A stretch of 34,763 bases of DNA, taken from the IMG/VR virus record IMGVR_UViG_3300031963_000507, positions 1 to 34,763 of that record. One strand, written 5' to 3'. The stretch's first letter is position 1, and each line of letters starts with the position of its first letter. The stretch comes from a virus. This document shows, piece after piece, positions 1 through 34,763 of this stretch. The notes under the pieces are model-generated. The model saw only the letters and a list, made by a program, of their open reading frames with translations, ran no database searches and had not been told where the DNA came from. Position numbers and translations under genes: made by a program.

Positions 1-906
1 CCCGAATCCGTAAAGGGCGCGATTGAATCCGCAGCCGGGCAGACGCTTTTTCGCACCGTCTTTAATTCGCAAAGCAAATCAGGCAAATCAGAAGAAGTTT
101 CTTTTGCCTCAGCGTGGGCGGCTCTTAAGAGGGCTGGCTATAAAAAAGATACAGAGTCAAATTTATGGTCTTTGACTCGCAAGGCCGATTCAAGTGGATA
201 CATACCGCCTAAATCTGTGCAGGACAATGCGCAACGTGCTCTGGACGTTCGCGCAGAAAAACCGCAATCGCAAAGAGGCATGACGCTGGTAGGCATTGCG
301 CGTGCCCGCGACCTGTCTAACGGTAAGGCGTTGTCTCTCGATACTGTGCGGCGCATGAAGGCATACTTTGACCGTCACGAAGTTGATAAGAAGGGCGCTA
401 CATGGTCCGAACAAGGCAAGGGCTGGCAGGCTTGGATGGGGTGGGGCGGTGATGAAGGCCGCTCATGGGCTGAAAATATTTTATCAAAATTAGAAAAATC
501 AGATGATGATTCGCATCAAGATTTTTCTGTTAAAGCCGATATCATCAAGGCCAATAACGATCAGCAAATCGTTTATGGGTGGGCTTCCATTGTCGAAAAA
601 GACGGCAAAGAAGTTATAGACACCGAGGGCGATGTAATCGGGATTGATGACTTAGAGGAGGCTGCGCTTTCCTACGTCATGAAATCCCGTGTGGCCTCAA
701 TAAATCACACCGGGGATAAAGTCGGATCCCTTGTTGAGTCAATCGTTTTCACTAAAGAAAAACAGCAATCGCTAGGCATCGACCTAGGAAAAGTAGGCTG
801 GTGGGTTGGTTATAAAATCAGCGATTCCGCCGTTTGGGACCGCGTCAAATCCGGCGAGCTTTCCAGCTTTTCGATAGGCGGCAGCGCCATAAGAACGGAG
901 ATTTAA
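1..906 (+). CDS. ChaB domain / XkdF-like phage protease fusion (5' partial)
   Basis: The reading frame is open from base 1, so the gene begins before the window; the in-frame TTG at 172 is unlikely to be the true start. The first ~55 visible codons (PESVKGAIESA..., ending AWAALKRAGYKK) resemble a ChaB domain. Next comes a segment (IARARDLSNGKALS, YFDRHEVDKKG, WMGWGGDEGRSWAE) common in phage head-morphogenesis proteins. The last ~120 codons (YGWASIVEKDG..VIDTEGDVI, NHTGDKVGSLVES, VGWWVGYKI, SFSIGG) match the XkdF-like putative serine protease pattern of PBSX-type phages, thought to act in prohead maturation. It ends 4 bp before the scaffold-like gene, consistent with one head operon. Family assignment is by motif recognition; the catalytic residues were not identified. 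Confidence 0.8.
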   Translation, partial: PESVKGAIESAAGQTLFRTVFNSQSKSGKSEEVSFASAWAALKRAGYKKDTESNLWSLTRKADSSGYIPPKSVQDNAQRALDVRAEKPQSQRGMTLVGIARARDLSNGKALSLDTVRRMKAYFDRHEVDKKGATWSEQGKGWQAWMGWGGDEGRSWAENILSKLEKSDDDSHQDFSVKADIIKANNDQQIVYGWASIVEKDGKEVIDTEGDVIGIDDLEEAALSYVMKSRVASINHTGDKVGSLVESIVFTKEKQQSLGIDLGKVGWWVGYKISDSAVWDRVKSGELSSFSIGGSAIRTEI

Positions 907-910
907 CCTC

Positions 911-1957
911 ATGGCAAAAAAACCTGTGAAGCGTTTAACAGAGCTTAACTTGCAAGAAGTTTCTCTTTGCGCACAAGGCATGAATAAAAATGCAAAAATC
1001 GCACTTTTTAAATCAGACGGCGAAGCGCAAACCCTTGCTGACGTTGTATCTGAGAGAATTAAAGAAAAATCTTTAGCCGATAGATTTACACAAGTGTGGG
1101 ATTTAACATATGCTTTGCATGAAAGTATTCGCTCAATAGTTGAGGATGATTTGTTAAAAGACAAGCAATCAATGCTTGACGAAACGCTTTCACAGTTTTC
1201 TAGCGCGATTGAGGAAGTGTTGCCCAATCTCGTTACAAATTTAAATAAAAGCGAGGCGCAAATGACTATTGATGAATTGAAAAAATCCCTTGAAACAACT
1301 CAAGCAGAAATTGCCGCTCTCAAAAAAACCAATGAAGAGCTGGCGGCTGATTTGGAAATTTTCAAGGCAATGGGCGCACGCGATAAAGCCTATTACGATA
1401 GCCTTAGCGGTGACATGCAAAAGAAATTTGGCGCAATGTCTGCTGCTGATCGTAAAAAAACTATGGACGCTGCTAATTTTCAAAAGGCCGAGCCTACTCA
1501 GGAAGAGCTTTTAAAGTCCCTGCCTGAGAATCTACGCAAGATGCTAGAGGATAGCCAAAAGCAAGCAGCGGAAGCATTGCAAAAAGCACAAGCCGCCGAT
1601 GATGCCCGCGAGCGCACCGAGTTAATTGCCAAAGCTGAAAAAGAATTCGGCAACGTACCTGGTAAATCTGAGGAAAAAGCCGAGATTCTTAAGCACCTGA
1701 AATCCGCACCTGAATCTGTGCGCAACGGTGTTGAAACCCTCCTTAAGCAATTCCAAGCGCTGGCAACTCGCGGCTTTGTTGAAAAAGGTCACGGTCAAGA
1801 TGTTGACCCGCAATCGCCCAAAGAAAAGCTCAATAAAATGGCTGAGGAAGTTGCCCTTCAAAAGCAAGTTTCTTTCCCTACTGCCTACGATCAGGTGATT
1901 CAAACCGCCGAAGGTCACGCTCTCTACACTCAAATGCGCAGCGGCGCGGCAGCTTAA
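911..1957 (+). CDS. Prohead scaffolding-like protein
   Basis: The 348-residue product is highly charged, with a long predicted coiled coil (about residues 115-150, rich in K, E, L and A). Its N-terminus (EVSLCAQGMNKNAKIALFKSD) resembles the tail end of XkdF-type proteins. The C-terminus (SFPTAYDQVIQTAEGHALY) matches the end of many phage capsid scaffold or minor head proteins. Lying between an XkdF-like protease and the cement and capsid genes, it most likely supports capsid assembly and may be cut by the upstream protease. The start ATG at 911 is 4 bp after the previous stop. The alternative is a structural minor head protein that stays in the virion. Confidence 0.65.
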   Translation: MAKKPVKRLTELNLQEVSLCAQGMNKNAKIALFKSDGEAQTLADVVSERIKEKSLADRFTQVWDLTYALHESIRSIVEDDLLKDKQSMLDETLSQFSSAIEEVLPNLVTNLNKSEAQMTIDELKKSLETTQAEIAALKKTNEELAADLEIFKAMGARDKAYYDSLSGDMQKKFGAMSAADRKKTMDAANFQKAEPTQEELLKSLPENLRKMLEDSQKQAAEALQKAQAADDARERTELIAKAEKEFGNVPGKSEEKAEILKHLKSAPESVRNGVETLLKQFQALATRGFVEKGHGQDVDPQSPKEKLNKMAEEVALQKQVSFPTAYDQVIQTAEGHALYTQMRSGAAA

Positions 1958-1993
1958 TACTAAACGTTTTTTAAAAATCTTAAGGAGTACACC

Positions 1994-2368
1994 ATGGCTT
2001 TCGATAACACCGTACAAACCGTTAACGCAGTATCCGGTGCGGATTATTCCGCCAGTCAATACCTATTCGTAACCATGGCGTCCGATGGCGAGATTGACCC
2101 CGTTGGCACGGCGGGCTTGCCTGCTCTTGGCGTGCTGTATAATGCGCCACAAGCAAAAGGCATTGCTGCTGAAGTGGCAATTTCTGGGATTGTGAAAGTA
2201 AAAGCCGGGGCACCCTTTAACGCTGGCGTCCTGATTATGAGTAGCGCGGCTGGAAAGGCCGTTACAGCAACCTCTGGCAACCGGATTTTAGGCATGGCTG
2301 TAAGCGCTGCGGCTGCAGACAACGACATTGTTAGCATTCTGTTACAGCCCTTTGGCCGCGTTGCTTAA
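1994..2368 (+). CDS. Head decoration (cement) protein, DUF2190-like
   Basis: The 124-residue product is small and rich in Ala, Val and Gly. The order GEIDPVGTAG, LGVLYNAPQAKG, ISGIVKVKAGAPFNAGVLI and GNRILGMAVSAAAADND is typical of DUF2190-like capsid cement proteins, which bind the outer capsid lattice and stabilise it. An AAGGAG ribosome site sits 7-8 bases before the ATG, which fits an abundant product. It lies directly before the major capsid gene, the usual place for this family. Confidence 0.75.
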   Translation: MAFDNTVQTVNAVSGADYSASQYLFVTMASDGEIDPVGTAGLPALGVLYNAPQAKGIAAEVAISGIVKVKAGAPFNAGVLIMSSAAGKAVTATSGNRILGMAVSAAAADNDIVSILLQPFGRVA

Positions 2369-2409
2369 TAATTGTTCAAAAATAGTGGTTTCAACTTAAG
2401 GAGAATAAA

Positions 2410-3408
2410 ATGTCCACACCTACGTTAAGAAGCGTTCACGTTGATTCCGCATTAACGAACATGTCTATTGCTTACATTCAGAAGCAATCAAACTTCATTT
2501 CAACGCAAGTTTTCCCGCTGGTTGAAGTTGATTTCGCTTCGGATGTTTATTACACATTTGACCAAGGCGACTTTAACCGTGACGAGGCTCGCCTGCGTGC
2601 GCCTGGGACTGAGTCTGTTGGCGGTGGCTTTAAAATTACTAACCAGACATATAATTGCTCTGTTACAGCTTTCCACCACGATATTGATCGGCAGAAGCTG
2701 AAAAATGCCGACCGGGTTATTAACTTAGAGCGCACTGCTGTGCAATTCGTAACCAACAAGCTGCTTATGCGCCGCGAGTTGGATTGGGTTGACAAATATT
2801 TCAAAGCGGGTGTTTGGACTGCTGGTGATATCGCCGGGGTTGCATCGGCACCTAGCACAAACCAAGTGCTGCAATGGAATGATGCAAACTCAGACCCAAT
2901 TCTAAACGTTTCGACTGGTAAATCAGCTATCCTGCAGCGGACTGGTTTTGAGCCAAACGTTCTTGTTCTTGGTTTTGAAGTTTACGAGCAACTGCGCAAT
3001 CACCCCGATATTATTGAGCGTGTGAAGTACGTTCAGAATATTGGCGCAAACCAAGCTGTGAAGGTTAATAACCAAGCTCTGGCCGATCTGTTTGACGTTG
3101 AGCGCGTGCTGGTTTCTAAAGCAATTTTGAACACGGCACAAGAAGGTCAAACCGATGTACAAAGCTTTATTGCTGGTAAGCGTGCCTTGCTCGCATATGC
3201 CGCACCAGAGGCAGCCTTAGAAATGCCATCAGCTGGCTACACTTTCAGCTGGCAGCGTTATATTGAAAGCCGCGATCCAAATGGCATTGGCTTTGATCAA
3301 TTTGAAATGAAGCATTTGAAGGCACAGCGTGTTGAAGGCGAAATGGCAATTGATCAACGTTTGATTTCTGGCACATTAGGTTATTTCTGGAACAACATTG
3401 TTGCTTAA
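2410..3408 (+). CDS. Major capsid protein
   Basis: The 332-residue product is probably an HK97-fold capsid subunit. Recognisable features are the N-terminal STPTLRSVHVDSALTNMSIAY and FISTQVFPLVEV, the E-loop-like GDFNRDEARLRAPGTESVGGG, and the central VLVLGFEVYEQLRNHPDIIERVKY. It ends in a strand-rich segment (FSWQRYIESRDPNGIGFDQFEMKHLKAQRVEGEMAIDQRL, quoted only as landmarks) usual for this capsid subfamily. AAGGAG lies 8 bases before the ATG. Its size and place after a cement gene support the call. No separate N-terminal delta domain is seen, consistent with a separate scaffold gene upstream. Confidence 0.85.
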   Translation: MSTPTLRSVHVDSALTNMSIAYIQKQSNFISTQVFPLVEVDFASDVYYTFDQGDFNRDEARLRAPGTESVGGGFKITNQTYNCSVTAFHHDIDRQKLKNADRVINLERTAVQFVTNKLLMRRELDWVDKYFKAGVWTAGDIAGVASAPSTNQVLQWNDANSDPILNVSTGKSAILQRTGFEPNVLVLGFEVYEQLRNHPDIIERVKYVQNIGANQAVKVNNQALADLFDVERVLVSKAILNTAQEGQTDVQSFIAGKRALLAYAAPEAALEMPSAGYTFSWQRYIESRDPNGIGFDQFEMKHLKAQRVEGEMAIDQRLISGTLGYFWNNIVA

Positions 3409-3422
3409 TTGGAATTAAAAAA

Positions 3423-3890
3423 ATGAAAACCCGCAAGCCGCAACGGTTCGACTTATCGAGGGATTTAGTGGTGGTAAAGCCATTTAAATTTAACGGCAAG
3501 CCTATGAATGCGGGTTTTCAATTCCACTTTAAGGACGCACAGTTTTCACTAACCCCGGCAAAAGCACGCGCAATGTTTGAGGCTGGCTTATTGCGGCATC
3601 CAGACGAGCTTACGGTGGCGGCTTTACCTAGCCCCTACATCGTAAAAATTCCTAGCACTGGCGAAGAGTTTAACTTGTTTGATATGCCCTTTAAAAAGCT
3701 ATCCGCTCTCATTCAAGAGCTTGGCTTTAAGCGCAGCAACAACCGGGAATCGCTGCAAAAACAGGTATGTGAGCATTACAGCTTGCCGTACCCGCCAGCG
3801 AAACAAGAGCTAGAAGAAGACGCCGAAGAAGATTCTGAATCATTAGAAGATGCAGCAAAGGCCGTAGAAAAAGACGCCGTTGCTGTTTAG
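3423..3890 (+). CDS. Hypothetical head-associated protein with acidic tail
   Basis: The 155-residue product is not assigned to a named family. Residues 1-55 (VVVKPFKFNGKPMNAGFQF...ARAMFEAGLLRH) look like the small beta domain seen in many phage head-region proteins. Residues ~85-120 (FKKLSALIQELGFKRSNNRE, LQKQVCEHY) resemble a SAP/HeH-type helix-extended motif, which can bind nucleic acid. The last 30 residues are strongly acidic. It starts 14 bp after the capsid stop with only a weak GGAA ribosome site. A virion or assembly role is inferred from position. Confidence 0.5.
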   Translation: MKTRKPQRFDLSRDLVVVKPFKFNGKPMNAGFQFHFKDAQFSLTPAKARAMFEAGLLRHPDELTVAALPSPYIVKIPSTGEEFNLFDMPFKKLSALIQELGFKRSNNRESLQKQVCEHYSLPYPPAKQELEEDAEEDSESLEDAAKAVEKDAVAV

Positions 3891-3908
3891 TTACAAAGGA
3901 TTAAACGC

Positions 3909-6038
3909 ATGGCAACGACTAAATATTTTTCCGGCCAGTTATCACCTTTTGGCGGCGATTCAGGAACAGGTGGCTTTCAAGGTGTAGTGCCAGCCCCTTT
4001 GCCCGGCGATGCAACCTTGCGTAATGAATACCTTCATGCAAGTGGTGTCTGGAAGTCTTTAAGCAACGCTGATTGCCTTTATATAAATGGCCTTGGTGAT
4101 AGCATCACAGCATCGTCTGTGATGTCTACTGTTTACCCTAGCACGATTAAACAATGGACTCAAAGTGAAGTTGTCCCCGCTCGTTCCTTGCGGCAGAATG
4201 GCGGCTATTTCTTTTACACCGCATCGGGCGGAACTACTGCTAGTTCTGGATCAGGCCCTACCCGTACAAACATAGCGTCAACAGATGGAACTGTTACTTG
4301 GATAAATCAGCAAGTTACAACCCAAACGCAAAACCATTCTTATCTTTATTACACTGAAATATTAAGCAATGGCCGCTTAATTTGGGATACGTCAACGGGA
4401 TATAACGGCGCACCAGGCGGGGCAGTCAAAGCAATTGTTGTGAACGGCGGCTCTAATTACAGCGCCCCTACGCTGGTTAATACCGATGGGATTGAAGCAA
4501 CCTTTACGCTTTCAAATGGCGTTATCACTGCAATCAACATTCTGTCGCCTGGCAACGTAAACAACGTAGGTGTTTTCCCGACCATTAGCGATCCTACTGG
4601 TAGCGGCGCGGTGATTAGTTGGGTCTTTTATCCTAGCGGAACCTTTGGCGTTTCAGGAAGCACAACGGCTGGAATGGTTGCCCGCTTGCCGGATGTTATC
4701 GCAAGTAAAAATGATATCATTGTGGTTTATGGCGGCACAAACGACTTAACGCAAGACGTACCAGCGGCAACAATCTTTGCTAACTTGCGCACCTGTTATG
4801 AGCGTTTAATAGATGCTGGCAAAAAAGTTATTGCCGTTCCTATTTCGCCTAGGTCTGGACTAACTACGGCGCGTCAACGCACAATGAATCGCGTTAATAC
4901 GCTTATTGTAGATTATTGTGCGCGAAAAAGTTACATCAACCCATTAGGCTATAGAGATATTGCTCTTGCCGATCCCCGCGTTTACTTGACGGATGGAACA
5001 TCGGATAACGTACCGATTGGCGGTGCGTCAAACGTTGTAGGGGCGATGACGTATGACGGCCTGCATCTTTCCGCACGCGGCGCTTTCTATCAAGCTATGA
5101 CAATTATTGCGGCTGCGGAACGTTGGATTGCAAGACCTCAGACAGCGGGAATGCGAGCGGCAACTCAATTTGACGCTTATGCAGCAAGCGACAATCCGAC
5201 CGGGAATCTATTAGAAGCATATCCTTGGACAGCAAACACGGCTGTCGCTGTTGGTGACTTGGCGCGGAACGATTCGCCCGCCCGGGTTTACTATTGCACA
5301 TCGCCCGGAACAACTGCTAGCAGCGGCGGACCAACAGGAACGGGAAGCAGCATAACCGATGGAACTGTAACGTGGGCTTTCGCACACTTAGCAGGCATGT
5401 CTGTTTTCAATAGCGGCACAGGTTCCGCGCCATCAGCGGCGGCTGGTGTTACCATCACGGGTAACTTAGCGGGCGGCTATTTCATGCAGCGTAACAGCGG
5501 CACAGCAGCTGGAACTTTAACGGCGGCGATTGAGTCACCGTGGAGCAACGGTCAAGTTGGCGCACGGCAATCATTGGCATTCTCTTTAGGCTCTGGAACT
5601 TCAACGGATTTGTGGCTGTTGCAATTTGGCAGCTATGTCTATCAGCGTTATGGTTTATTGCCTGCTGATTTAGCAAACACACTTGTTGAGTTTGAGGTAG
5701 AATTAGAGGTTTCAAACCTTGCAAACTGCAATGGCATTTACCTACAATTGTATTCGGATTACGCATCAAGCCCACCTAACGATTTCATTGTAGCGCAAGC
5801 AGGAGCGCTTGGTGGCGGTTCTGGTCTTAATGCAACCTTGCCGAATAGCTCTGGTGAGATGCTTAGCTATCCTAATAATGGTCTCATGACTATTCGTACA
5901 AAACCAGTGCGGTTGCCACTTGATTTGTCAACTTTATCAACATGGCTATTCTTTAGTTTTAACGCCAGCGGCGGCGCTAACAGCGCAACGGGTACGTTTA
6001 AAATAAATCGTTTTGCCTTTAGAAAGGTCTTATTATGA
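3909..6038 (+). CDS. Virion SGNH-fold hydrolase with inserted modules
   Basis: The 709-residue product carries all SGNH/GDSL landmarks: GDSIT (Ser65), YGGTND (Asn278) and YDGLHLS (Asp383, His386). Such enzymes remove ester groups, often acetyl groups from polysaccharide, so this may trim capsule or O-antigen on the host surface. The gap of ~210 residues between blocks I and III is much longer than usual. It holds a GTTASSG..DGTVTW module (~106-131) and a GGSNYSAPT-type beta module (~170-240). A second GTTASSG..DGTVTW copy sits at ~467-489, and the C-terminal ~200 residues look like a beta-rich binding domain. AAAGGA precedes the ATG. The location directly after head genes is unusual for a receptor-degrading enzyme. 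Confidence 0.8.
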   Translation: MATTKYFSGQLSPFGGDSGTGGFQGVVPAPLPGDATLRNEYLHASGVWKSLSNADCLYINGLGDSITASSVMSTVYPSTIKQWTQSEVVPARSLRQNGGYFFYTASGGTTASSGSGPTRTNIASTDGTVTWINQQVTTQTQNHSYLYYTEILSNGRLIWDTSTGYNGAPGGAVKAIVVNGGSNYSAPTLVNTDGIEATFTLSNGVITAINILSPGNVNNVGVFPTISDPTGSGAVISWVFYPSGTFGVSGSTTAGMVARLPDVIASKNDIIVVYGGTNDLTQDVPAATIFANLRTCYERLIDAGKKVIAVPISPRSGLTTARQRTMNRVNTLIVDYCARKSYINPLGYRDIALADPRVYLTDGTSDNVPIGGASNVVGAMTYDGLHLSARGAFYQAMTIIAAAERWIARPQTAGMRAATQFDAYAASDNPTGNLLEAYPWTANTAVAVGDLARNDSPARVYYCTSPGTTASSGGPTGTGSSITDGTVTWAFAHLAGMSVFNSGTGSAPSAAAGVTITGNLAGGYFMQRNSGTAAGTLTAAIESPWSNGQVGARQSLAFSLGSGTSTDLWLLQFGSYVYQRYGLLPADLANTLVEFEVELEVSNLANCNGIYLQLYSDYASSPPNDFIVAQAGALGGGSGLNATLPNSSGEMLSYPNNGLMTIRTKPVRLPLDLSTLSTWLFFSFNASGGANSATGTFKINRFAFRKVLL

Positions 6039-6328
6039 TCGGCGTTTATAAATTCGCAGCTGTAAAAGAAAAGATTCAAGATCTGATTGCTCAGGGTCTT
6101 TATGATGACAACATCAATCGTGATTTTTACGATTTCTTAAAGCTCAATAAAACTGTGAAGCTAAAAGATAAAGAAGCAGAATTCGTAAGCCCTGCCTCTG
6201 CTGAATCTTTAAAGGATGCCTTTGAGCAATACATAGCTGATTTTGAAGCCGCAGGCGGCGACAAAGAAGCTCGCCTTTTAGAAATTGAAGCGGGCTTTGT
6301 TGAAATATTAAACGCTCGCTTAGGATAA
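6035..6328 (+). CDS. Hypothetical small helical protein
   Basis: The 97-residue product is acidic and mostly helical (AVKEKIQDLIAQGLYDD, SAESLKDAFEQYIADFEA). No family was recognised. Its start overlaps the stop of the SGNH gene in an ATGA, indicating coupled translation and a role in the same virion module, perhaps as a chaperone or small structural part. AAAGG lies upstream of the ATG. Confidence 0.55.
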   Translation: MIGVYKFAAVKEKIQDLIAQGLYDDNINRDFYDFLKLNKTVKLKDKEAEFVSPASAESLKDAFEQYIADFEAAGGDKEARLLEIEAGFVEILNARLG

Positions 6329-6334
6329 AAAATT

Positions 6335-6760
6335 ATGGCTGCTTTTAACAAGTTTAATGCCTTTGTAGAGGATTTAGCGGAAAGGGTGCACAACCTAGGC
6401 GCTGATACTCTAAAGGTTATGCTTACGAATACCGTGCCGCTTGCGACGAATTCTATTCGCGCCAACCTGACGGAAATAAGCGCGGGCAACGGTTACACGG
6501 CTGGAGGAAACAGTTGCACGATATCATCAAGCGGACAAACTGCTGGTGTTTACAAGTTAGTCCTGGCCGATACAATTTTTACGGCAAGCGGCGGCAGCAT
6601 CGGACCATTCCGTTACGCGGTGCTTTACAACGATACACCGACCTCACCAGCCGACCCGCTCATTGGCTGGTATGATTACGGCGCGGCTGTAACTTTGCTT
6701 GACGGCGAAACGTTAACTATTGATTTTGACGCCACAAACGGCGTTTTAACGGTCACATGA
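6335..6760 (+). CDS. Phage virion structural protein
   Basis: The 141-residue product begins with a helix (FNKFNAFVEDLAERVHNLGADTLKVMLTN) and continues as beta structure (NLTEISAGNGYTAGG, SIGPFRYAVLYNDTP, DPLIGWYDYG, TLTIDFDATNGVLTVT). This pattern is common in small proteins encoded next to phage head and fibre genes. It is not an enzyme by any visible motif. It probably forms part of a head- or tail-attached fibre, inferred from neighbours and the typical pattern. Confidence 0.6.
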   Translation: MAAFNKFNAFVEDLAERVHNLGADTLKVMLTNTVPLATNSIRANLTEISAGNGYTAGGNSCTISSSGQTAGVYKLVLADTIFTASGGSIGPFRYAVLYNDTPTSPADPLIGWYDYGAAVTLLDGETLTIDFDATNGVLTVT

Positions 6761-6761
6761 T

Positions 6762-7163
6762 ATGTCAAATGACATCACCCTTCCAGGCACGGGCGCGGTA
6801 GTTAATACCCGCCAGCAATCTGATCTATCACATAATCAGGTTGTTGAAGTTGACGGCGAGTTATTAACAACCCTGCAAAGTTTAACCCTGGCATTGAATA
6901 ATATCTCGAAATCAATTGGCCTTATGATGCCGGATGCTTCAGGCCGGATGCGCGTTTCTTTAGATGCGGCAACAAACACAGGCAGCATAGGCAACATTGG
7001 CACGGTGACTACTGTTACTGGGGTCACTACAGTGACAAACGTGACAGCGGTTGCAAGTTTGACAAACCAGATTTCAATCGGCAGCTTTAACGCAAACGAT
7101 CAAGTTCCCGCACTCATGAATACAGCGGTCCGCCTCAATAGACAACTTATCACAGTGAGCTAA
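6762..7163 (+). CDS. Virion structural protein with VTTVTG repeats
   Basis: The 133-residue product follows the previous gene by 1 bp. A central stretch (~85-105) is an imperfect repeat of T-V-T-T-V-T-G/N units flanked by GSIGNIG, a thin beta segment found in small phage fibre-associated proteins. The C-terminus (QVPALMNTAVRLNRQLITVS) is helical. No catalytic motif is seen. A fibre or connector role is inferred from its position between the SGNH and kelch genes. Confidence 0.55.
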   Translation: MSNDITLPGTGAVVNTRQQSDLSHNQVVEVDGELLTTLQSLTLALNNISKSIGLMMPDASGRMRVSLDAATNTGSIGNIGTVTTVTGVTTVTNVTAVASLTNQISIGSFNANDQVPALMNTAVRLNRQLITVS

Positions 7164-7166
7164 CCC

Positions 7167-8585
7167 ATGCCGACAACCGTAAATTTACGCAAAATTCTTG
7201 ACAGAAAACAGTTTGAGTTTGCAACGCCTGCTCCAGTAGCTACTGCTGCTGGTATGTGTATTTGTTCAAGCCGCCACTATAGGCAGCAGCAGTTATATTT
7301 AACCAGCAACACTGTTGCTTATATTTTTAACCCATTAGAAGATGGATTTACTCAGATACCATCCCCGGCTCTTGCTGGAACTTTTGGAGCAGGAGCGGCG
7401 GCTGTTTCTTCGGCAGTCGGTCCGTCCGGCACGGCAACAGGTGGCTCAACAACAACGGTTGCAACTGGCTTAAACTTACAGCGGGATTTACGCGGCTATT
7501 CAATCCACATTACGGGCGGTCCCGGCGCTGGTGACGTGCGAACGATTGCTAGCAATACATTAGGGGCAACTGCTACAATCACTGTTACCAGTGCTTTTAG
7601 CGCCACAATAACTTCCTCCTCTACATATCGCCTATTGACGCCGCGTTGGTACGTTGTTGGCGCTGGTACGCTTGCCTCAGGCTCATTTAAACATTACGAC
7701 CTAGCAACAAACACATGGACAACCTTAGTAAACACGGGATTGCCTGCAACGATTGGTACGGATAGCAAGTTGGTTTCAACGCCTAGCTGGATTCTGACGG
7801 GCTTTAACTCTTTTGCAACAGGAACCGCAACGGCTGGAGCTGGAACAACTTTAACAAACAGCGGCAAGGCATGGACAACAAACCAGTGGGCAAACTATCA
7901 AGTGCGCATCACCGCTGGTACTGGCTTAGGTCAAATAAGAACGATTGCAAGCAACACAGGAACGGTTTTAACTGTTTCAGCGGCTTGGACTACAAACCCA
8001 GATGCAACGTCTGAATACTCCATTGAGGGTAACGACGATTTTATTTATTATATGGGTAACAACGCTGTTACTCTTTATCGTTACAGCATTAGTGCCAACA
8101 CTTGGACAACTTTATCGCCGGGGGCAGCACGAGCGGCAGCGCCGGGCGCGGGTATGTCTGGCCATTGGGTTTATGCGGCAACGGATGCGGCTTGGACGGC
8201 GGAGAACGCAATCCTTAACGGCAGGCGTATTTACTCTTTCCGGGGCGGCGGCAGTGCTGTTTTAGATTATTACGATATCGCAGCCAACACATGGGTTAGC
8301 GGCGTGCCGTATAGTCCCTTAACGGAAACGTTCACCACTGGGACTAAGTACGTTTATTATAAAGACTTTCTTTATATAACAAAAGAAAACACCGGGCGTT
8401 GGTTTAAATTCAATATCGTGACTGGTGAAATGGATGGATGGGGGACAATGCTTTACCCGCAAGGAACGGCTGTTGTCGGTGATACTGCTTTTGATGTCAC
8501 CTATGTCGACGGTGCAACAGAGGTTGAATTTATTTATATGCTGCTCAACACTTCAAGTGTGATGTTGCGGCAATTTGACATATGA
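7167..8585 (+). CDS. Kelch-like beta-propeller virion protein
   Basis: The 472-residue product has repeated kelch-type signatures: YDLATNTWTTL (~178), YSISANTWTTL (~306), YDIAANTWVSG (~369) and a variant FNIVTGEMDGW (~415). These point to a beta-propeller that could bind a host glycan or another virion protein. Two copies of another module (ITGGPGAGDVRTIASNT at ~115-131 and ITAGTGLGQIRTIASNT at ~248-264, each with a following AF/AWxxxxxSxY segment) appear inserted between propeller blades. The start is 3 bp after the previous stop, and the end overlaps the next gene by ATGA. A capsid or fibre role is inferred. Confidence 0.65.
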   Translation: MPTTVNLRKILDRKQFEFATPAPVATAAGMCICSSRHYRQQQLYLTSNTVAYIFNPLEDGFTQIPSPALAGTFGAGAAAVSSAVGPSGTATGGSTTTVATGLNLQRDLRGYSIHITGGPGAGDVRTIASNTLGATATITVTSAFSATITSSSTYRLLTPRWYVVGAGTLASGSFKHYDLATNTWTTLVNTGLPATIGTDSKLVSTPSWILTGFNSFATGTATAGAGTTLTNSGKAWTTNQWANYQVRITAGTGLGQIRTIASNTGTVLTVSAAWTTNPDATSEYSIEGNDDFIYYMGNNAVTLYRYSISANTWTTLSPGAARAAAPGAGMSGHWVYAATDAAWTAENAILNGRRIYSFRGGGSAVLDYYDIAANTWVSGVPYSPLTETFTTGTKYVYYKDFLYITKENTGRWFKFNIVTGEMDGWGTMLYPQGTAVVGDTAFDVTYVDGATEVEFIYMLLNTSSVMLRQFDI

Positions 8586-9214
8586 GTTTGTTATTACTTT
8601 TTAATGGAGGCGCTGGCGGAGGCGGCAATTCGTACACCCTGCCCACAAATCCGGGTGACTTTGTATTCTCTGGTATCCCCGTTAATATTCTTGCTGGAAA
8701 AAAAATAACAGGGGATGCAGGCGGCATAGCATTAACAGGCGTTAATGCCCCACTATTATTAGGGAAAAGAATTTTTATAAACTCAGCATCATTTACATCC
8801 AGCGGCGTTGATGCTTCCACGGTTATCAATAGAATATTAAATGCGAGTTTAGGCGCTTTTAATTCTGTATTTTTTGGCGCATCTATTCTCATTGGAAAAA
8901 AATTTCTTGCTGCTGGCGGCGCGTTTTCTGCTGTAGGCACTGCCATCTTACTGCGCAAAGGATTTGTTTTAAAATCAGACCAAGGAACTTTTACGCGGTC
9001 AAGCCCTAATGTGGGTCTGTTTTTTCAGCGGCTGTTAAGCGGTGAGCGTGGAACGTTCACTATAAGCGGAATTGATATTTTATTTCAGCGAGCCGGGCAA
9101 CCGCCAAGCTATAGGCGTGTAAAGACTATTTTTGAATCTAGATTTATTAAAGTCAATCCTGTATTAAGAAAGGTAAGCATTGAGTTTTTAGAACGAATTG
9201 TGAGGGTAAAATGA
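8582..9214 (+). CDS. Short-repeat virion protein
   Basis: The 210-residue product is built from about six to seven degenerate units of ~20-22 residues of the form G-x-F-x-x-x-G-x-x-x-x-(L/I)-L-x-G-K. Examples are GDFVFSGIPVNILAGKK, GAFNSVFFGASILIGKK and GTFTISGIDILFQRAG. It starts with a Gly-rich MSLLLLFNGGAGGGG leader, a pattern frequent in phage proteins encoded near tail or head fibres. The C-terminal ~40 residues are basic. It overlaps both neighbours by ATGA, so it is translated with them. The function is unknown; a repetitive surface or stem protein is likely. Confidence 0.55.
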   Translation: MSLLLLFNGGAGGGGNSYTLPTNPGDFVFSGIPVNILAGKKITGDAGGIALTGVNAPLLLGKRIFINSASFTSSGVDASTVINRILNASLGAFNSVFFGASILIGKKFLAAGGAFSAVGTAILLRKGFVLKSDQGTFTRSSPNVGLFFQRLLSGERGTFTISGIDILFQRAGQPPSYRRVKTIFESRFIKVNPVLRKVSIEFLERIVRVK

Positions 9215-9489
9215 CATTGCTACAATTCCCGGCTAAAGATTCAGACGAAGTTCTCGACTATCAAATAGACTGGGCCGCGAATTTAGCCGCTGGCGAAACT
9301 ATTTCTACCTCAACATTTACGGTTGATAATGGCCTTACTATCCAGAGCCAATCAAACACCACAACAGTAACTACCGTATGGCTTGCCGCTGGCACAGAGG
9401 GTTTGACCGCAAAGATTCTTAACCGGGTTACTACATCAGGTGGGCGCACCATGGATCAGACCGTCACCTTGCCGATTAGAAAAAAATAA
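9211..9489 (+). CDS. Ig-like small phage protein (fibre/adaptor type)
   Basis: The 92-residue product matches the common phage pattern PAKDSDEVLDYQIDWAANLAAGETIS ... STFTVDNGLTIQS ... TVTTVWLAAGTEGLTAKI .. NRVTTSGGRTMDQTVTL, an all-beta Ig-like domain often annotated as a fibre-tail or head-fibre adaptor (landmarks abbreviated). It closes the ATGA-coupled chain that starts at the kelch gene. Its presence suggests that the preceding proteins are mounted on the virion through it. The exact attachment site (capsid or tail) cannot be read from sequence. Confidence 0.65.
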   Translation: MTLLQFPAKDSDEVLDYQIDWAANLAAGETISTSTFTVDNGLTIQSQSNTTTVTTVWLAAGTEGLTAKILNRVTTSGGRTMDQTVTLPIRKK

Positions 9490-9521
9490 GCGACTCGCTA
9501 AAATCCAGCCACTGTATTCCC

Positions 9522-9546
9522 TTGACGCATTCGCTTCTGATAGAAT
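9522..9546 (+). promoter_or_regulatory. Candidate promoter of the neck/tail gene block
   Basis: The only sizeable gap in the head-neck region (80 bp) contains TTGACG at 9522-9527 and TAGAAT at 9541-9546. The 13-base spacing is too short for a standard sigma-70 promoter. It does fit the Caulobacter-type housekeeping form (TTGACGS, 10-14 bases, GCTANAWC), with GATAGAATC as the downstream element. The gene at 9571 follows. The host hint is an inference. Confidence 0.4.
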
Positions 9547-9570
9547 CGGTTAAATTCATAGGTATTAATC

Positions 9571-10035
9571 ATGACTTGGACATTCAGCGGCGATCCGTCA
9601 TATTCCTTACTCGACCACGTTCGCAGCCTGATAGGCGATATTGATTCTACGGATCAGCTTGTTAGCGATGAAATTATCAACTTCCAGTTAACGCAAAATG
9701 CTAACGATGTTTTTCTTGCGTCTGAGGCTGTTTGTTTGGGGTTGGCCGCTAAGTTTGCCCGCAAGGTTGATACCTCTGTTGAATCGGTGCGCGTTGCCTA
9801 TAGCAGCCTTCATAAGCAATACATTGAGATGGCGCGGCGCTACAAGCAGCAGGCGGCGAACTCCTCCTCTACATCGGGCGGCGGCGGCATTGGTATTCCT
9901 ATTGTTGCTGGGATTAGTATTTCTGAAAGCGATTCGCTCAAAGAAGATTCAGACCTGATACAGCCGCGTTTTGAGCGCGATCAGTTTGATAATGATATGT
10001 CCTATGAGGATAGCCGCTGGAGGCGCAACCCATGA
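9571..10035 (+). CDS. Head-tail connector (adaptor) protein
   Basis: The 154-residue product has the mostly helical fold of phage connector adaptors: SLLDHVRSLIGDIDSTDQLVSDEIINF, then helices carrying ASEAVCLGLAAKFARKVD and VAYSSLHKQYIEMARRYKQQA. The Ser/Gly-rich linker and the C-terminal FERDQFDND signature are typical of this family, which docks under the portal. It is the first of four neck genes in canonical order (adaptor, closure, gp10-like, terminator). Confidence 0.75.
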   Translation: MTWTFSGDPSYSLLDHVRSLIGDIDSTDQLVSDEIINFQLTQNANDVFLASEAVCLGLAAKFARKVDTSVESVRVAYSSLHKQYIEMARRYKQQAANSSSTSGGGGIGIPIVAGISISESDSLKEDSDLIQPRFERDQFDNDMSYEDSRWRRNP

Positions 10036-10388
10036 CAACGCTTGCCCTTGCATCGTATCAGCTTTTACGTGACCTTGGCAAAACGTACAGCCTAAAAAAA
10101 AATGCTACTGGCGCATATAATACGGGAACCGGGCAATCAACTGTTACGGTCACAAGCTCAGACTTTACCGGGAAGCTCATAGAATACCGCAACAATGATG
10201 TTGATGGTACGAATATACAACGAGGCGATAGGCGCTTGCTGGTTTCCGCTGCATCCCTTGCAAGCGGCATCGTGCCTGAAAATCAGGACGTTGTGACGGG
10301 TGACGGCAACGACATGAATATTATCTCTGTGCAAAAGATAGAGGAAGGCGGAACCGTTGTTATTTATCTGTGCCAGGTGCGCACATGA
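10032..10388 (+). CDS. Head closure / stopper-like protein
   Basis: The 118-residue beta-rich product (YSLKKNATGAYNTGTGQST, GKLIEYRNNDVDGTNIQRGDRRLLVSA, VVTGDGNDMNIISVQKIE) has the order of head-closure (stopper) proteins that seal the head after DNA packaging and dock the tail. The NIQRGDRRLLVSA segment is a frequent landmark. It overlaps the adaptor gene by ATGA and the next gene by ATGA. The assignment rests on pattern and gene order. Confidence 0.7.
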   Translation: MTTLALASYQLLRDLGKTYSLKKNATGAYNTGTGQSTVTVTSSDFTGKLIEYRNNDVDGTNIQRGDRRLLVSAASLASGIVPENQDVVTGDGNDMNIISVQKIEEGGTVVIYLCQVRT

Positions 10389-10873
10389 TAAAGGGAAACT
10401 TTGGCGATTTTAGCAATCAAATAGGCAAGCTCATTGATGGCTATAAAGGCCGCATGGATGCTCTGGTGCAAACGGCAACGTTTGATTTGTTTGAAACAAT
10501 TGTAAAAAGGACGCCGGGACCCGGTAACAGCATTCAGAAAAAACCCGCGCCGGGAACACCTACCGGATTCTTGCGCGGCTCTTGGTATGTCTCAATTGGT
10601 AGTGATAGCGGTGCAAGCAAGGGCAGACCGGACCCATCGGGCGGTGTCACTATTGCCTCAATTAATGCCGGGCTAAGCAAGGCAAAAGCGGGCGATACCA
10701 TTTACTTTCTTAACGCGGCAAAGTATGCGCTGCGCTTAGAGTTTGGCTTTGTTGGCACTGATAGTTTGGGGCGCACCTACAATCAAGCGCCGCGCTCTTT
10801 TGTGCGCTCCTCTGCAGCTGAGTTCCCTAAGATTTTAGCGGAAGCAGCGCAGCGTATAGCGGCGAAGGCTTAA
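10385..10873 (+). CDS. HK97 gp10-like neck/tail completion protein
   Basis: The ATG at 10385 was chosen because it forms an ATGA overlap with the previous stop; the earlier GTG at 10370 is less likely. The 162-residue product shows helix 1 FSNQIGKLIDGYKGRMDALV, the loop KRTPGPGNSIQKK.PGTPTGFLRGSW, NAAKYALRLEFGF and the C-terminal RSFVRSSAAEFPKILAEA. This is the usual pattern of HK97 gp10-family proteins at the head-tail interface. Order and size agree. Confidence 0.75.
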   Translation: MIKGNFGDFSNQIGKLIDGYKGRMDALVQTATFDLFETIVKRTPGPGNSIQKKPAPGTPTGFLRGSWYVSIGSDSGASKGRPDPSGGVTIASINAGLSKAKAGDTIYFLNAAKYALRLEFGFVGTDSLGRTYNQAPRSFVRSSAAEFPKILAEAAQRIAAKA

Positions 10874-10877
10874 GAGC

Positions 10878-11306
10878 ATGAGCGCGTTTACATCCGCACG
10901 CAAAGCCCTAGAGGCGCAGTTAGCTGCAACAGCAGGGATACCCGCTGATGCGAGTGTGCCGCGCATTGCATGGGATAACGTAGAATTCAAAGTCCCCAAT
11001 AAGCTAGCCTGGCTGCGCTCCACCTTCCAGCCGATTGATAGGCGCACCGTTGCCGTGGGCGCTAATGCCCCATACTTGCATCAAGGCTTATATCTTATTG
11101 ATTGCTACGCTGCCCTTAATGGCGGCCCCAATGCCGCCGATGCGCTGGCCGATTTGGTGCTTGCACGGTTTTCTCACGGCCTAGGATTAACAGACGGCGG
11201 TTACACTGTTAGAATACGTTACGCAGAGAGAAATCAGGGCATTGTAGATGCCCCGTGGTATTTCGTACCCGTTACGGTTTCCTGGTATCTCTACGAGCAT
11301 TTATAA
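10878..11306 (+). CDS. Tail terminator protein (DUF4128-like)
   Basis: The 142-residue product (AFTSARKALEAQLAATAG, PRIAWDNVEFKVPN..AWLRSTF, YLIDCYAALNGGPNAADALADLVLARF, VPVTVSWYLYEHL) matches DUF4128 / tail-terminator proteins. These cap the tail tube at the head-proximal end and set polymerisation stop. The gene is 4 bp from the gp10-like gene and 21 bp before the tube gene, the canonical place. Confidence 0.75.
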   Translation: MSAFTSARKALEAQLAATAGIPADASVPRIAWDNVEFKVPNKLAWLRSTFQPIDRRTVAVGANAPYLHQGLYLIDCYAALNGGPNAADALADLVLARFSHGLGLTDGGYTVRIRYAERNQGIVDAPWYFVPVTVSWYLYEHL

Positions 11307-11327
11307 ATTTAAAGAGGAGTACGGGAT

Positions 11328-12236
11328 ATGCCGTTTTCACAAGGTTCTCGTTCTGAGTTGGCATACATTGTAGAATCAACTTTCGGCGTTACCCCGCCTA
11401 GTTCGCCGCAGCTTACTGCCTTGCCATTTAGCACAAGCGATTTGAATCTTTCTAAAGAAATTTTGCAATCGCCTGATATTCGCGCCGACCGTGCCGTTGA
11501 TTATTATCGCCACGGCAATCGTCAGATAGGCGGCGACATAGCTTTTGCATTGCGAGCGGATGATTTAGATGATGTTTTGGAAAGTGCATTTTTCAGCACT
11601 TTTTCTTCAAACGTTTTAAAAATTGGCACAACCCAGCAGTCGTTAACGATTGAGGAGCGGTCACTTGATATTACTCAATTCCGCCGCTTTACTGGATGCG
11701 TGGTGTCACAGTTGCAAGTAAATTGCCAAGTAAACGCTACAGTGAATTGCACTGCGTCGATTGTGGGTAAAGACATGACTACATCCACTTCCCCGCTGGA
11801 TGCATCTGTTACTGCGTATAGTGCAAATGATCCGTTTGATACTTATTCTGGCGCAATCACAGAAGGCGGCAGCACGATTGCTATTGTGACCTCTGTTAAC
11901 TTTTCCATTCAGAACAACGTAAGCCCCACTTTCGTTTTGGGTTCTGCTGCAACGCCGCAGCTTGAATATGGCCGCAGCATTGTCACCGGAACGTTAGAGG
12001 CATACTTTCAGGATATGGCCTTGATGAACAAGTTTCTAAACGAAACGGAATCATCTTTGCAGATTGCAATGACTACCCCTAGCGCCGCTGATACATACAC
12101 ATGGCTATTCCCGCGCATCAAATACAACGGCGGCAGCGTGCCGATTGCCAATGAGCAAAGCCGAATTATCAGTATGCCTTTTGCTGCGCTGTACGATAGC
12201 AGTACTGCAACAATGGTGCGCCTCACTAAATCGTAA
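11328..12236 (+). CDS. Major tail tube protein
   Basis: The 302-residue product resembles Phage_tube_2-type tail tube subunits: SRSELAYIVESTFGVTPPSSPQL near the N-terminus, SPDIRADRAVDYYRHGNRQIGGDI, a double beta-barrel core, and SVNFSIQNNVSPTFVLGSA / YGRSIVTGTLEAYFQD. These last landmarks are highly typical of this family. A GAGGAG ribosome site lies ~8 bases upstream, and a strong terminator follows 31 bp after the stop, fitting a highly expressed virion protein made apart from downstream low-copy tail proteins. Confidence 0.85.
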   Translation: MPFSQGSRSELAYIVESTFGVTPPSSPQLTALPFSTSDLNLSKEILQSPDIRADRAVDYYRHGNRQIGGDIAFALRADDLDDVLESAFFSTFSSNVLKIGTTQQSLTIEERSLDITQFRRFTGCVVSQLQVNCQVNATVNCTASIVGKDMTTSTSPLDASVTAYSANDPFDTYSGAITEGGSTIAIVTSVNFSIQNNVSPTFVLGSAATPQLEYGRSIVTGTLEAYFQDMALMNKFLNETESSLQIAMTTPSAADTYTWLFPRIKYNGGSVPIANEQSRIISMPFAALYDSSTATMVRLTKS

Positions 12237-12267
12237 TACCTTTTCTATCTCCTCTCCATGTCAACTA

Positions 12268-12302
12268 GGGCGGTTCTTTAAAACAGAGCCGCCCCCTTTT
12301 TT
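12268..12302 (+). terminator. Rho-independent terminator after tail tube gene
   Basis: GGGCGGTTCT (12268-12277) pairs with AGAGCCGCCC (12285-12294), with one G-T wobble and a 7-base loop. CC and a run of six T follow at 12297-12302. It would end or reduce transcription coming from the head and tube genes. Confidence 0.85.
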
Positions 12303-12304
12303 GT

Positions 12305-12332
12305 TTGCTTTTTATTTTGCGCAAGATAGAAT
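12305..12332 (+). promoter_or_regulatory. Candidate promoter of tail assembly genes
   Basis: TTGCTT at 12305-12310 and TAGAAT at 12327-12332 are separated by 16 bases, directly after the tube terminator and 40 bp before the chaperone gene. The same GATAGAAT string appears in the candidate promoter at 9539-9546. This would restart transcription for the low-copy tail genes. Confidence 0.45.
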
Positions 12333-12371
12333 AAACAAAATGTTTTCTTTATATAGATGGAGCAATAATTT

Positions 12372-12779
12372 ATGACTGATTTATCCGTGTTTAAGACTGA
12401 TATTGCCGGGTCATGGCTTACAGTTACACACCCTGTTACAGGCTCAACGTTAGAAACCGCCGAGGGAAAACCCGTAAGGATTCGCGTTGTAAGTCTGCAA
12501 TCAGACCAATGCCAAAAAGTCACAGCGCAGCTACACAATGAGCGCGAAAAGAAACGCCTTAACAATCGGAAGTACTTTCAAACCGCAGAGGAATTGCAAG
12601 AGGGTCTTTTGAAGCTGTTAGCAGCTGCAACGCTAGAGTTTGACAATCTGGAATACAACGGCGAGCTTTTGAAGGCCACAAGCGAAAACGCCTATAAAAT
12701 CTATAAAGAATTGCCCTGGCTGCGCGAACAGGTGGAACGCTTCATTGAGGAGTGGTCAAGTTTTTTGCCGAAGGCATAG
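12372..12779 (+). CDS. Tail assembly chaperone, short form (lambda gpG analogue)
   Basis: The 135-residue product is the short form of the tail chaperone that coats the tape measure protein during tail assembly. It starts with a beta segment (VFKTDIAGSWLTVTHPVTG) and continues as helices rich in charged residues. Positional evidence is strong: it lies between tube and tape measure genes and overlaps a second frame through a -1 slippery site near its 3' end. A GGAG ribosome site is ~9 bases before the ATG. The sequence itself is too divergent to name by motif. Confidence 0.75.
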   Translation: MTDLSVFKTDIAGSWLTVTHPVTGSTLETAEGKPVRIRVVSLQSDQCQKVTAQLHNEREKKRLNNRKYFQTAEELQEGLLKLLAAATLEFDNLEYNGELLKATSENAYKIYKELPWLREQVERFIEEWSSFLPKA

Positions 12780-13132
12780 AAGAGCTACGCGCCTTTGCTG
12801 AGGCGCAATTTTCTATGTCATTCCCGATAGGCGATGGCGGCGCACCAGAGCGCGAGCATCTCTTAAAAATGGCAGAACAACATGATATAGTTGACCCTAG
12901 GCTTTTGGTGCAGCTGCCTGTTGATATGGCCGGGTATTGGAATTATTACTGCTTGTTATCGCAAGGGCGCTCCTCAGACAAGCCCATCACCTACACCGAT
13001 ATAGTGTCTTTCTGTCAACTTTATGGCCTCAGGTTCTCAATCTACACCATCCATGTTATAAAAGAGCTGGATGTTTTATGGCTCGATATGCAGTCAAAGA
13101 ACATGCGGGAAAGGATGCGTAAAAATGGCTGA
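12372..13132 (+). CDS. Tail assembly chaperone, -1 frameshift fusion (gpGT analogue)
   Basis: Ribosomes that slip back one base on the TTTTTTG at 12761-12767 leave the short form after EEWSSF and continue with FAEGIEELRAFAEAQF, giving a ~253-residue fusion that ends at 13132. The downstream part has no convincing ribosome site of its own; a GTG at 12752 exists within the overlap. The C-terminal domain (PVDMAGYWNYYCLLSQGRS, ITYTDIVSFCQLYGLRF) would bind the tape measure. The direction of shift and gene order are those of lambda G/GT. The frameshift is read from sequence and not shown experimentally. Confidence 0.8.
12761..12767 (+). other. Programmed -1 ribosomal frameshift site
   Basis: In the chaperone reading frame the codons are AGT TTT TTG, giving the heptamer T TTT TTG in the X XXY YYZ form needed for a double tRNA slip by -1. 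After the shift both tRNAs still pair with TTT TTT. The zero-frame stop TAG is only 10 bases further (12777-12779). Confidence 0.8.
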
Positions 13133-15536
13133 TCTTGCTAAGCTACAGATTGCTGTTGATACAACGCAAGTACGCACCGCGATTAAAGACCTAGAGAATC
13201 TACAGGCAGCAACAAAAAGGTTTAGTGACGGCACGGCGGGCGCGGCGCAGAAATCCACCTCAGCTCTTAATACAATAACGGGCGGCACGTCTGGCGCGGC
13301 TAAAGCTGTAAACGATAACATGCAGCGGGCTGCGCTTAGCATGACAAACTTTAGTGCGGCAACTTCCAGTGCTTTAAATTCAGCGCAGAAAAGTTTCACA
13401 GGCGTAAGCACCGCCGCTGCTGCAACATCAAGTAATGTTTCTGGCGTCTTTGGGCGCATGGTTAATTCCGTGTCAAGTGGCCTAAGTGGTCTTTCAACCC
13501 GTTTAGGCGATACCCTGTCCCCGCTCAATAGGTTGACGGGTGCATTTCGGGCGGTTAACGAGGCAGCTCTCTCTGTCTTTCTGGTGTTTCAGGGATTTAA
13601 AATATTAGGCGGCGTCTTAGGCTCTTTTGTTGCTGCAGGCGATTCAATGCAAAAAACAAAAATCCGCCTAGAAACTTTGACGGGTTCTGCAAAAGAAGCA
13701 AATGAAACATACGGCTATTTATTTAAAACAGCGCAAAAAATGAGCATCCCTTTTGATGACTTATCAAGAAGCTACTCTAAACTTTTGCCGCTTATAAACA
13801 ACGGTGTTTTGACCACTAAGCAAGGCCGTGACATCTTAGAAGGGCTGGCCGATACGGCTGCTGCAACTGGCGCAACTACCGAGCAGCTCAATCAATCCAT
13901 GTACGGTTTGGCGCAGGCGTTAACATCACCTAAAGTGCAAGCGCAGGAACTGAATCAGATTATCGAGCCTTTGCCCGGCTTGCTGCAAAACTTGGATGCA
14001 GCAGCTGCCTTGCCCGCTGGTGGTTTTAGAAAGCTGGTTAACGAGGGTAAAATAACCTCTCAAATCTTGGCGGAAACTTTGCCCGCAGCCTTGGCACGCT
14101 ATAAGGGATCAGCGGAAGCGCAGCGCGATTTGGTGAGTGCCTCAGCAACCCGTTTAAGTAACGAATGGACTAAGCTAAAGGCAACTTTATCTATCCCGCT
14201 CAACTTTGTTTATGCAAACTTTCTACAGGGTATCACGTTTTTGATTCGCCAAGTGAACGCTTTGATTGATGCTATAAAATCATTAACGAGTATAACCGAT
14301 ACCGCCAGCGGCGGGAAGGTTGGCGATATATCGCAAAAAACAAAGGATCAGCTTAATAAAGATTACGCTGCATTATCTGGCGGTAAAAAAGAAACTGCAG
14401 GCAAAGCAAGTTTTAATTATGGCGAGTACATAAAGAATCTGAATCAAGAGATTAGCATTCTAAAAATGGAAAGCCGCACCGCCGATGTGGTGACTGAATC
14501 ATACCGGGCTTACAATGATGCTAAAAAAGACGGCATAACGCTTAGTGGTGCGCAGGGAACTGAGATTTTTAACCTCATAAGACAGAAGCAACTTATAACC
14601 GAGGTTAAAGACATCACCAAGGCCGCGAATGATGACTTGCTTAATGCGGATGCTGAAAAGCTGAAATCCTTAACAGAGGTTGAGGCTGCGCAGCGCAATC
14701 TTTTGCGCTCAAACGAAGCAGACCGTTTAACGCAACTTTTGCCTATTGCATCCGAACTTGAAAAGAGCGGCCAGTTAATTGGTGCTTATGATGCCATTCA
14801 AAAAAAGATTGTAGCATTGCGCTCAATAGAGATAACAAATCCAAATGATGAAATAACCACTAGCGGCTTATTAAGTTCTGCTGAATTACGCCTGAAAGAA
14901 TTGGCACAGACGGATGCAAAGGGCGCAGGCACGGCAATCGCAGATGCTATGACAAATGCCTTTAATGCGGCGGATGATGCACTTGTGAACTTTGTAAAAA
15001 GCGGCAAGCTAAACTTTGGCGATCTGGCCGATAGCATTATATCTGATTTGGCACGCATCGCTATTCAGCAATCCATAACAAAGCCTCTTGCTGGCGCTTT
15101 TGGCTCTCTCTTAGGTGTGGCAGGGACTGCGCTAGGCTCTTACTTTGGCGGCGGCGGCGCGGCTGCTGCATCGTCTGGCGCGGTTGCACAAGGCTCTACG
15201 GTTGGCAGTTACACCGTTGGCGGTGGCGGATTTACGGGCGCATCATCTTTGCCGGGTTTTGCTACTGGTGGCAGCTTTACCGTGGGCGGCGCTGGCGGCA
15301 CTGATAGCCAAGTTGTTTCTTTCCGAGCAACGCCTGGCGAAATGGTCAATATTCAAACCCCACAAGGTGGCGGCGCGAATTCGCCTGCAATCAATCAATC
15401 CTTTACCATTGATGCACGCGGCGCTGATCCGGCCTCTATAGCGCGGCTTGATAAGGCCATTGATTCGTTATCGCGCACCATGAAAACACAAACTATATCC
15501 GCTGTTCGTGAAGCAAAAAGCCGGGGTCAATTATGA
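13125..15536 (+). CDS. Tail tape measure protein
   Basis: The ATG at 13125 was chosen (AAAGGA upstream, product MADLAKLQIAVDTTQV) over an earlier in-frame start at 13071 that would overlap the chaperone gene by 62 bp. The 803-residue product has an N-terminal coiled region, hydrophobic stretches (~residues 145-170), and a tape-measure domain with LETLTGSAKEANETYGYLF, FDDLSRSYSKLLPL and LNQIIEPLPGLLQ landmarks. A lambda-type C-terminal segment (FGDLADSIISDLARIAIQQ) precedes a Gly-rich region. It sets tail length; at ~0.15 nm per residue a tail near 120 nm is expected. It overlaps the next gene by ATGA. Confidence 0.9.
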   Translation: MADLAKLQIAVDTTQVRTAIKDLENLQAATKRFSDGTAGAAQKSTSALNTITGGTSGAAKAVNDNMQRAALSMTNFSAATSSALNSAQKSFTGVSTAAAATSSNVSGVFGRMVNSVSSGLSGLSTRLGDTLSPLNRLTGAFRAVNEAALSVFLVFQGFKILGGVLGSFVAAGDSMQKTKIRLETLTGSAKEANETYGYLFKTAQKMSIPFDDLSRSYSKLLPLINNGVLTTKQGRDILEGLADTAAATGATTEQLNQSMYGLAQALTSPKVQAQELNQIIEPLPGLLQNLDAAAALPAGGFRKLVNEGKITSQILAETLPAALARYKGSAEAQRDLVSASATRLSNEWTKLKATLSIPLNFVYANFLQGITFLIRQVNALIDAIKSLTSITDTASGGKVGDISQKTKDQLNKDYAALSGGKKETAGKASFNYGEYIKNLNQEISILKMESRTADVVTESYRAYNDAKKDGITLSGAQGTEIFNLIRQKQLITEVKDITKAANDDLLNADAEKLKSLTEVEAAQRNLLRSNEADRLTQLLPIASELEKSGQLIGAYDAIQKKIVALRSIEITNPNDEITTSGLLSSAELRLKELAQTDAKGAGTAIADAMTNAFNAADDALVNFVKSGKLNFGDLADSIISDLARIAIQQSITKPLAGAFGSLLGVAGTALGSYFGGGGAAAASSGAVAQGSTVGSYTVGGGGFTGASSLPGFATGGSFTVGGAGGTDSQVVSFRATPGEMVNIQTPQGGGANSPAINQSFTIDARGADPASIARLDKAIDSLSRTMKTQTISAVREAKSRGQL

Positions 15537-16102
15537 CGCGCACTATTTCATCTTTGAATGAGGAGCAAATTTTATCCGATACTCTTGCCCCGGTTATTTT
15601 GTTTTATGCTGATTTTCCTACAGGGGCTGTTAGAGCCTGGACTGGTGTTGGCGATCTTGTTTGGGACGGTGACACATATCTTGGGGTTGGCAATCTTGGC
15701 TCTGTCTCATCGATTGAGGAAACCATAAGCCTGCAGGCCGTTGGCGCGAAGTTTTCACTATCGGGCATAAAAACTGAATTCATTACGCAGGTTTTAAATG
15801 ATGATATTCAGGGGCGTGATTGCGTTGTTTACATCGGTTTTCTTGATTCATACGGCCAGCTAGTTGATGACCCTATAACGCTCTTTAAGGGTTTGATGGA
15901 CGTTTTATCAATTTATGAATCGGGCAACAGCACCTATGTTTCGATTGATGCCGAAAGTCTCTTGCGCGACTTTGAAGGCACGCGCACGCGCCGCTTAACG
16001 GATCAGGATCAGAAATCCGAATACCCCGGCGATAGGGGTTTAGAGTATGTTGCCAGCTTACAAGAAGCCGAAATATTTTGGGGCCGCGAATATGAGAAAT
16101 AG
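15533..16102 (+). CDS. Tail tip protein, DUF2163-like
   Basis: The 189-residue product reads like the N-terminal domain of DUF2163/minor tail proteins: LFYADFPTGAVRAWTGVGDLVWDGDTYLGVGNLGS, then GAKFSLSGIKTEFITQVL, GRDCVVYIGFLD and LFKGLMDVLSIY (landmarks split). These proteins lie in the tail tip between tape measure and hub. It is immediately followed by a peptidase-like gene, as in gene-transfer agents and related siphoviruses. It overlaps the tape measure gene by ATGA. Confidence 0.65.
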   Translation: MTRTISSLNEEQILSDTLAPVILFYADFPTGAVRAWTGVGDLVWDGDTYLGVGNLGSVSSIEETISLQAVGAKFSLSGIKTEFITQVLNDDIQGRDCVVYIGFLDSYGQLVDDPITLFKGLMDVLSIYESGNSTYVSIDAESLLRDFEGTRTRRLTDQDQKSEYPGDRGLEYVASLQEAEIFWGREYEK

Positions 16103-16514
16103 AAAGAAAAACTGGCGTGATGACTTTGAAAAATTCATTGATTCCTATCGTGATAAACCTTTCCGATATGGCGATTCAGATTGCTGTTTATTTATTGCTG
16201 ATTGCGTAAAATCAATTTCAGAAACGGCGCTTGACCCGGCGGCTGATTATCGCGGCCACTATGATGATGAAAATTCTGGCCGTGATGAAATCATGAATCG
16301 CCACGGCTCAATAAAGAACGCACTTTTAAAAGCTGGCCTAATGGAGATTGATAAGAATCTTTTAATGCCATCGGATGCGGTTATATGCACGATAGGCAAC
16401 TATGAAATATGCGGCGTGTGCGTAGGGCATAACATCGCGTTCATGTGTGAGAGCGGCTTAAAATTTGTGCCTGAGAGCAAAGTACAAATAAACACCGTCA
16501 TGAGGCTATTTTAA
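16092..16514 (+). CDS. NlpC/P60-like tail peptidase (DUF6950-like)
   Basis: The ATG at 16092, inside the end of the previous gene, gives 140 residues starting MRNRKKNWRDDFEKFI; an earlier in-frame start at 16047 would give a longer overlap. The segment YRDKPFRYGDSDCCLFIADCV carries the likely catalytic Cys, and VGHNIAFM carries the likely His, as in DUF6950 / NlpC-P60-type proteins. Members sit at the tail tip and probably cut peptidoglycan cross-links during DNA entry. The position between a DUF2163-like protein and the hub supports this. Confidence 0.7.
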   Translation: MRNRKKNWRDDFEKFIDSYRDKPFRYGDSDCCLFIADCVKSISETALDPAADYRGHYDDENSGRDEIMNRHGSIKNALLKAGLMEIDKNLLMPSDAVICTIGNYEICGVCVGHNIAFMCESGLKFVPESKVQINTVMRLF

Positions 16515-16515
16515 G

Positions 16516-18723
16516 ATGCCGCCGCTTATCATTGCCGCTGCTGCTGCTGCTACAGCCGCTGGTGTTAGCGCCGCTGTTGCGGGTACGGTTATTGCGGGGA
16601 TTGCTATATCAACCGTTGCGGCTGCAGCTATTGGTGCAATTGCGGCTATTGCTGTGTCTTATATTGGCTCAACTCTTTTAGCATCAATTAGCGGGAATAA
16701 GGGACCGGGACAATCAGCATCATTCGCCGGGTTGTCTGGATTAAGAACAACGGCGCGGAGTGCCGCAGCCGTACACCAAATTGTTTATGGCCGAGTGCGC
16801 AAAGGCGGGACGCTGGTTTTTTTCCATTCCAAACCTAAGCCGGGCAGCGCAAAGAATGAAATCCTGTACCTAGCTATTGTTCTAGCTGCGAATGAGTGTG
16901 ACGCCGTAGAGCAGTATTATATAAACGGCACGCCTATCGTTATTGACTCGAATGGTGATTGCACGTCACCTTCAAAGTATGTGGGCTTGGTAAAGATTCA
17001 AACAGGCTTAGGCTCACCGGATCAGCTGGCAAACGCTTTTTTTATCAGTGAATGCGAAGGGAAATGGACAGTAGAGCACCGCTTGCGCGGGCGCTGTACT
17101 GCCTATGTCAAACTCACTTATGACGCGGCTGTTTTTGGCTCTGGAATTCCCAATGTAAGCGCCGTTATTCGCGGCATGAAAGTTAAAGATTTTCGCACGA
17201 GCGTCACTGCTTATTCAGAAAACCCGGCTGTTTGTCTTTGGGATTATATGCAGCGCCGCGATAACATCGGGCGGCCTTTGGGTATTGGCGCAACGGAATC
17301 AATGCGGGATAATTCCTATTGGACGGTTGCCGCTAATATCTGTGATGAATTAGTCACAACGCCAGCCGGGCTAGAAAAGCGTTTTACTTGCAACGGCGCA
17401 TTATCTATTGACGGTACGCCTAAAAGTAAAATGGAAGAGCTGCTAACGTCTTTTGCTGGGTCAACGTCTTATACCTCAGGCAAGTGGCGCACCTTTGCCG
17501 CTGGATACGTTACCCCGTCTGTTGAATTCTCAGAGGATGACATAGCCACAATTGACGCATCGGACGTTGCTGTTACCGTGCAAACAAACAAGTCTTTAAA
17601 GGAAAAAATTAACGGTGTTAAGGCGCTCTACATCGATAGAGAGCAAGATTACAATCTTGTTGAGATGCCAGAAATATCCGTTAACGAAACGGAATTAAAT
17701 CGGCGTTTTATCGATTTAACAATGCCTTTTACCAATTCCATTTACTGTGCGCAACGGATCGCAAATATTGCGCTTAAGCAGTCAAGAAAGCAACTTAGCC
17801 TTTCCATCCCTTTAAATTTTAAAGGCATGAAAATCACGCCGGGGGACAACGTAAAAATTACTATTGAGCGTTTTGGATGGGTTAAGAAAGTCTTTAAATG
17901 TGTAGGCTGGACGCTGGACGATTTGGGGCAAATCACCGCAACTTTTCGTGATGATTCGATTGATATTTACAGTGATGATATCGATTATAAAAGCGGCGCG
18001 GCGCTGGAATCTGCAACCGTTCCTAACTGGGTTGCTGAGGATGCAACCGCGCCGGATGGCCTTATTGCTGTTGGCTTAAATAATTCCATTCAGCTATACT
18101 GGGATGAAGTGCAGGACCCGTCTTTTTCATCGGTCAACATCTTTATGGCCAGCACAAACGACCGGGCAACGTCTACGCTTGTTGATAAGACTTCAACCCG
18201 CGCTTATACGGTCAACAACCTACCTAGCAACGCAACCCGTTATTTCTGGATTCGCTCTGAGGATGTTTATGGCACGCTATCGAGCTTTGAGCCTAGTAGC
18301 CCCACTGGTGGCGTTTCAGCAACAACACAAGCGGATAGTTCGGCGCTAATCACTGTGACTGTCAATGTCACTGCTGCCTCTCTTAACGCAGGCACAGCTA
18401 TGGTTTTAGATGCGGCAATCTTGCAGCAATATTATATACGAAATATTGTCATAACAGGCGTAGCTGATTTTGATCATTCCGGCAACAAAGATGTAATATT
18501 GACGGATGGAATCACTACTTGGACAACTTTAGATAAAGCATACCTTAAAAATTTAAGCCCCGCTCGTTGGGGGGAGACGCATGTGCCATACCCTGCTGCG
18601 CAATCGGATATTTCAAAAGAGAGCGGTCCGGGTCAAGATATTAAAATGCAGTATAGTGGTGGGACTACTTCATATTTATCGGGGACGTTTACTGTATTAA
18701 TGACCTATGAAAGGAAACTCTAA
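16516..18723 (+). CDS. Tail tip / host-specificity hub protein (J-like)
   Basis: The 735-residue product starts with a long Ala/Ile/Gly-rich hydrophobic segment (1-60). The conserved hub region follows: RSAAAVHQIVYGRVRKGGTLVFF, WTVEHRLRGRCTAYVKLTYD, NPAVCLWDYM and then FTCNGALSIDGTPKSKMEELL. A fibronectin type III-like domain lies at ~510-605 (APDGLIAVGLNNSIQLYWD, YFWIRSEDVYG). The C-terminal ~130 residues are beta-rich and probably phage-specific. This is the central tail-tip protein holding receptor-binding parts, equivalent in position to lambda J. It starts 1 bp after the peptidase gene. Confidence 0.8.
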   Translation: MPPLIIAAAAAATAAGVSAAVAGTVIAGIAISTVAAAAIGAIAAIAVSYIGSTLLASISGNKGPGQSASFAGLSGLRTTARSAAAVHQIVYGRVRKGGTLVFFHSKPKPGSAKNEILYLAIVLAANECDAVEQYYINGTPIVIDSNGDCTSPSKYVGLVKIQTGLGSPDQLANAFFISECEGKWTVEHRLRGRCTAYVKLTYDAAVFGSGIPNVSAVIRGMKVKDFRTSVTAYSENPAVCLWDYMQRRDNIGRPLGIGATESMRDNSYWTVAANICDELVTTPAGLEKRFTCNGALSIDGTPKSKMEELLTSFAGSTSYTSGKWRTFAAGYVTPSVEFSEDDIATIDASDVAVTVQTNKSLKEKINGVKALYIDREQDYNLVEMPEISVNETELNRRFIDLTMPFTNSIYCAQRIANIALKQSRKQLSLSIPLNFKGMKITPGDNVKITIERFGWVKKVFKCVGWTLDDLGQITATFRDDSIDIYSDDIDYKSGAALESATVPNWVAEDATAPDGLIAVGLNNSIQLYWDEVQDPSFSSVNIFMASTNDRATSTLVDKTSTRAYTVNNLPSNATRYFWIRSEDVYGTLSSFEPSSPTGGVSATTQADSSALITVTVNVTAASLNAGTAMVLDAAILQQYYIRNIVITGVADFDHSGNKDVILTDGITTWTTLDKAYLKNLSPARWGETHVPYPAAQSDISKESGPGQDIKMQYSGGTTSYLSGTFTVLMTYERKL

Positions 18724-18725
18724 CA

Positions 18726-19433
18726 ATGGCATCTTTGGTCTGGCCTGTTGACGTTCGCCCTTATTCACAGGAATTTTTCATAGAGACAAACGTTTCTAGA
18801 TTCACATCTCTTTTTACAAAGCAGAGCCAGCTGCTGGAGCGGCAGGGAAAAAGGTGGGTTTCTGTTGTTTCTTTTCGTGGGTTCTATGAGGGTGCGCTGC
18901 GCATCGAATCGCTTCTAGCGAAAATGAATGGCGGCATGACAACGGTTTTAATGCCGGATTTTCGGCGGCTAGCCCCTCTAAATCCTCTTAATTCTATCCG
19001 TGATTATTATACGGAATCAGGCACAACAACGTTTACCGATGGCGCAACCTTTGATGATGGCGCTGTTTTCTTTTCTGGTACGCTGGCCGATTATTTGGCG
19101 GATATTGAAATATACGCAACCGGGTTTGATAACGAGATTTTTTACAAGGGCGCTTTCCCGCTGCAAAAAGTTGTTAGTGCTGGTGAGATTTTACAAACCA
19201 GCGAAGGCCGCGTGCATATGATTATTGATGATTCGACCGCTGATTCTTTGGGCAATGGCTCGTTTAAGGTTTACCCTACGCTTAAGACGTTCTCATATAT
19301 TGGCAGCCGTCTAATTGACCTCATGACTGCGCCTAGGGTATTAATGAGGGTAACGGCAAACGAATATATGCGCAACAGCAGTTCTGCACCGTTCAACTCA
19401 GAATACAACTTTTCTATGGTTGAGGAACTATGA
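18726..19433 (+). CDS. Minor tail protein
   Basis: The 235-residue product begins LVWPVDVRPYSQEFFIETNVSRF..LFTKQSQLLERQGKRW, a pattern seen in phage minor tail proteins of the tip. It continues with FYEGALRIESLLAKMNGGMTTVLMPDF, a variable middle, and an acidic C-terminus. It starts 2 bp after the hub stop and overlaps the tailspike by ATGA. A linking role between hub and spike is inferred from order. Confidence 0.6.
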   Translation: MASLVWPVDVRPYSQEFFIETNVSRFTSLFTKQSQLLERQGKRWVSVVSFRGFYEGALRIESLLAKMNGGMTTVLMPDFRRLAPLNPLNSIRDYYTESGTTTFTDGATFDDGAVFFSGTLADYLADIEIYATGFDNEIFYKGAFPLQKVVSAGEILQTSEGRVHMIIDDSTADSLGNGSFKVYPTLKTFSYIGSRLIDLMTAPRVLMRVTANEYMRNSSSAPFNSEYNFSMVEEL

Positions 19434-22400
19434 CAATTTACACGCCAGACGAAATAATCCCCGCCTCTGGCAACGTGCCAAAAGATAAGTTGCGCGAGTT
19501 TATTCGTCAAACGGGTGTTGCTAATATCAATCGCTTAAAATTTATTCGCATACAAGACCAAGCTGGCCATATTGGTGATTATAATTCCGATACCGGATCG
19601 GGAAGTTCTGATCACGTTGCTTTTGGCAATGCTCTTGATGCGATGCTGGCAGACGAAGATGCCGTTTTTGAAGGTAACGGCCAGCCTCTATTCCTTGGCA
19701 CTACAAACTTAGGTGCAAAGCGTATTTCACCCCGTGCGCGGTTCTACTGGAACGGCACGAGGATTTATGCTGATACCCGCCCCGGCGGTGTTTACAACAC
19801 GGGCGGCATAGTAACTCTCAATGCGCCGCAGGGCATGTACCATGAGGATTTAATTCTTAATGGGTTAACAGAGCACCGTATCACGTCAATATCAGTATCA
19901 GGAACAACCGCAACGGTTACAACGGCGGATGCCCACGGCTACGTTCCCAATCAATTAACGTACTTATGGGGCGTTGAGCAGCCCACTGGATCTCTAACAA
20001 CTATCGAGACAATTCTTTCAGCAAGGGAATATAATGGACGCAAAGTTGTTTTAAGCGTTCCTACCACAACGAGCTTTACTTTTGCCGTGACGGCAGGAAC
20101 CCCTACAAACCCCGTGGTGCTGCGCGGGCGTTGCGCTTGGACTAAAAATATTCTTTTCGGCGGTGATGGCTTGCGGCTGTTTACTGGCCAGTATGTTCAC
20201 CTTAACCGCGTGCGATTTGAATCGATTAATGATGCCTACGTTCGCTATACAACAACAACAAACAACTCAACAATTCAAGCAAACCCCTATGCGCCAGTTG
20301 CCGCTGGCTTCTTAAAGATGACGGATTGTCATGCCATCAATTGCGTGCAGGCTTCCACTTCTTTCGGCGGTGCATATAACGTTGACATAACGGGTCACAC
20401 CTATGAAGGCGGCAAGGCTTCCAGCTTTAAATTCGCGTCACAACTCGCGGGCGGCGGTTCATTCCGCTATCACGGTCAAGTGCGAGATACTGTGCCAGCC
20501 GCTTTCGGAGGCTTTGATGCATCGCATCCTAACTGTTATGCGGGCGTAGGATTTGTTGCGGAAGGCGTCAATTTCTTTGATGTCGACCTTTTGCTTGATG
20601 GCGTGCGCGAAGGTTTCAATATTCTGCCTAACCGCGATGCGGATGCTATCGCAACATCTAAAACTGCAAACCATGGCCACATACGAATCAATGCACGCAA
20701 TTGCGGCGATCCTTTAAACAGGCGCTTATGGAACGTGGGACGGATTGAGGATAACTCTACGCAAACCTCTGTAATTGACGGTTGCCGCAACATAACTTTT
20801 GATATCAATGTCGAAAACTTGCGCGGGTGGGCGATAAGAATTGGTAACAACTTAGGCCACATGAATACCATTTCTGGGAAAGTGCGCACTACACGTTGCT
20901 TAGGCGCTCTTGTGATGCGCTTGCGAAACGGTGGGCGCAGTAAGATTGAAGTTGAAGGCGATGGCACTGGCGCAAGCACTGCTGATTTGTGGGTAACAAA
21001 TACAGTTACTTATAAAGTTAGTGAGGGCATGATCTATAATGGTGGCGTCTGGCGCTGTGATGTAACGCCTGGCACAAATTCCACTATCGGGCCTACGGGA
21101 ACCGGGGTTATCGCAACTGCAGACGGTTATACTTGGAAGTATATTCATGCTAGCACTGGCATTGTAATTGATGCAGACGAATCCACATCAATGATGGAGG
21201 AGATGGATCTTGATTTAATATATCGCAATAGCCCGGTTGGTGGCGGCGTATATTTAAGCAAGTTATACGGCGCAAGTTATAATGTGGTTTCCACTGGCAA
21301 TAGTGGCCCAGGCTTAAATGAGCAGGCGCTTACAAACTGCCTTGCAAAAAATATCATGGTGCACAGAAACGGCAGCACTCAGGTTAATTCGACTGGTTTA
21401 ATAAATCACAACTACGCCGTGCTTGATTATGATTGTGCTAACAATGCGTTCAATCCGCATACAATCGATTCTTATCAAGACGTTGTCATCAATAAGCGTA
21501 CCATTCGCAATGCCGCGTCAACCGCTAACATCAATCTAAACGGGCTGCGCCCCGATGGCATCACCATCACAGAACCCGCCGCAATGATTAACTGTACAAC
21601 CGTGCAGGATGTTTTGAATAACTTAGGTTATGCCTACAAGCATTTAATGGATAAGAATAAATTTAATATAGAGGTTCCCGGTATCGCCGATGCGGGGAGC
21701 GCAGGCGGAACGCCAGGCGTATATCCGGGCGGCTCTCGTTTACGCTTAGGCTCTTTTGGCACTACGCTACAAAAGGGCGGCGCTGCTGCTGGCTCTATGA
21801 CGTATGACTGCAAAAACCCCGGCATCTATGTACCGAACGCATATGCAGCAGGCGCACCCCCGGTGGCAAAGCGGATTAACGGCGCAAACACATTTACCAG
21901 CGGCTGCGGCTGGGCAGCTACTAATAATACTGTTGTTGGCTGTATCGCAGTTTATGAAGTTGTCAACTTTGGCGAAGCTGGCGCAACGGGCAACTTAGGA
22001 ACCGAACCGCCAGCCGATACGTTTGGTATTGTTGACGGTAGCACTATTAATACCAATGCGCATTGGTGGCTCTACCTGAATAACTATAAGGATTTAGGCA
22101 GCGCCGGATCGCCGCTGTGGGCATCGGGTCAAACCGTACAGCCGGGCGATATACGCAGCGTGGGCTTTGCTCTAACAAGCCTCACAGGCAACGGCACAAC
22201 CGCAACAGCAGTTAAAGCTAGCCATGGTCTTTCCACCGGGGATAAGCGTTATATTGCTCGCGCTAATGGCCAATTCAGCACCTATAATCAAACAACGCAA
22301 AATTTCGACTTGGTAACGATAACCGTTGTTGATGCGAACACGTTTATCTTCCCTTCTTTAGGCACGGGAACCGCAGCCCCATCTACAGGAAACACTGAAA

Positions 22401-22546
22401 TTGTTTGTTTGACGGGTTGCTATGAAATGGTAGCACCGAATACAAGAACAACGGGTTCAACTGCCCCGGTAGGGCGTGGCATAGTGTCTGGTAACTATTT
22501 CCTTGCTGTTGCTGGCGCGGGCGTTAAGTTTGTGAAGGTGGCATAA
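19430..22546 (+). CDS. Tailspike, pectate-lyase-like beta-helix
   Basis: The 1038-residue product has a short N-terminal attachment part, then DHVAFGNALDAMLADEDAVFEGNGQPLFLGTTN (split landmark), the usual entry to a right-handed beta-helix spike. The long helix region holds many N-x-(I/V) steps. Inserted modules are seen: HGYVPNQLTY..FTFAVT at ~150-225 with a related HGLSTGDKRY..TFIFPSL at ~913-985, and a GGVWRCDVTPGTNSTIGPTGTG segment at ~535-560 like those in the SGNH protein. It probably recognises or degrades surface polysaccharide. No catalytic residues could be named. Confidence 0.75.
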   Translation: MTIYTPDEIIPASGNVPKDKLREFIRQTGVANINRLKFIRIQDQAGHIGDYNSDTGSGSSDHVAFGNALDAMLADEDAVFEGNGQPLFLGTTNLGAKRISPRARFYWNGTRIYADTRPGGVYNTGGIVTLNAPQGMYHEDLILNGLTEHRITSISVSGTTATVTTADAHGYVPNQLTYLWGVEQPTGSLTTIETILSAREYNGRKVVLSVPTTTSFTFAVTAGTPTNPVVLRGRCAWTKNILFGGDGLRLFTGQYVHLNRVRFESINDAYVRYTTTTNNSTIQANPYAPVAAGFLKMTDCHAINCVQASTSFGGAYNVDITGHTYEGGKASSFKFASQLAGGGSFRYHGQVRDTVPAAFGGFDASHPNCYAGVGFVAEGVNFFDVDLLLDGVREGFNILPNRDADAIATSKTANHGHIRINARNCGDPLNRRLWNVGRIEDNSTQTSVIDGCRNITFDINVENLRGWAIRIGNNLGHMNTISGKVRTTRCLGALVMRLRNGGRSKIEVEGDGTGASTADLWVTNTVTYKVSEGMIYNGGVWRCDVTPGTNSTIGPTGTGVIATADGYTWKYIHASTGIVIDADESTSMMEEMDLDLIYRNSPVGGGVYLSKLYGASYNVVSTGNSGPGLNEQALTNCLAKNIMVHRNGSTQVNSTGLINHNYAVLDYDCANNAFNPHTIDSYQDVVINKRTIRNAASTANINLNGLRPDGITITEPAAMINCTTVQDVLNNLGYAYKHLMDKNKFNIEVPGIADAGSAGGTPGVYPGGSRLRLGSFGTTLQKGGAAAGSMTYDCKNPGIYVPNAYAAGAPPVAKRINGANTFTSGCGWAATNNTVVGCIAVYEVVNFGEAGATGNLGTEPPADTFGIVDGSTINTNAHWWLYLNNYKDLGSAGSPLWASGQTVQPGDIRSVGFALTSLTGNGTTATAVKASHGLSTGDKRYIARANGQFSTYNQTTQNFDLVTITVVDANTFIFPSLGTGTAAPSTGNTEIVCLTGCYEMVAPNTRTTGSTAPVGRGIVSGNYFLAVAGAGVKFVKVA

Positions 22547-22550
22547 AAAT

Positions 22551-22757
22551 ATGACGGACACACGATCAATCGTTAGTGTACAGGCGGTTAAGGTTCGCCA
22601 GGTTGACGACAGCGGCACAACAACAGCGTATCTTGATCACTTGTTGGTTACGCTTTATGGCGGCGAGAGCTTTTACACGCGGCCTTTGGGGCATCCCCTT
22701 TGTGCTTATGAAGGTCAAATTCAAGACTGGATAGATGCTGGCGGCGCAATCACCTAA
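22551..22757 (+). CDS. Small tail-associated protein, last of the + tail operon
   Basis: The 68-residue product (VSVQAVKVRQVDDSGTTTAYLDHLLVTLYGG, then YEGQIQDWIDAGGAI) is of a type often found after spike genes. No function is known; a spike chaperone or small tip subunit is possible. It starts 4 bp after the spike stop, and its last 8 bp overlap the convergent gene on the other strand. No clear terminator was seen between the two. Confidence 0.55.
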   Translation: MTDTRSIVSVQAVKVRQVDDSGTTTAYLDHLLVTLYGGESFYTRPLGHPLCAYEGQIQDWIDAGGAIT

Positions 22758-23121
22758 GCCCTAAAAACTTTTCAACCTTATTGAATAGGCTCTCTACCTT
22801 TTGGCGCGGCGTCTTAGGTGCTTCAAAAAATAATTCAAAATCAGCATCGGGGTGAAACTTTCTAAAGGTTTCAAAATCTTCTTTACTGTCAAAAATCAGC
22901 ACGCTGTTTCCGAAATAATAGGCTAGCTTATGACTCATGATGTTAACATTCACACCATGTAAATCTGTGTATCCGGGCGCGGGAAAAATCTGTAAAGCGT
23001 GAACGCCCGTTCTTGGATCGTAGCCGTACTTCATGCGTATCTGGCTGGCATCCGCCACGTTTGGTTTTATTTTTTGAGGCTTTGGCGTTGGCTTTTTAAA
23101 TTCCAAGATGTTATCCGTCAT
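22750..23121 (-). CDS. Hypothetical protein
   Basis: The 123-residue product is basic at the N-terminus (EFKKPTPKPQKIKPN). It has a central GVHALQIFPAPGY and a section KEDFETFRKFHPDADFELFF, ending in a helix. No family was recognised. It is the last gene of a minus-strand set running from 24551, and it overlaps its upstream neighbour by 4 bp. Its 3' end overlaps the tail operon by 8 bp in convergent direction. Confidence 0.55.
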   Translation of the reverse strand: MTDNILEFKKPTPKPQKIKPNVADASQIRMKYGYDPRTGVHALQIFPAPGYTDLHGVNVNIMSHKLAYYFGNSVLIFDSKEDFETFRKFHPDADFELFFEAPKTPRQKVESLFNKVEKFLGLR

Positions 23122-23429
23122 AGAGTTTCTAACTCCTCCTCAACATAGGGTGGCCATTCATTCCAGCCGCGCATTGCGCCGTATATTACAGCGAGCTGTT
23201 TCGTTTTAAAACCAGCTATATGCATAAAGGGAAAATGCTTTCGCAGAATAATGCAATAATAAGGTTTAGGGCATATCCAGCACCAGCGCAAAATGTCATC
23301 GGGGAATTCTGTTAACTCAAACGGACCCGTTTTGTTTCGGGCGTGCGCGAGGAACTCAGTCACGCGCCGAACCGTTTGCTTTTGGTCTTTTGGAATTGTT
23401 GAGCCAATCCCAATCTTTAATTGAAGCAA
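23118..23429 (-). CDS. Hypothetical protein
   Basis: The 103-residue open frame begins with TTG at 23429; an in-frame GTG at 23363 would give ~81 residues and remove most of the 74-bp overlap with the next gene. Neither start has a good ribosome site. Landmarks are VTEFLAHARNKTGPFELTEF and WCWICPKPYYCIIL, with a final GAMRGWNEWPPYVEEELE. The WCWIC/CIIL cysteines could bind metal, but no family was recognised. The 3' end overlaps the downstream gene by 4 bp. Confidence 0.45.
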   Translation of the reverse strand: MLQLKIGIGSTIPKDQKQTVRRVTEFLAHARNKTGPFELTEFPDDILRWCWICPKPYYCIILRKHFPFMHIAGFKTKQLAVIYGAMRGWNEWPPYVEEELETL

Positions 23430-23589
23430 GGTCAGTCACTACGCCGCAATAATGGCATATGCCGTGGTGAAAGGTTGCAACGTGCTGCTCTGGCCATATC
23501 GCATCTCGCTCTTGTGCGCAGGGCGTGCATATATAATTTTCATCCCCGGCCAGCCGCAACGTGCGCCTGTTATCGATTATTGCTGTCAT
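23356..23589 (-). CDS. Small zinc-ribbon-like protein
   Basis: The 77-residue product has CTPC and, ~20 residues later, HHGICHYCG, which fit a four-ligand Cys/His zinc site common in small phage proteins of unknown role. The last 74 bp overlap the downstream frame, so one of the two ends or starts is uncertain. It overlaps its upstream neighbour by 4 bp. The metal binding is inferred from spacing only. Confidence 0.5.
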   Translation of the reverse strand: MTAIIDNRRTLRLAGDENYICTPCAQERDAIWPEQHVATFHHGICHYCGVVTDLASIKDWDWLNNSKRPKANGSARD

Positions 23590-23759
23590 AGTTTTTCATC
23601 CCTATTTTTAAAAGCTATTGCCGCGTTCAATTCAGCGGCTTCTTTTTCCGCCTGCTCATGGTAAAGCCAGCAGCTAACCGTAACGGCGGGCTTATCATCT
23701 TTTACATAGCGAACCTCAGAGCCGAATTTTCCGCTGAATACAAAGTATTTTTCCGTCAT
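23586..23759 (-). CDS. Hypothetical small protein
   Basis: The ATG at 23759 was chosen: it has a GGGGG ribosome site and forms an ATGA overlap with the upstream stop; an earlier ATG at 23777 gives six more residues. The 57-residue product (MTEKYFVFSGKFGSEVRYVKD..VTVSCWLYHEQAEKEAAELN) has a beta half and an acidic helix. No family was recognised. Confidence 0.5.
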   Translation of the reverse strand: MTEKYFVFSGKFGSEVRYVKDDKPAVTVSCWLYHEQAEKEAAELNAAIAFKNRDEKL

Positions 23760-23995
23760 TGTTGCCCCCCGTACCATTTTAAAAACTCAGCAGCACCGCC
23801 CTCAAACATTCGCCCTTGCGCACGCCACTTGCCCCGGCTGGGGTAGAAGTCAACAAGCGGCTTATCTTTTTCACGAAAGAGGATTGTTTCACCGCCATTC
23901 GCCTTTGAGAATTTAACGTTGCTTTGCAGCAAGATATCCATGTTTTCTTTTTTTGTTATAGTCTTTTTACTCTGGATGGCCTGATAATCCTGCAT
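23756..23995 (-). CDS. Hypothetical small protein
   Basis: The 79-residue product from the ATG at 23995 has an AAGGTG ribosome site; an internal ATG at 23941 would give 61 residues. The part ETILFREKDKPLVDFYPSRGKW..GRMFEGGAAEFLKWYG resembles small early phage proteins of unknown role. It is ATGA-coupled to the gene downstream. The start remains undecided. Confidence 0.5.
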   Translation of the reverse strand: MQDYQAIQSKKTITKKENMDILLQSNVKFSKANGGETILFREKDKPLVDFYPSRGKWRAQGRMFEGGAAEFLKWYGGQQ

Positions 23996-23998
23996 CGT

Positions 23999-24184
23999 TT
24001 ACACCTTCTTTTTTTTAAAGGAAAATTTTCTTGTTATTGCAACACGCGGCGATATATCCGCCATTAGCTTATATAGGCTCATGGCGATAGTCTTTTCGTT
24101 AAAATCAAGCGTGCTATCAACATAGATTAAATCTATTATTTCAGCCGATTGATTGTCATTGGCCGTGGTTATTTCTTTTTCCAT
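23999..24184 (-). CDS. Hypothetical small protein
   Basis: The 61-residue product has an acidic first half (IIDLIYVDSTLDFNEKTIA) and a basic end (KFSFKKKKV). It overlaps the upstream membrane protein gene by 16 bp. The Lys-rich end is coded by an A-rich stretch that also forms the ribosome-site region of the next gene. No family was recognised. Confidence 0.45.
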   Translation of the reverse strand: MEKEITTANDNQSAEIIDLIYVDSTLDFNEKTIAMSLYKLMADISPRVAITRKFSFKKKKV

Positions 24185-24378
24185 AGGCGTTGCCGTCTGT
24201 TGTCATTTATAGGCGCTTTAAGTTTAGATAGGCCGTATTGCTTCCCCACAACTCTATGCACTGGTTTGCGGCTCTTTGCCCGCAGTATTTCGTGGATAGC
24301 CAGCACCGCAATCGCAATTGAAGTTGAAATAAAGAAAAGAATCATAAGGGTGTTTGGTACGCCTGCGATGCTGCTCAT
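24169..24378 (-). CDS. Small single-pass membrane protein
   Basis: The 69-residue product has one clear transmembrane segment near the N-terminus (LMILFFISTSIAIAVLAI, ~11-28) followed by a basic tail (RAKSRKPVHRVV, NDNRRQRLWKKK). By the positive-inside rule the tail is cytoplasmic. Function is unknown; an inner-membrane accessory or exclusion-type role is only possible. ATGA overlap with the upstream gene at 24375-24378 supports a real operon. Confidence 0.5.
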   Translation of the reverse strand: MSSIAGVPNTLMILFFISTSIAIAVLAIHEILRAKSRKPVHRVVGKQYGLSKLKAPINDNRRQRLWKKK

Positions 24379-24551
24379 GCTGCTAGCTCCTCAGTGTTTG
24401 TCATGCCCAATTCAGCACGCACAATGCCGATAATGCTTTCCATATTATCCGGGATTGCCTTGTTGCTTTGTATAAATTGCAGCGCATCTAGGGCTAGTAT
24501 AAGCGTAGATTTTGTACTATTAGTTGTAATGTTTTCGCTAGGTGTTTTCAT
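24375..24551 (-). CDS. Hypothetical small protein, first of the minus operon
   Basis: The ATG at 24551 was chosen because GGAG lies 6 bases before it, inside the first codons of a weaker ATG at 24563. The 58-residue product (STKSTLILALDALQFIQSN, DNMESIIGIVRAELGM) is helical and acidic. No family was recognised. It is the first gene after a divergent regulatory region with a candidate promoter and operator. Confidence 0.5.
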   Translation of the reverse strand: MKTPSENITTNSTKSTLILALDALQFIQSNKAIPDNMESIIGIVRAELGMTNTEELAA

Positions 24552-24572
24552 TTTTGGCTCCATGTGATATTG

Positions 24573-24600
24573 TTAATAACGAGTTAATTAACGCAGTCAA
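24573..24600 (-). promoter_or_regulatory. Candidate promoter of the minus-strand small-gene operon
   Basis: Read on the minus strand, TTGACT (24595-24600) and TATTAA (24573-24578) are 16 bases apart, 22 bp before the gene start at 24551. A second TTGACG lies at 24609-24614 within the adjacent dyad. The match is good but unproven. Confidence 0.5.
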
Positions 24601-24601
24601 G

Positions 24602-24622
24602 AAATAAACGTCAAGTTTATTT
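24602..24622. promoter_or_regulatory. Candidate repressor operator O1
   Basis: AAATAAAC and GTTTATTT form perfect 8-base arms around GTCAA. It lies in the divergent region between the minus small-gene operon and the lysis cassette, next to the -35 element of the minus promoter. Its core AAACGTCAAGTTT is nearly the same as dyads at 27483 and 31637. Confidence 0.6.
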
Positions 24623-24637
24623 GAGGTGCTAAAAAAG

Positions 24638-24685
24638 ATGAACATTGTAACGCAAACAATGCTTGATGAGGGCGGCCAGAAATGA
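24638..24685 (+). CDS. Possible 15-residue leader peptide of lysis cassette
   Basis: An ATG with a GAGGTG ribosome site ~11 bases upstream opens a 15-codon frame (MNIVTQTMLDEGGQK) whose TGA overlaps the ATG of the next gene as ATGA. It is the only start with a good site in this leader; the gene at 24682 has only GGCGG/CCAGAA before it. The peptide could deliver ribosomes to the lysis gene. It may be chance. Confidence 0.35.
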   Translation: MNIVTQTMLDEGGQK

Positions 24686-24993
24686 GCAACAATGTTGTGT
24701 GCTTGTCAAAAAATGCCCCTGAAAGAACGGGGAGGCTTTTTCTAATGACGCATGATGTAAATGATTTATTTAGGCTTTTGTCTGTAATGGAAGAGAGACA
24801 GAAAAATCATCAAAAAGATTTTGAAGTCTTTAAGGAAGAGTTCAAAGAAAAACAGAAAACATTGCATAGCCGGATTGATTCCCTAGAGCAAACACGCACA
24901 AAATGGGCAACGGGTGCAACTGTTTTATTCGCTCTTGGCGCAGCTAGCGACCAGATATTTAAGGCCATTTCATCTATTCTAACGAGGGTTTAA
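24682..24993 (+). CDS. Coiled-coil plus transmembrane lysis protein (XhlA-like)
   Basis: The 103-residue product has a charged coiled coil (~residues 36-70, EERQKNHQKDFEVFKEEFKE and LHSRIDSLEQTRTKW) followed by one transmembrane segment (GATVLFALGAASDQIFKAI) near the C-terminus. This order is that of XhlA-type holin-associated proteins. It stands first in a three-gene cassette with an endolysin and a holin. It could alternatively be a spanin-like part, but no lipobox is seen. Confidence 0.6.
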   Translation: MSNNVVCLSKNAPERTGRLFLMTHDVNDLFRLLSVMEERQKNHQKDFEVFKEEFKEKQKTLHSRIDSLEQTRTKWATGATVLFALGAASDQIFKAISSILTRV

Positions 24994-24999
24994 AAGGCA

Positions 25000-25536
25000 A
25001 TGAGTGATATTTTTGACACAGCCATTATCTCAATATTAGAGAATGAAGGCGGTTTTAGTAATGATCCTACGGATCGCGGCGGGCGCACTCAGTACGGAAT
25101 CACGCAGGCCACTTATGATGGCTGGAATGATAGCAAAGACAAAAAGCGCGTTGATGTTGCTAAAATAACACATGAAGAAGCAATAGAAATTTACCGCGCT
25201 AACTACTGGAACGCGGGCAAGTTTGAACTAATCGAAAGCCCCCTTATTGCTAGCAAGCTCTTTGACCTTGCCGTTAATTGCGGCGTTGGCGCGGCCTCTA
25301 TCCTGCTGCAGGATGCCGTCAATATTTGTAGCAGGGCGCAGCTAAGCCTTGACGGCTCAATCGGTCCTAAGACCGCGCAGGCGGCAAACGCCATAGATGA
25401 AACTTTGCTGTATAACATGGTGCGCTTTCTGGCCGCCCACCGCTATTTAAACCTCATTAACAAAAGCCCTGATCAAGTGAAATTCCGCCGGGGCTGGTTA
25501 TTGCGCCTTTCAAAAGACAACATCCCAAAGGATTAA
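25000..25536 (+). CDS. Endolysin, GH108 family with C-terminal peptidoglycan-binding part
   Basis: The 178-residue product has the GH108 (ZliS-type) signature near its N-terminus: LENEGGFSNDPTDRGGRTQYG followed by ITQATYDGW. The catalytic Glu is likely Glu16 in EGG. The C-terminal half (LFDLAVNCGVGAAS..LLQDAV, LDGSIGPKTAQAAN, RYLNLINKSP..FRRGWLLRL) matches the PG_binding_3 part normally joined to this family. The size is typical. It cleaves the glycan backbone of peptidoglycan at lysis. No signal peptide is seen, so release depends on the holin encoded next. Confidence 0.9.
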   Translation: MSDIFDTAIISILENEGGFSNDPTDRGGRTQYGITQATYDGWNDSKDKKRVDVAKITHEEAIEIYRANYWNAGKFELIESPLIASKLFDLAVNCGVGAASILLQDAVNICSRAQLSLDGSIGPKTAQAANAIDETLLYNMVRFLAAHRYLNLINKSPDQVKFRRGWLLRLSKDNIPKD

Positions 25537-25542
25537 AGGTTT

Positions 25543-26067
25543 ATGGCTGGCACTTGGAAAGAGATTGTTGCAACCGTTGCCCCCACCCTGGCAACAGCAA
25601 TAGGCGGACCTCTTTCTGGTTTGGCCGTTGCCGCTCTTGGTGATGTCTTTGGCTTATCGGATGCAACACAAGAACAAGTTGCTGCAGCCGTTGCCGGGGC
25701 GCGGCCAGACGACCTACTAAAGATAAAACAAGCTGAGATAGCTTTTGCACAGCGGATGCGCGAGCTTGAAATAGACTTAGTGCGCATTTCGGCTGGTGAT
25801 AGGGATTCAGCGCGGCAAAGACAGATAGCGGTAAAAGACAAGATGCCCGCCCTGCTGGCAACCGCCGTGAGTTTAGGCTTTTTCGGGGTGCTGGTTTACC
25901 TGCTGCAAAACCAGATGCCCGAAAGCGGGAAAGAGGTTATCTTGCTGCTTATCGGGGCGCTATCCCGCGAGTTTGGGAACATCATGTCATACTATTTTGG
26001 CAGCAGCTCTGGATCAGAGCAAAAGACAAAAATAATGGCAGACCAGCTCAAAGGCGATGCCAAGTAG
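25543..26067 (+). CDS. Holin, 3TM type (GTA holin-like)
   Basis: The 174-residue product has three hydrophobic segments: ~9-32 (PTLATAIGGPLSGLAVAALG), ~103-122 (LLATAVSLGFFGVLVYLL) and ~131-148 (VILLLIGALSREFGNIM). It ends in YYFGSSSGSEQKTKIM, a frequent end in 3TM holins described for gene-transfer agents and related phages. A charged helical linker lies between. It follows the endolysin by 6 bp and would make membrane holes for its release. Its last 20 bp overlap a convergent minus-strand gene. Confidence 0.75.
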   Translation: MAGTWKEIVATVAPTLATAIGGPLSGLAVAALGDVFGLSDATQEQVAAAVAGARPDDLLKIKQAEIAFAQRMRELEIDLVRISAGDRDSARQRQIAVKDKMPALLATAVSLGFFGVLVYLLQNQMPESGKEVILLLIGALSREFGNIMSYYFGSSSGSEQKTKIMADQLKGDAK

Positions 26068-26497
26068 AATTATAGCAATCGGTGTTCCATACCCCGCGTG
26101 AATCAAGCACCGCATCTATCTGTGCGCCGCTGTAGGGGTCATAAAAGTTGTTAGTATCAAGTGTGGCGTATCCCCGCCGTAAAAGCGCTATGGCAATATT
26201 TTGAATGTTCGCCCCGGTAAGGCCGCTGATTCTGCATATGCCCGATAATCGGTTGCACTCAGTAAACCCGAACCGCAGCATGGAGTTTAGCAATTCTAAA
26301 GTGTCATAGGGGCATTTTTCCGTTGCCTTAAACCCCTTTATCCCCACCACCTGATAGTTCATTCCATCTAAGCGGATAAACACTAACCCCTGGCTGTTTA
26401 TAAAGGCCGTTGGCGCGGTGCTAAACTTAATGATTAGAAGTATAAAAAAAACCGCCACTGCTGCAATGACGGTTCTCTTTAGGTGCTTTTTCTGCAT
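26048..26497 (-). CDS. Membrane-anchored SNase-like (thermonuclease fold) protein, possibly degenerate
   Basis: The 149-residue product has a basic N-terminus and a hydrophobic segment (TVIAAVAVFFILLIIKF), so it is exported or anchored. The rest resembles staphylococcal nuclease order: FIRLDGMNYQVVGIKGFKATEKCP at the GIDAPE region, GANIQNIAIALLRRGYATL for the D-V-x-x-x-L-x-x-G-x-A strand and helix, and YSGAQIDAVLDSRGVWN for the end. The usual catalytic Asp/Arg/Glu set is not clear (GIKG instead of GIDA), so activity is doubtful. AAAGGAG lies before the ATG. It lies immediately downstream of a regulator-like gene. Confidence 0.5.
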   Translation of the reverse strand: MQKKHLKRTVIAAVAVFFILLIIKFSTAPTAFINSQGLVFIRLDGMNYQVVGIKGFKATEKCPYDTLELLNSMLRFGFTECNRLSGICRISGLTGANIQNIAIALLRRGYATLDTNNFYDPYSGAQIDAVLDSRGVWNTDCYNSTWHRL

Positions 26498-26508
26498 AGG
26501 AATCTCCT

Positions 26509-27084
26509 TTAATGCGTTTGAATGAAGTCATCTAATTCTTTGTAAAACGATTGCATATTCTTTAAGGATTCAATGCTGGCGATATCGATACCGTAATCAG
26601 CAGCAAATAATTTGATGGCTGCTTTAAGCGCAAAATCTATCGACCTAGCTTTATCTGATTCCTTTATGCTTTTTAATTTTTCTTTATTTATAAAGGCATG
26701 CAGGCCAATAAGTTTTATTTTAATCTCGCCATCTTGCTTACTAAAGGCAACCCTAAGCACATAGACGGGGCATCCCAAATGAATTACGCCGTAACTGTAC
26801 TCTTTTTCTTGATAGGCAAGATAACGAGGCACGGCAATATTTAGGCCGTCAAGTAAGAGCGCATCTTCATGGCGCAAATCGGATTGCACTGTAATCAGTG
26901 CATGTTTGACCTTTTCAGGGATAGGGCGATCCGCATAGTAGTTTGTAATATTCGCTGAATTAAAAGTTCTGTTGAGCTTTTGCGCGAGCTTCTTAGCTAG
27001 ATTTCGATTGGTATATGGCACGCCGCCATTCGCCTGAGTAATCGAGGCGATTATATTTTTCAGCTCTTTTATATCATTATTCAT
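26509..27084 (-). CDS. Possible helix-turn-helix regulator
   Basis: The 191-residue product is not assigned to a known family. Residues ~20-60 (PYTNRNLAKKLAQKLNRTF, NSANITNYYADRPIPEKV) look like a lambda-repressor-type helix-turn-helix. The C-terminal ~120 residues are mixed alpha/beta without a visible Ser-Lys self-cleavage pair. It has its own candidate promoter, ending only ~8 bases before the ATG, and a weak GGA ribosome site, which is reminiscent of weakly translated phage repressor messages. It is a candidate for the factor acting on the three dyads, by inference only. Confidence 0.45.
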   Translation of the reverse strand: MNNDIKELKNIIASITQANGGVPYTNRNLAKKLAQKLNRTFNSANITNYYADRPIPEKVKHALITVQSDLRHEDALLLDGLNIAVPRYLAYQEKEYSYGVIHLGCPVYVLRVAFSKQDGEIKIKLIGLHAFINKEKLKSIKESDKARSIDFALKAAIKLFAADYGIDIASIESLKNMQSFYKELDDFIQTH

Positions 27085-27098
27085 TGACTAATCCATTT

Positions 27099-27126
27099 TT
27101 TATAGTATGTTTGCGGTTAAGCAAAA
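27099..27126 (-). promoter_or_regulatory. Candidate promoter of the regulator-like gene
   Basis: On the minus strand, TTTTGC (27121-27126) and TATAAA (27099-27104) are 16 bases apart. Transcription would begin near 27092, leaving only about 8 bases before the start codon at 27084. Confidence 0.4.
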
Positions 27127-27153
27127 TGGCTCCATCACCATTGCTTTAAAATC

Positions 27154-27201
27154 GCGCCCCGCTGCTTTTTACCCTATTAACGGCGGGGCGCTTCTTTTTT
27201 T
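27154..27201 (+). terminator. Strong terminator facing + transcription
   Basis: GCGCCCCGC (27154-27162) pairs perfectly with GCGGGGCGC (27183-27191), followed on the + strand by TTCTTTTTTTT. On the minus strand only GATTTTAAAG follows, a poorer ending. It would stop + transcripts that run out of the lysis cassette, and may also weakly end the minus gene at 27200. Confidence 0.75.
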
Positions 27202-27433
27202 ATGCTTCCAATGTTTGCCCTTTAAATGAAAAAGCAATGCTTTGGAAACCCGTTTTTTTATCTATAACTATGCTTAACCGTGCGGTGTTAACTATCGAAT
27301 ATATCCGCTGGCGGTTTATATTATGATGCGCCGCAAGCTCCTCTATGGCAATTGGAAGCCCTACTATGCCTTCTTTGCCCCACTCTAAAAGAACCATTGA
27401 TAAAATCTCAGTATCACTAAATTTTGTTGCCAT
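27200..27433 (-). CDS. Small HTH-type DNA-binding protein
   Basis: The ATG at 27433 was chosen because GGAG lies 8 bases before it; an ATG at 27466 would add 11 basic residues but has AAGG only 2-3 bases away. The 77-residue product (FSDTEILSMVLLEW, LPIAIEELAAHHNINRQRIY, SIVNTARLSIVIDKKTG) reads as a winged-helix-like fold with a recognition helix at NINRQRIYSIV. It is preceded by dyad O2 and probably controls phage genes. Its target is unknown. Confidence 0.5.
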   Translation of the reverse strand: MATKFSDTEILSMVLLEWGKEGIVGLPIAIEELAAHHNINRQRIYSIVNTARLSIVIDKKTGFQSIAFSFKGQTLEA

Positions 27434-27482
27434 CTTTTTTGCTCCATTCCTTTTTTTGTTTTGCATTGCCTTAACGCTTTAT

Positions 27483-27497
27483 TAAACGTCCTGTTTA
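27483..27497. promoter_or_regulatory. Candidate repressor operator O2
   Basis: TAAAC and GTTTA are perfect arms around GTCCT, sharing AAACGTC and GTTTA with O1. On the minus strand it lies between a possible TTGCAA (-35, 27500-27505) and TAATAA (-10) of a promoter for the small HTH gene. It lies directly after the helicase stop codon. Confidence 0.5.
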
Positions 27498-28721
27498 CTA
27501 TTGCAAGCTAAATCTTCTTATCGGAACCCCGGTTAATTGCCGCCCATTGTTGGTGACTGCCCATCCCTTGTATTGTGGCGAGTTAACAAGCTGTAAATTC
27601 TCTATTTTCCCAAATCGGGTTAGCGTGCCTGCTAAGTCAATAATAAGGGCATTAGCCTTTGACGGGTGCGGGCGCATGGCGCGGCCTATCATTTGGTAGT
27701 ATAGCGCAAGAGAAAGCGTGGGGCGGCCTAATATGAGGCAATCAAGGGCGGGGAAGTCAAACCCCGTTGTAAGAACCCCTACATTGCATATCACTTGCAC
27801 GCTGTCATCTTGCGCCTTGAATGCCTCTAAAAGTTTCTTGCGCTCCTTTTTAGATGTTTTGCCGGATAGCATAACCGCTTTAACATTCGCCTTGCACAGC
27901 TGCTCAGCGCATAATGCGGCCTCCTCAATAAAGGGTAAAAAGATTATGATGCTTTTCCTGCCTAAGCTCAAAGCCCACAAGGCTGAATCGTGCGCCTTTG
28001 CCACAATATCATAGTTCCTAGAGCTTAGGTATTCGCGCATAGAATCTTCATCGAAATCAGACCCCGTTGTATTCAGGGTTAGCGCCAGCGGGTCAAAGTG
28101 AGTGTTGCGCCTATAAACGAGCGGGCATAAATAATTCCCGGCGTATAGCTCTTGAATCTGTGTGACGTGAATAATCTTTTTAAAGTATCTAGGATCCTCG
28201 CGGGGCAGCAAGTTTATTTTACTGTAAGGCTGCGTCTCGTTACCGTAAGCGTTGTATGATTTCATACGATATGGGGTGGCGCTTAGGCCGATAATTCTTT
28301 GCGCGTTTATGCCCTCTAAAAGTTGTTTGTATTGACCCTGCCCTGGCGAGACTAAATGGCATTCATCTATGATAATATTCTTAAAAGACCGCAGCTCCTT
28401 TATGTGGCTTATGGCTGTGCCGATAGTGGTGTATGTAACATGGCGGATCGTGCGTTCCCCGGCGCTGGCCGATAAAATGCCCACTTGCGATTCCGGGAAC
28501 CCATAGCCTATTAGCTTGGAATAGTTTTGTTCTAGAATTTCTTTGTTAGGCTGAAAAACAAGAGTGCGCCCGCTTGTCTCTCTTGCCGTGTTAGCAACAA
28601 CTAGCGATTTACCGCTACCCGTTGGTAAAACGAGAATCCCCGGCGCTGCGCCCTCATGCTTTAAGTGCTTTACGGCTGCGCCTATAGCTTTTTCCTGATA
28701 ATGGCGCAGCTTTATAGTCAC
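27498..28721 (-). CDS. SF2 DNA/RNA helicase (DEAD/DEAH-like)
   Basis: The 407-residue product carries the superfamily 2 motifs in order: PTGSGKS (33-39, Walker A), DECH (119-122, Walker B), LSATP (146-150, motif III) and QMIGRAMRPH (343-352, motif VI). ILSAS and VGVLTTGFDFP lie between. Such phage helicases unwind branched DNA in replication or recombination, or act in repair. The start is GTG at 28721 with a weak site; the upstream gene stops 5 bp earlier. It belongs to the minus-strand early operon. Confidence 0.85.
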   Translation of the reverse strand: MTIKLRHYQEKAIGAAVKHLKHEGAAPGILVLPTGSGKSLVVANTARETSGRTLVFQPNKEILEQNYSKLIGYGFPESQVGILSASAGERTIRHVTYTTIGTAISHIKELRSFKNIIIDECHLVSPGQGQYKQLLEGINAQRIIGLSATPYRMKSYNAYGNETQPYSKINLLPREDPRYFKKIIHVTQIQELYAGNYLCPLVYRRNTHFDPLALTLNTTGSDFDEDSMREYLSSRNYDIVAKAHDSALWALSLGRKSIIIFLPFIEEAALCAEQLCKANVKAVMLSGKTSKKERKKLLEAFKAQDDSVQVICNVGVLTTGFDFPALDCLILGRPTLSLALYYQMIGRAMRPHPSKANALIIDLAGTLTRFGKIENLQLVNSPQYKGWAVTNNGRQLTGVPIRRFSLQ

Positions 28722-28725
28722 GTGA

Positions 28726-28920
28726 TCATGCTCTTTTGGCTATAGCTTCCAGCCACTCAAACTGTGCGGGGCTGATCGTCATAAGGTCATGCAGGCTTTT
28801 AAACTTGCGCTGCAAATCATCTATAAACTTTTCCTCTTGCGGATTTAAGTCATCAACGTTGGCGGCGCGAGCCAGCAGCTCTTGATGCTCAATCATGTAT
28901 TCTCTGTTGCCGATACTCAT
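28726..28920 (-). CDS. Hypothetical small helical protein
   Basis: The 64-residue product (EYMIEHQELLARAANVDDLNPQ, EKFIDDLQRKFKSLHDL, SPAQFEWLEAIAKRA) is three short helices. No family was recognised. It is placed between the HTH-like gene (4-bp overlap) and the helicase, so it may assist DNA metabolism; this is only positional. Confidence 0.5.
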   Translation of the reverse strand: MSIGNREYMIEHQELLARAANVDDLNPQEEKFIDDLQRKFKSLHDLMTISPAQFEWLEAIAKRA

Positions 28921-29159
28921 AAGCTATCCTTTCTCAAATAATCATAAGAGCCAATATTCAAGAGGATTACGCCAGCAACTTCATCGGTTGTGTGACCAAG
29001 TTTTGTTGCGACCTCACCAATGGTTAAGCCCTCTCTAAAGGTATCTAGGATTTTTTGCCTCTGCTCTTGCGGCAATCCCTTTGCGACCTCAGTCCATGGC
29101 TTTGGTGTGTTCTTGAATTTCATTCGAGCTACAAAGAGTTGCATCGATCTCTTACTCAT
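28917..29159 (-). CDS. Small HTH-like protein
   Basis: The 80-residue product has a basic N-terminal part (SKRSMQLFVARMKFKNTPKPW) and a likely helix-turn-helix (ILDTFREGLTIGEVATKLGHTTDEVAGVI, split landmark) seen in small early phage proteins. Its ATG overlaps the stop of the methyltransferase as ATGA and lies just below the stop of the overlapping second frame. A DNA-binding role is inferred. Confidence 0.5.
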   Translation of the reverse strand: MSKRSMQLFVARMKFKNTPKPWTEVAKGLPQEQRQKILDTFREGLTIGEVATKLGHTTDEVAGVILLNIGSYDYLRKDSL

Positions 29160-30021
29160 TGGCAGTCCCCGATTGCTTCAAGGCTTGCTTTAATGAATTG
29201 CGCCGCAACCGCCGGGACAATGGCGTTTCCATAGGCGCGCAATTTAGATGCTCTTGCGGGTATCCCATGAGCCAGCAGACAAATTGAGGGTTCAATGAGC
29301 CTTTGCTTTCCGTCTGAGCAGTCAATCCATGCACCGCCCTGCCAAGCAGGGAATTTAAGGGGACGTTCTTGACTGATTCCGCAGTCCCGTCTTTCCAGTC
29401 CCTGGTTGTTGGTGTCGGCCACATCGCCTGATGGTGCATTGATTGCACTACATGCGCCAGTTGACTGCTGTGTTTCGCACGCTGCATCCAGCGGTAACTG
29501 TAATTTACCGCATCTGATGAGCGACTCGCATTTTCGTCTGCGCAATTCGGCGTGGGCCACATCGCTGGATGCACTTGTTCCCTCAGGTTCGCTGGTGCCG
29601 TCCTGCCCTTGCGCGTGGTGCTGAATTGCCTGTCCATCGCCTCCATACTGCGCGGCGGCAGGCAATCCATTGTATTTGGCGTTGCCCATAATGCTTGCAC
29701 TGCTAGATTGGGCGTTGCGTGCTCCCCCCTGTCCTTGCTGCGCTTGCTGTTCATACGATTCTGGAAGCCTTCTAGTGACTCCTCTATCATTGTAACCCTG
29801 GGTGTGTGCCACAAACCATAATCTATCTCTTTTGTGCGGCGCACCGACACTGCAAGCTGGCAATACCGCCGCCCCCGTGGTGTAACCTTCTCTTTCCAAA
29901 TCATCGGCCACATCATCCCACCACTCGTGGGTAATAGCTGCTGCAACTTGTTCTCCATAGACTGTTTCGGGCTTTCCTGCTCGAATAAGTCTGTAAAATT
30001 CAGGCCAGAGGTGTCGTTCAT
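29152..30021 (-). CDS. Second long gene inside the methyltransferase gene (WPTP-repeat protein)
   Basis: The frame is open on the same strand for 289 codons from the ATG at 30021. That ATG has an AAAAGG ribosome site 8 bases upstream, inside methyltransferase codons. An earlier ATG at 30093 without a good site adds 24 residues. The product has five WPTP-like blocks (WHTPR ~71, HATPN ~101, WATPN ~112, WPTPN ~155, WPTPT ~201) and ends with LNPQFVCWLMGYPQEH. These segments look like a conserved phage protein family known by sequence pattern only. The function is unknown; it may work with the methyltransferase. Some conservation could be a shadow of the other frame. Confidence 0.6.
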   Translation of the reverse strand: MNDTSGLNFTDLFEQESPKQSMENKLQQLLPTSGGMMWPMIWKEKVTPRGRRYCQLAVSVRRTKEIDYGLWHTPRVTMIEESLEGFQNRMNSKRSKDRGEHATPNLAVQALWATPNTMDCLPPRSMEAMDRQFSTTRKGRTAPANLREQVHPAMWPTPNCADENASRSSDAVNYSYRWMQRAKHSSQLAHVVQSMHHQAMWPTPTTRDWKDGTAESVKNVPLNSLLGRAVHGLTAQTESKGSLNPQFVCWLMGYPQEHLNCAPMETPLSRRLRRNSLKQALKQSGTANE

Positions 30022-30301
30022 CGTTTTTACCTTTTTGCTTTCCTGCGGTGCTGAACGGCTGACAAGGCGGCGAGCCTGTCCATATTGGCGCATCGTCTGG
30101 TACGCCCGCCAGCTTTAACGCTATAGACCAGCCGCCCAAACCCGCGAAAAAGTGGCATTGGCTAAACCCCTTTAAATCGCCTGGCATGACGTCCTGAATA
30201 GGTCTAGTGTCAACCTCGCCGCTAGCTATCTGACCAGCGGCCATTAAATTCCTGAGCCACTCAGCGCAATACGGGTCTATTTCGTTATAATAGGCGGCCA
30301 T
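29156..30301 (-). CDS. DNA (cytosine-5) methyltransferase, phage type
   Basis: The ATG at 30301 was chosen (AGG 5 bases upstream; a GTG at 30325 adds eight residues). The 381-residue product has C5-methyltransferase motifs: HFFAGLGGW (~51-58, motif I), SPPCQPFS (~77-84, motif IV, catalytic Cys80), YGEQVA (~115-120, motif VI with Glu), HKRDRLWFVA (~156-165, motif VIII) and AYGNAIVP (~356-363, motif X). The ~170 residues before motif IX contain repeated VAHT, MGNA, VAHA and VADT units that line up with WPTP-type motifs in another frame. It probably marks phage DNA against restriction. It overlaps the next gene as ATGA. Confidence 0.9.
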   Translation of the reverse strand: MAAYYNEIDPYCAEWLRNLMAAGQIASGEVDTRPIQDVMPGDLKGFSQCHFFAGLGGWSIALKLAGVPDDAPIWTGSPPCQPFSTAGKQKGKNDERHLWPEFYRLIRAGKPETVYGEQVAAAITHEWWDDVADDLEREGYTTGAAVLPACSVGAPHKRDRLWFVAHTQGYNDRGVTRRLPESYEQQAQQGQGGARNAQSSSASIMGNAKYNGLPAAAQYGGDGQAIQHHAQGQDGTSEPEGTSASSDVAHAELRRRKCESLIRCGKLQLPLDAACETQQSTGACSAINAPSGDVADTNNQGLERRDCGISQERPLKFPAWQGGAWIDCSDGKQRLIEPSICLLAHGIPARASKLRAYGNAIVPAVAAQFIKASLEAIGDCQ

Positions 30302-30309
30302 AGTACCTA

Positions 30310-30555
30310 TCAATCTTCTAAGCACTTAAAAATATAAAGATCGTATGCGTATTGCAAACCTAGCCAGTAACTAGGCGTTTTACCTAAAGCTAAGCAAAAG
30401 CTACGCGCTGTAAACTTAGTTATTTTTTTATGCCCGCTTAAAATGGAATATAGGTTGCCAGGTGTTATTCCCGTCCTAAAAGCAACCTCTTTAGGCCGCA
30501 AATTTAGCCGCTTCATTTCGTCTTTAATAACAATGCCCGGATGTGGTGTTGTCAT
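30310..30555 (-). CDS. HigA/XRE-type HTH regulator without toxin gene
   Basis: The 81-residue product (HPGIVIKDEMKRLNLRPKEVA, RTGITPGNLYSILSGHKKITKFTA) matches the HigA/VapI antitoxin form of the XRE helix-turn-helix. It continues LALGKTPSYWLGLQYAYDLY, the usual end of this family. No HigB-like toxin is adjacent, so it is more likely a phage regulator or an antitoxin that neutralises a host toxin. An AGG ribosome site lies 8 bases before the ATG. The methyltransferase starts 9 bp downstream. Confidence 0.75.
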   Translation of the reverse strand: MTTPHPGIVIKDEMKRLNLRPKEVAFRTGITPGNLYSILSGHKKITKFTARSFCLALGKTPSYWLGLQYAYDLYIFKCLED

Positions 30556-30564
30556 AGCTCATGC

Positions 30565-30960
30565 CTATTTTTTTATTTTTCTTGAATAAACGTAGTTTTT
30601 GGAAAGGCGCACTTGCTCCTCATCCTTGCATTCACATTTTTTGCGGTGTTTTTCCTCTACTGCTAGGAAAAACTTTCGCGCAAACCCCGGCTCATGATTA
30701 TCCTCCTCAGCATCGGAAAAGTTAAAATCTTTTACGTACTGCTTGATTTTATCGTCTGGCAGAACCGTTTTTCCCTTGCCGGAAAATGAGACCAGCCATT
30801 CCAAGTGAGGCTCATCTTCTATTTTTTCTCTAACAGGAGCTATGCTAGATATTGCGATAGAGGCATCTCTATCATGAATATATACGCATGATTCATAGTC
30901 AAGCTGCACTAAAGACCAAGGCGAACCTTTAACGGGTATTCTTTGCATGTAAGCTCTCAT
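30565..30960 (-). CDS. Hypothetical phage protein (DUF7694-like)
   Basis: The 131-residue product begins RAYMQRIPVKGSPWSLVQLDYESCVYIHDRD and has a conserved-looking SDAEEDNHEPGFARKFFLAVE followed by KKCECKDEEQVRLSKNYVY (landmarks split). This pattern resembles a phage family of unknown function, recalled as DUF7694. An AGAGG ribosome site sits 5 bases before the ATG. The tRNA gene lies just upstream in the same direction, so tRNA and message may share a transcript. Confidence 0.55.
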   Translation of the reverse strand: MRAYMQRIPVKGSPWSLVQLDYESCVYIHDRDASIAISSIAPVREKIEDEPHLEWLVSFSGKGKTVLPDDKIKQYVKDFNFSDAEEDNHEPGFARKFFLAVEEKHRKKCECKDEEQVRLSKNYVYSRKIKK

Positions 30961-30976
30961 ACCATCCTCTTTTTTA

Positions 30977-31051
30977 TGGTTGCCGCACTAGGATTTGAAC
31001 CTAGAACGTACCCGTTATGAGCGGGGCGTGTTACCGTTACACCATACGGCA
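30977..31051 (-). tRNA. tRNA with CAU anticodon (Met, or Ile2)
   Basis: On the minus strand the 75-base sequence folds as a full cloverleaf. The acceptor is TGCCGTA/TGCGGCA (one G-T pair), the D stem GTGT/ACAC with loop AACGGTA. The anticodon stem is CCCCG/CGGGT (top pair mismatched) with loop CTCATAA, and the T arm is CTAGG-TTCAAAT-CCTAG. CCA is encoded. The anticodon CAT is at 31017-31019. The stem lacks the three G-C pairs of an initiator. Sequence alone does not separate elongator Met from Ile2 with lysidine. Confidence 0.85.
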
Positions 31052-31058
31052 TATTGTT

Positions 31059-31445
31059 TTATAAGCTGGTTTTAATGCCCGCCTCTTTAAGGGTTTTAGT
31101 TGCCAAATCGAGCCACACGTTAAAGGATTCTTTGAAGTGCGCCTCTGGCTGGAATGAGTCCTTATTGATGACAAGAGCTTGCACAACATTAACCATGTTG
31201 CGCTGAATCTTATTCAGGATTTCTACTGGTGTTTCGCCGCTGGTGACGCGCTGATTTTCTAGGATAAGACGGTTTATCTCGTTGGCGACTTCATCAATTG
31301 TTTTTTTATCCCAAACCTCAACAGCAATTCTTTTGTCCTCCATATCCAGACTATAAGGTGAAAATGCAACGCACCCATTTTGGTTCCCAGCAAGATCTGA
31401 TATATGGTCTGGATTAATCCATTGACCAAATACATTAATAAGCAT
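31059..31445 (-). CDS. Hypothetical protein
   Basis: The 128-residue product starts LINVFGQWINPDHISDLAG, followed by a beta part and long helices (TIDEVANEINRLILENQRV, VEILNKIQRNMVNVVQALVI). The first part resembles small phage proteins that start with INVxGxWINPDHI. No function is known. AAAGGA lies ~8 bases before the ATG, and the tRNA gene follows 8 bp after its stop. Confidence 0.5.
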   Translation of the reverse strand: MLINVFGQWINPDHISDLAGNQNGCVAFSPYSLDMEDKRIAVEVWDKKTIDEVANEINRLILENQRVTSGETPVEILNKIQRNMVNVVQALVINKDSFQPEAHFKESFNVWLDLATKTLKEAGIKTSL

Positions 31446-31457
31446 TGTGTTTTTCCT

Positions 31458-31613
31458 TTATTTTTTGAGTGATTTTGAAATTTCGCGCCAGTGTTTAGCC
31501 TCTTGTGGCTTGCCCAGCTGCTCATACTTGATGGCGATGTCGCTTGCCTCTATAGACCATTTTTCTTTAATTTTGTTGTATTTAACTTGGTCATTAGGGG
31601 TTGCTTGCGTCAT
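31458..31613 (-). CDS. Small helical protein
   Basis: A 51-residue gene: MTQATPNDQVKYNKIKEKW, then SIEASDIAIKYEQLGKPQEA, ending in HWREISKSLKK. The AGAGGAG ribosome site before the ATG is strong, and a promoter/operator lies ~30-55 bases upstream, so it is likely expressed as the first gene of its transcript. The helix-turn-helix pair EASDIAIKYEQLGKPQEAKHW is TPR-like in size. Function is unknown. Confidence 0.55.
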   Translation of the reverse strand: MTQATPNDQVKYNKIKEKWSIEASDIAIKYEQLGKPQEAKHWREISKSLKK

Positions 31614-31636
31614 AACGGCTCCTCTTGTTTTGACAC

Positions 31637-31653
31637 TTAAACTTTACGTTTAA
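31637..31653. promoter_or_regulatory. Candidate repressor operator O3
   Basis: TTAAAC and GTTTAA are perfect arms around TTTAC. Read on the minus strand the core is AAACGTAAAGTTT, differing from O1 (AAACGTCAAGTTT) at one base. It covers the -10 element of the promoter described next, as expected for a repressor site. Confidence 0.6.
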
Positions 31654-31669
31654 ATAGCCGCGCCGTCAA
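31641..31669 (-). promoter_or_regulatory. Candidate early promoter overlapping O3
   Basis: On the minus strand TTGACG (31664-31669) and TAAAGT (31641-31646) are 17 bases apart, the best sigma-70-like promoter in the early region. It would transcribe the 51-residue gene, the gene at 31445, the tRNA and genes beyond. A perfect TTGACA also faces + at 31630-31635 but lacks a good -10. Confidence 0.6.
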
Positions 31670-31672
31670 TAA

Positions 31673-31957
31673 CTATTTTGGGTTGCGCCACAGAAAACTG
31701 ATTTTTTCTAGCTGTGCATCCACTCTTGCCTCAAAGAAGTTGCTTAAATCAGCGTTACTCTTTTCAGTTTGATCTGTGTTCTTTTGTGATGCCCGCAGCA
31801 TATTAACTTCCCAGTAAAAATTCCATAAAAGCTCCATGGTTTGGGCTGCCTCAGCTAAAGCAGCATTAGCAACGCCATCTTGCGTTACTACATCCTTAGA
31901 AAGAATTTCTAGCGCCTTTATGAGTATTGTGGGATGTGTGTGTTTCATGTTTTCCAT
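31673..31957 (-). CDS. Hypothetical helical protein
   Basis: The 94-residue product (ILIKALEILSKDVVTQDGVAN, AALAEAAQTMELLWNFYWEV, FFEARVDAQLEKISFLW) is largely helical and resembles small early phage proteins. An alternative start at 31948 (MKHTHPT) has GGA just before it. No function is known. It ends right before the O3 promoter. Confidence 0.5.
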   Translation of the reverse strand: MENMKHTHPTILIKALEILSKDVVTQDGVANAALAEAAQTMELLWNFYWEVNMLRASQKNTDQTEKSNADLSNFFEARVDAQLEKISFLWRNPK

Positions 31958-31961
31958 ATGA

Positions 31962-32120
31962 TCAGCCCATTGATGCTATAAAGAAAAAAACAGCAGTAAT
32001 AGCCGCCGCTACTGAAAATGGCACAAGCTCATAATAAGCAAGGGTTGCGCTTATCCAGAGAAAGACAAACGCAATGATAAATGCGCTTATCGCTATATTA
32101 TCGGGTTTGTATGGCCGCAT
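31962..32120 (-). CDS. Small two-pass membrane protein
   Basis: The 52-residue product has two hydrophobic segments (IAISAFIIAFVFLWISATLA ~9-28 and FSVAAAITAVFFFIASM ~35-51) joined by a short YYEL turn, preceded by a basic MRPYKP. An AAAGG ribosome site lies ~9 bases before the ATG, and neighbours on both sides are 4-5 bp away, supporting a real gene. It could be a holin-like or membrane-exclusion protein, but nothing shows which. Confidence 0.55.
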   Translation of the reverse strand: MRPYKPDNIAISAFIIAFVFLWISATLAYYELVPFSVAAAITAVFFFIASMG

Positions 32121-32125
32121 AGATT

Positions 32126-32533
32126 TTAACCTTTCACTTGTTGATATATGCTTGTTGCACGCTGGCGAACATCCGCAATTGATATACCATCTTGCTTAGC
32201 CAGAATCCTTATAACATCCCACATCTCTTTTAGAAGCTCTGGCGGCATGCTCTTTTTTGCCACCATATCCGGTGCTAGGTGCGCTATTTCAAGCTCTGGC
32301 ATAGCGACCGGGAACCATTCACCCGGCTCTGGCATGTCAAACTTTGAAACAACACCTGTTGCCTGATCAATGCGCACAAAGCGGCCAGGTGCGCCCATTC
32401 TTTTGGCCGCGTTAGGTGCGTATGGCTCATACTTAACTAGAGCCTCCCGCTGCCCCACAAAAAACATAGTGCCATCTTGCGGCGCGGTTTCTGTTGGCTG
32501 GCCTATTTCTTTTATAATCCACTGCTTTTTCAT
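32126..32533 (-). CDS. Hypothetical protein
   Basis: The 135-residue product has a beta-rich first half (GTMFFVGQREALVKYEPYAP, GRFVRIDQATGVVSKFDMPE, PGEWFPVAM) and a helical second half (PPELLKEMWDVIRILAKQDG, ADVRQRATSIYQQV). The first half could be a small barrel. It is one base from the exonuclease stop upstream and 5 bp from the membrane protein gene downstream. No family was recognised. Confidence 0.5.
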   Translation of the reverse strand: MKKQWIIKEIGQPTETAPQDGTMFFVGQREALVKYEPYAPNAAKRMGAPGRFVRIDQATGVVSKFDMPEPGEWFPVAMPELEIAHLAPDMVAKKSMPPELLKEMWDVIRILAKQDGISIADVRQRATSIYQQVKG

Positions 32534-32534
32534 G

Positions 32535-33119
32535 TCAGATAACTTTCTTTAGTTCATAATAAACATCGCGGCAGGCGCGGACATCCGCCATCGCATCGTG
32601 CGCCCCATCAAACTCTTTACCAAAAAAGAACTTGTAAGCCTCTTGTAGATTCGGGGATTTGTATTGCGTCATCCCTTTGGCGACCATCTTTTCCGTTGGC
32701 GGAATTTTCACAACGTTTGTGCTGTTCTGCATCGTGCAAAAGAGGTTTGAGAATAAAGGCCGCTTTGGCTGCAGCTGCATGTGTGCGCCCATGATTTCAA
32801 TCATCAACACGTCAAAGCTGGCGTTGTGCGCCACCACTGTGTGCGCCATCTCCGCCAGGCGATAAAAGAGCGACAAAGCCCCCTTTGCTGCTACCCCGTA
32901 CTGCAGCGCCGCTGCCTGTGTTATCCCGTGAATCTTTGCCGCATCCTCTGGAATAATCCAGCCCTCTGGTTTTATAATCAGGTTAATCTCAGAGCGGATT
33001 TTGTCCTTATCCATCAGGATTGCGCCTATCTGGCAAACGTAAGGCTGATCTTGATGATCAAGGGGATTGCGCTTGTTTGGCAGCCCGGTTGTTTCGGTAT
33101 CAAAGAACAGAATTGTCAT
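32535..33119 (-). CDS. DEDDh 3'-5' exonuclease (DnaQ-like)
   Basis: The ATG at 33119 (MTILFFDTETTGL) was chosen; a TTG at 33134 adds five residues and is less likely. The 194-residue product has the DEDDh metal and catalytic residues: FDTET (Asp7, Glu9), HNASFD (Asp103) and HDAMADVRA (His174, Asp179). Such enzymes proofread or trim DNA 3' ends. In this operon, next to an SMC-like ATPase and an SF2 helicase, a role in phage DNA replication or recombination is likely. It overlaps the preceding small gene by 20 bp. Confidence 0.85.
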   Translation of the reverse strand: MTILFFDTETTGLPNKRNPLDHQDQPYVCQIGAILMDKDKIRSEINLIIKPEGWIIPEDAAKIHGITQAAALQYGVAAKGALSLFYRLAEMAHTVVAHNASFDVLMIEIMGAHMQLQPKRPLFSNLFCTMQNSTNVVKIPPTEKMVAKGMTQYKSPNLQEAYKFFFGKEFDGAHDAMADVRACRDVYYELKKVI

Positions 33120-33342
33120 TTTTTTCGCTTTCAATTACTGGCGGCAATTCCGCCCAATATTTAGGTTGATTGGCACGAATCCAGACCGCGCCCATCTTGT
33201 GGTGCAAATCCATATTCCAGAACGGCCCCTTTTTTCGGAAAAAGGGGTTTAAATCCCACTGGCCTACTACCCAGCCTATCCGGGGAAAAAGCAGCAGGAT
33301 TCTTTTGTTGCGAGGCGTTTCGCTATCTATAAGTTTAGGCAT
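33100..33342 (-). CDS. Hypothetical small protein
   Basis: The 80-residue product (PKLIDSETPRNKRILLLFPRIGW, NPFFRKKGPFWNMDLHH, WIRANQPKYWAELPP) is rich in Trp and Phe. It lies between the ATPase (immediately upstream) and the exonuclease (20-bp overlap). The coding sequence contains a perfect inverted repeat at 33226-33247. No family was recognised; a partner of the flanking DNA enzymes is only a positional guess. Confidence 0.5.
   Translation of the reverse strand: MPKLIDSETPRNKRILLLFPRIGWVVGQWDLNPFFRKKGPFWNMDLHHKMGAVWIRANQPKYWAELPPVIESEKNDNSVL
33226..33247. repeat. Perfect inverted repeat inside a coding gene
   Basis: CCCCTTTTT (33226-33234) and AAAAAGGGG (33239-33247) are perfect 9-base arms around TCGG. 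Transcribed either way it forms a hairpin. It codes for NPFFRKKGPF on the minus strand, so codon choice may explain it. Confidence 0.7.
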
Positions 33343-34763
33343 TTAGGCCACCGTGCCGTTTTCCAGCCAGAGGGTTTTGCCGCCGACCTTGCTAAGGTCT
33401 GGAGCCTCCTCACGCTTAAGGATTGTTGCTGTTAAAAGCGCATTCTTGACCTTGGAGCGTAGCAGCTTAATCAGGCCGTTGCGCCCGGCGTTATCTAGGA
33501 TGTCGATGGCGTCAAAGACCAAGGGCAAATCGCCATCGTTCTTTTCGGCGACCTGTAGAATCACCCGCACCCGATATTGTTCTGAGGCGCTCAAAAATTC
33601 ATAGCGGCGGCCATCGTAAGTGACGCTTAAATCCTCCTCCACAAAAACCTTTTTGTATCCCGATATCTGGCAAAGCTCAGCCAGCAGCGCATTGTAACGT
33701 TCAAGCCCCTTTGACACCTTTTGCTTGCGGATGCTCAAATCCCCATCCGCATCGAGATAAGCGGCAATATTAAGCGAGCGCTGTATCTTGTCCTGTATCT
33801 CTGTTGCGGCATGGTATTGTTTGATTAAATCCGCTGTTTTTAAGGCTTTTGTTGCCGCCTCAATAAGTGGGGCAGTATCAATTTTTGATCCGTCCTGATT
33901 TTCGCTGATTCGCTTTAAAGCCTCTTTTGCTTCTCTGTAAACATTCAAAACCGGAACCCGTTCTTGCGCTGCCTGATCGTATGCCGCTTTCATGGATACC
34001 TTTTTCTGCTGTATCTGTGAGAATTTTAGGTTGCGTTCCTCTATCTGTTCTGGCGTCAATTCATCAGCCTTGCGCACCTTATCCGGTGCGCCGCTTGGCC
34101 CTTGGTCAATGGCTATTTTGCCTGCGCAATGCGGGCAAGCCCACCCGGTGCTGATCCACTTTTCCGCCTTCTTTTCCTCAGCGATGGCCTCGTTCCACTT
34201 TTTGCCCGCGCTATCTAGGCGAGCATCAATTTCGGCGAGCTGCTTTTCTAAGGATGTAACCATTGCGGCTTTTTGTTCATCACCTTCGCGTAAAATCCCG
34301 ATGCGCGAGTTCGCAATATCCGCATCACGCACTTGCTGCATAAGGGCTAAATATTGATCCCTGAAAACCGATTCCGGTTGCACGGCATCGGAATTGTTCA
34401 GGTCACTAGGTTGCCAGCCGTTGGCTTTTGCCGATCCCCATGCTTCCCCGGTAATGACGCGCCATTCTGTTTTTAAGGCCGTTGCTTGGTCTTTATAGAG
34501 CTTGCACGTTTCATCCCATGACGTATCGATAATGCGCTTCCAGAGCTTTTGCCGATTGCCCTGTTCCATGTTAGGGAACGCGGCAATAATGTCATCAAGG
34601 GTAGGCATCATCCCTGTGGATTCTAAAAGGTGCAGTACCCGCTGCGCCGTTGTCATGTTAATAAAATTCAGCTGCCCGGTGAGTAAGGGATAACTTGATG
34701 GCGGCGATTCCCCGTCTGTTACATATTCGCAGCTAGGATAGCTTAGGCTGGCTGTGCCGCCCT
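33343..34763 (-). CDS. SMC/Rad50-like ATPase, C-terminal part (5' partial)
   Basis: The minus frame stays open to the window end, so the gene starts outside; the in-frame ATG at 34656 is probably internal. Counting from that Met, residues ~125-165 and ~205-255 form coiled coils flanking WACPHC (174-177), like a Rad50 zinc-hook cysteine pair. LSASEQYR (355-362, ABC signature) and DLPLVFDAIDIL (376-387, Walker B) follow. The Walker A part must lie outside. The family acts in DNA end processing and recombination. With the DnaQ-like exonuclease downstream, it resembles a phage nuclease/ATPase pair of SbcCD-type logic, by inference. Confidence 0.75.
   Translation of the reverse strand, partial: GGTASLSYPSCEYVTDGESPPSSYPLLTGQLNFINMTTAQRVLHLLESTGMMPTLDDIIAAFPNMEQGNRQKLWKRIIDTSWDETCKLYKDQATALKTEWRVITGEAWGSAKANGWQPSDLNNSDAVQPESVFRDQYLALMQQVRDADIANSRIGILREGDEQKAAMVTSLEKQLAEIDARLDSAGKKWNEAIAEEKKAEKWISTGWACPHCAGKIAIDQGPSGAPDKVRKADELTPEQIEERNLKFSQIQQKKVSMKAAYDQAAQERVPVLNVYREAKEALKRISENQDGSKIDTAPLIEAATKALKTADLIKQYHAATEIQDKIQRSLNIAAYLDADGDLSIRKQKVSKGLERYNALLAELCQISGYKKVFVEEDLSVTYDGRRYEFLSASEQYRVRVILQVAEKNDGDLPLVFDAIDILDNAGRNGLIKLLRSKVKNALLTATILKREEAPDLSKVGGKTLWLENGTVA

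Follow-up and report, generated by a model that had tools for sequence, protein, structure and literature searches.

Fibres of the type that concerns us here were solved in the Ralstonia podophage GP4 (PDB 8JOU), in which bead and adaptor belong to the families PF23140 (Gp80) and PF23148 (Gp77). The locus described below shares the adaptor family and the bead fold with GP4. GP4 is a podophage, however, whereas our locus belongs to a siphovirus and, by sequence, its putative bead p141 does not belong to Gp80. No counterpart of the SGNH protein, of p133 or of the kelch protein of our locus was found in the GP4 system. In the related phage BcepMigl the genes for bead, rope-like protein and adaptor are close neighbours, as in our locus, but, unlike here, a pectin-lyase-type gene is located between the rope and adaptor genes. 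The rope-like protein gp28 of BcepMigl had no match in the PDB (best E 0.2, unrelated).

A related module, gp34–gp36 of the Alishewanella siphophage LSH1 (GenBank PX020959), was published in 2026, and the paper, in the parts that concern the module, leaves open both its attachment site and the identity of its Ig protein (PMC13243795). The three proteins of this GP4-like module were identified as virion proteins by mass spectrometry, and the module is present in only half of the related genomes. The likeness to our locus, which is one of description only, lies in a siphophage that encodes a payload with an unmodellable part, a GP4-like fibril protein and an Ig-fold protein; unlike ours, the LSH1 module follows the lysis genes (PMC13243795). 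For Slicko01, a phage named in the same paper, no annotated fibre or tail gene was found in the stretch 1–50000.

Lactococcal phages of the 936 group and TP901-1 possess a collar at the head–tail junction with fibres that end in carbohydrate-binding modules (PMC6669499). As described there, the neck passage structure nevertheless differs, since it consists of a single protein, which combines a BppU-type ring domain with a coiled coil, and lacks Gp77, beads and rope. The proteins of our insert gave no match to BppU_N at E ≤ 1 in Pfam. In the Anabaena myophage A-1(L) five bead-chain fibres are tied to a 15-mer neck ring. This resemblance, too, is by description, and A-1(L) differs in that its ring is gp5 and its fibres, gp80–gp82, are encoded far from the neck genes (PMC10966104).

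The window analysed here is a stretch of viral DNA of 34,763 nucleotides. In it, eight plus-strand ORFs (3423–9489) separate the first neck gene from the gene of the major capsid protein. The features of this region are as follows.

2410..3408, plus strand: major capsid protein, left border (phrog_1005, E 1.2e-88)
3423..3890, plus strand: p155, ordinary gap gene outside the insert (profile matches in short-gap loci)
3909..6038, plus strand: 709-residue candidate glycan esterase with a hydrolase domain of the SGNH/GDSL type (PF13472, E 1e-13)
6035..6328, plus strand: p97, small protein (nine matches among the loci searched, all from the window's lineage)
6335..6760, plus strand: p141, proposed fibre bead (phrog_644, E 2.9e-20; GP4-fibre fold match)
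6762..7163, plus strand: p133, fibre-type protein (phrog_32409, tail fiber, E 0.004)
7167..8585, plus strand: kelch-repeat protein, proposed glycan-binding part (PF13418, 24.5 bits)
8582..9214, plus strand: repeat protein with 22-residue repeats, proposed rope (periodicity test)
9110..9211, plus strand: C-terminal tail of the repeat protein, proposed Gp77-docking units (period-9 arginines)
9211..9489, plus strand: Gp77-family fibre–tail adaptor, Ig-like (PF23148, E 2.2e-25)
9571..10035, plus strand: first neck gene, head–tail connector type, right border and proposed docking site (phrog_1732, E 3.9e-19)

At 6 kb, the distance from the capsid gene to the neck genes is as unusual as a preliminary description of this DNA had stated. 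Among 164 locus rows retrieved that contain both genes (best hits per gene, not dereplicated) the gap measures at most 700 bp in 127, 700–2100 bp in 24 and more than 2100 bp in 13. Four contigs from the lineage of the window account for nine of these 13 rows; the remaining loci are L038, L112, L351 and L406. The eight ORFs, which had been taken as one module, do not all belong to the insert. In 64 of 74 short-gap loci a single ORF fills more than half of the gap, and 35 of these 64 ORFs match the profile of p155 at E < 1. The gene at 3423–3890 is thus an ordinary gap gene and, consequently, the insert consists of seven genes (3909–9489). To call them mostly ATGA-linked was too strong, since only three of the six internal junctions are 4-base overlaps (SGNH/p97, kelch/repeat and repeat/Gp77), the other three having 1, 3 and 6 bases between genes. 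The same gap encodes a Gp80 bead in L351. As read from translations, L038 has proteins resembling glycan enzymes there, while L111 and L118 have endonucleases of the HNH type. The siphovirus of the window also encodes its own J-type tail-tip protein and a downstream spike-like protein.

By sequence, the last gene of the insert is assigned to PF23148, the family of the podophage GP4 fibre–tail adaptor. It scores 89.4 bits against a cutoff of 27, covers positions 1–84 of the 84 of the profile and matches chain 8jou_D with a phmmer E of 3.1e-6. The preliminary description had correctly recognised an Ig-like protein of adaptor type in this gene. In GP4, the fibre–tail adaptor surrounds the neck-side adaptor. 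A link to the neck by gene fusion was found in one contig only, L060, where a Gp77 domain (residues 10–88, E 1.6e-21) is fused to a neck protein (profile E 2.6e-42). This fusion gene directly follows a gene for a repeat protein with a period-9 tail. The genes after Gp77 are mixed and include connectors, but head proteins and proteases too (59 of 65 proteins tallied; one short and five very long ones left out). Gp77 may form an adaptor ring at the head–tail junction, to which the L060 fusion points indirectly.

The repeat protein noted in the preliminary description is confirmed by its top period of 22 residues, which was reached in none of 2000 shuffles. Its C-terminal tail contains four arginines at an exact period of 9 (105 of 20000 shuffles reach four). 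Such a tail is present in 31 of 66 proteins encoded just before Gp77, the other 35 failing the motif test, compared with 10 of 362 ORFs at least 4 kb away from Gp77; another control set consisted of 819 other ORFs, same-cassette genes included. Repeats of 20–23 residues are likewise enriched beside Gp77 (26 of 54 versus 4 of 277 controls). In the rope of L060 the strongest computed period is 14, and a 21-residue period, an impression by eye, was therefore discarded. A profile of eight docking tails retrieved no relevant chain from the PDB (best E 0.2, unrelated). In the literature searched, namely openly licensed PMC papers, neither the docking motif nor a Gp77–neck fusion was found to be described.

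For p141, an AlphaFold2 model with a pLDDT of 95 was obtained. In this model p141 has the fold of the GP4 fibre I bead (VIA-align with chain 8jou_a: Z 9.3 over 117 residues, rmsd 3.4, 9% identity), and the first non-phage row of the comparison appears at Z 3.9. The baseplate wedge protein gp7 of T4 matches better than 8jou_a (Z 12.4). Neither the neck-fibre chains of A-1(L) nor the lactococcal neck passage structure occur among the listed fold matches, and Foldseek against the PDB gave no significant row. Sequence homology between p141 and Gp80 was considered and dropped, because BLASTP against BcepMigl gp29 was negative (E 4.7) and hhalign against Gp80 was weak (48.8%); structure comparison is the sole link. 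Since p141 had no Pfam match at E ≤ 1, it is not a member of PF23140 by sequence. The two proteins occupy the same position in the cassette. Directly before the p133–kelch pair, p141 is encoded in 10 and Gp80 in 6 of 77 kelch loci, among them L408 and L409 from the lineage of the window, three of 80 fetched loci being left out. Near Gp77 the corresponding numbers are 13 and 23 of 66, and both together occur in none.

In the same 77 loci p133 is a near-constant partner of the kelch protein (71 loci). The kelch repeats lie just above the Pfam cutoffs (PF13418, 24.5 versus 21.6 bits; PF01344, 20.3 versus 20.1). The kelch character assigned earlier stands, whereas the AlphaFold2 model is too unreliable to show a propeller fold (mean pLDDT 55, alignment of four sequences). 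We propose that this protein is the glycan-binding part of the fibre. The SGNH domain, reported before as esterase-type, is above its Pfam cutoff (52.6 versus 32.9 bits). Its Ser, Asn and Asp/His blocks are present (GDS 63–65, GGTND 275 and DGLH 383), block I having been assigned by hand at about 180 residues ahead of the region matched by Pfam. Judged from these motifs, the 709-residue protein is a candidate glycan esterase. As a possible SGNH counterpart, gp77 of EBPR siphovirus 2 ("similar to tail protein") was rejected, because its sequence reads as the C-terminus of a tape measure protein. For p97, no Pfam family was found above cutoff (best E 0.057).

The cassette recurs in other phages. 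In L410, a T4-like phage contig, the core p141–p133–kelch–repeat–Gp77 is present in the same order, with a longer rope and away from any capsid gene found. Therefore, this five-gene core moves as a unit, which answers the question of unit swapping raised in the preliminary description. These data support the insert as an inserted adhesion or fibre module with glycan-type domains. In L480 the cassette stands between the capsid gene (phrog_10) and a head–tail adaptor, with no Gp77 detected; in L417, a phage whose capsid also differs from that of the window, it lies among neck genes. Cassettes precede the capsid gene in L393 and L396.

We consider it probable that the insert (3909–9489) provides the siphovirus with a second apparatus for adhesion, namely a bead-on-rope fibre of the GP4 type that has its anchor at the neck. 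An ordinary cassette for tail-tip or side tail fibres on the distal tail, with its capsid-side location being an accident of insertion, is unlikely. It would agree with the p141, kelch and repeat genes after J in L283, with p141 and repeat genes after J in L303, with relatives among minor tail genes in mycobacteriophage Nicholasp3 and Gordonia phage GMA1, with p141 following the tape measure gene in EBPR siphovirus 2, and with T4 gp7 as the best-scoring fold group of p141. Against it argue the fusion of Gp77 to a neck protein in L060, the fact that the window, L480 and L417 all carry the insertion among neck genes, and an adaptor family named for the GP4 fibre–tail adaptor, which surrounds the neck-side adaptor. 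That the proteins decorate the capsid shell as head fibres appears improbable. The insert does directly follow the capsid gene and PHROGs lists the Gp80 family phrog_240 as a head protein, but the Pfam name, GP4 fiber I protein, contradicts this label. The cassette also occurs with other capsid families and, in L410, apart from any capsid gene found. We lowered the head-fibre reading because of the L060 fusion and the presence of the cassette in phages with other capsids. In this analysis no link of any insert component to the capsid shell was found. As read from genes of relatives, the neck is thus likelier than the head shell as the fibre site: of the glycan-type head fibres suggested earlier, the glycan-directed fibre module is retained, while its place would shift to the head–tail junction, to which Gp77 points. 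Non-virion hot-spot cargo with a function within the host cell or outside it, as the glycan-enzyme-like and HNH-type translations in the same gap could indicate, is very improbable, since adaptor, bead and repeat proteins are of virion-type families and the LSH1 module was found in the virion (PMC13243795).

For the neck fibre we infer a mechanism, from ring stoichiometry, docking and bead–rope contact to the place of the tip proteins, the esterase substrate and a role in adsorption, as follows. Gp77 would assemble into a ring that sits on the neck protein or encircles it. The rope would be the repeat protein, whose C-terminal 9-residue R-x-x-x-V units may dock on successive Gp77 subunits and whose six or so 22-residue repeats may each serve to carry beads of p141. 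The outer parts, which would bind and de-esterify glycans of the host surface, would be the SGNH esterase and the kelch protein together with p133.

GP4-type fibres, solved in a podophage, are now linked to a mobile cassette in siphoviruses and in a T4-like contig. This leads to a testable anchoring rule, according to which Gp77 binds both the period-9 tail and the neck. A general docking code, in which each R-x-x-x-V 9-mer encoded before Gp77 grips one subunit of the neck ring and the variable number of 20–23-residue repeats ahead of this tail sets the number of beads on the rope, is conceivable but at present rather doubtful. If true, repeat counts would encode fibre length and ring occupancy, any glycan-active domain could be plugged in, and many unannotated phage repeat proteins would acquire a role; the code would perhaps also explain the part of gp34 for which the LSH1 authors obtained no model. 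Since the search for receptor-binding genes usually concentrates on the end of the genome that encodes the tail tip, the neck may hold host-recognition parts more often than annotation suggests.

The window is a 34.8-kb virus record and is read as a siphovirus because of the order of its genes. The capsid gene is followed by genes for the neck, head closure Hc1, Neck1 and the tail terminator, then by one that occupies the slot of the major tail protein gene, and by those for the chaperone, the tape measure, J and a 1038-residue protein read as a spike. A distal-tail-type protein (phrog_1302, 18726-19433) has an unusual location 3' of J and may serve as attachment for the spike-like protein encoded next. 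Eight genes occupy the stretch from the end of the capsid gene at 3408 to the start of the first neck gene at 9571:

3423-3890, plus strand, small protein p155
3909-6038, plus strand, SGNH hydrolase
6035-6328, plus strand, small protein p97
6335-6760, plus strand, small protein p141
6762-7163, plus strand, small protein p133
after p133, plus strand, kelch protein
8582-9214, plus strand, repeat protein
last, plus strand, Gp77, a fibre-tail adaptor as in podophage GP4

The preliminary description rightly considered this 6-kb spacing unusual: among 164 locus rows having both a capsid and a neck gene, the gap is at most 700 bp in 127, 700-2100 bp in 24 and larger in 13, nine of these 13 being four contigs from the window's lineage. 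Its eight-gene block holds as a gene count, but not with p155 as part of the insert. A single ORF covers more than half of the gap in 64 of 74 short-gap loci of relatives, and 35 of these ORFs match the p155 profile at E<1. As judged from such matches, p155 is a gene that relatives too have in this gap, and the insert proper spans 3909-9489. Compared with contig L004, window positions 1895-6108 show 89% identity over 1895-3531 and 99% over 3622-6108; L004 lacks about 90 bases of p155 at this jump near the left insert border, a possible recombination point.

The capsid-neck gap looks like a hot-spot. Judged from translations, L038 has proteins there that resemble glycan enzymes, L112 has methyltransferase-like proteins along with two repetitive ones of 1488 and 295 residues, and L111 and L118 have HNH-type genes. 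In the same gap L351 carries a bead of the Gp80 type (GP4 fiber I; PF23140, E 4.7e-29), and L406 a LamG lectin domain (PF13385, E 2.2e-12). Directly 3' of p155 in L097, a gene matches the iterated Gp80 profile (E 2.3e-17) while staying under Pfam's cutoff for Gp80 (E 0.002). Proteins with the motif GGGPSL.GFDFE.L, alike by reading, adjoin the neck gene in L038, L060 and L112 and are possibly glycan- or nucleotide-modifying. In L393 and L396 the gap has its ordinary single gene, and Gp77 and p141 are encoded on the other side of the capsid gene, 3-7 kb upstream.

The preliminary description suggested comparing gene order to see whether the block is swapped as a unit; this holds for a core of five genes. 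In L410 p141, p133, kelch, repeat protein and Gp77 keep the window's order (identities of 73%, 47%, 69%, 30% and 41%, respectively, the fourth over 125 residues). They are flanked by T4-like phage genes, with an ssDNA-binding protein gene at one end and those for a baseplate hub and a DNA end protector at the opposite end; the repeat protein has 461 residues versus 210 in the window. In L480, where no Gp77 was detected, the cassette is flanked by the gene for a major head protein from a different family (phrog_10) and one for a head-tail adaptor (phrog_442); in L417 it lies 3' of a head-closure-like gene and 5' of the tail terminator. A kelch-family scan gave 80 loci, 77 of them new and counted, including two of the window's lineage: p133 is close to kelch in 71, and the slot about 0.75-0.95 kb upstream holds p141 in 10 and Gp80 in 6. 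On gene order, the five-gene core transfers as a unit. Kelch genes form a tandem pair in L462 and L463.

Window Gp77 scores 89.4 bits (cutoff 27) against the GP4 adaptor family and matches PDB chain 8jou_D. In GP4 a 15-fold adaptor ring reportedly surrounds the neck-side adaptor. The downstream neighbours of Gp77 are mixed: 59 proteins, each able to match several families, included head-tail adaptor Ad1 (3), another head-tail adaptor (2), Neck1 (2), a podoviral-type tail protein (4) and further families such as major head proteins and head proteases, the commonest with 3 members each. The preliminary description had proposed a glycan-directed fibre module, perhaps on the head; the module is supported, and the head site is made less likely by L060, whose neck protein (neck profile, E 2.6e-42) carries an N-terminal Gp77 domain (PF23148, residues 10-88, E 1.6e-21). 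Among the contigs found, this fusion occurs in L060 alone; the tail proteins of L060 and the window share 50% identity. At the same position, neck proteins of L112, L067, L081 and L084 bear a different N-terminal domain, of Ig-like/BppU_N type. Phage CRP-6 (L009) has a standalone relative that matches BppU_N (PF10651, E 1.9e-6), the domain proposed for the lactococcal collar ring (PMC6669499).

The repeat protein, the putative rope, has a period of 22 residues (0/2000 shuffles) and a putative C-terminal docking tail of four arginines at an exact period of 9 (four reached in 105/20000 shuffles). The 66 dereplicated proteins whose genes directly precede Gp77 include 31 with three or more arginines at period 9, versus 10 of 362 control ORFs at least 4 kb from Gp77 (Fisher 2e-20); periods 5-8 and 10-13 give only 1-3 of 66. 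Of 54 testable neighbours, 26 contain repeats of 20-23 residues, versus 4 of 277 controls (threshold 0.5); such repeats accompany the tail in 19 of 66 (looser threshold, 0.3). The period-9 test fails for 35 of the 66; in some of these the neighbour is a bead or an ORF of doubtful status, and in some the tail-bearing protein is at least one gene away. The repeat protein 5' of the L060 fusion has a strongest period of 14 and an arginine tail as in the window.

The p141 model (pLDDT 95) has no significant match by Foldseek alone. VIA-align places first a Klebsiella phage baseplate protein (Z 12.6) and T4 baseplate chain 5iv5_BJ (Z 12.4), which we take to be gp7, next GP4 fiber I (8jou_a, Z 9.3), then other phage tail or neck chains, with the first non-phage row at Z 3.9. 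Against Gp80, hhalign gives 48.8%. Within 6 kb of Gp77, p141 occurs in 13 of 66 loci, Gp80 in 23 and both in none (p 0.0025); the two are mutually exclusive there. p141 is best called a bead sharing the fold and gene slot of Gp80, but no Gp80 member.

The SGNH protein has the blocks GDS, GGTND and DGLH. Over residues 460-549 it is similar to the spike-like protein (19430-22546) at residues 540-632 (22.6% identity, E 7e-4), which weakly suggests that the two proteins encounter similar glycans; the common stretch is perhaps a glycan-binding module. As for the kelch-like propeller proposed earlier, kelch repeats are present, barely over Pfam's cutoff, and the propeller fold is only a candidate.

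Collar fibres of lactococcal siphophages (PMC6669499) and bead-chain neck fibres of myophage A-1(L) (PMC10966104) are known, and a GP4-like extra module with three virion proteins was reported in 2026 for siphophage LSH1, its attachment site left open (PMC13243795). Searches of openly licensed PMC papers on GP4, the fibre-tail adaptor, rope proteins, bead-chain and neck fibres yielded no description of the period-9 tail, of a Gp77 domain fused to a neck protein, or of such a cassette inserted between the capsid and neck genes. PDB entry 8jou contains 3 Gp77-type and 10 Gp80-type chains, which fits one rope, five bead dimers and three adaptors. Most likely, the five-gene core would provide a Gp77 adaptor ring, a rope, beads and a kelch/p133 head, beside which the SGNH protein would most probably be an add-on candidate esterase.

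Follow-up and report, generated by a model that had tools for sequence, protein, structure and literature searches.

A second gene under selection, overlapping a phage C5-cytosine methyltransferase gene in the +1 frame: a probable two-polypeptide enzyme

The window analyzed here is a viral contig of 34,763 nucleotides (IMG/VR record IMGVR_UViG_3300031963_000507), whose minus strand carries a predicted C5-cytosine DNA methyltransferase gene, hereafter alpha, and, in the +1 frame of alpha, a second gene, beta, that overlaps 75% of its length on the same strand (Table 1). For alpha, ATG 30301 was judged a better start than the alternative GTG 30325, with which the ORF would extend over 29156-30325 (minus). 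The +1 frame is open from beyond 30093 down to 29152 (minus), and the beta-frame ORF (29152-30093, minus) encodes 313 aa from its first ATG or 289 aa from ATG 30021. A sequence-only reading of the same DNA had described a long second gene of 289-313 codons in another frame of the methyltransferase gene, with VAHT/MGNA/VAHA/VADT units corresponding base for base to W.TP units of the second frame. Gene and lengths were recovered as described, and the four units coincide (at 29811, 29688, 29559 and 29421).

Table 1. Coordinates of the features of the alpha/beta locus, given as positions in the window.
Feature	Position	Strand	Remarks
Alpha: predicted C5-cytosine DNA methyltransferase large subunit	29156..30301	minus	381 aa from ATG 30301
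Beta: second protein, +1 frame of alpha	29152..30021	minus	289 aa, phrog_1008
Possible 5' extension of beta from ATG 30093	30022..30093	minus	judged not translated as beta
Ribosome-binding-like AAAAAGG	30030..30036	minus	8 nt before ATG 30021
Alpha motif IV PCQPF, including catalytic Cys80	30053..30067	minus	Cys80 invariant, 50-row alignment
Motif IX stretch	29257..29298	minus	beta SLNPQFVCWLMGYP; same bases in alpha, RLIEPSICLLAHGIP
Dual-coded repeat unit 1: beta WHTP / alpha VAHT	29800..29811	minus	
Dual-coded repeat unit 2: beta WATP / alpha MGNA	29677..29688	minus	
Dual-coded repeat unit 3: beta WPTP / alpha VAHA	29548..29559	minus	
Dual-coded repeat unit 4: beta WPTP / alpha VADT	29410..29421	minus	

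Besides a HigA-like HTH gene, the neighbors of the pair comprise a helicase gene and small ORFs without assignment; several neighbors have no match, and no restriction endonuclease was recognized among them. The HigA-like HTH gene (phrog_1381, plasmid antitoxin with HTH domain; 30310-30555, minus) lies directly upstream of alpha and ends 9 bases before ATG 30301; no partner toxin was recognized for it, and regulation of the methyltransferase is a possible role. Just upstream of the methyltransferase cluster sits one tRNA gene (30977-31051, minus), with a CAT anticodon.

Alpha matches PF00145 (E=2e-24) and phrog_363 (E=6e-78), and the catalytic region of M.HhaI aligns with it. The catalytic motifs I, IV, VI, VIII and X are retained, including the C5 methyltransferase features of a catalytic PCQ, the Glu of motif VI (which reads EQV, not ENV), the RxR of motif VIII and the GN of motif X. 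Across a 50-row alpha alignment, C80, E117, R158, R160 and G358 are invariant and N359 nearly so, and the MAAYYNEID start is conserved. The AlphaFold model of alpha is mostly confident for residues 1-170 and matches M.HhaI over about 180 columns only (E=4.5e-10). Residues 192-249, 276-317 and 340-358 are predicted to be disordered (pLDDT <50), and it is here that the recognition domain and motif IX would lie in an ordinary enzyme. As modeled, alpha would lack a folded small domain.

The observed +1 open stretch of 318 codons was reached by none of 5000 codon permutations of alpha (largest 240) and by none of 5000 synonymous permutations (largest 275). These counts, together with a beta-frame identity above expectation (see below), led us to reject a chance open frame, which the sequence-only reading had already held to be unlikely. 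Relatives show the same openness: over about 210-350 codons per locus, 63 distinct loci contain 46 stops in the +1 frame vs 700 in the +2 frame, and 270, 345 and 503 in the reverse frames. Nearly all of the 46 are confined to the final few dozen codons, at the end of beta. The loci were gathered nearly all via alpha alone, which kept beta from biasing the sample; a few came from beta searches instead, and the pattern was unchanged. Second-frame stop codons in relatives, a check put forward in the earlier reading, are therefore rare. A premature beta stop with alpha open was found in 2 of the 63 relatives (L082 and L086: TAG at alpha codon 171, TGA at codon 224), so that beta may at times be dispensable; these two loci are possibly natural beta mutants.

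Of the ORFs matched by a beta profile (best 80 loci per scan), 269 of 269 are in frame +1 relative to an alpha ORF. The matches stem from bacterial genomes, viral contigs and phage and plasmid records, with some loci overlapping and not all being distinct genes, and come from phages and prophages of several bacterial phyla; the same frame relation recurs in distant hits from phages of Paenibacillus, Bacteroides, Lacticaseibacillus, Rhodobacter, Erythrobacter and Vibrio. Neither a standalone nor an in-frame fused beta was found in the genome and viral collections or among the distant phage hits (best 80 loci per scan). The proposed search for second-frame homologues outside methyltransferase genes thus returned none (same scope). 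This outcome leaves dual coding intact, since the second frame can be seen directly to be constrained, as set out below. All 66 members of the beta alignment match phrog_1008, and alpha corresponds to phrog_363; the "uncharacterised phage family" of the sequence-only reading is PHROG 1008, whose only label is "DNA methyltransferase".

At two loci, L002 (3403-3922) and L100 (3618-3765), the first beta ORF is followed, without a change of frame and within an enlarged alpha gene, by another piece of beta that resembles motif IX, possibly a tandem duplication of the 3' part. A prophage methyltransferase of E. coli strain ECCTRSRTH03 (L307, 2863-4032) is annotated as two incomplete pseudogenes.

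Purifying selection acts on both frames. Among alpha codons that are fourfold-degenerate and whose amino acid is conserved, third positions diverge by 0.63 ahead of the overlap and by 0.33 within it; the value drops to 0.14 at motif IX, where constraint is strongest, and is about 0.6 past the beta stop. Divergence at codon positions 1/2/3 shifts from 0.041/0.027/0.275 outside the overlap to 0.240/0.159/0.202 inside, as dual coding predicts. Beta-frame similarity also exceeds what conservation of alpha alone predicts, with an identity at motif IX of 0.62 vs 0.27 expected after synonymous permutation of both partners. For omega, changes were counted by their effect in both frames (32 disjoint pairs, 21 clusters), by plain counting in which the transition weight was fixed and saturation at 72-96% identity left uncorrected; the alignment was built on alpha and should favor alpha, not beta. 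Ahead of the overlap, omega_alpha/omega_beta was 0.13/0.98. Motifs IV-VIII gave 0.28/0.60, the variable repeats 1.00 (0.91-1.09)/0.73 (0.57-0.90), the motif IX stretch 0.48/0.27 and the sequence past the end of beta 0.39/1.04, such that omega_beta is 0.27-0.73 within the overlap and about 1 outside. The rate comparison suggested in the earlier reading accordingly finds constraint in both frames, at fourfold sites, in codon positions, under permutation and in omega.

ATG 30021, which is alpha residue 102 when counted from GTG 30325, is the probable start of beta. Its upstream sequence reads ...gcAAAAAGGtaaaaacgATG, with AAAAAGG at an 8-nt spacer, in agreement with the ribosome site 8 bases before this ATG noted from the sequence. 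The earlier ATG 30093 has no SD in front of it and was set aside: since synonymous constraint in alpha rises only near alpha residues 90-105, a start at 30093 is probably too early, and 30021 fits the onset of constraint. In relatives, the candidate beta starts are concentrated at alpha residues 98-102, and an SD-like site precedes 33 of 35 TTG codons at residue 100 and 12 of 14 ATG codons at residue 101. Some relatives have no ATG, GTG or TTG at residues 98-102, so a start there may not hold for the whole family.

The C-terminus of beta (LNPQFVCWLMGYP) aligns with motif IX of C5 methyltransferases, a weak match suggesting that beta may supply this motif. When the beta profile was compared with 13 ordinary C5 methyltransferases in hhalign, SLNPQFVCWLMGYP was placed on RRLTPRECCRLMGYP (motif IX; P=0.024, weak, probability 2%), the only spot at which the profile aligns with these enzymes, and the match coincides with the site of strongest synonymous constraint of alpha. 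Alpha itself displays an R-x3-P-x7-G-x-P pattern at the motif IX bases, and P-x7-G-x-P appears in both frames because the same bases serve both; in a Bacteroides phage, beta keeps the motif IX stretch (LNPLFVEEMMGFP) and the R...P pattern of alpha is lost. Pfam and NCBIfam searches of beta gave chance-level hits only, Foldseek with the beta model returned no structural relative, and no sequence relative of known structure was found. The fold prediction of beta alone was of low confidence (pLDDT 59, pTM 0.25); such an unfolded prediction would be expected of an obligate partner, and equally of many other proteins.

W.TP units number from 0 to 5 among relatives, and beta has a hairpin (TWK..TP.gr..RLRAS) alongside them. 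L017, a near relative, lacks about 123 nt separating units 1 and 2, a gap that keeps both frames in register. It is also mosaic over this part of the locus (29689-30235): a diverged allele (~30% different) replaces bases 29816-30235, between flanks that are 90-98% identical. DNA recognition is probably carried by beta, not alpha, because in the repeat region alpha is neutral (omega 1.00) and predicted to be unfolded while beta is constrained. A broader proposal, which we advance tentatively and with doubt slightly outweighing belief, is that the locus belongs to a large, little-recognized phage methyltransferase class whose enzyme is split over two frames, with recognition in the WxTP units of beta and the matching alpha sequence as their neutral shadow; gain, loss or exchange of units, of the sort seen between the window and L017, would then change specificity in one step.

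The locus is dual-coding, conserved and under selection in both frames. By analogy with the two-polypeptide enzyme M.EcoHK31I, we consider it highly probable that one stretch of DNA encodes a phage C5-cytosine methyltransferase of two polypeptides, a heterodimer in which alpha is catalytic and beta contributes motif IX and recognition. In this orphan phage enzyme, alpha (frame 0) would be the large catalytic domain, with motifs I, IV (including the catalytic Cys), VI and VIII and the C-terminal motif X. Beta (frame +1), we infer, would be made by internal initiation at ATG 30021, give motif IX and the target-recognition small domain, and bind alpha to form a complex with methylation activity, as in M.EcoHK31I. 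The middle of alpha would be largely a linker, its sequence dictated by beta, and the enzyme would probably protect phage DNA from host restriction. A dual-coding unit with both products in DNA modification had been suspected in the sequence-only reading. Dual coding is borne out by the rare +1 stops and the selection on both frames, and both products most likely act in DNA modification; the M.EcoHK31I precedent and the specific role of beta proposed here were not part of that reading.

Beta could instead be a real overlapping gene with a separate role, for instance regulating the methyltransferase, inhibiting a restriction enzyme of the host or serving as an accessory protein that binds DNA. 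This would be compatible with the lack of a relative of known structure and of a confident fold, with the weakness of the motif IX match, and with the 2 of 63 relatives in which beta is truncated and alpha open. Beta, however, was never seen away from alpha (269/269, best 80 loci per scan), and alpha is predicted to have no folded small domain of its own. Moreover, the strongest constraint on beta lies exactly on the motif-IX-like stretch, the Bacteroides phage beta preserves LNPLFVEEMMGFP where the R...P pattern of alpha is gone, and M.EcoHK31I offers a biochemical precedent for the heterodimer, so that we regard a separate role as unlikely.

The other two alternatives concern how, or whether, beta is made. 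Synthesis by +1 ribosomal frameshifting from alpha, which would fuse the N-terminus of alpha to beta, could account for a beta frame that is often open upstream of the candidate start and for the relatives that have no start codon at alpha residues 98-102. We judge it very improbable, given that SD-preceded starts cluster at these residues in many relatives and in the window, that constraint on beta begins in the same region, and that the corresponding subunit of M.EcoHK31I is a separate, smaller polypeptide (PMC3404938). The open frame might also be a by-product of methyltransferase codon usage and repeats, without a product, as the degenerate repeats in the overlap and the shadow that a strongly conserved alpha can cast into another frame would allow. 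This we find scarcely credible: 0 of 5000 synonymous permutations of alpha reproduce the open frame, beta similarity is far above the shadow expectation, and only inside the overlap is synonymous divergence halved or more and omega_beta <1.

If the two-polypeptide reading is correct, an enzyme type of which very few examples are known would become a class with conservation across hundreds of phages and prophages; in most records seen, only one of the two genes is annotated and half of the enzyme is missed. Long dual coding in double-stranded DNA phages is also clearly exemplified by the locus, with selection measurable in both frames, and the partition of selection yields a testable claim on the DNA-reading subunit, contrary to the TRD prediction for M.EcoHK31I.

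Compared with known systems, the locus resembles the monomeric enzymes M.HhaI and M.HaeIII in the catalytic large domain, found here in alpha, but these enzymes hold the TRD and motif IX in one chain and frame. M.AquI (CYCGRG) is a C5 methyltransferase of two mutually complementing polypeptides (PMC3404938), and the locus would likewise make one C5 methyltransferase from two polypeptides. Whereas the M.AquI subunits follow in order (motifs I-VIII, then the distal TRD half with IX-X), motif X here stays in alpha, and the alpha and beta genes share the same bases in two frames.

The small polypeptide of M.EcoHK31I, of about 176 aa, is read from a different frame within the gene for the large one. 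The two-polypeptide nature of this enzyme was reportedly described by Lee, Kam and Shaw in 1995 (NAR 23:103). M.EcoHK31I is a two-polypeptide C5 methyltransferase (YGGCCR) whose large polypeptide comprises motifs I-VIII and X, with the TRD predicted in this subunit, and whose small polypeptide comprises motif IX only (PMC3404938). The window locus is likened to it by this described motif layout, not by sequence; M.EcoHK31I was not identified by tblastn in plasmids or by blastn in E. coli genomes, and the E. coli loci examined for it are prophage loci. In both systems, motif IX would reside on a second, smaller polypeptide (here beta; P=0.024, a weak sequence match), and the small-subunit gene lies inside the large-subunit gene in another frame, here always +1. 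Unlike M.EcoHK31I, the window locus is phage-borne, with no restriction gene recognized beside alpha and beta; its beta is longer (289 aa, with four W.TP repeats), and selection points to recognition in beta, in contrast to the TRD predicted in the large subunit of M.EcoHK31I.

The same +1 alpha/beta overlap, with both ORFs annotated, occurs in Escherichia phage K1G ("C-specific methylase" and an overlapping "Mte8-like protein") and in Paenibacillus phage Leyra (LEYRA_61/LEYRA_62), whose beta proteins share only about 24-30% identity with the window beta and whose records state no mechanism. Most other records seen name one gene only at this locus, and none of the papers searched describes the phage alpha/beta overlap. 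The arrangement is known but rare, and the locus would, by analogy, represent a phage member of the M.EcoHK31I-type kind; new here are its wide conservation and the division of selection between alpha and beta.
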